A DNA stretch of 33,273 nt from a bacterium (lineage in GTDB: Bacteria > Myxococcota_A > Bradymonadia > UBA7976 > UBA1532): the NCBI GenBank assembly GCA_030426085.1, contig JAUHYW010000093.1, positions 1 to 33,273 of the forward strand, given 5' to 3'. Positions 1 through 33,273 of this stretch are shown in pieces. Position numbers and translations under genes: made by a program. Position 1 is the stretch's first letter; each line of letters opens with the position of its first letter. A model generated the notes under the pieces. That model saw only the letters and a program-made list of their open reading frames with translations, was not told the origin of the DNA and made no database searches.

Positions 1-539
1 GCCGCCCGCACCGCTTCGCTCGCCCGGCGCACGGCCCGCGCCGCCCGGGCGGCCGCCGCCGCCCGCTGGGCCACATCGCCCCGCCCCCCGCCGCCACCGC
101 CGCTCGGCTCGAACCGCAGCCCCTCGTGGGCCAGCTCCACCGACTCGACCGCGATCTGGCTCTCGCCGGTCAGCTCGGCGACCTCCCACTTGCGGGGCCA
201 GGCCCCCTCGATCTGGTAGCGCCCCAGCTCGGTCCGGCAATCGTTGTCGAGCATGATCACCGACAGCGACTTGCGCACCGAGCGCCCGTTACCCAGCCTC
301 GAGACCAGATCGGCCCAGTCCTGGAGCGTATGCCCGAACGTGTAGCCCCGTTTCAGCGTGATCTCGCCGTATTGCCGCTGCCCGGGCAGCTTGACGGTCG
401 CGTGGTTCCGCCCGCCCTCGACGTGGGCGACGACCTCGTGCTCCGAGGACATCCCGCTCACCCCCTGGAAGTGGGCGACGACGAGGCCGTCGATCTCGAC
501 ATTGAACCGGAATGCGCCGGGTGGTGTGATGCGTGCCAT
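1..539 (-). CDS. T4 gp19-like phage tail / contractile injection tube protein (C-terminus beyond window)
   Basis: The minus-strand frame opens with ATG at 539 and runs off the left edge, giving 179 visible residues. It starts MARITPPGAFRF and carries the hallmarks of the gp19/TIGR02241 tail-tube family in order: GVSGMSSEHEVV near residues 26-37, an EGGRN motif, KLPGQRQYGEITLKRG near 54-69, AWPRKWE near 114-120, and a final ELAHEGLRFEP block near 138-148. Members polymerise into the inner tube of phage tails and extracellular contractile injection systems. The core is complete in about 150 residues. After it comes a run of Gly and then an Ala/Arg-rich tail that continues out of view, which is not typical of the family. 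No other tail gene is visible, so phage tail and injection system cannot be told apart here. Confidence 0.9.
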   Translation of the reverse strand, partial: MARITPPGAFRFNVEIDGLVVAHFQGVSGMSSEHEVVAHVEGGRNHATVKLPGQRQYGEITLKRGYTFGHTLQDWADLVSRLGNGRSVRKSLSVIMLDNDCRTELGRYQIEGAWPRKWEVAELTGESQIAVESVELAHEGLRFEPSGGGGGGRGDVAQRAAAAARAARAVRRASEAVRA

Positions 540-614
540 GCGTCCAATCTAGCAATCTCGCCCGGTCGTCGACACCCCCGAGCCGGGGAGCGGAGAAATT
601 TCGCGCGCCGGCCC

Positions 615-643
615 TTGACGCTCCCTCGGCGATCCACTAGTTT
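615..643 (+). promoter_or_regulatory. Candidate sigma-70-type promoter for tRNA-Asn
   Basis: TTGACG at 615-620 is followed after 17 bases by TAGTTT at 638-643. A start site would fall about 10 bases before the tRNA at 661. The -35 box is near consensus and the -10 box is weak. The rest of 540-660 shows no gene. Confidence 0.5.
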
Positions 644-660
644 CCCCGCCTGCCGACTGT

Positions 661-733
661 TCCGGCATAGCTCAGTTGGTAGAGCAGGCGGCTGTTAACC
701 GCCGGGTCACAGGTTCGAGTCCTGTTGCCGGAG
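661..733 (+). tRNA. tRNA-Asn (anticodon GTT)
   Basis: The full cloverleaf folds. The acceptor stem pairs TCCGGCA (661-667) with TGCCGGA (726-732), with G733 as discriminator. The D stem pairs GCTC with GAGC (670-673 / 682-685). The anticodon stem pairs GGCGG with CCGCC (687-691 / 699-703) around loop CTGTTAA, which places anticodon GTT at 694-696. The T stem pairs ACAGG with CCTGT (709-713 / 721-725) around TTCGAGT. CCA is not encoded. Confidence 0.97.
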
Positions 734-739
734 CTTCCC

Positions 740-779
740 GAAGGCCCGCCGTTCCCCGAACGGCGGGCCTTCTGTTTTT
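740..779 (+). terminator. Intrinsic terminator after tRNA-Asn
   Basis: A perfect 14-bp stem pairs GAAGGCCCGCCGTT (740-753) with its complement (759-772) around a CCCCG loop. It is followed by TGTTTTTC. The stem and T-run sit 6 bases after the tRNA, so the tRNA is transcribed alone. Confidence 0.9.
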
Positions 780-905
780 CGGGGCGAATACGCCCGGGCG
801 GACATCGGGGCGCTGTCGCCATCGCACAGCGGTACAGCGCCGCCACCGCTTGACTCCCCTCGGATCACTGCGCACGATGCGGGCACCCCCGACCGCGGAG
901 GCCGG

Positions 906-2531
906 ATGCTCCGACCCACGTTTCTCGCGCTCACCGGTCTGATGGCGGTGGGCGGGCTCGCCTGCGACGACGATCCGCCGCCCGAAGCCTCGCTGGCCGA
1001 GGTGCCCCACACCCCGGCCGCCGCCTCGAGCCGCCGGCTGACGGGCGAGCAGTACGCCGCCGTCGCCCGCGACCTCTTCGGCCCCGACATCGTGCTGCCC
1101 GGCCGCCTGGAACCCGACAGCCGGGCCGGCGGGTCGCTGGCCATCGGGGCGACGGTCACCGCGGTCTCCGAGCGCGGGGTCGAGCTGTACGTCGACGCGG
1201 CCTACAGCCTCGCCGCGCAGGCCCTCGCCCCCGAGCGCCGGGCGCAGCTCGTCGACTGCGACCCGGCCGCCGAGGCCTGCGTGCGCCGGACGCTCGGCGC
1301 GCTGGGCGAGCGCGCGTGGCGCCGGCCCCTCACCGATGACGAGCTGGGCCGCCTCGCCGCCGTCGTCGACCGGGCCCGCGACGCGCTGGGGGATCCCTGG
1401 GCCGGCCTGGAGTACGGCGTCGCCGCGATCCTGCTCTCGCCGCGCTTCGTCTACCGCTTCGAGGTGCCCGCCGAGGGCGATACGCTGGGGCCGTACGCCA
1501 TCGCCAGCCGGCTGGCCTTCTTCTTGTGGAATCAGGCCCCCGACGCCGCGCTGCTCGCCGCGGCCGCCGACGGCCGCCTCGACACGCCCGCGGGCCGCCG
1601 GGCCGAGGCCGAGCGGATGGCCGCCGATCCCCGCGTCCGGGCCGGAGTGCGGGCCTTCTTCGGCGACCTCTTCGCGCTCGACCGGCTGGACGCGCTGAAC
1701 AAGGCGCCCGAGCTGTTCCCCCACTTCGACGACTCGGTCGCCGCCGCCGCCCGGGAAGAGACCCTGGCGGTCATCGAGCGGCTGGTGGTCGACGAGCGGG
1801 GGGACTACCGCGACATCATGACCACCCGCCGGACCGTCGTCGATCGCAAGCTGGCGTCGATCTACAACGTGCGGGCCCCGGCCCGGGACGGCTTCGGCGA
1901 GGTCGAGCTGCCCGCCGACGGGCTGCGCCGGGGGCTCTTGGGTCACGTCAGCGTGCTCGCGCTGCACAGCCACCCGGTCTCGACCTCGGCGACGCTGCGG
2001 GGCATGTTCGTGCGCGAGACGCTGCTGTGCCAGACCATCCCCGACCCGCCGTCGGGGGTCGACACCTCGATCCCCGAGCCGTCAGGCACCGCGCCCACCC
2101 TGCGCGATCGCATCGACGAGCACCTGGAGTCGCCCGCCTGCCGGGGGTGCCACCTCGTGACCGACCCCATCGGGCTGGGCCTGGAGCACTTCGACGGGCT
2201 GGGCCGCTTCCGGACGACCGACGGCGGGGCGGCCATCGACGCCAGCGGGGATCTGGACGGCGCCCCGTTCGACGATCCGCTGACTCTGGCCGACGCCATC
2301 CGCGAGCACCCCGACTTCGTGCCGTGCCTCGTCGAGCGGTTGTATCGCCACGCGCTCGGCCGGGAGCCGGCGGCCGGCGACGAAGCCCTGCTCGACGCCC
2401 TCACCGCGCGCTTCGTGGGTCGGCGACACGACGTGCTCGGGCTGATGCTCGACATCGCCGAGAGCCCGGCCTTCGCCCGCGGCGCGCTCGATGACACCGA
2501 AGAGGCCGACGCCACCCCGGAGGTGCCCTGA
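906..2531 (+). CDS. DUF1592/DUF1588/DUF1585-family lipoprotein with one CxxCH
   Basis: A 541-residue secreted protein. GGAGG at 897-901 precedes the ATG. The N-terminus is a lipoprotein signal with lipobox GLAC near residue 20. The family's usual order follows: a DUF1587-like RRLTGEQYAAVARDLFG, a DUF1595-like segment with RAWRRPLTDDE, the DUF1592 core with ASRLAFFLW, the DUF1588 block with HPVSTSATLRGMFVRETLLC, then CRGCH, DPIGLGLEHFDGLGRFR and a C-terminal DUF1585 region. The CxxCH suggests one covalent haem. Such proteins are abundant in Myxococcota and Planctomycetes, usually beside a DUF1552 protein as here, and no biochemical role is firmly known to me. Its stop overlaps the next start by one base. 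Confidence 0.9.
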   Translation: MLRPTFLALTGLMAVGGLACDDDPPPEASLAEVPHTPAAASSRRLTGEQYAAVARDLFGPDIVLPGRLEPDSRAGGSLAIGATVTAVSERGVELYVDAAYSLAAQALAPERRAQLVDCDPAAEACVRRTLGALGERAWRRPLTDDELGRLAAVVDRARDALGDPWAGLEYGVAAILLSPRFVYRFEVPAEGDTLGPYAIASRLAFFLWNQAPDAALLAAAADGRLDTPAGRRAEAERMAADPRVRAGVRAFFGDLFALDRLDALNKAPELFPHFDDSVAAAAREETLAVIERLVVDERGDYRDIMTTRRTVVDRKLASIYNVRAPARDGFGEVELPADGLRRGLLGHVSVLALHSHPVSTSATLRGMFVRETLLCQTIPDPPSGVDTSIPEPSGTAPTLRDRIDEHLESPACRGCHLVTDPIGLGLEHFDGLGRFRTTDGGAAIDASGDLDGAPFDDPLTLADAIREHPDFVPCLVERLYRHALGREPAAGDEALLDALTARFVGRRHDVLGLMLDIAESPAFARGALDDTEEADATPEVP

Positions 2532-3880
2532 TGGCCGTCGTGATCAAGGGCGCCCGCCGCGTCGATCGCCCGCATCGGCGCCACATCCTGCGGGGGCTGC
2601 TCGCCGGGGGTGCGGCGGTCACGGTCGGGCTGCCGGGGCTCGATCTGTTCTTGTCGGACAACGGCGACGCCCGGGCCGACGGCGGCGCCATCCCGCCCCG
2701 CTTCGGGCTGTTCTTCTGGGGCAACGGGGTGCACCCCGACGCCTGGGTGCCCGCGGGGACCGGCCCCGACTGGACGCCCTCGCCTCAGCTCGAGCCCATC
2801 GCCCACCTGCGCGAGCTGTTCACCATCGTCAGCGGGTGCGACGTCAAGGTGCCCAACCTCTACCCCCACGGGTCGGGCGAGAAGGGCATCCTCTCGGGCG
2901 CCCCGGTGAAGGTGGTGGGCGAGGTCGAGACCTTCGCCGCGCCGACCATCGACCAGATCATCGCCGCCGAGATCGGGGGCGAGACCCGGTTCGGCTCCAT
3001 CGAGTTCGGCGCCGAGGGCGGCGCGCTGTCCCACACCGGGCCCAACAGCCCCAACCCGACCGAGAACTCACCCCACGCCTTGTTCGAACGCATCTTCGGC
3101 GGCGGCTTCCGAGCCCCGGGCGAGAACACCGATCCCGACCCCCGCATCGCGCTGAGGCGGTCGGTGCTCGACGCGGTGCTGGCCGACGCCGACGCGATCT
3201 CCCGGCGGCTGGGCGCCCGCGACCGCCAGCGGCTCGAGGCCCACTTCGAAGGCATCCGCACCATCGAGCGCCGGCTGGCCCGGCTGGAGGCCGACCCGCC
3301 TCAGCGGCTGGCGTGCATGCGCCCCGAGGGGCCGTCCGGGGCGTTCGACCCGGTCGAGGGGCGGGCCCAGGTCAGCCGCAAGAACCGGGTGATGTGCGAC
3401 ATCATCGCGATGGCGCTGGCCTGCGATCAGACCCGGGTGTTCAGCAACTTCATCACCCAGCCGGTCAACAACATCCTCTTCGAAGGGGCCACCGCCGGGC
3501 ACCACCAGCTCACCCACGACGAGCCGGGCGAGCAGCCCCAGGTGCACACCATCGTGCGCCACCTCGTCGGCGAGTTCGGCTATCTGCTCGAAGCCCTGAA
3601 CGGCATCCCCGAGGGGGACGGCACCGTGCTCGACAACTGCGCCATCCTCGGCACGACCGAGATCAGCTACGGGCGGACCCACAGCCTCGACGAGTTCCCC
3701 ATCCTGGTCGCCGGCCGGGCGGGGGGCACCCTGCGGACCGGGCTGCACTACCGCTCGCCGGGCCGGGAGAACGCCAGCAAGGTGCACGTCACCCTCATGC
3801 GGGCGCTGGGCATCACGACCGCCGGCTTCGGCGCCGACGAGGGCTTCGCCGACGAGAGCATCGGCGCGCTGGAGGCATGA
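2531..3880 (+). CDS. DUF1552-family secreted protein
   Basis: A 449-residue protein whose N-terminus has a twin-arginine-like signal: an RRHILRG motif at about residues 17-23, then a hydrophobic stretch. The body matches DUF1552: FGLFFWGNGVHPDAW near the start, a central helical region with SRRLGARDRQRLE, then IIAMALACDQTRV, and GTTEISYGRTHS followed by PILVAGRAGG. The family resembles the DUF1501/sulfatase-like alpha/beta fold. Function is unknown, but it is almost always coupled with DUF1592-type proteins. It forms an operon with both neighbours through ATGA overlaps. The possible Tat signal would mean export in a folded state, but I could not score it. Confidence 0.88.
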   Translation: MAVVIKGARRVDRPHRRHILRGLLAGGAAVTVGLPGLDLFLSDNGDARADGGAIPPRFGLFFWGNGVHPDAWVPAGTGPDWTPSPQLEPIAHLRELFTIVSGCDVKVPNLYPHGSGEKGILSGAPVKVVGEVETFAAPTIDQIIAAEIGGETRFGSIEFGAEGGALSHTGPNSPNPTENSPHALFERIFGGGFRAPGENTDPDPRIALRRSVLDAVLADADAISRRLGARDRQRLEAHFEGIRTIERRLARLEADPPQRLACMRPEGPSGAFDPVEGRAQVSRKNRVMCDIIAMALACDQTRVFSNFITQPVNNILFEGATAGHHQLTHDEPGEQPQVHTIVRHLVGEFGYLLEALNGIPEGDGTVLDNCAILGTTEISYGRTHSLDEFPILVAGRAGGTLRTGLHYRSPGRENASKVHVTLMRALGITTAGFGADEGFADESIGALEA

Positions 3881-4815
3881 TGAACGCCCGACTCCCCCTG
3901 CTGCTGCTCGGCGCCCTGATCCTGGCGGCGTGCGGCGAAGACGAGCCGGCCGAGGCGCCCCCGACGGACGAGGCCCCGGTCGAGATGGGCCCCTGCGGCC
4001 ACATGGGCGAGCCGACCGTGTTCGTGCTGCGCAGCCTCGAGTTCTTCGCGGCCGAGGACGGCGTCGCCGACGGCCTCGACCTCGACGGGCAGATCAGCGA
4101 GCCGGGCGACGGCAGCGGCTGCGGCAAGCGGGACTACGTCTCGCCCGAAGGCACCCCGGGCATCGACAACCAGTTCGCCCGGCTCATGCCGGCCATCGAG
4201 GCGGTCGGCGGCGAAGGCGGCTTCGAGAGCGCCATCATGCGGGCCATCAACACCGGCGCGGTGCTCGTGACCGTCGAGCTGGCCCACCTCGACGACCCGA
4301 TGGGCGATAGCTGCGTCGACGTCACCCTCGGGCGGGCGCTGGGCGCGCCGGACATCGGCAACGACGGCCTCATCGAGGCCGGCCAGACCTACGACCGGGA
4401 TCACGAGGCGCCGTCGCACAGCGTCGACGGCGCCGAGATCATCGACGGCGGCTTCGAGACGGGCCCGTTCACCCTCGCGCTGCCGATGGTCGTCGACGAC
4501 ATCGAGCTGCTGATCACCATCCGCGACATGTACCTCCGGGGCCGCTTCACCGAAGATGGCGCGGTGCGGGGCATCTTCGCCGGCTCGATCGTGCTCGACG
4601 AGCTCACCGCCTTCATCGACCGCATCGACGAGGGCTCGTCGCTGTTCGCCGCCATGCGCAGCGTGCTGGGGGCCAACGCCGATCTGGACCCCGACGAGGA
4701 CGGCCGCTGCCGGCGCATCTCCATCGCGGTGGGGGTCGAGGCGGTGCCGGCGTTCTTCTTCGACGAGGCGCCGCCCGAGACCTCGACCGAGCCGACCGAG
4801 GCGTCCGCCGAATGA
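3877..4815 (+). CDS. Unknown lipoprotein of the DUF1592/DUF1552 operon
   Basis: A 312-residue protein. ATG codons at 3877 and 3880 both fit, the first overlapping the upstream stop. The signal MNARLPLLLLGALILAACGE has lipobox LAAC. An acidic, Pro-rich linker follows. The mature part contains PCGHMGEPTVFVLRSLEFF, a predicted beta-rich body with two to three Cys pairs, and a segment ADLDPDEDGRC that resembles an acidic calcium-type loop. It ends in an acidic Thr/Glu tail. I do not recognise a named family. Its position as third gene of the operon suggests a surface or periplasmic partner of the two exported proteins. Confidence 0.8.
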   Translation: MMNARLPLLLLGALILAACGEDEPAEAPPTDEAPVEMGPCGHMGEPTVFVLRSLEFFAAEDGVADGLDLDGQISEPGDGSGCGKRDYVSPEGTPGIDNQFARLMPAIEAVGGEGGFESAIMRAINTGAVLVTVELAHLDDPMGDSCVDVTLGRALGAPDIGNDGLIEAGQTYDRDHEAPSHSVDGAEIIDGGFETGPFTLALPMVVDDIELLITIRDMYLRGRFTEDGAVRGIFAGSIVLDELTAFIDRIDEGSSLFAAMRSVLGANADLDPDEDGRCRRISIAVGVEAVPAFFFDEAPPETSTEPTEASAE

Positions 4816-4825
4816 GCCGGGCTCG

Positions 4826-5677
4826 GTGAGCCGCGTCCCCTTCACCTTCGTCAGCCGCCGCCCCGACGGGCCGCTGGACCGGCTCGTCGAGTCGATCTGG
4901 TACGCCCGGGGCCGGGTGCCCTACGCCCGGGAGCGCATCGCGCCCACCGGATCGACCGTGGCGGTGTTCGTCCTGGGCGACCCCATCTGCCAGACGCCGC
5001 GCCACGGGGCCGGCGAGCCGCTGACCACCGACCGCGGCTTCCTGCTCGGCCCGCACGACGGCCCGGTGATCAACGCGCCGCTGGGGGAGACCTTCGCGGT
5101 CGGCGTCGTGAGCACGCCGGTCGGCTGCGAAGCCCTCTTCGGGGTGCCGCCCCGCACGATCCGGGGGCGGGTGGTCGAGCTGGCGACGCGCTGGTCGGCG
5201 GCGGCAGCGCTGCGGGCCGGGCTCGTGACCGACGACGGCCCCGACGCCATGCTCGGCCGGGTGCAGCGACACCTCGAAGCCGCCCGGCCGATCCCCGGCA
5301 CCGGGCGCTGCGCCACCGCGGTCGCGCTGCTGGAGGCCGATCCCACCCGGCCCATCGCCGAGATCGCCGAGGTGCTCGGCATCAGCCACGGGCACCTCGA
5401 TCGCGAGTTCTCCCGCCTCGTCGGCCTGACCCCCCGCATGCTCGCCCGCCTGCTGCGCATGCGCCGGCTGCTCGACGGCCTCGACGTCACCCGCCCGATC
5501 GCCTGGGCCGACCGGGCCGCGGCCCACGGCTGGTTCGACCAGTCGCACTTCATCCGCGACTTCCGGCGCCACACCGGGGTCTCACCCACCCGCTACGTGG
5601 CCATCCAGCGGGCCACCTTCGAGCGCATGCAGGTCCCGCCCGACGGCTCGGCCGGCTTCGTGCCCGACCTCGACTGA
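4826..5677 (+). CDS. AraC-family transcriptional regulator with DUF6597-like N-terminus
   Basis: A 283-residue protein with a GTG start 11 bases after the previous stop. The ATG at 4812 is out of frame. Residues 1-150 form a ligand-sensing-type domain with DRLVESIWYARG and IAPTGSTVAVFVLGDP, matching the DUF6597 type. The C-terminal 100 residues are an AraC HTH pair: IAEIAEVLGISHGHLDREF, then WADRAAAHGWFDQSHFIRDF and RRHTGVSPTRYV. Regulators of this group often sit next to SRPBCC or similar small-ligand proteins, as here. It could regulate the downstream SRPBCC gene or the upstream operon. No effector can be inferred. Confidence 0.9.
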   Translation: MSRVPFTFVSRRPDGPLDRLVESIWYARGRVPYARERIAPTGSTVAVFVLGDPICQTPRHGAGEPLTTDRGFLLGPHDGPVINAPLGETFAVGVVSTPVGCEALFGVPPRTIRGRVVELATRWSAAAALRAGLVTDDGPDAMLGRVQRHLEAARPIPGTGRCATAVALLEADPTRPIAEIAEVLGISHGHLDREFSRLVGLTPRMLARLLRMRRLLDGLDVTRPIAWADRAAAHGWFDQSHFIRDFRRHTGVSPTRYVAIQRATFERMQVPPDGSAGFVPDLD

Positions 5678-5701
5678 GCGCGGCGCCGCCCGGCATGTGA
5701 A

Positions 5702-5714
5702 ATCCGTACAAGCC
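5702..5714 (+). promoter_or_regulatory. Candidate AraC-regulator site upstream of SRPBCC gene
   Basis: ATCCGTACAAGCC forms an AT-richer island in an otherwise GC-saturated gap, about 50 bases before the SRPBCC start and just after the AraC stop. This is an operator or -35-region position. The assignment is inference from position and composition only. Confidence 0.25.
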
Positions 5715-5764
5715 GCCCCGGCCGGCGCGGCGCAGCATGGGCCCACACGACGACCGGAGCCCGC

Positions 5765-6187
5765 ATGCCGACCGCTTTCGCCGCCGACGCCCTCATCGAT
5801 CGCCCCGCCGAGCACGTCTGGCGGATCCTCACCGACTGGCCCGCCGCCCCCCGCTGGATGAACGGCGTCGACGCCATGCGCAGCGACGGCCCGACCGCCG
5901 TGGGCACCGCCCTGACCTTCGAGGCCCGGGGCAAGGCCCGCACGACCCGCATCACCGCCTGTCAGCCGATGCGCTCGGTGACCCTCACCTCGAGCCAGGG
6001 GCCGGTGATGGCCGACTACACCTACGGCATCGAGCCGGTCGACGGGGATCGGGCCCGCGTCTCGCTGGTCGCCGACTGCCGGGTCGCCGGGCCGATGCGG
6101 CTGATGGGGCCGCTGGTGCGCTACGCGATCCGCAAGGCGGACGGCGCGCAGCTCGCGGCGCTCAAGGCGGTGGTGGAAGAGGAGTGA
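5765..6187 (+). CDS. SRPBCC-family (polyketide cyclase/START-like) protein
   Basis: A 140-residue cytosolic protein, the usual size for a single SRPBCC domain. It starts with ADALIDRPAEHVWRILTDWP, the typical first strand plus helix with the conserved W, then PRWMNGVDAMRSDG. A C-terminal helix (GPLVRYAIRKADGAQLAALK) would line the cavity. The fold binds hydrophobic ligands or acts in aromatase/cyclase-type reactions. No catalytic residues can be assigned. GGAGCC upstream serves as a weak ribosome site. It follows the AraC gene by 87 bases, so it is likely that gene's target or partner. Confidence 0.85.
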   Translation: MPTAFAADALIDRPAEHVWRILTDWPAAPRWMNGVDAMRSDGPTAVGTALTFEARGKARTTRITACQPMRSVTLTSSQGPVMADYTYGIEPVDGDRARVSLVADCRVAGPMRLMGPLVRYAIRKADGAQLAALKAVVEEE

Positions 6188-6188
6188 G

Positions 6189-6202
6189 CGGGGCTCGCCC
6201 CG
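6189..6202. terminator. Short GC hairpin between convergent genes
   Basis: CGGGG and CCCCG pair around CTCG just after the SRPBCC stop. The stem is short and there is no T-run, so a terminator role is only suggested by its place between convergent genes (stops at 6187 and 6243). Confidence 0.2.
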
Positions 6203-6242
6203 AACGGGACGCGCGCGCCGAGCGTGATGGCGCCCGGTCGGC

Positions 6243-6977
6243 TCAACCCTGCCAAGCCGGGATCATGCGGTATCCCAGAGCCTCGCGGACGGGTGTGAGG
6301 CGGCCCGGATCCGGACCGGCCGGTGACACCGCCCAGCGTCGGTCGATGTCGCGCAGCGAGAAGTGCGCGTCGCGGTCGGGCTCGTCCCCGGCGTCGATGA
6401 ACCAGTCGAGCACAGGCACTCCACCGCCGGTGACGTCCACGACGAGGTAGTGGTCGATGCGGGCACCGCCGGGCCCCCGTGATCGAGACTGCATGTGGAA
6501 GAGATAGCGACCGGCCGCGGCGTCGGCCACCAGATGGGACGCCTTGGGGTCGATACGGAAGGCCCTCGGACTCTTGCGAAGATCATCGAAGCGGAGGTCG
6601 ACCCGACCCGGTCCCCACCGGGGTGGCTCGACCGGTCTGAAGTAGAGCGGACCCTTCTGCCGCCACACAGCCTTCAACTGGCTGTGCAGATCGTCGCTGA
6701 ACGACTGGTACTCGGTGTCGGGTTCGAGCTCGCCGGGGGTGCGACCGGTCACGACCAGCGTCGCGAGGGTCGCCGACTTGCTCCCGAGGTTCCAGACCGC
6801 GCCGTGCCCCTTCGCGGTCCAGGAGCGGCCCTTGGCGTCGAGCATGCTCACGTTGATCGGAAACATGTCGCCATCGCTCGAGACCTGCGCCACCGCGTCA
6901 CCGTTCGGTGTCTGGAGCGCGGCCGTGAGGATGGCGACGATGGCCAGCAGCAACCAGCGCTCCGGGGAACGCCTCAC
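6243..6977 (-). CDS. Unknown secreted protein with Sec signal
   Basis: A 244-residue protein if the GTG at 6977 is the start. The frame stays open to 7238, but codons upstream of 6977 (TTA, AGA, GGA, TCT, CGA, ACT) are unlike the rest of the window, and starting here puts a signal peptide (VRRSPERWLLLAIVAILTAA, likely cut after AVA) at the N-terminus. Alternative starts are ATG 7127, with AAGGA upstream, or ATG 7133. The mature protein is beta-rich, with blocks such as KGHGAVWNLGSKSATLATLV, LYFRPVEPPRWGPGRVDLRF and IDHYLVVDVTGGGVPVLDWF. I do not recognise the family. Its codon use is somewhat less GC-saturated than its neighbours, possibly a sign of later acquisition. Confidence 0.65.
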   Translation of the reverse strand: MRRSPERWLLLAIVAILTAALQTPNGDAVAQVSSDGDMFPINVSMLDAKGRSWTAKGHGAVWNLGSKSATLATLVVTGRTPGELEPDTEYQSFSDDLHSQLKAVWRQKGPLYFRPVEPPRWGPGRVDLRFDDLRKSPRAFRIDPKASHLVADAAAGRYLFHMQSRSRGPGGARIDHYLVVDVTGGGVPVLDWFIDAGDEPDRDAHFSLRDIDRRWAVSPAGPDPGRLTPVREALGYRMIPAWQG

Positions 6978-7154
6978 CCGCCCGGCGGTGGTGTGGCAGC
7001 CCGGCACGGCGACCCGCCTGCCCGCCGTGGTCTTTCGAGACCGTGCCAGTCCCCTCGAGCGCGTTCTCGCCGGGCCTTCACAGCCTAACTCGACCGCCTC
7101 AGGAGACAAAGTTCCTCCCGATCGCATCGGCATTTCCTTCCCCTCGCCCCACCT

Positions 7155-7196
7155 TGATGAGAGGCGCAACTCGCCTCGAAAACAGATGATGAGAGG
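7155..7196. repeat. Direct repeat TGATGAGAGG, two copies
   Basis: TGATGAGAGG occurs at 7155-7164 and 7187-7196, start to start 32 bases or about three helical turns. The phasing suggests paired binding sites on one DNA face. There is no other support. Confidence 0.4.
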
Positions 7197-7261
7197 GACA
7201 CCCGACCGCCCGCCCCCGACATGGCCGGGGTATCTCAATTCGGAGCACGTCGCGTGCCCCC

Positions 7262-7282
7262 TGGTGCCATTTCATGGCACCA
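7262..7282. repeat. Perfect inverted repeat, operator-like
   Basis: TGGTGCCAT (7262-7270), spacer TTC, then ATGGCACCA (7274-7282). The 9-bp arms are perfect and there is no following T-run, so an operator is more likely than a terminator. The core GGTGCCAT recurs twice upstream of the large kinase (10966-10973 and 11034-11041). Confidence 0.45.
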
Positions 7283-7488
7283 TCTCCTGAAGACGAGGTT
7301 AGGCCATGCCATCTGGCAGATCAACCCCAATTCTGACTTCTCCGGCGTTTATTCCTGCGATATGACAACTCGCGCCGGCCGGCTGCCAGTGAGGGTCACC
7401 CACACACAGTAGAGGTGGGCGCAAGTCCGGATGTCAGTATGCCTGATGCGCGCTTCGCTCACGGATATCGGACGCGCCCGGCGCGCAT

Positions 7489-10400
7489 TCAATCGAGCCC
7501 GATCGATCGCACGAGCCGGATCCCGGCCGTCGTCGGCCAGCGCTCGGCGGGGTCGGCGTATCGGTTCGCCACCCGCATGTGGCGCCGAGGCGTGGAGAAC
7601 GCGGCGCCCCGGATCACCATCAACGTGTCGGGCGCCGGCAGATCGCCGGTGAGCGGCAGCAGCCGATGACTGTCGGGGCCGCCCTCGTCCAGCCGCGGGC
7701 CCCCGCGGCGCCACGGCTCGTGGCACCACGTCCGCATGTTGCCCCCCAGCCCCTCGACCCCATATGGGCTGACGTCAGCCGGGAAGCGGTCGGGGTAGGC
7801 GTCGACCGCCAGCACCGCCGCCAGGCGACCCTGGCTGTTCACCACGTTGCCGAACGACTCGTCCGCTCGGTGCCCCCAGGGGCAGGCCCGGCCGTCCACG
7901 CCCCGGGCGGCCTTCTCCCACTCCAGCTCACGGGGCAGCCGCCAGGGCAGGCCCGCGCGGGCGGCGCAGTGCGCGGCGAAGGCGTGGGCCCCGTACCAGT
8001 TCACGTTGGCCACCGGGTGCGCCCGGTCGATCTCGCTGCCCGCCGGCAGGATCCACCGACCCGCGGCATCCTGCTCGTAGAGCGAGGCCGGCTGTCGCCC
8101 GGAGAGCGCCTGGAGCCCGCGGGGCACGTAGCGCTCGGCCTCGTCGCCGCGGCCGTCGGCGACGAGCGCCGCCAGGAAGTCGAGGTAGGCCCCGTGGGTG
8201 ACGGGGCGCTGCTGCATGACGAAGGCGTCGAGGTGGACCACCTGGCGGGGCATGCCGTCGACCACTTCTTCGCCGCCACCAGCGATGAAGGGCCCCGCCG
8301 GCACGTAGATCTCGCCCGGACGCAGACCGCCGAGCGGGGCGTCATCGAGGTGCACCCGGCGCCCCCCGGCCGAGCCATTGCGCCGGATCCGCAGCGGCCA
8401 GCGGGCCGTCGCGCCGTCCGGCCCGCGCCAGGTCACCCGGTAGTCGCCCCGGGCCAGATCGAGCGTCGCCCGCCCGGGGCCCCGCAGCTCGATCGCTTCG
8501 CCGTCGACGAGCAGCCGCCGGCGCTCGACCACCCGGGCCACGCTCACCTGGGCGTCGGCCCGGCTCCACTCGAAGGTCACCCGGAGGTGGGGCGCGAGCG
8601 CCGCCTGCACCCGGGGGTCGTCGGCGTAGACCGCGAGCTGGGACTCGAGCCGGGCGATCGTGTCCCGGTCTTCGGCCTCGTCGGCCTCGGCCAGCCACAC
8701 CAGGAAGGCATCGACGAGGCGCTGGCGGGCCTCGGGCACCGTCCCGATGAGATCGTGCAGCGCGCCCAGCCACCGGCCCTCGAGGCGCCGGGCCTCCTCC
8801 CGCAGCCCGCGGGCGCGATCTTCGTCGGCCCACGGCTCCTCCTTGAGGTGGGCCGGATCCCACGGGTGCAGCCGCCCCAACGCCTCCCGCGCGCTGCGGC
8901 GGATGCGATCGGCCTGGGCCTGCTTGCGGTGGGCCTGGGCCCGGGCCTCCTCGGCCAGAGCCAGCCGGCGCCGACCCTCCACCGCTTCGCACCACCCGTC
9001 CACCGCGCGCACGACCTCGGCCGCGGGGGGCGGCGCGCCGTCACAGAGCGACCGGGCCAGCGCCATCAGCGTCCCGATGGCCTCGTCGACCCCGGTGCGG
9101 GCGGCGGCGCACACCGCCGGGGCGGGGTGCATGCCGGCGGTGCGGTCGGTCAGCGGCGGGAGGTGCTCGGCCACCCCCTGCACGAGGCGCCCGAAGCCGG
9201 CCATGTCCTGCGCGGCGCTGGCCTCGGGCGCGTCGTCGTCCCGCCGGGTCGCGAGCGTCCACCCCCCGAGCAGCGCCCGCCCCCCGGCGATGCTGATGCG
9301 ATCGGGGTGCACCGCGCGGTGCACGATGCTGCGGCCGTGGGCGTAGGCCAGGGCTTCGGCGAGCCCGCTCAGGCCATTGCCCAGGGTGATCAGGGCCTCG
9401 AAGGGATCGCGGGTCTCGTCCACCAGCGCGGCCAGCGCCGCCTCGAGCGTGCGGGCGTCTTCGTGTCGGTCGACCACCTGCCAGTAGCAGCCACCGTGGT
9501 CCCGCCCCCGGGCCCGGACGGGGATGATGCGGTCGTGGCACAGCCCGAGGTCGAGCGCGCTCCAACGGGTGCCGGGGAAGGCCGCGTCGATCGCCGCGGT
9601 GCGCGCGGCGTCGAAGCGCTCGACCACCACCTGCATCGGACGACCGGCCGGATCGAGGCGGCGGTTGTCGGTGGCGAGGTGTCGGGCGCAGCCGCCCCGG
9701 TCGTCGATCACCGGGCCGAGGACGAAGCGCCGGCCCAGCCGGGAGCCGTCGTCGTTCAGCGCGTCGGACAGCTCCTGGATGAAGTGCCGCACGCTGGCGT
9801 GGCGCATGTCGGGGTCGACGGCGGTGGCCCGCTCGAGGATCGCCTGCACGTCGCTGGCGCAGCGCAGGGCGACGTCGCCCACTCCGGTCATCACCGCGTG
9901 GGCCCAGCGGCTGCCGAGGGCCTCGGGGTCGAGATCGGGGTGCTGCTCGGCGAACAGGATGTACTGCGCCGAGCGTCCGAGCCCGAAGATATCCGACCGG
10001 TGGTCGGCCTGCCGCAGATCGGCGAGCGCCTCGGGGGCGGCGAAGGCCACCGAGGCCAGCCGGCCGGTGGCCTCGCTCGCGCCGGGGTGGTGCAGCAGAT
10101 CGAAGTCGGCCAGCCGCGGCCGCCCATCGGCCCCGAGCAGGATGTTCTCCGGCTTGACGTCCCGGTGCCACACCTCGTGGGCGTGGCTCGCCGCGAGCCC
10201 CTCGGCGGCGCCGATCAGCGCGTCGAGCGCGGCCCGGCCGACGAGCCGCCGCTCGGAGACGGCCCGATGCAGGTCACCGCCCGGAAGGTACTCCATCCAG
10301 TAGTAGAACGGGGTCGCGTCATCGTCCGGGGAGCACGAGTCGAACACCCGCACCAGGTTGGGGTGGCTCATGCGATACAGGTGCCGGGCGCCCCGGATGA

Positions 10401-10920
10401 GGCGCTTGCGGCCGGCGTCGTCGAGCGGGTGCTTGTGGATCTTGAGGGCGACCTCCTGGCTCTCGTGGCGGGTGTCGGTCGCCCGCCACACCAGCGAGAA
10501 CAGGCTGTCGGAGAGCACCTCGATCAGTTCGAAGCGGTCCTCGAAGACGACCCCCGGGCTGAAGCGGCTCGGCTCGATGGGGCGGGGCGCGTCCGAGGCT
10601 GCCTCGAAGCGATCGAACCACGCATCGTATGCCATTGCGCGGTATGTGTGTAATTGGAGGTTGTCGGTGGGATCGGGCACCCGATCGATCATCGCCGTCA
10701 GCACCCCCACGATGGAGGGCGGCGGGCCCCAGTGGGCGTTGAGGGCGATCACATCGGCGTGGAACTGGTCCCGGGGGCGATCGTGGCGGGCCAGCGTGCT
10801 GCGCAGGGCCGGAGAGAGCGAGGCGAGGATGAGCTCCCGACGGCCGGGGGCGAGCAGATCCCAGCGCGCCGCGATCTCCACCATCGCATCGAGAGCATCC
10901 AGCGGTAACGCCCCGCCCAT
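7489..10920 (-). CDS. Multidomain Ser/Thr kinase: EAD-like N-terminus, kinase, pseudokinase, FGE-sulfatase-like C-terminus
   Basis: An 1143-residue protein with no signal or clear membrane helix. Residues 1-105 resemble an effector-associated adaptor domain (QFHADVIALN at 52-61). Residues 128-390 are a Hanks-type kinase: VALK with K160, HRDVKPEN with catalytic D254, APE near 295; the DFG motif reads DFD (272-274). Residues 430-600 look like a second kinase fold with HRA at 534-536, lacking the catalytic Asp, hence a probable pseudokinase. A charged helical segment (about 640-760) and a PEGA-like beta domain (about 780-860) follow. From about 867 to the end is an FGE/SUMF1-type domain (EIYVPAGPF, PVANVNWYGAHAF, RLPRELEWEKAARG, NMRTWC) without the usual C-terminal catalytic Cys pair. 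It is encoded alone. Confidence 0.9.
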   Translation of the reverse strand: MGGALPLDALDAMVEIAARWDLLAPGRRELILASLSPALRSTLARHDRPRDQFHADVIALNAHWGPPPSIVGVLTAMIDRVPDPTDNLQLHTYRAMAYDAWFDRFEAASDAPRPIEPSRFSPGVVFEDRFELIEVLSDSLFSLVWRATDTRHESQEVALKIHKHPLDDAGRKRLIRGARHLYRMSHPNLVRVFDSCSPDDDATPFYYWMEYLPGGDLHRAVSERRLVGRAALDALIGAAEGLAASHAHEVWHRDVKPENILLGADGRPRLADFDLLHHPGASEATGRLASVAFAAPEALADLRQADHRSDIFGLGRSAQYILFAEQHPDLDPEALGSRWAHAVMTGVGDVALRCASDVQAILERATAVDPDMRHASVRHFIQELSDALNDDGSRLGRRFVLGPVIDDRGGCARHLATDNRRLDPAGRPMQVVVERFDAARTAAIDAAFPGTRWSALDLGLCHDRIIPVRARGRDHGGCYWQVVDRHEDARTLEAALAALVDETRDPFEALITLGNGLSGLAEALAYAHGRSIVHRAVHPDRISIAGGRALLGGWTLATRRDDDAPEASAAQDMAGFGRLVQGVAEHLPPLTDRTAGMHPAPAVCAAARTGVDEAIGTLMALARSLCDGAPPPAAEVVRAVDGWCEAVEGRRRLALAEEARAQAHRKQAQADRIRRSAREALGRLHPWDPAHLKEEPWADEDRARGLREEARRLEGRWLGALHDLIGTVPEARQRLVDAFLVWLAEADEAEDRDTIARLESQLAVYADDPRVQAALAPHLRVTFEWSRADAQVSVARVVERRRLLVDGEAIELRGPGRATLDLARGDYRVTWRGPDGATARWPLRIRRNGSAGGRRVHLDDAPLGGLRPGEIYVPAGPFIAGGGEEVVDGMPRQVVHLDAFVMQQRPVTHGAYLDFLAALVADGRGDEAERYVPRGLQALSGRQPASLYEQDAAGRWILPAGSEIDRAHPVANVNWYGAHAFAAHCAARAGLPWRLPRELEWEKAARGVDGRACPWGHRADESFGNVVNSQGRLAAVLAVDAYPDRFPADVSPYGVEGLGGNMRTWCHEPWRRGGPRLDEGGPDSHRLLPLTGDLPAPDTLMVIRGAAFSTPRRHMRVANRYADPAERWPTTAGIRLVRSIGLD

Positions 10921-11052
10921 GTCGACCCCGTCTCGCCTGGCAAACTGTCACCTCATCGTCGACATGGTGCCATCGATCCGGCCGTCGTCCAAGGGAAAAT
11001 TCGACGCCCGGGAGCGAAATACACATGTAATGGGGTGCCATGGACGGAGGTG
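10921..11052 (-). promoter_or_regulatory. Kinase upstream region with two ATGGCACC octamers
   Basis: Read on the minus strand, ATGGCACC occurs at 11041-11034 and 10973-10966, 68 bases apart, upstream of the kinase ATG. The same octamer forms one arm of the inverted repeat at 7262-7282 beyond the kinase stop. A stretch near 10998-11031 is AT-richer than its surroundings. A role as a regulator site is inference. Confidence 0.3.
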
Positions 11053-12054
11053 TTATGCACCCCCGACCTCCCGACGCTCGACCTCGTGATGCTCGGCGCA
11101 GGTGGCTTCGATCTCGACGGTGCGATCGAGCAGCAGCGGCGAGGCCCCGTCCGGCAGGCAGATGTGTTGCTGACAGGTGTAGCCCTCCCGACACCCGGCG
11201 GTCGCGTCGCAGGTGCGATACCACGCCTCCAGCTCGACCCCGTCCCGCTCGGTCTCGACGAGCGCCATCGTCTCCGGCGGCTCCACGCCGCCCGCCACGT
11301 CGATGGCGCCCCCGTCGAGCACGCAATAACCCCCGGGCAGCGGGCCGTCAAGGTCGGCGAGCAGGCAGGTGCCCCCAGGGCCGCAGGCCGGATCGCCCTC
11401 GCCGGTGCACGCCGCGCCCACCCGCACCTCATAGGTCTCGTCGAGCGGGTATTCCGGCAGGGGCACGCCGCAGCGCAGGGGCAGCTCGACGAGGCCGTAG
11501 CCCGGGGTGACCGGGCGGGCGAGCGGGGTGGCGTCGGCGGCGAGGGATCCCCGGGCGTAATACACGAGCTGCGAGGGGCCGCCGCCGACCAGCTCGCCGA
11601 CGTCGAAGCGGGCGTCGCCGTCGCGATCCTCGTAGACCAGCAGCACGCCGTAGCTCAGGCCGTCGGCGGTGGTGTGCACGTCGGCGGGCGGCGCGGCGAA
11701 GACGTTGAGGTCGAAGTACCCCGGGAAGCGCACGGCGACGGCGATGGACGCCTGCTCGACCAGCGCCGCGTCGGGGGCGATGCCTTCGATGCGATCGAAG
11801 CCTTCGATGACGGTGCTCTCGGTGCCGGGCACCCGCTGGGCGGTGGGGTCGTATGGCAGCCAGAAGACGCCCGCCCGCAGGGCGAAGACATAGACCGGCT
11901 CGGCGCCGCTGCTGGCGAGCTGGCCCGAGTAGGCGAACAGCGGCTCGCCCCGGTAGCGCGCGTCGAGCAGCCCGTCGCCGCAGCCCCCGAGGGACGCAGC
12001 GAGGAGCAGCGCGAGCGACGCGCGCCGGGTGGCATGGATCGAGCTGCGCGCCAT
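11053..12054 (-). CDS. Unknown Cys-rich lipoprotein of the caspase operon
   Basis: A 333-residue protein. The ATG at 12054 overlaps the caspase stop (ATGA). Signal ATRRASLALLLAASLGGC ends in lipobox LGGC. The N-terminal half is beta-rich with an acidic loop DRDGDARFDVGEL that resembles a calcium-binding EF-like or dockerin-like loop. The C-terminal half has repeated Cys motifs (CTGEGDPACGPGGTCLL, then CDATAGCREGYTCQQHIC), a pattern common in myxobacterial surface lipoproteins. I do not recognise a named family. As the last gene of the sigma / anti-sigma / caspase operon it is a likely envelope partner of the caspase-barrel protein. Confidence 0.82.
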   Translation of the reverse strand: MARSSIHATRRASLALLLAASLGGCGDGLLDARYRGEPLFAYSGQLASSGAEPVYVFALRAGVFWLPYDPTAQRVPGTESTVIEGFDRIEGIAPDAALVEQASIAVAVRFPGYFDLNVFAAPPADVHTTADGLSYGVLLVYEDRDGDARFDVGELVGGGPSQLVYYARGSLAADATPLARPVTPGYGLVELPLRCGVPLPEYPLDETYEVRVGAACTGEGDPACGPGGTCLLADLDGPLPGGYCVLDGGAIDVAGGVEPPETMALVETERDGVELEAWYRTCDATAGCREGYTCQQHICLPDGASPLLLDRTVEIEATCAEHHEVERREVGGA

Positions 12055-13607
12055 CAGAACCGCACCCCCGGGCCGAGCGCGCCGAAGGCGCCGAAGCGGG
12101 TGTCCACCCGATCGCCGATCCGCGCGCCGTTGTCGATGCGGGCCACCCGGACGAGCTGGGTCACCGGGCCGCCCTCGAGCCGCAGGTAGACGCGCTCGCC
12201 GAGGTTCGCCTCGATCAGCACCAGCCCCGACAGCGCCAGCCCCCACGAGGCGGGGGTCGGGGCGCCAGCCTGCTCGACGTCCTGAGTCCGGTGCACCCCC
12301 TCGACGAGCAGCCCCAGGCCGGCGCTGAAGCCCGGTCGGTCGAGTATGCGGGCGATGCTCAGCCCCATGGCGTAGCTGCGCACCACGCCGTCGAGCCCTT
12401 CCGTGGCCCGGCTGTGCCCGAAGCGGGCCCGCACGCCGAGGGTCGCCCAGGGCAGCGTCAGGTCGTAGCCCAACCCGGCCCCGGCGGTGAGGCGGTGGCC
12501 ATCGAGCACCGGGCCGTGCACCGTGCCCCCGGCGTAGAGCCCGTGGGCCGCGCCGTCCCCGCCCTTGCGCACCAGCCGGGCGTAGGCCACCCGCCGCCCG
12601 GCGCGCTCGGCGAGGCCCACCGAGGCGCCGGCCTCCACCTCGACCCGATACTCTTCGTAATGATCGGGGAAGCGGGCCTGCACGAAGTAGTCCCCGGCGG
12701 GCAGGCTGATGGGCGTGCTCGGTCGATCGGTGGTCAGCTCGGCCCGCAGCGGGCCGTCGTCGGCGCCGTCCCGCACCAGGAAGGTCGTCGCCGCGTGCAG
12801 CACCAGCCGCCCGGTGTCGCGCACGCCGTCCAGCCGGGTCATCACGAAGTCGCCCCGCCCCTTGATGTCATAGGCATACGTCGGGTGCTGGAGCTGGCGG
12901 GTGCGACCGCTCGAAGCCAGCGTGCGCCGCGCCGCATAGGCATAGGCTTCGCTCAGGGTCACCCGGGCGTCGCCGTCCTCGTCCCCCGCCCCGACGAGCC
13001 CGGCGACGAGGTGGTGGGTGAAGAACGACCCCCCCAGCCGCTCGGACTCATGGCTGTCTTCGCCGGCCGCCGAGCTGGTCATGATGGCCAGCCCCTCGAC
13101 CTCGATGCGGTCGTCCAGCTCGATGTCGAACGCCTCGTCGACCACCCGGGCGCCCTTCACCCGGGTCGCCCCGCCCGAGCGGCAGCCGTCGAGGACCAGG
13201 GCCCGCACCCGGGCCGGCGAGCCGGCGACGATGGCCTGGAGCTCGTCGTACTTCAGCGTCGTGCCCGCCAGGTGCAGCCCCTCGGCGTCGGCGTGGCCCG
13301 AGTAGTACACGATCAGCGCGGTGTCGTCGGCCCCGTCGCGGCGGATGCGGGCGTTGAGGGCGTGCAGCGTCGCCCGCACCGCCTCGGCCTGCTCGCCGCG
13401 CACCTCGATGTAGTCGCTCGGCGCCACCCCGCCCAGCCGGCGCATCACCCCGCCGAAGCGCTCGGCGTCCCGCTCGGCGTAGCGCAGCGACAGCTCGCCG
13501 GGCAGGCCGTGGTTGTTGCCGATGGCCACGACCACCGTGCGGGCCGCGGCCGGGGTCACCAAGAGCGCGCCGGCCGCGATCACGAGGCTCGCGAGCGCCC
13601 GGCGCAT
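12054..13607 (-). CDS. Secreted caspase-family (C14) protein with C-terminal outer-membrane barrel
   Basis: A 517-residue protein. ATG 13607 overlaps the upstream stop and gives a clean Sec signal (LLVTPAAA, cut near 22). Residues 24-260 are a caspase-like domain: VVVAIGNN, YYSGHAD with H105, LVLDGCRSGG with C142, then SSAAGEDSHESERLGGSFFT and an acidic DEDGDARVTLSEA loop. The His-Cys dyad is intact. Residues about 265-350 form a beta-sandwich, PEGA-like linker (LPAGDYFVQARFP). Residues about 355-517 alternate polar and hydrophobic residues with Gly and aromatics and end in GVRF, the C-terminal Phe typical of outer-membrane barrels. A caspase tethered to an outer-membrane barrel suggests periplasmic or surface proteolysis; substrate unknown. 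The frame extends upstream, but that part overlaps the anti-sigma gene. Confidence 0.88.
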   Translation of the reverse strand: MRRALASLVIAAGALLVTPAAARTVVVAIGNNHGLPGELSLRYAERDAERFGGVMRRLGGVAPSDYIEVRGEQAEAVRATLHALNARIRRDGADDTALIVYYSGHADAEGLHLAGTTLKYDELQAIVAGSPARVRALVLDGCRSGGATRVKGARVVDEAFDIELDDRIEVEGLAIMTSSAAGEDSHESERLGGSFFTHHLVAGLVGAGDEDGDARVTLSEAYAYAARRTLASSGRTRQLQHPTYAYDIKGRGDFVMTRLDGVRDTGRLVLHAATTFLVRDGADDGPLRAELTTDRPSTPISLPAGDYFVQARFPDHYEEYRVEVEAGASVGLAERAGRRVAYARLVRKGGDGAAHGLYAGGTVHGPVLDGHRLTAGAGLGYDLTLPWATLGVRARFGHSRATEGLDGVVRSYAMGLSIARILDRPGFSAGLGLLVEGVHRTQDVEQAGAPTPASWGLALSGLVLIEANLGERVYLRLEGGPVTQLVRVARIDNGARIGDRVDTRFGAFGALGPGVRF

Positions 13608-14416
13608 CACGGCTTCGATCGCTTTTCGAGGGTGAAGCCGGCCGTGCGGCAGGCGGCGTCGGCGGTCGCGAGGCCCGCGTTGGTCGGTTTGAGCTGCTTC
13701 GAAGCGAACGCCTGAGGGCACCACACGAGCCAGATGCGCTCCTGCCCGACCGAGTCGTCGAGCACCGCCGAGCCGGGCAGCGAGCGATCGTCGCGCAGGG
13801 TGCCGTGGGCCGCGACCGAGCGCCCGTCGGCGGGGAAGTACGGGAAGAGCTGCCCCCCGGCCTCGACCCCGACGACCATGACGTGGCCCGGCCCTTCGGG
13901 CAGGTTGTCGACGACGAAGCGCAGGCGGTCGCCGGCGGTCGCGCTGTCGCCCGAGACGAGCGCGGTGACCGCGTCGCCCCGGGCCCGGAAGACCTCCAGC
14001 GCGAGGGCGCCCTTGGTGAGCACGACGTCGCCCGGATCCTCGACCCCGGGCCGGGCGAGGAAGACGACCGCCGCCGCCGCCGCCGCGAGGGCGAGGCCGC
14101 CGAAGAGCCACTGCCCCAGCGAGAAGCGGCGCCGGGGGGCCGGCCGGGGGGCGTCGGCCGCCGCCTCGGTCCCGCTCCGGGCCTCGGCGGCGTCGAGCCC
14201 CTGGCGGATGCGGGCCAGCATCGCCTGGGGCCGGGCCTGGGGCATCGCGTCGAAGCCGGCGCGCCGGGCCTCCACGAGCGCGGCGTTGGCCGGATCGGCC
14301 GCCATCCACGCCTCGACCGCGGCCGCCTCTTCGGGGTCGGCGTCGCCGGTGACGTAGGCGTCGAGGGTCAGCTCCGAGGGGCCCTCGGCGATGCGCGGAT
14401 CGAACGGATCGTTCAT
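13607..14416 (-). CDS. Membrane anti-sigma-like protein with DUF4384-like C-terminal domain
   Basis: A 269-residue protein. Residues 1-85 are acidic and helical (LTLDAYVTGDADPEEAAAVE, then EAWMAADPANAALVEARR), the pattern of anti-sigma N-termini, but without the HxxxCxxC zinc motif. One transmembrane helix lies at about 100-121. The C-terminal part is extracytoplasmic and beta-rich (GDRLRFVVDNLPEGPGHVMV, then LFPYFPADG), resembling DUF4384, a domain often found with caspase-like proteins. It ends with two Cys (WCPQAF, AACRTAG). It lies 94 bases after the sigma gene and overlaps the caspase start. The likely role is holding the ECF sigma inactive until an envelope signal is sensed. Confidence 0.82.
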   Translation of the reverse strand: MNDPFDPRIAEGPSELTLDAYVTGDADPEEAAAVEAWMAADPANAALVEARRAGFDAMPQARPQAMLARIRQGLDAAEARSGTEAAADAPRPAPRRRFSLGQWLFGGLALAAAAAAVVFLARPGVEDPGDVVLTKGALALEVFRARGDAVTALVSGDSATAGDRLRFVVDNLPEGPGHVMVVGVEAGGQLFPYFPADGRSVAAHGTLRDDRSLPGSAVLDDSVGQERIWLVWCPQAFASKQLKPTNAGLATADAACRTAGFTLEKRSKP

Positions 14417-14510
14417 GGTGAGTACCTCGCTGCTGACCTTTGAACCCGCCAGTTCGGTATCCGGGCAGATTTTTCTGCGGGGTTCGTGCGAATTCTGCGC
14501 GGCGCCCGGA

Positions 14511-15020
14511 TCACGGCCGCCTCGGCTCCCCGGCGGGGGCGTCCGCGAGGCGCGCGCGGGCCCAGCGGGTGAAGCGATCGCAGAGGTTGCCCACCGTGCG
14601 CCGGGAGACGCCGAGCACCCGGGCCGCCTCGGCGTGGCTCATGCCGTCGATGTAGACCGCCACCGCCGCCCGGGCCTGCTGCGCGTCGGCCTCGGCGAGC
14701 AGCCCCCGCAGCACGGTCATCTTCTGCGGGTCGCGGGCGACGCTGGTCGGGGCGACCTCGGCCTTGCGCGCGTCGAGCAACGCCCGGCGGCGCTTCGAGT
14801 CGCGGATCATGTTGAGGCAGTAGTTGGTCGTGATCCGATACAGCCAGGTCGACGGGCGGGCCTCGGCCACGAAGCGATCACCGGCCTTCATCGCCCGGAT
14901 GAAGACCTCCTGCGTCGCCTCTTCGGCGGCGTGGGGGTTGCCGAGGATCTGGAGGGCCCGCCGGTAGACCATCGGGCCGTACTGGCGGAAGAGCGTGTCG
15001 AGGTCCACGTCGAGGGGCAT
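14511..15020 (-). CDS. ECF-type RNA polymerase sigma factor
   Basis: A 169-residue protein starting MPLDVDLDTLFRQYGPMVYR, the usual ECF length. Region 2 runs to about residue 75, with AEEATQEVFIRAMKAGDRF and WLYRITTNYCLNMIRDSKRR. Region 4 is in the C-terminal third, with YIDGMSHAEAARVLGVSRRT as the helix-turn-helix. The ATG at 15020 is the first codon that preserves region 2; a frame continuing upstream has no sigma-like sequence. It heads the operon with the anti-sigma-like, caspase and lipoprotein genes and presumably drives its own operon. A weak -10-like TACAGT on the minus strand (15072-15067) lies 47 bases before the start. Confidence 0.92.
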   Translation of the reverse strand: MPLDVDLDTLFRQYGPMVYRRALQILGNPHAAEEATQEVFIRAMKAGDRFVAEARPSTWLYRITTNYCLNMIRDSKRRRALLDARKAEVAPTSVARDPQKMTVLRGLLAEADAQQARAAVAVYIDGMSHAEAARVLGVSRRTVGNLCDRFTRWARARLADAPAGEPRRP

Positions 15021-15125
15021 ACACTCACCGGCCCGCCGGGCGGGCGCGCGTCCTGAACAGCCTCGGACTGTAGCACGACCGACGCCCGGGTCGAACGGCG
15101 CGGGCGAGGCGGGCCCGGCCAGGAA

Positions 15126-15184
15126 AACCGGCACCCGGTTGCCCGTTCTCCGCGGTCGGCGGGTTCCACGGACGAGAGCGCTCT
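15126..15184. promoter_or_regulatory. Divergent promoter region with two inverted repeats
   Basis: Between the divergent sigma (minus) and cytochrome (plus) operons lie AACCGG-CAC-CCGGTT (15126-15140) and the perfect palindrome AGAGCGCTCT (15175-15184). On the minus strand GGAAC (15166-15162) resembles an ECF -35 box. No clear plus-strand -35/-10 pair is seen. Operator status is inference. Confidence 0.35.
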
Positions 15185-15209
15185 GCGCGCCGCCCGAGGA
15201 GGCTGCCCC

Positions 15210-16151
15210 GTGTCCCCCCTGCCCGCCGCCGACATCCGGATCGATATTGCCCCGGCCCCGAGCGCGCCCCACCCGCCGCACCGCCGCCGGATCCGGCTCG
15301 GGCGGGTGCTGTGGGCCGCCTTCGGGGTCGCGGCGATCGGGGTCGCGGTGGGCACCATCGCGCTCGGCTGGGGCTACTACGCGCTGCCGGCAGTCGCCCG
15401 CCCGTGGGATCCGCTGCACGATACGCTCGGCGCCGGCGGCGAGTGGGGCCACGCGCTGGGCATGGTCGGATCGGGGCTGATGCTGGGCAACCTGCTCTAC
15501 CTCGTGCGCCGCCGCTGGGCCCGCTTCGGCCGGCTGGGATCGGTGCAGGCGTGGCTCGCCTTCCACGTCGCGGCGGGCACCGGCGGGGTGGCGCTGGTGC
15601 TGGCCCACAGCGGCGGCGACTTCACCAACCCCATCGCCCGGGTCTCGACGATCGCCGCGGTCGTGGTGCTGGTGACCGGGGTGCTCGGGCGCTGGATCTA
15701 CGGCCAGGTGTCCCGGGGCGACGACGGCGAGGCGGCCTCCGAAGGCGAGCTCGTCGGGCGGCTGCGGGCGGCGCTGCACGGGCTCGACCCCCGGCTGTGG
15801 GACGCCTCCGAGGCGACCCACGCGGCGCTCTCGGGGCTGCTGCCGCCCCCGGTGACCGGCCCTTGGGCCGCCGCCCGCATGCTGCCGGCCAGCCCCGTCG
15901 TCGCGCTGCGGCTGGCGGTGGTCGGGCGCCGCCTGCGCCGCCGGCTGACCGCCGAGCTGGGCCCGACCGACGCCCGAGCGGTGATGGCCGCCGCCCGCGC
16001 CGCCGTCGCCTATCGCCGGGCCGCCCGCCGCCAGCAGGGGTTCAAGGCCCTCATCGGGAGCTGGCGCAGCGTGCACCGCATCGCCACCTTCGTCCTCATC
16101 CTGACCCTCGTGGCCCACGTGGTGACGCTGTACGTCGTGGGGGGTGTGTGA
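15210..16151 (+). CDS. Polytopic membrane protein, probable haem-b electron-transfer subunit
   Basis: A 313-residue protein with a GTG start preceded by GAGGAGG. It has about five membrane helices (residues about 33-58, 78-99, 113-134, 146-168, 288-310) and a charged cytoplasmic-type loop between the fourth and fifth. Membrane-embedded or near-membrane His residues suit bis-His b-haem ligation: H81, H119, H133, H289 and H303. No close named family is recognised; ferric-reductase-like or cytochrome b561-like folds have similar layouts. Its stop overlaps the start of the 23-haem cytochrome. The position suggests it passes electrons from the quinone pool to the periplasmic cytochromes. Confidence 0.75.
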   Translation: MSPLPAADIRIDIAPAPSAPHPPHRRRIRLGRVLWAAFGVAAIGVAVGTIALGWGYYALPAVARPWDPLHDTLGAGGEWGHALGMVGSGLMLGNLLYLVRRRWARFGRLGSVQAWLAFHVAAGTGGVALVLAHSGGDFTNPIARVSTIAAVVVLVTGVLGRWIYGQVSRGDDGEAASEGELVGRLRAALHGLDPRLWDASEATHAALSGLLPPPVTGPWAAARMLPASPVVALRLAVVGRRLRRRLTAELGPTDARAVMAAARAAVAYRRAARRQQGFKALIGSWRSVHRIATFVLILTLVAHVVTLYVVGGV

Positions 16152-17908
16152 TGGCGCCGCGCGCCCCGTGGCCGGCGCTGGCGCTGGCGCTGCTCGTCGG
16201 CGCGCCCGCTGGAGCCCAGGTCCTGTCGCCGGGCCCGCTGGCGACGCCCCACGCCGACATCGACAGCGATGACGACTGCATGAAGTGCCACACCCGGGGC
16301 GAGGGCGTGCCCGACCGGCTGTGCCGCGACTGCCATACGCTCATCGACCAGCGCATCGCCCAGCGGCGGGGCTACCACGGCCGGGCGATCGGCGGGCGGA
16401 CCTGCGCCGACTGCCACAAAGATCACCGGGGGCGGGGCGCGGCCCTCATCCGCTGGCCGGGCGGGCGGCCGGAGCGGTTCTCCCACGTCCTCACCGGCTA
16501 CCGCCTCGACGGGGCCCACGCCGAGGTGGGCTGCCGGGACTGCCACACCCGCGCCCGCATCACCGAGCCCGAAGCCCGCGAGATCGACGGCACCTGGCTC
16601 GGCCTGCCCGACACCTGCGGCGAGTGCCACCACAGCGACGACCCCCACGACGGCGAGTTCGCCGGGCGGGCGTGCACCGAGTGCCACGGGCAGGTGCGGT
16701 GGTCCGAGCTGGATCGCTTCGATCACGACCGCGCCCGCTTCCCGCTCGTCGGGCAGCACGCCGAGGTCGCCTGCGGCGACTGCCACACACAGCCGCGCTA
16801 CACCGGCACCGCCACCGAGTGCGTCGACTGCCACCAGTCCCCGCACCCGGCCGAGGCCCGGTTCGGCGCGGACTGCGCGAGCTGCCACACGGCGCGCGGC
16901 TGGCAGCGCGTGATCTACCCCCGCGCCGACCACCGGTTCTTCCCGCTCGAAGGGGGCCACGCCCTCGACGACTGCGGCGCGTGCCATGGCGAGAAGGGCA
17001 ACGCCGCCCCCAGCCCGGCCTGCGGGCGCTGCCACGAGGACGTGCACGACGACCGCTTCGGGGCCCGGTGCCAGAGCTGCCACGACATCGTCGACTGGCG
17101 CAACGTGCGCCGGGACGCCTTCGACCACAGCCGCACCGCGTTCCCTCTGAAGGGGCTGCACGTCGCGGTGACGTGCGACGACTGCCACCCCCGAGGCAAG
17201 CTGAAGCCCATCGCCCACGATCGCTGCCTGGACTGCCACGCCGACCCTCACGAGGGCGAGGTGGGCGCCGACTGCGAGGGCTGCCACGTCGAGCAGGGGT
17301 TCCGCCCGGCGACCTGGCCTATCGCGAAGCACACGACGTTTGCTCTCGGCGGGGCGCATCGAGCGACGGCGTGCGACGACTGCCACCGGATCGAGGACGC
17401 GTGGCGCTTCCGCAAGGGCGTCGTCGAGTGCCATGAGTGCCATGAGGACCGCCACGGGGGGCAGTTCGGTGAGCGGGCGTGCACGACGTGCCACGTCGAC
17501 ACCCACTGGCGGCCGGCGTCGGCGTTCGATCACGCCGCGGTGTGGGCCCTCGAAGGCCAGCACGCCGAGGCCGCCTGCGGACACTGCCACGCGGGCGGGC
17601 GCTACGCCGAGACGCCCCGGGCGTGTGACGACTGCCACGGCGGGCCGCACCTGGGGCAGTTCGCGGCGACCTCGCCCCGGCTCGACTGCGCCGACTGCCA
17701 CACGCCGGCCGGCTGGAGCGGGACCTACGATCACACCCGCGCCTGGCCGCTCGACGGGGCCCACGCCGACGCCGAGTGTGACGCGTGCCACAAAGAGGTC
17801 GCGGTGGCCGACGGGCGCATGACCGTGCGCTGGCGGCTCGGCTTCACCGACTGCGCCCGGTGTCACTCGAGCCCCCACCGGGGATCCGACGCGGGAGGCG
17901 ACCGATGA
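16151..17908 (+). CDS. Secreted 23-haem c-type cytochrome
   Basis: A 585-residue protein with a Sec signal (ALALALLVGAPAGA). It has 23 CxxCH motifs, from CMKCH near residue 41 to CARCH near the C-terminus. Seven recurring modules of about 50-90 residues have the form H-x-x-x-x-F-x-L-x-G-x-H-A-x-x-x-C-x-x-CH, e.g. FDHDRARFPLVGQHAEVACG; extra His residues before each motif could act as distal haem ligands. This is the tandem cytochrome-c3-like architecture seen in large transenvelope haem wires. The start overlaps the membrane-protein stop. The haem count is by direct reading of the translation; the pathway role is inferred from context. Confidence 0.93.
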   Translation: MAPRAPWPALALALLVGAPAGAQVLSPGPLATPHADIDSDDDCMKCHTRGEGVPDRLCRDCHTLIDQRIAQRRGYHGRAIGGRTCADCHKDHRGRGAALIRWPGGRPERFSHVLTGYRLDGAHAEVGCRDCHTRARITEPEAREIDGTWLGLPDTCGECHHSDDPHDGEFAGRACTECHGQVRWSELDRFDHDRARFPLVGQHAEVACGDCHTQPRYTGTATECVDCHQSPHPAEARFGADCASCHTARGWQRVIYPRADHRFFPLEGGHALDDCGACHGEKGNAAPSPACGRCHEDVHDDRFGARCQSCHDIVDWRNVRRDAFDHSRTAFPLKGLHVAVTCDDCHPRGKLKPIAHDRCLDCHADPHEGEVGADCEGCHVEQGFRPATWPIAKHTTFALGGAHRATACDDCHRIEDAWRFRKGVVECHECHEDRHGGQFGERACTTCHVDTHWRPASAFDHAAVWALEGQHAEAACGHCHAGGRYAETPRACDDCHGGPHLGQFAATSPRLDCADCHTPAGWSGTYDHTRAWPLDGAHADAECDACHKEVAVADGRMTVRWRLGFTDCARCHSSPHRGSDAGGDR

Positions 17909-18867
17909 TCCAGGCGTTGTTGGTGGCCCTCTGCGCCGGCCCGCCCCTGCTGGCGGTGCCTCGGGGCGGCGCGGTCTTCGAGAAGTGCGACATGTGCCAC
18001 GTCGCGACCGACTGGCACACGATGCAGAGCGGGGCCGAGGGCTTCGATCACGATCCGACCGGCTTCCCGCTGCGGGGATCTCATCGGGGCGCGACCTGCA
18101 CCGACTGCCACGCGGATCGCCCGCTGCGGGACGGCGCCTGCAACGGCTGCCACACCGACCCCCACCGGGGCGAGAACCGCGGCGGGTGCGACGACTGCCA
18201 CGGCACGCTCGGCTGGGCCATCCCCCGGGCCCGGGCCGATCACCGCCGGCTGCGCCTGCCGCTCGTCGGGCGCCACGCCGGCGTGCCTTGCGCCGACTGC
18301 CACCCCAGCGCGATCGGCGATACGTACCGGGCGGTGGCCGACGACTGCGAGAGCTGCCACCGGGTGCAGGCGCTGTCCCCGGCGGTGCACCCGCCGCACG
18401 CCGGCTTCACCGCGACCTGCGACGCCTGCCACACGCCCTACGGCTGGCGCCCGGCCCGGGTGGCCCACGACCGCTTCTGGCCGCTGACCGGAGCCCACGC
18501 CGCGGCCGACTGCGGCGGGTGCCACACCGGCGGGCGCTACGGGGGCACGCCCACCGACTGCCAGAGCTGCCACGCCGCCGACTTCGCCGAGGGCCACCGG
18601 CCGGGCGAGTCGACCGCCTGCGCCGACTGCCACTCCACCCGGGCCTGGCTGCCGGCGAAGATGATCGACCACGATCGGTTCTTCCCCCTGCCCCACGAAG
18701 GCATCCGCGACTGCGGCGACTGCGCCCCCGACGGCACCGATCGCTTCACCTGCATGTCGTGCCACACCCACTCGCGGGATCGGATGGCCCGGGAGCACGA
18801 CGACGTGCGGGGCTACGCCTTCGTGGCGACCGACTGCCTGCGCTGCCACCCTCGGGGAGACGACTGA
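17905..18867 (+). CDS. Secreted 12-haem c-type cytochrome with one degenerate haem site
   Basis: A 320-residue protein. ATG 17905 overlaps the upstream stop and follows GGGAGG. A short signal (MIQALLVALCAGPPLLAVP) precedes CDMCH. Twelve CxxCH motifs are present. A thirteenth position, aligned with an intact motif in the next gene, reads CGDCA and lacks the proximal His. The same HxxxFPLxGxHxxxxCxxCH module is repeated. The C-terminal 70 residues (FPLPHEGIRDC to CLRCHPRGDD) align with the C-terminus of the next cytochrome (FRVPHEGVRRC to CLDCHPDGRD), showing paralogy. Likely a periplasmic relay between the 23-haem protein and the outer-membrane components. Confidence 0.9.
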   Translation: MIQALLVALCAGPPLLAVPRGGAVFEKCDMCHVATDWHTMQSGAEGFDHDPTGFPLRGSHRGATCTDCHADRPLRDGACNGCHTDPHRGENRGGCDDCHGTLGWAIPRARADHRRLRLPLVGRHAGVPCADCHPSAIGDTYRAVADDCESCHRVQALSPAVHPPHAGFTATCDACHTPYGWRPARVAHDRFWPLTGAHAAADCGGCHTGGRYGGTPTDCQSCHAADFAEGHRPGESTACADCHSTRAWLPAKMIDHDRFFPLPHEGIRDCGDCAPDGTDRFTCMSCHTHSRDRMAREHDDVRGYAFVATDCLRCHPRGDD

Positions 18868-19703
18868 TGAGACGCCCCCTGCTCGCCGGCCTCGCGCTGG
18901 CCCTGATCGCCTGCCAGAGCCCGCGGCACGAGAGCGTCGTGTTCGGCGGCGAGGACGGCACCTGCGACGACTGCCACCTCGCCGAGTACCAGACGTCGGC
19001 CTTCGACCACGGCTCGGTGGGCTACGGCCCCGGCTGCGCCGAGTGCCACCTCGAGACCACCTGGAGCCCCATCTTCGAGCCCGAGCACGACCGCTTCTTC
19101 CAGCTCCTGGGCCGGCACGCCGCCGCGCAGTGTCGGAGCTGCCACGCGCCAGGGCGGGCCGACCCCCAGCCGAGCGACTGCGTCGGGTGCCACGCGGCGG
19201 ACGCGGCGACGGCCGAGCCGAGCCACGACGGCTTCCCCCGAGCGTGCGGGGACTGCCACGGCGACGCCGCCTGGACCCCGGCGGCGTTCGGCGACCACGA
19301 TCGCTGGTGGCCGCTGGACGGGGCCCACGCGCAGACCGCGTGCGGGGGCTGCCACGTGGACGAGGTCTACGAAGGCACCCCCCGAGACTGCGTCGGTTGC
19401 CACGCCGCCGATCGGGACGCGGCGCGGCCGACCCATGTGCGGTTCGACGACACCTGCACCGCGTGCCACACCCAGGTCGCGTTCAGCCCGGCGACCTACG
19501 ACCACCGGCGGTTCAGAGTGCCGCACGAGGGCGTGCGGCGGTGCCTCGACTGCCACACCGACCCGCTGGACTACAGCCGCGTCGGCTGCACGCGCTGCCA
19601 CGAGCACCGGCGCAGCGAGGTCGACCCCGAGCACCGCGGCATCCGCGACTATCGCTACGCCGACGCCGCCTGCCTCGACTGCCACCCCGACGGGAGGGAC
19701 TGA
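18867..19703 (+). CDS. 11-haem c-type cytochrome lipoprotein
   Basis: A 278-residue protein. ATG 18867 overlaps the previous stop by one base. Signal MRRPLLAGLALALIACQS has lipobox LIAC, so it is membrane anchored, probably to the outer membrane. Eleven CxxCH motifs run from CDDCH near residue 33 to CLDCH at the end. The module EHDRFFQLLGRHAAAQCRSC and two similar ones match those in the two upstream cytochromes. Lipidation and the following barrel gene suggest it inserts into or docks on the barrel, as the cytochromes of porin-cytochrome conduits do. Confidence 0.92.
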   Translation: MRRPLLAGLALALIACQSPRHESVVFGGEDGTCDDCHLAEYQTSAFDHGSVGYGPGCAECHLETTWSPIFEPEHDRFFQLLGRHAAAQCRSCHAPGRADPQPSDCVGCHAADAATAEPSHDGFPRACGDCHGDAAWTPAAFGDHDRWWPLDGAHAQTACGGCHVDEVYEGTPRDCVGCHAADRDAARPTHVRFDDTCTACHTQVAFSPATYDHRRFRVPHEGVRRCLDCHTDPLDYSRVGCTRCHEHRRSEVDPEHRGIRDYRYADAACLDCHPDGRD

Positions 19704-19706
19704 GCC

Positions 19707-21269
19707 ATGGGCCCGATCACGGTCATCCTGGCGGCGGTCGTCACCTACGTCGCGCCGGACGGGGTCTACCTCGACGAAGGCGCCGTCGACGGGGTGCGCG
19801 AGGGCGACGTCGTGCAGATCGGCGACACCCGGCTGACGGTCATCGCCGTCTCGCCCGAGCAGGCGCGGACCGACCCCCCGCCGAACCCCTTCGCGCTGCG
19901 CATCGGCGCCGAGGCCCGCATCCAGAGGACCGGCGCGGTCGCCCCGCCGGCAGCCGATCCCGGCCCGCGCAAGGCCACGCCGCCGGCGATCGACGCGGGG
20001 GCCGCCGCCGGCTGGTGGCCCGCGGCGGGCGACGGCTGGGTCGAACCCCGGCCCCTGCCCGACGGGTCCCGCGCCGCCCCCGAGAGCGCCGACCGGGTCT
20101 TCGGCGTCCTGGGGATGGGCGGCCGACTGATCGACTACGGCGAGGCGACGTGGCGCGCCGAGGCCCACACCCGGCTGGCCATCGACGACGGGCGCCTCTG
20201 GTATCGCCACGACGCCCGGCTGCACCTCGATCGCCACGGCGGGCGCCACCCCCAGGCGCCGCTCGAGGTCCGCCGCCTGGAGGCCGGCTGGCGCGACGCG
20301 GGCTGGGGGCTGCGCGGGGGGCGCATGGTGCTGGCCGATCCGCTGGCAGCGGCCTCGCTCGACGGGGCCGCGCTCACCATCCGCGACGTGGGCCTCGACA
20401 CCGTCCGGCTCTTCGCCGGGCTGGCCCCCCACCCCTTCGACCTCGACCCCGAGAGCCGCAACCCCCAGGTCGGCGTGTCGACGGCCAAGCGGGTGGACTT
20501 CGGGGGCGACGGCGACGGGCTCACCGTCCGGGCGACGGCGCTGGTGAGCGGCTTCGACGGCGCGCTCGACCGGGCCGCGCTGGCGCCGGATCTGACGCTC
20601 TACGCCGGCCCGGTGCGGGTGCTGGCCCGGGCCGAGCTCGACACCCACCCCGACCGCACGCGGCAGGGCCCGGTGCAGGCGACCCGGCTGTACGGCGCGG
20701 TGCGGGTCGAGCTGACCGACGGGCTCGACGCCCAGGCCCGCTACGATCGCTACGCCCCGCCCGACACCCCCTCGACCGCCGCGCTGGGGCCCGTCGCGAG
20801 CACGCACCGCCAGACGGGCTACGCCGATCTGCGGCTCGACGGCGGATCGCTCGGCGTCACCCGGATCTCGGCGGCGATCATGGACGGCGCCGACGGCCCG
20901 CTGGTGGTCCCCGGCCTCGACTACTGGGTGGCGCTGAGCGAGCACCTCGATCTGTCGCTGGGGGCCTTCGACCGGCGCGACGGGCGGCTGCACATCGTGC
21001 ACGGGCGGGCCTCGGCGACGCTGCGGTGGGATGCCCCGTGGCCGATCAGCCTCGACCTCGGCGCCCGGGTGCGCGACGTGGGGCACGCCGATCGGGCCGA
21101 GCTCGATCACACGACGCTGACCGGCGAGATCGGGCTGTGGATGGCGACCCCGGCCGGGCTCGACCTGCGGCTGGCCGCCGAGCGCAGCGCCGAGGCCCGG
21201 GTCGGCGACGGGGCGGTGGCGCCGGCGACCATCGTCTTCGCCGATCTGCGGTGGCGCTTCGGCCGCTGA
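19707..21269 (+). CDS. Predicted outer-membrane beta-barrel (porin partner of the cytochromes)
   Basis: A 520-residue protein 3 bases after the cytochrome lipoprotein stop, with GGGAGG upstream of ATG. A short hydrophobic N-terminus leads into a small beta domain (YLDEGAVDGVREGDVVQIGD), then an Ala/Pro-rich linker to about residue 110. From about 130 to the end the sequence is a long series of amphipathic strands with alternating hydrophobics and short Gly/Asp turns (e.g. LRGGRMVLADPLAA, then VRVLARAELDTH), ending FADLRWRFGR. This is the texture of a 20-plus-strand barrel. No family such as MtrB/PioB is recognisable by eye. Context supports a role as the pore sheathing the haem wire. Confidence 0.75.
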   Translation: MGPITVILAAVVTYVAPDGVYLDEGAVDGVREGDVVQIGDTRLTVIAVSPEQARTDPPPNPFALRIGAEARIQRTGAVAPPAADPGPRKATPPAIDAGAAAGWWPAAGDGWVEPRPLPDGSRAAPESADRVFGVLGMGGRLIDYGEATWRAEAHTRLAIDDGRLWYRHDARLHLDRHGGRHPQAPLEVRRLEAGWRDAGWGLRGGRMVLADPLAAASLDGAALTIRDVGLDTVRLFAGLAPHPFDLDPESRNPQVGVSTAKRVDFGGDGDGLTVRATALVSGFDGALDRAALAPDLTLYAGPVRVLARAELDTHPDRTRQGPVQATRLYGAVRVELTDGLDAQARYDRYAPPDTPSTAALGPVASTHRQTGYADLRLDGGSLGVTRISAAIMDGADGPLVVPGLDYWVALSEHLDLSLGAFDRRDGRLHIVHGRASATLRWDAPWPISLDLGARVRDVGHADRAELDHTTLTGEIGLWMATPAGLDLRLAAERSAEARVGDGAVAPATIVFADLRWRFGR

Positions 21270-21360
21270 GCCGACCCGGCGAGCGGGGGCCCGGCTTGCC
21301 CATTGACTCCCCCGCCCCGGACGTGCGACACGACCGGCTCGGTCATCGCGAGAGAGTGCC

Positions 21361-21888
21361 GTGCGCCGGTTTGCTTCCGCCATCATCGCCTTCGCCCTCG
21401 CCGCGCCGCTGGTGGCCCAGGCCCAGCCCCGGGCCCACCGCGAGCAGCGGGTCGGGCTGGCCATCGCGCCGCTGAAGCTGCTCCAGCCGGTGGGCGAGCT
21501 TCAGGTCGAGGTGCTGCTGTCCGAGACCTTCTCGGCGGTGGCCATCGCCGGCTTCGGCCAGACCACCGTCGAAGACAGCGACCCCTTCACCACGATCATC
21601 GGCGGGCTCCAGCTCCGGGCGTACTTCCACGGCAGCTCCGAAGAGGGCGGGTTCGTCACGCTCGAAGGGCGCTACGTCTCCCAGTCGGGGCCGGGCACCG
21701 GCTACGGCATCTCGGCCGGGCCGACCCTGGGCTACAAGTGGGCCTGGGAGAACGTCTTCATCGACCTCAACGGCGGCCTCGGCTTCCACTACCTGTCGGC
21801 CGAGTCGACCCGGGACGGCGTCACCGCCACGGCCACCGAGGTCGATGCGGTGCCCCTGCTCAACTTCACGGTCGGCTGGGGCCTCTGA
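21361..21888 (+). CDS. Small outer-membrane beta-barrel protein
   Basis: A 175-residue protein with a GTG start and a Sec signal (RRFASAIIAFALAAPLVAQA). The mature part has about eight amphipathic strands (RVGLAIAPLKLL, FSAVAIAGFGQTTV, LQLRAYFHGSS, VTLEGRYVSQSG, GISAGPTLGYKWAWENVF, LNFTVGWGL), consistent with an 8-stranded barrel and resembling DUF3575-type proteins. A TTGACT at 21303-21308 could be a -35 box, so it may have its own promoter 91 bases after the large barrel gene. Function unknown; it may belong to the conduit or be independent. Confidence 0.78.
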   Translation: MRRFASAIIAFALAAPLVAQAQPRAHREQRVGLAIAPLKLLQPVGELQVEVLLSETFSAVAIAGFGQTTVEDSDPFTTIIGGLQLRAYFHGSSEEGGFVTLEGRYVSQSGPGTGYGISAGPTLGYKWAWENVFIDLNGGLGFHYLSAESTRDGVTATATEVDAVPLLNFTVGWGL

Positions 21889-21892
21889 GCCG

Positions 21893-22369
21893 GTGCGCGG
21901 CGGGCATCCCGACGCCGTCGTCGCGGCCCTGGGGCTCGAGGCCCACCCCGAGGGCGGCTGGTTCCGGGAGATCTACCGCGGCCCGGCCGGGCCCGACGGG
22001 CGGGCGGCCTCCACCGCCATCTACTTCATGCTGAAGCGCGGCGAGCGATCCCACTGGCATCGCATCCTGGACGCCGACGAGGTGTGGCATCACTACGCGG
22101 GCGCCCCGCTGACGCTCGAAATGGTCCCGGGCGATGGCATGCGTGGCTCCGGCGACACCCCCGAGAGCATCACCCGCCACCGGCTGGGGCCCGACGTGCT
22201 CGGCGGCGAGCAGCCGTACGCCGTGGTGCCGGCCGGGGCGTGGCAGTCGGCGCGCTCGCTCGGCGCGTGGACGCTCTGCGGCTGCACCGTGGCCCCTGGC
22301 TTCGAGTTCGCCGGCTTCGAACTGGCCCCGCCCGGCTGGGCCCCGTCCGGCCCGACGCCGCGCCGGTGA
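21893..22369 (+). CDS. Cupin_5 (DUF985) family protein
   Basis: A 158-residue cytosolic protein with a GTG start 5 bases after the previous stop. It matches the DUF985 pattern throughout: LEAHPEGGWFREIYRGP, STAIYFMLKRGERSHWHRIL, DADEVWHHYAGAPLTLEM, then VVPAGAWQSARSLG and GCTVAPGFEFAGFELA. The His and Glu residues of the HWHRILDADEVWHH segment would line the cupin metal/ligand site. Substrate is not established for the family. Its stop overlaps the start of the endonuclease V-like gene (GTGA). Confidence 0.92.
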   Translation: MRGGHPDAVVAALGLEAHPEGGWFREIYRGPAGPDGRAASTAIYFMLKRGERSHWHRILDADEVWHHYAGAPLTLEMVPGDGMRGSGDTPESITRHRLGPDVLGGEQPYAVVPAGAWQSARSLGAWTLCGCTVAPGFEFAGFELAPPGWAPSGPTPRR

Positions 22370-22872
22370 GCGGGCCCATCCTCGCCGTCGACGCCCAATA
22401 CGACGACGCGCGAGGCACCGCCCGGGTCGGCGCGCTGTGGTTCGCCGACTGGCCCGACCCCGATCCGTGCCACGAGGCGGCGTTCGAAGTGGATGCCATC
22501 GCGCCCTATGAGCCGGGCCACTTCTACCTGCGCGAGCTGCCGTGCATCGAAGAGGCGCTGACCCGCGGCCCCCCGGCGCGGTTGGTGCTCGTGGACGGCT
22601 ACGTCGACCTGGGCCCGGCGCGCCCCGGGCTCGGGCGGCACGTGCACGCGCTGTGCGGGCTGCCGGTCGTCGGGGTGGCCAAGAGCCGGTTCCACGACGC
22701 CGAGGCCATCGAGGTCCTGCGGGGCGGATCGAGCCGGCCGCTCTATGTGACCGCCGTCGGGCTGACCTCATCCGCCGCGGCCGACGCGCTGCGGCACATG
22801 CACGGGCCCTATCGCATGCCGACGCTGCTCAAGCGGGTGGATCAGCTCGCCCGGGGGACGCTCGATCGGTGA
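22366..22872 (+). CDS. Endonuclease V-like protein
   Basis: A 168-residue protein with a GTG start overlapping the previous stop. The catalytic scaffold of endonuclease V (cleavage near deoxyinosine) is recognisable: AVDAQY with D9, HFYLRELPCI with E57, LVLVDGYVDLGPARPGLGRH with D77, and VVGVAKSRF with K106. The C-terminal PLYVTAVGLTSSAAADALRH and GPYRMPTLLKRVDQLAR follow the family's end. It is shorter than typical bacterial enzymes (about 220 residues), missing the N-terminal helices, and the usual DGhG-HPR core is altered to DGYVDLGPAR. It may be a divergent nuclease; activity on inosine is not assured. Its last 44 bases overlap the convergent protease gene. Confidence 0.78.
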   Translation: MSGPILAVDAQYDDARGTARVGALWFADWPDPDPCHEAAFEVDAIAPYEPGHFYLRELPCIEEALTRGPPARLVLVDGYVDLGPARPGLGRHVHALCGLPVVGVAKSRFHDAEAIEVLRGGSSRPLYVTAVGLTSSAAADALRHMHGPYRMPTLLKRVDQLARGTLDR

Positions 22873-23992
22873 CGCCCCGGGCGGCGTCGATGCGCGCCGC
22901 GGCCGTGGGCGACTGCCGGGCGATGTCGGCGAGCACCGCGCCGATGGGCGTGCCCACGTTCTCGTATTGCACCCGCTTGCCGGCGAATACCGCCCGGGTG
23001 CCCCGGGTCGCCCGGTGGATCGCCCGCACCCGCCACTGATCGTCGCACACCGGCGCGCCCGAGGCCCCGGGCAGCGTGTCGGTGTAGTAGCGCACGCCGG
23101 TGGCGTCGGCCCCGGCGACCACGTTGTTGCGCAGCGCGACCCGCAGCGGGCGGCCCTCGGGGTGCTGGAGGATGTTCACCGCAAAGTACGCCGCGGGATC
23201 GACGGGCGCCGGCTCGACGCGCAAGCCCGGGCGGGCGCCGGCCGCGACCTCGATCAAGGCGTAGTCCAGCGGCGCCCCGGCCGCGGCGATCAGGGCGCCG
23301 CCGCTGATCGCCTCGCCGGCCGCGGTCGCGTCGTGCAGATCGAAGTGGATCTGCATGCCCGCCACCTGCGCCGCCAGATCGGCCGGCGTCGGCTCGGGCC
23401 CGTCGGGCCCCCGGGCCCGCACGACGTGGCGGCAGGTCAGCAGCAGATCGGGCGCGACGAGCCAGCCGGTGCCCCGATGCACCACCGGCTGACCGGCGGC
23501 CGTCTTCAGCGGGGCCCCCCCCTGGATGCCATCCACCGTCAGCCGGGCCACCGAGCGCCCGGCCGCCGCGCCCCGCACCAGGAACGCGAAGTCGACCATG
23601 TCGTCCCGGTGCAGGATGGCCTCGGGGATCTCGGTCGGCGGGGGGGCCTCGATCGGATCGAGCGGCTGCCCGTCGACCCGCTGCTCGACCACCGCCCGCA
23701 GCCGGCGGATGGTGCTCAGCGCCGCCGGATCACGCTCGGCCTCGGCCTCGGCCCGGCGCAGGATCTGCCGCATCGGGATCTGCCCGTCGATCAGCCGCTC
23801 GACCCGGTTGATCTCGGCGATGTCGCTCTGGAGCTGAGCCAGATCGTCGGGCATGTTGCGCAGTTGAAGCCGGAAGCGCCCGTCCAGATCACCGAGCAGC
23901 GCCGCCCGCCCCTCGCCGACGAGGCCCAGGGCGATGAGGGCGTCGGTCAGCGCGCCGCGGTCGTCGAAGTCGAGCCACGCGAAGTCGGCCAT
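22829..23992 (-). CDS. Trypsin-like serine protease with N-terminal effector-associated-type domain
   Basis: A 387-residue protein without a signal peptide, so probably cytoplasmic. Residues 1-105 are helical, with QLQSDIAEINRVERLIDG at 53-70 and PMRQILRRAEAEAERDP after it. This is the D-x-x-x-[IL]N...G-x-[IV]P layout of bacterial effector-associated domains, which pair effectors with sensors. Residues about 130-350 form a trypsin-like protease: TCRHVV with H189, LDYALIEV with D243, and PGASGAPV with S311, so the triad is complete. It begins 16 bases after the membrane-protein stop and is presumably activated through that partner. Starting at ATG 23992 avoids an upstream extension that lies inside the neighbour. 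Confidence 0.87.
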   Translation of the reverse strand: MADFAWLDFDDRGALTDALIALGLVGEGRAALLGDLDGRFRLQLRNMPDDLAQLQSDIAEINRVERLIDGQIPMRQILRRAEAEAERDPAALSTIRRLRAVVEQRVDGQPLDPIEAPPPTEIPEAILHRDDMVDFAFLVRGAAAGRSVARLTVDGIQGGAPLKTAAGQPVVHRGTGWLVAPDLLLTCRHVVRARGPDGPEPTPADLAAQVAGMQIHFDLHDATAAGEAISGGALIAAAGAPLDYALIEVAAGARPGLRVEPAPVDPAAYFAVNILQHPEGRPLRVALRNNVVAGADATGVRYYTDTLPGASGAPVCDDQWRVRAIHRATRGTRAVFAGKRVQYENVGTPIGAVLADIARQSPTAAARIDAARGVTDRASPGRADPPA

Positions 23993-24008
23993 GGGATCCC
24001 CCTTCGGA

Positions 24009-26225
24009 TCAGCCGCCGGTCGGGTTGACCCGCCGGAGCTGGGCCTTGACCGCCTCGGCGCCGAGATCCATGCCATAGGCCCACAGCAGCGTCGAGACGA
24101 TCTGGGTGCCGTCGCCGACGAAGTCCTCCGCGTAGATGACATAGGCCACCAGCGCGATGACCGCGGCGTTGATCGAGCTGCCCAGCGCCTCGGCGAGCCA
24201 GTTGCCCGGCGGCTCGAAGCGCGCGGCCGGCGGCGGCTCGGCCAGGGCCAGGCGGGCCACGGCCAGATCACGCTGCCAGCCGGCCGGCCCCGGGGGCGGC
24301 TCCAGCGGGGGGCGGGCCCGACCGGCGGCCGGCGGCGCGGCGAGCGTGCGTTCGGGGTTGAGCGGGCTCGACTCGGGGATCTCTTCGCCGGGCGCCGGGC
24401 CCATCGCCTCGACCGCGTCCCGGTAGCGCCGCTCGGCCACCCGCACCCGGGTGTCTTCGCCGGGGCGGGCGGCGCCGATGGCGGTGCCCAGCGCGGTCAG
24501 CAGCTCGCCGGTGAGCAGGCGCAGGGCGGCGACCGGTGAGCCGTCGCGGACCAGGGCGTGCCGGGCCCGCCCCAGCAGGTCGCGGATGGCCGCAGCGGCC
24601 GTCGGCTCGACGTCGGGGCCCAGGCGCACGAGCAGCTCCTCGACGGCGCCGTCGACGATGACCCAGGTCTCGGCGACATGCTGATGCACCGCCGCGAAGG
24701 CCGCCGCGCCCCGGGTGAACAGCGCGGCGAACTCGGCCTCGCTCGACAGCCCCTGGAGCGCGGCGACGGCCGGCGCCGGATCCACCGTCGAGAGATCGCC
24801 CAGCCGATCCACCGCCTCGAGGGCCTGCCGGGCGTCGAGCTGCCAGTCGCGCCAGCCGCTGCGCAGCGCGGTGAGCCCGGCGCCGGCGGTCAGCGCCTGA
24901 AGCAGCCCCTCGGCCCGGTCGGTGCGCCGTGCGAGCAGCGCGTCGCGGATGGGATCGAGGCGGCCGTCGAGCCGCTGGGCCACGTCCGGGGGCAGCGGGC
25001 GGCCGGTGAGCTGGGCCACCACGTCGCCGAAGCGCTCGCTGAGCGCCGCGTGCCGCGTCTCGAGCGCCGCCCGGGCCGCCTCCCGCTCGGCGCGGGCCTG
25101 CGCGGCGGCGTCGGCGATGGCTTGTGGATCACGGCCGGCGATGGCCCGGTCGAGGCGCTCCCGGATCTGCTCGAGGGTGGTCTTGAACACGCCGTCCAGC
25201 GCCGCCCCGCCCAGCGAGACCAGCGCCTGCCGCTCGACGGCGGCCAGGGCCAGCGCGTCGTTGCGGGCCCGCCAGCGCCCGAGGAGCTGCCGCGACACAT
25301 AGCCCAGCAGCACCCCGATGAGCACGATGAGCACGATCCAGATGGGATCCACCCGGGTGACGATCTCCACCGGGATGCGCAGCGGCTCGGCCAGCTCGCG
25401 CGCGCTGAGCTGCAATGTGCCCGAGAGCGTGCCCGGCGGCAGGTGCCGGGGCGTGACGCGGTAGGCCAGGGTGCCGGTGCCGCCCGGCGGCAGATCGGGC
25501 GAGTCGGCGGCGGTCTCGATGGCGCCCACCTCGGGGCGCCCGTCGAGCGTCAGCGGCCCCACCTGGGTCAAGCGCACCGCGCTGAGGCCGGCGAAGCGCC
25601 CCACCTCGCGCACGATCAGCGGCTCGGCCGAGGCCCGCCCGTCGCCGAAGAGCGTGGGGAAGAGCGGCCGCACCCGCTGGACCGACAGGCGATCGGGCAG
25701 CCGCAGCTCGGGCGCGGGCACCGAGATCTGCACGCTGGGCTCGTAGGGCTCCACCCCGTCGCCGTTCAGCCGCAGGCGCACGGTGTAGGCCCCGGTGCGG
25801 AGCTGGTCGGGGTCGCCGGTGATGCGCACCCGCGGCCCTCGATCGTCGTCGACCATGCGGGCGGTGAAGATGCCATCGGCCGAGGCCGGCGGGCTGCCGA
25901 AGCTGGCTTCGAGGACCGCCACGGACAGCGGCGGCGGGGGGCGCGACGCGTCGAACGGGAAGTCGACCGCCGGGGCGTCGCTGCCCAGGCGGATCAGGCG
26001 ATGACCGGCGCCCTGCACGGCGAGCCGCACCGGCTCGACCGGCTCGACCGGCTCCGCGGGCGCCGCCGGGGCGTCGACCGGGGCGGGCGGATCGCTCGGG
26101 GCGGCCCCTGCCGGATCGGCCTGGGCCCGCGCCGCGCCGGAGAGCGCGAGCAGGGCGCCGACGACCAGCGACGCGGTCAGCGATGCGACGAGGGGCGGCG
26201 GGCGGGGGTGCGATGAGGCGTACAT
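24009..26225 (-). CDS. Large two-helix membrane protein with periplasmic Ig-like and cytoplasmic helical regions
   Basis: A 738-residue protein from ATG 26225; ATG 26237 is an alternative. A Sec signal (SLVVGALLALSGAARA) is followed by a Pro/Ala linker, then a beta-rich region (about 65-285) with Ig-like strands such as VRLRLNGDGVEPYEPSVQIS and GTLAYRVTPRHLPPGTLSGT. A membrane helix WIVLIVLIGVLLGYV lies near 292-310. It is followed by about 370 residues of Ala/Glu/Arg-rich helix with coiled-coil character, then hydrophobic segments near 680-715 (AAVIALVAYVIYAEDF). The periplasmic sensor-like part and long cytoplasmic helices suggest signalling to the protease encoded 16 bases downstream. No named family recognised. 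Confidence 0.78.
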   Translation of the reverse strand: MYASSHPRPPPLVASLTASLVVGALLALSGAARAQADPAGAAPSDPPAPVDAPAAPAEPVEPVEPVRLAVQGAGHRLIRLGSDAPAVDFPFDASRPPPPLSVAVLEASFGSPPASADGIFTARMVDDDRGPRVRITGDPDQLRTGAYTVRLRLNGDGVEPYEPSVQISVPAPELRLPDRLSVQRVRPLFPTLFGDGRASAEPLIVREVGRFAGLSAVRLTQVGPLTLDGRPEVGAIETAADSPDLPPGGTGTLAYRVTPRHLPPGTLSGTLQLSARELAEPLRIPVEIVTRVDPIWIVLIVLIGVLLGYVSRQLLGRWRARNDALALAAVERQALVSLGGAALDGVFKTTLEQIRERLDRAIAGRDPQAIADAAAQARAEREAARAALETRHAALSERFGDVVAQLTGRPLPPDVAQRLDGRLDPIRDALLARRTDRAEGLLQALTAGAGLTALRSGWRDWQLDARQALEAVDRLGDLSTVDPAPAVAALQGLSSEAEFAALFTRGAAAFAAVHQHVAETWVIVDGAVEELLVRLGPDVEPTAAAAIRDLLGRARHALVRDGSPVAALRLLTGELLTALGTAIGAARPGEDTRVRVAERRYRDAVEAMGPAPGEEIPESSPLNPERTLAAPPAAGRARPPLEPPPGPAGWQRDLAVARLALAEPPPAARFEPPGNWLAEALGSSINAAVIALVAYVIYAEDFVGDGTQIVSTLLWAYGMDLGAEAVKAQLRRVNPTGG

Positions 26226-26329
26226 GCCGCCGATCATACCCCGATTCGCGGGGGCGGGCGACGTCGCTCGGGCCGGTGAAACAGGGCTGTAAGCGCCCGG
26301 GTCGGCGCGCCCGGACCAGCGCGCCGGGG

Positions 26330-27163
26330 TCAGTGCGCCGCGGCGTAGCCCGGCTCGGCGGCGGTCGGCGGCCCGCCGGGCAGCAGCGCGCCGATCTTGA
26401 GCGTCAGCCGATCGAAGCCCTCGAGCCCGGGGAGCTGCTGCATGCGCTCCTCGGCCCGCTCCAGCTCGCGCCAGGCCCACGGCTCGGCGAACAGCGTGCG
26501 GGCGGTGTGGGCCAGGTTGTCGTGCCCCGCCACCCCGTCGCCCACCGGATCCCACAGGTTCATCATCGCGAAGCGGGCCAGCCCCCGGGCCACCCGGCTG
26601 GCCTCCATGCGCTTGCGGGCCTGCCCGTAATAGAACGCGAAGTGCTTGCGCTCCTGCTGAGCGATGCGCCGGCACAGCGTGGCCACCGCCGGGTTCTCGG
26701 TCGTGCGGGCCAACGCGTTGTACGAGGCGGCGGCGGTGAACTCGTTGAGCGCGCCCCAGGCCATGTGCACCGCGATGAAGTGGGGGGTCAGGTTGGCCGC
26801 CGCGTGGGAGACCAGGGCCTCGAGCCCCTCCCGGATCGAGCGCCCCACCGTGATCTCGCGCGACCGTTCGGTCGGCACCTCGCGCCCGCTGGCGACGAGC
26901 ACCCGATCGATGGCCCGCCCGTGCCACAGCTCCTCGTAGACCCACACCGAGAGGAACGCCGTGATCTCCGGATCCCGGGCCGAGTGCCCGGCGAGCAGAT
27001 CCTTCATGTAGATGATCGTGTGGGTCTCGGTGTCCGCCATGTACCGCAGCACACGGGCCTCGGCGTCGGTCACCCCGATGCGCGCAGCCGCCTCGAAATC
27101 GAGGTCGTCGGTCCGGACCGCGCCCGATCGGTCGATCAGCTCGTCGATCTGGAAGTCGGCCAT
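26330..27163 (-). CDS. Ferritin-like di-iron protein (acyl-ACP desaturase-like)
   Basis: A 277-residue cytosolic helical protein; AGGAGCGGGGGA precedes ATG 27163. It carries the two-fold di-iron signature of a four-helix bundle: E46 in DTETH, E78 and H81 in VYEELWHG, E141 in LNEFTAA, and E171 and H174 in QQERKHFAFYY. Spacing and flanking sequence (WVYEELWHGRAI and ASYNALA) resemble stearoyl-ACP-desaturase-type and related ferritin-like oxidases. The reaction is unknown. It lies on the same strand about 100 bases before the membrane-protein gene, and is divergent from the kinase. The 210 bases to the kinase start show no gene. Confidence 0.88.
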   Translation of the reverse strand: MADFQIDELIDRSGAVRTDDLDFEAAARIGVTDAEARVLRYMADTETHTIIYMKDLLAGHSARDPEITAFLSVWVYEELWHGRAIDRVLVASGREVPTERSREITVGRSIREGLEALVSHAAANLTPHFIAVHMAWGALNEFTAAASYNALARTTENPAVATLCRRIAQQERKHFAFYYGQARKRMEASRVARGLARFAMMNLWDPVGDGVAGHDNLAHTARTLFAEPWAWRELERAEERMQQLPGLEGFDRLTLKIGALLPGGPPTAAEPGYAAAH

Positions 27164-27373
27164 TCCCCCGCTCCTGCCGTCCGTCGGCCTTCCATATACG
27201 TGTTCGGGCCGAGCGGCGCGAGGGAAACGATCGCCCCCCGCCCCGGCGCCCGGCCGAGCCGCCCTCGCCGCCGCCGCCGCGGGCCTCCGTCTGACCGGGC
27301 GGTCTGCGTCTCGACCCGCCGACGAGCGCCCGTATCCGCTGACAGCGCGCCCCCGGTGGGTCATAGTGCGGCC

Positions 27374-30300
27374 ATGGGCACGTCGATCCCACCGCTGGGG
27401 CCCTTCCGCCTGATCGCCCGCATCGGGCGGGGGGCCAGCGCCGAGGTGTGGCGCGGGCGGCACCCCGACGCGCAGGTGGACGTCGCGATCAAGATCCTGA
27501 CCGGCGCCCGGACCGAGGCCGCGCTGCGATCCATGGCCAGCGAGCTGCGGGCGGTGGCCCGCATGGATCACCCGGGCATCGTGCGGGTGCACACCCGCGG
27601 GCGGCTGAGCCCGGCGGCCGCCGACGCGCTCGGGCTGCCCGCCGAGGCCCCCTACTTCGTGATGGATCTGGCCGGCCGGCGCACGCTGCGCAGCGCGCTG
27701 GGGCAGCTCGACTGGCCCGCGCTGCGCGACCTGCTGCGGGCGCTGCTCGACGCCCTGGGCCACGCCCACGCCCGGGGGATCGTGCACCGCGATCTGAAGC
27801 CGGACAACATCCTGTGGGGGCCCGCCGGGCCCACCCTGACCGACTTCGGCATCGCGCTCGCCGCCGACGACGCCGGGGACTCGGGCAACCTGGGCACCCC
27901 CAACTACATGGCCCCCGAGCAGGTGCGGGGCGACGTGCGGGCCATCGGCCCGTGGACCGACCTCTACGCCGTCGGCTGCCTGGCCCACGCGCTGGCCACC
28001 GGCCGGGCGCCGTTCGCCGGGCGGGGATCGATGGGCGCGCTGGAGGGGCACCTGCATCACGCGCCCCCGGCCCTGACCGGTGACTGGCCGGCGGGCTTCG
28101 GGGCGTGGCTGCGGCGGGCGATGGCCAAGTCGCCGCACGCCCGGTTCCGCTTCGCCGCCGACGCCGCCTGGGCGCTCGCCGCCATCGACGGCCCCCGACC
28201 GCACGCGGGCGCCCCGCCGGACGCCACGCCCCCCGACTGGCGCCGCCCGCCCCCCCCGCCCCCGGCCCGCCTCGCCGGCGTGCGCCGCTCGCTGTTCGAC
28301 CTGCGCGAGATCGACCCCGTCGGCCGCGAAGCCGAGCAGAGCGCGCTGTGGGCCGCGCTGAACACCGCCCGCCGCGACCGGCGGGCGCGGGTCGTGATCC
28401 TGGACGGGCCCACCGGCTCGGGCACCTCCCACCTCGCCCGCTGGCTGACCCGGCGGGCCCACGCGCTGGGGCTGGCCGACGTGCTGTGGGCCGAGCACCA
28501 CCCCCCGGCCGGCGGGACCGGCAGCCTCAGCAGGATGCTCGCCGAGCGGCTGGGGACCACCGGGCTCGAAGCGCACCACGCGGTCGCCCGGGTGGCCGAG
28601 GCGCTCGACCTGCCGCCGGACCACCCGTGGGCGCTGGCCATCGCGGCGGCGGCCGACCCCGCCCGCCGCGCCCGGCAGAGCGAGCAGGTGGTGCGCCTCG
28701 CCCGGCAGCAGGAGTTCGAAGCCTCGGTCACCCTGGCCCTCGAGCGGCTGTGCGGGCAGCGGGGGCTGGTGATGGTGCTCGACGACGCGCAGTGGGCGCC
28801 CGAGGGCATCGCCTTCGTGCGGCGGCTGCTCGAGCGCGGGCCGGGTATCCCGCTGCTGATCGTCCTGACGGTGCTGCCCGACCGCCTCGACGCCGACGTC
28901 CGGCCGCTGCTCGCCGCCCTGGCCCGGCGCGGGCAGACGCGCACGATCGCGCTGGGCCCGCTGGACGACGCCGCGCTGAGCGAGGCGATCCGCCGGCTCG
29001 CCCCCGCCGGGCCGGCGCTGGTGCAGGCCCTGGTGCGCCGGGCCGCGGGCGAGCCCGAGCGGGCGATCGGCCTCCTGCGCCGGTGGAGCGCCGACGGCGC
29101 GCTGGCCCAGGACCGGGACGGCCTGCGGCTGATGCGGCGACCGCCCCCGACCCCGGCCGACGACCACGGCCTGTGGCTCGACCGCATCGGCCGGATCCTC
29201 GGCGAGCCGGACCACCCGATGTGGCGCTGCCTCGAGCTGGCGGCGGTGCTCGGCGAGCCGGTCGACGACGCCCGCTGGCGGGCCCTCGCCCGGCGGGCCG
29301 CGCTGCCCGACGACGTCGGCATCGGGCTGCCGCTGGCCAACCTCGCCGACGAGGGGCTCGTGCTCGACGGCCCCCGCGGCTGGCGCCCGGCGCACGGGCG
29401 GCTGATCGACGCGCTCGTGCACCGGGCCGCGGACGCCGGCCGCCTGCGCCGGTGGCATACGATCTGCGCCGACACGCTGGCCGCCGATCCCCGACCCGCG
29501 GTCGAGCGGCTGGGCCGGCACCGGGCGGCGGCGGGCGATCCCGGATCAGCGGTGGATCCATTCCTCGCCGCGGCCGCGGAGGCCCGTCGGCGGACCGACG
29601 GCCCCGGCATGCGGCGCACGCTGATGCAGGCCGCCCGCGCGCTGCGGGCGAGCGGCGTCCGGGACGATCCCCGGTGGGTCGAGGTCGGCGCCCGCTGGGC
29701 CCTGGCCGACGTCAGCGCCGGGCGCCTCGGCCGGGCCCGGGCGCGGGCGCGGCGCATGGACGCCCGGGCCCGCACTCCCCGCGGCCGGGCGTGGGCGGCC
29801 TACGCGCTGGGCGAGGCCACCCTGGGCAGCGACGCCCGCGCGGCCGAGATGCACCTCGACCGGGCCGAGCGCCACGCCCGCCGGGCGGCCCTGCCCCGGC
29901 TGGCGCTGCGCTGCGCCGAGAGCCGGGGCTGGTCGATGTACCACCGGGGGCGCTACGCCCGGGTGGAGCGGCTGACGGCCCAGGCGGTGGCCGGCATGCC
30001 CGACGCCCCGCCCCTGCTGCGGGCCAACCTGTCGTTCCTGCGGGCCGTCGCCGCCCGCACCCGGGGCGACGACGCGGCGCTGATCCACCTCGCCCACGCG
30101 GCGTCGCTGTATCAGGCGGCCGGCGCCCGCCACGGCCAGGCCAGCGTGCGCAACGAGATGGGCGAGATCGCGCTGTCCGAGGGCCGCCTCGACGACGCGC
30201 TGGGCCACTACCACACCGCTCGCCGCATCTTCGACGTGCTCGGCAGCCGCAGCGTGATCATCGCCGACCTCAACCTGGGGCGGGTCCTCGACGCGCTGGG

Positions 30301-30667
30301 CCGGCACCGGGAGGGCGAGCACCACCGGCAGGTGGCCCTGCGCAGCGCCGAGGCGCGGGGTGACACGGTGATGGGGGCGTTCGCCGCGGTGTGCCTGCTC
30401 GTCGACCACGCCCGCCGGGGGCGCCTCGACCTGTGGCCCGCCCGGTTCGCCGCGCTGACGCCCATGCTGTCGGGGGCGCTCATCGCGCCCGAGGCCGCCG
30501 ACGCCGCCCGGACGGCGGGCGAGCTGGCCGAAGCGGCGGGCGCCCACGCCGAGGCCGCCCGGGCCTACGATCTCGCCGCGGTGCAGCTCATCGGCCTCGA
30601 CCGGGACGCCGACGCGTCCGAGATGGTGATCCGCGCAGACCGGCTGCGGGGGGCCGAGGCCCCTTGA
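27374..30667 (+). CDS. PknK-like Ser/Thr kinase with degenerate P-loop ATPase domain and TPR repeats
   Basis: A 1097-residue protein from ATG 27374; the frame is open upstream, but that part lacks kinase sequence and overlaps the ferritin-like gene. The kinase (residues 10-270) is intact: IGRGASAEVWRG, VAIKIL with K40, HRDLKPDN with D140, TDFG at 156-159, and MAPEQ. A Pro-rich linker follows. From about 315 is an AAA-type module with GREAEQ, a Walker A-like GPTGSGTS (345-352) in which the usual Lys is Thr, and Walker B LVMVLDDAQW (465-474). The remaining part is TPR-like (AYALGEATLGSDARAAEMHL, then NEMGEIALSEGRLDDALGHY). Such proteins act as cytosolic signalling hubs. The lost Walker Lys suggests weak or no ATP hydrolysis by that module. 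Confidence 0.9.
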   Translation: MGTSIPPLGPFRLIARIGRGASAEVWRGRHPDAQVDVAIKILTGARTEAALRSMASELRAVARMDHPGIVRVHTRGRLSPAAADALGLPAEAPYFVMDLAGRRTLRSALGQLDWPALRDLLRALLDALGHAHARGIVHRDLKPDNILWGPAGPTLTDFGIALAADDAGDSGNLGTPNYMAPEQVRGDVRAIGPWTDLYAVGCLAHALATGRAPFAGRGSMGALEGHLHHAPPALTGDWPAGFGAWLRRAMAKSPHARFRFAADAAWALAAIDGPRPHAGAPPDATPPDWRRPPPPPPARLAGVRRSLFDLREIDPVGREAEQSALWAALNTARRDRRARVVILDGPTGSGTSHLARWLTRRAHALGLADVLWAEHHPPAGGTGSLSRMLAERLGTTGLEAHHAVARVAEALDLPPDHPWALAIAAAADPARRARQSEQVVRLARQQEFEASVTLALERLCGQRGLVMVLDDAQWAPEGIAFVRRLLERGPGIPLLIVLTVLPDRLDADVRPLLAALARRGQTRTIALGPLDDAALSEAIRRLAPAGPALVQALVRRAAGEPERAIGLLRRWSADGALAQDRDGLRLMRRPPPTPADDHGLWLDRIGRILGEPDHPMWRCLELAAVLGEPVDDARWRALARRAALPDDVGIGLPLANLADEGLVLDGPRGWRPAHGRLIDALVHRAADAGRLRRWHTICADTLAADPRPAVERLGRHRAAAGDPGSAVDPFLAAAAEARRRTDGPGMRRTLMQAARALRASGVRDDPRWVEVGARWALADVSAGRLGRARARARRMDARARTPRGRAWAAYALGEATLGSDARAAEMHLDRAERHARRAALPRLALRCAESRGWSMYHRGRYARVERLTAQAVAGMPDAPPLLRANLSFLRAVAARTRGDDAALIHLAHAASLYQAAGARHGQASVRNEMGEIALSEGRLDDALGHYHTARRIFDVLGSRSVIIADLNLGRVLDALGRHREGEHHRQVALRSAEARGDTVMGAFAAVCLLVDHARRGRLDLWPARFAALTPMLSGALIAPEAADAARTAGELAEAAGAHAEAARAYDLAAVQLIGLDRDADASEMVIRADRLRGAEAP

Positions 30668-30668
30668 G

Positions 30669-30828
30669 GAGCTTGCCCACACAATACGGTCGAGCACAGT
30701 GCCGGACCGAGCGCCGAGGTCCAGGATGGAGGCCGCAGGAATACTCGAAGTATTCCGAGCGCCGACAGACGCCGAGATCGGCGCTCGGTCCGGTGCTGGG
30801 CGAAGCGCCGGAGTTTGTGGGAAAGCTC
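30669..30828. repeat. Nested 160-nt imperfect inverted repeat
   Basis: Three nested arms are visible. The outer arms GAGCTTGCCCACA (30669-30681) and TGTGGGAAAGCTC (30816-30828) match at 12 of 13. The middle arms CCGGACCGAGCGCCGA (30702-30717) and its perfect complement (30778-30793) give 16 bp. The inner arms GGAATACT (30738-30745) and AGTATTCC (30749-30756) enclose loop CGA. The element fills the gap between convergent kinase and dgcA genes. It could be a bidirectional terminator, a BIME/REP-like palindromic repeat or a small transposon derivative. No T-run is present. Confidence 0.8.
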
Positions 30829-30833
30829 TTGAG

Positions 30834-31901
30834 TCAATCGCGCAGCGCCACGCCCAGCCCGGGCGCGTCGCTCGGCACCAGCACCCCGCCCGGCTGCGCG
30901 ACGAAGCCGCCCTGCAACGGGTCGCGGGCCAGATCGAAGCTGCCGTCCAGATCGATCAGCGCCGTGCGCGGGGTGGCGTAGGCCCGGGCCAGCGCGGCGG
31001 CGATGCCCACGCACGACTCGTCCATGCAGCCCCACATCAGCGGGAGCCCCGCCGCCTCGGCCACCGCGACGATCGCCCGCGCCGCGGACGGCCCGCCGCA
31101 CTTCATCAGCTTGATGTTGAACGCCCCGAAGGCCGCCGTGGGCCGCAGCAGCCGCAGCGCGTCCCCCGCCCCGTGCAGCGACTCGTCGGCCATGCACCGA
31201 TCGATGACACCCGCCGGCATGTCCCGCATCGCGTCGACGGCGTCGGCGGGCAGCGGCTGCTCGATGCACTCCAACCCCATCGACGCGGTCGCGGCGGCGA
31301 AGCGGCGCAGCTCGGCGGCCGAGTAGCCCTGGTTGGCGTCGACCCGCAGCCGCACCCCGGCCGGCACCGCCTCGATCAGCTTCGCCAGCCGCTCCAGATC
31401 GACGTCGAGATCGTGCCCCAGCTTGACCTTCAGCCGGGTGAAGCCCTGCCCGACGAACATCCGGGCCTCGTCGAGCGTGTGAGCCACGTCGCCGATGCCG
31501 ATGGTCACCGAGGTCGGCAGCGGGCCGACCGCCCGCCCGAGCAGCGCGTGGATCGGGCGGCCGATCGCCTTGCCGAAGAGATCCCACAGCGCCATGTCCA
31601 GCGCCGCCCGGGCGGTGGGGCGACCCGCCGGCAGGCCCTGGTCGACAGCCGCGGCGTTGGCGTGCAGGGCGAGGGCGTCGCGGCCGACGAGCAGCGCGGC
31701 GGCGCCCAGCGCGTCGAGGGCGTCGGCGTGGGACTCGCCGGTGACGTAGGGCGAGGGGCTGGCGACCCCGAAGCCCACCGGCCCGTCGGTGTGGATCGCC
31801 ACGATGACGTTGCGCACCGCCGAGAGGGTCTCGTAGGCCACGGTGTACGGCCGCACGAGCGGGATCGCGACGTCGTGGACCTCGACCCGGCGGATCTTCA
31901 C
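30834..31901 (-). CDS. dgcA: Enolase-superfamily epimerase/racemase (N-acetyl-D-glutamate racemase / L-Ala-D/L-Glu epimerase type)
   Basis: A 355-residue protein with a GTG start overlapping the dgcN stop (GTGA). Enolase-superfamily (MLE/MR) catalytic residues are all present: LKVKLG with K158/K160, VDANQGY with D188, IEQPL with E214, MADES with D239, and FNIKLMKCGG with K264. This type epimerises L-Ala-D/L-Glu dipeptides or, when coupled to a DUF1611 protein, racemises N-acetyl-D-glutamate. The tight coupling here favours the second role, linking D-glutamate (for example from cell walls) to central metabolism. The symbol is assigned by family and context. Confidence 0.9.
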   Translation of the reverse strand: MKIRRVEVHDVAIPLVRPYTVAYETLSAVRNVIVAIHTDGPVGFGVASPSPYVTGESHADALDALGAAALLVGRDALALHANAAAVDQGLPAGRPTARAALDMALWDLFGKAIGRPIHALLGRAVGPLPTSVTIGIGDVAHTLDEARMFVGQGFTRLKVKLGHDLDVDLERLAKLIEAVPAGVRLRVDANQGYSAAELRRFAAATASMGLECIEQPLPADAVDAMRDMPAGVIDRCMADESLHGAGDALRLLRPTAAFGAFNIKLMKCGGPSAARAIVAVAEAAGLPLMWGCMDESCVGIAAALARAYATPRTALIDLDGSFDLARDPLQGGFVAQPGGVLVPSDAPGLGVALRD

Positions 31902-32956
31902 GGCCGCTCCAGGCGCCGCGCCACGACCTCGACCAGCCGCTCGGGATCGCGCAGCGGGTGCACCACCGGCAGCCCCAGCGCGCCCTCGGTCTCAGCGGCG
32001 TAGCCCGCCAGATCGAAGCCCTCCCCCGCGTTGACGGTCACCGCCCACACCGGCACCCCGTAGGCCCCGATCAGCGCCACCTCGGACGCCAGCGACGGCA
32101 TGGCGTGGCCCGGCCAGCCGGTGTACTCCGACCGCTCGGGCCCGTGCTGGAGGACCACCGCGGTCGCCGCGCCCGAGACCAACAGCTCAGCGCCGCACGG
32201 CCCCGAGGGGTGGCGCAGCGCGCTCTGACCCTCGATGACCATGACATCCGGCCGCTCGCGGGCGTGGCACGACACCAGCGCGTGCTCCAGTTCGCCGCAG
32301 ACGAAGTCGTTGGGGGTGCTGTCGAGCACGAAGCCGTAGCCCCCGTCCTGCAACCAGCCCGTCTGCCCGGTGAAGATCATGTGCGCCCGCAGCCCCCGGC
32401 GGCGCAGCCCCTGCACCAGCAGCCGGGCCGTCGTGCGCTTGCCGAGCGCGCAGTCGGTGCCCAGCACCGCGATGATGGGGCAGTCGACGTCGCGCACCGC
32501 GCCGGACCAATAGTGCAGGTCTCGGGGGCGGGGCGGCCGGCGGATGTCGGTCAGCGAGACCCCCGCCGCGGCGGCGCGGGCCACGATCTCCGGGTCGTCC
32601 GCCAGGAAGTGATGCAAGCCATTGATCACGTCCCACCCGCGGGCGATGGCCCCCAGGATGAGCGCCCGCAGCTCGGGATCGATGGCCCCGCCGAAGGGGG
32701 CGATGCCGACGATGGCCACCTCGACCGGGCCCTCGACCGCGTCGAGCGTCGCCACCACCGGGATGCCCGCCGCGGACCCGGTGACGATGACCCCCGCGTC
32801 CTCCCCCGCCCGATCGGGATCGACGACCGCCCGCAGCGCGAAGCGGTCCGACCCCCGGACGAGGCCGTGGGTCACCTTGCCGCTGGCGTCCGACAGGCCC
32901 CGGGGGCACAGCGCGACGGCCGATCTGCGACCCGGTGACGGTTCGGAGCGGGACAT
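31898..32956 (-). CDS. dgcN: DUF1611-family protein, D-glutamate N-acetyltransferase type
   Basis: A 352-residue cytosolic protein. GAGGAGG lies just upstream of ATG 32956. The N-terminal part is Rossmann-like (ALRAVVDPDRAGEDAG, then VEVAIVGIAPFGG and VINGLHHFLADDPEI). The C-terminal part is a P-loop domain with GTDCALGKRTT (166-176, Walker A), IFTGQTGWLQ, DVMVIEGQSAL and PVWAVTVNAGEG. This is the full DUF1611 layout. Members coupled to DgcA acetylate D-glutamate before racemisation. The product is expected to feed the downstream DgcA directly. Confidence 0.9.
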   Translation of the reverse strand: MSRSEPSPGRRSAVALCPRGLSDASGKVTHGLVRGSDRFALRAVVDPDRAGEDAGVIVTGSAAGIPVVATLDAVEGPVEVAIVGIAPFGGAIDPELRALILGAIARGWDVINGLHHFLADDPEIVARAAAAGVSLTDIRRPPRPRDLHYWSGAVRDVDCPIIAVLGTDCALGKRTTARLLVQGLRRRGLRAHMIFTGQTGWLQDGGYGFVLDSTPNDFVCGELEHALVSCHARERPDVMVIEGQSALRHPSGPCGAELLVSGAATAVVLQHGPERSEYTGWPGHAMPSLASEVALIGAYGVPVWAVTVNAGEGFDLAGYAAETEGALGLPVVHPLRDPERLVEVVARRLERP

Positions 32957-33040
32957 GGGCGCCTCCTCGGTGCGTCGGCCGAACGGTACCCCCGCCCGCG
33001 AAGGTGCGCCAGTGCCGTTGCGCTGCCCGGCCCGGGGCGG

Positions 33041-33056
33041 ATACCGTCGTCGGTAT
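33041..33056. promoter_or_regulatory. Inverted repeat upstream of Gly-rich lipoprotein
   Basis: ATACCG-TCGT-CGGTAT lies 37 bases before the lipoprotein ATG, in the only AT-containing part of the gap from 32957 to 33093. It overlaps a possible -10 box (GGTATA at 33052-33057). An operator or promoter element is plausible but unproven. Confidence 0.35.
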
Positions 33057-33093
33057 ACGGGGTACACACCGGACCTTCACGGGGGAGATACAC

Positions 33094-33273
33094 ATGATCG
33101 ATCGAATGCCCTTCACGATGTGCCTGCTCGCCGCGCTGCTCTTCGGCTGCGTCGGCGGCGGCGAGGGCGGCGGCAGCGGCGGCAGCGGCGGGGACGACGG
33201 CGGCGCCGGCGCCGGCGGGGAAGGCGCGGGCGGCACCGGCGGCGGCGCGGGCGGCATGGGCGGCATGGGCGGC
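33094..33273 (+). CDS. Gly-rich lipoprotein (C-terminus beyond window)
   Basis: Sixty residues are visible. ATG 33094 follows GGGGGAGA. The signal MIDRMPFTMCLLAALLFGC ends in lipobox LFGC. The mature part begins with a low-complexity Gly/Ser/Ala/Asp region, ending GGMGGMGG at the window edge. Such Gly-rich linkers after a lipobox are typical of myxobacterial surface lipoproteins, and the functional domain normally follows. The low complexity also makes this a place where sequencing or assembly errors are likely. Confidence 0.8.
   Translation, partial: MIDRMPFTMCLLAALLFGCVGGGEGGGSGGSGGDDGGAGAGGEGAGGTGGGAGGMGGMGG

Follow-up and report, generated by a model that had tools for sequence, protein, structure and literature searches.

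A candidate outer-membrane haem conduit in Myxococcota with a flavoprotein as its possible electron donor

The gene set and its cytochromes

The window, a stretch of 33,273 nucleotides that makes up an entire contig of a 10.1 Mb genome in 178 contigs, holds five forward-strand genes between positions 15210 and 21269, and we found the open reading frames and starts of these genes where a preliminary description of the sequence had placed them. They encode a putative di-haem-b membrane protein of 313 residues with about five transmembrane helices (A, 15210-16151), a secreted cytochrome of 585 residues with 23 CxxCH motifs (B, 16151-17908), a secreted cytochrome of 320 residues with 12 motifs (C, 17905-18867), a lipoprotein cytochrome of 278 residues with 11 motifs (D, 18867-19703) and a 520-residue outer-membrane beta-barrel candidate with a small N-terminal domain (E, 19707-21269). 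A and B overlap by one base, B and C by four (ATGA) and C and D by one, and a gap of three bases separates D from E. Junctions this tight make translational coupling, as first proposed, plausible across all four. Genes for cytochrome c assembly lie elsewhere in the genome. On the reverse strand, an ECF-type sigma factor gene (14511-15020; Sigma70_r2, 4.1e-20) diverges from the set and may encode its regulator; it is also present in a sister genome, where the gene for its putative anti-sigma partner (13607-14416, reverse strand; DUF4880 match below the cut-off) occupies the same place. With a gene for a caspase-domain protein, these two form a divergent trio (12054-15020) common to both genomes. 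The gene directly 3' of E (21361-21888) encodes a small, secreted, DUF3575-like protein that probably forms a small barrel and is not kept with the set.

Together, B, C and D carry motifs for 46 c-type haems; when their residues were shuffled, CxxCH occurred on average 0.31, 0.17 and 0.15 times, respectively, and never more than three times. The counts stand as originally given with one amendment, in that the closest relatives of C have 13 motifs and the window copy has 12, one having decayed to CGDCA (18712-18726, forward strand), which alignments place opposite CGDCH in the sister genome. Possible distal histidines outnumber the haems in all three proteins (29 in B, 15 in C and 12 in D), so bis-His ligation of every haem would be possible. 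All three score above the Cytochrome_C7 (PF14522) cut-off of 24.8 bits, with 109 bits for B (E-value 8.7e-32), 64 for C and 58 for D, and their matches in Pfam and NCBIfam are confined to generic c3/c7 families; a search of the PDB with B alone gave no match. The profiles of C and B align with a probability of 99.9%, and D is built of regular tandem trihaem units of 70 residues, which bears out the proposal that one module, HxxxFPLxGxHxxxxCxxCH, is reused in the three cytochromes. The profile of C retrieved only other multihaem cytochromes, the best being UndA (5.7e-10), a match that indicates general kinship only. In other families C consists of a 10-haem core, to which the family of the window adds a three-haem insertion; a structure prediction for C from four sequences was unusable (pLDDT 34.8). 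D has a lipobox at its N terminus, as do several of its orthologues, and its description as a lipoprotein holds.

The AlphaFold2 model of E, made from four sequences, has 21 strands and a mean pLDDT of 50, with values of approximately 70-80 over much of residues 260-490. Its 50 best matches by VIA are outer-membrane barrels (Z 14.4-16.4), and the top rows of the Foldseek and VIA searches contain almost nothing else. The barrel of the Mtr complex (6r2q_B) reaches a Z of 15.3, a value that it shares with many outer-membrane barrels and that was obtained with a low-confidence model. HHalign related E to the distant barrel genes of other Myxococcota sets with a probability of 98% over 483 columns, and E has a short signal peptide. 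Neither Pfam nor NCBIfam contained a match to E at E<=1, and no MtrB/PioB family was found among ten E members. These data support the assignment of E as an outer-membrane barrel, and it behaves as one throughout the fold comparisons, although the weakness of the model leaves this short of proof.

Whether the cytochromes reach across the outer membrane depends on how C, D and E are arranged. B, C and D might instead store electrons or supply reductases within the periplasm or at the outer membrane, with the barrel an unrelated transporter. This arrangement would fit the general resemblance of E to outer-membrane barrels, among which the Mtr barrel is merely tied, and the surface exposure of D and the contact between C and E are both deduced; the lipid anchor of D could face the periplasm. 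However, the gene for C adjoins the barrel gene in every complete set that we read closely, including a set in Emticicia in which a C-like 40-haem gene lies beside a barrel-like gene. We therefore consider the arrangement without a crossing unlikely, and some form of conduit across the outer membrane highly probable.

Membrane protein A and a flavoprotein partner

Four histidines of A (H119, H133, H289 and H303) are invariant in 12 homologues. Two of them lie in TM3 and two in TM5, with a spacing of 14 residues in each pair, and A thus has the two pairs of helix-borne histidines seen in the di-haem cytochrome b / ferric-reductase-like superfamily. This conservation supports the earlier reading of A as a haem-b membrane protein and makes the four residues candidate ligands of two haems, which in this arrangement would be stacked across the membrane. 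Basic loops follow TM2 and join TM4 to TM5, the latter being long, and both are placed in the cytoplasm by hydropathy and charge only. A has no CxxCH motif and hence no c haem, unlike the tetrahaem membrane cytochromes of the NapC/NirT type. Family assignments are weak throughout: DUF4405 matches 11 of the 12 members (best 1.7e-5), Ni_hydr_CYTB (cytochrome b561) three and Ferric_reduct two, and the match of the A encoded in the window itself falls below the cut-off.

We found that A has a recurrent partner, a flavoprotein of approximately 440 residues (X) with an N-terminal transmembrane helix, two Fe-S motifs and FAD and NAD(P) glycine motifs. Of 45 A-type loci, 36 encode X either at most 7.5 kb from A or as a fusion with it, the fusion occurring in six; the other nine have no X nearby, in some cases owing to a contig end. 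In the fusion that we examined (L091), the helix of X comes after the last helix of A and before the Fe-S part, and would thereby bring the flavin domain back into the cytoplasm. The nearest named relatives of X are YpdA and thioredoxin reductase, both far below the equivalog cut-offs (132 bits against 340, and 90 against 343, respectively). Outside the Fe-S motifs no cysteine of X is invariant, so that electrons would be expected to exit through the Fe-S clusters rather than through a disulphide. In both Fe-S motifs of X (L145, 8366-9745, and homologues) the second cysteine is replaced, giving CxxSxxCxxxC and CxxHxxCxxxCP, which are invariant in eight proteins; the clusters may be ligated in an unusual way or be of the 3Fe-4S type. 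In the genome of the window, X stands alone on another contig (C108, 44365-45744) next to a short-chain dehydrogenase gene, and the sister genome has an orthologue at the same conserved separate site; these solitary copies share approximately 60% identity with clustered X. Lying outside the window, X was not visible to the preliminary description, and it is the relatives that link it to the A of the window.

The recurrence of X near A, together with the six fusions, points to NAD(P)H over quinol as the electron donor. The preliminary description had placed an inner-membrane quinol oxidase at the entry of the conduit, a label that our analysis does not support as it stands. The main alternative is that A takes electrons from (mena)quinol in the manner of CbcL- or CymA-type proteins, with X separate or accessory. 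The broad di-haem cytochrome b group to which A belongs, with its weak cytochrome b561 matches, would accommodate such a role, as would the distance between X and A in the genome of the window and its sister, and the c-haem counts of the CbcL family, which run from 3 to 23 (PMC6295460), also fit. Against this stand the strong linkage of X to A, with its fusions, and the build of the CbcL type, a single polypeptide with mostly six transmembrane segments and three conserved histidines (PMC6295460), whereas A has about five segments, four histidines and no c haem. On balance, we regard quinol feeding as rather doubtful, although it is the most serious of the alternatives, and we favour NAD(P)H as the donor.

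Distribution and haem numbers of related sets

Close relatives of A were found on four contigs in a named genome collection, all of them metagenome-assembled and two labelled Myxococcota or Myxococcales; such named relatives assign the genome of the window to Myxococcota. A search with an A profile, which also takes in a fused A' type, identified A-like proteins in 98 of 379 Myxococcota genomes. Within its family, E is present in 7 of 12 other genomes; outside it, one weak, broken match was found. A cytochrome with at least 18 haems is encoded near A in 38 of the 45 A-type loci and a recognisable barrel in 23, the misses being due in part to contig ends or to barrels beyond the profile. In other families the genes are laid out as X, D, A, B (23 haems), C (10 haems) and E. 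Most of the carriers are Myxococcota that are not known as metal respirers.

A plasmid search with the 23-haem B led to a set outside Myxococcota, on plasmid pEMTOL02 of Emticicia oligotrophica DSM 17448 (Bacteroidota; L147, 6589-18387; locus tags EMTOL_RS21090-21110). It encodes, in this order, CcsA, A (1e-53 by profile), X (8e-153), B (5e-154, with exactly 23 haems), a C-like 40-haem cytochrome of 1001 residues and, adjoining the last, a barrel-like protein with a weak match (6e-10) to the barrel profile of the A' type; a sigma factor gene diverges from the front of the set, as in the window. The annotation of these genes is merely hypothetical, NAD(P)-binding or cytochrome c3 family. The novelty suggested for the locus is not local: no described conduit was found among the homologues, and the set recurs in Myxococcota and in Emticicia. 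This range suggests that conduits of the A-E kind are commoner than believed, and, E. oligotrophica being a culture-collection isolate, the plasmid makes the idea testable there.

Other clusters bear a looser relation to the set. The genome of the window has a second related set (L037, contig C132, 2943-10428) that encodes a lipoprotein-like protein, A', B' and a barrel. A' is a 681-residue fusion of a cyclic-nucleotide-binding-like part, a 4Fe-4S part and a cytochrome b, and all complete copies of its family have a B' with exactly 30 haems. A further cluster in the same genome (L038, contig C61, 3874-12146) has frames with 18, 30 and 10 haems. A minimal relative, in which an A-like protein is paired with a B-like protein of 7 haems, is encoded on conjugative plasmids of Sphingomonadaceae (L148, 3252-7494), where the neighbouring genes encode a 2Fe-2S protein, a DUF1622 protein and a copper-binding protein.

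The haem numbers of B and D vary in different ways. A count of 23 motifs is shared by the seven members of the B profile, without exception, by B of further Myxococcota loci and by the Emticicia protein; 20 were found in three loci of one family, and 21 or 27 in more distant sub-types. In some loci B- and C-like cytochromes form one frame with 35-36 haems, as would be expected of adjoining wires. D has 5, 8, 11, 14, 17, 20, 23 or 29 haems, and all 17 of the mutually related lipoproteins examined, which come from sets with separate A and X, obey the form 2+3n; where A and X are fused, the neighbouring lipoprotein has 10 or 13. The first four members suggested steps of six haems, a rule that we gave up on finding members with 5, 8, 14 and 20 haems; three-haem steps hold. 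These sequences indicate that D grows in length by trihaem units of 70 residues. An inner wire of fixed length and an outer wire free to vary would be expected if B spans the periplasm and D only reaches outwards, a reading drawn from related members and from a B that is nearly, not strictly, constant. The pairing of a near-constant B with a D that follows 2+3n offers a test of whether the width of the periplasm sets the length of a haem wire.

Proposed electron path and comparison with known conduits

On the basis of gene content, coupling, haem motifs, conserved ligands, synteny, the A-X fusion and protein lengths, we propose a path that would carry electrons outwards from NAD(P)H. Electrons would enter the FAD and the two Fe-S clusters of X and pass to A, whose two stacked b haems would take them across the inner membrane, one held by H119 and H289 on the cytoplasmic side and the other by H133 and H303 on the periplasmic side. 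From A they would move along the 23-haem wire of B, which would span the periplasm, to C, which would sit in or at barrel E, for passage through the outer membrane. The lipoprotein D would then serve as an outer terminal wire, its length evolving by trihaem units, and deliver electrons to an external acceptor, for which soluble or mineral Fe(III) and humic quinones are guesses. We hold this complete path, from X through A, B and C/E to D, to be somewhat favoured.

Outward flow is itself inferred. In principle a haem wire can conduct either way, and the sequences set no direction, so electrons from an external donor, such as Fe(II) or partner cells, might enter the cell along the same path and could reduce NAD(P)+ by way of X. 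Reduction of NAD(P)+ by most external donors would be uphill, however, and no genes for carbon fixation or donor oxidation were seen in the window; we consider the inward direction very unlikely. The sets may form a widespread and so far undescribed class of conduit that connects cytoplasmic NAD(P)H with the cell surface without the quinone pool, with an X-A unit, a periplasmic wire of fixed length and an outer wire that changes in trihaem steps. We put this reading forward tentatively, as a possibility somewhat short of an even chance. CymA, CbcL and ImcH, the entry points into extracellular electron transfer reviewed in PMC6295460, take their electrons from quinol; a conserved unit in which an NAD(P)H flavoprotein is linked with a membrane protein bearing b haems and with a haem wire would, if true, be a different one.

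A haem-b membrane protein, a long periplasmic cytochrome, a barrel and a lipoprotein cytochrome make up the conduit-type layout recognized in the preliminary description, and our analysis supports it. As in porin-cytochrome extracellular conduits, the barrel, here a low-confidence model, is encoded with multihaem cytochromes. Also in line with that description, which had set the locus apart from MtrABC and CymA, no MtrB, Mtr/Dms decahaem, NapC/CymA or Geobacter Ext assignment rose above its cut-off: the DmsE/MtrA-family decahaem model TIGR03508 gave 22-32 bits against 192, the NrfH model 28 bits against 134 with D, and ExtN/ExtO 16 bits against 200, with no match to the other Ext models at E<=1. 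Like MtrCAB of Shewanella, the set combines a barrel, multihaem cytochromes and an outer lipoprotein cytochrome in one cluster, and the core of C has the haem number of MtrA (10); it differs in its 23-haem B and in that a di-haem-b entry protein, with a flavoprotein as partner, stands in the place of CymA. The Geobacter OmbB-OmaB-OmcB (Pcc) and Ext conduits likewise have a porin and cytochromes in one operon, with other haem numbers and another entry module; for Pcc, the comparison is one of general organization.

The trihaem-repeat 'nanowire' cytochromes of the c7 type resemble B, C and D in their c7 family matches and D in being a string of trihaem units, each about 70 residues long. In contrast to them, B, C and D fall below the NCBIfam nanowire_3heme cut-off and occur together with a barrel and a b-type membrane protein; D, moreover, is a lipoprotein. 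In ferric reductases and NADPH oxidases, electrons from pyridine nucleotide reach the outer side of the membrane by way of FAD and two stacked b haems. The order of carriers proposed here would be a functional analogue, except that X is a thioredoxin-reductase/YpdA-like protein with Fe-S clusters and that electrons would continue to c-haem wires. The inner-membrane quinol oxidases CbcL, MtrH and MtoC also associate a b-type membrane part with many c haems, but do so in a single polypeptide, the c haems being N-terminal and the b-type domain C-terminal (PMC6295460); here A, with its four invariant histidines, and B, with its 23 c haems, are encoded by separate genes, and the recurrent partner is a flavoprotein.

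We found no description of the gene set in the openly accessible papers covered. Surveys list many unassigned multihaem and porin-cytochrome sets, including some from Myxococcota and Bacteroidota (PMC11495043, PMC11475568, PMC6344600), and putative novel porin-cytochrome sets are mentioned for Bacteroidetes in too little detail to be matched (PMC6344600); parts of the A-E set may lie unnamed in such lists. The set would work like MtrCAB and the Geobacter conduits and yet fails the sequence-family tests of MtrCAB and of the Ext conduits, and its entry module is unlike CymA and unlike CbcL as defined in PMC6295460.
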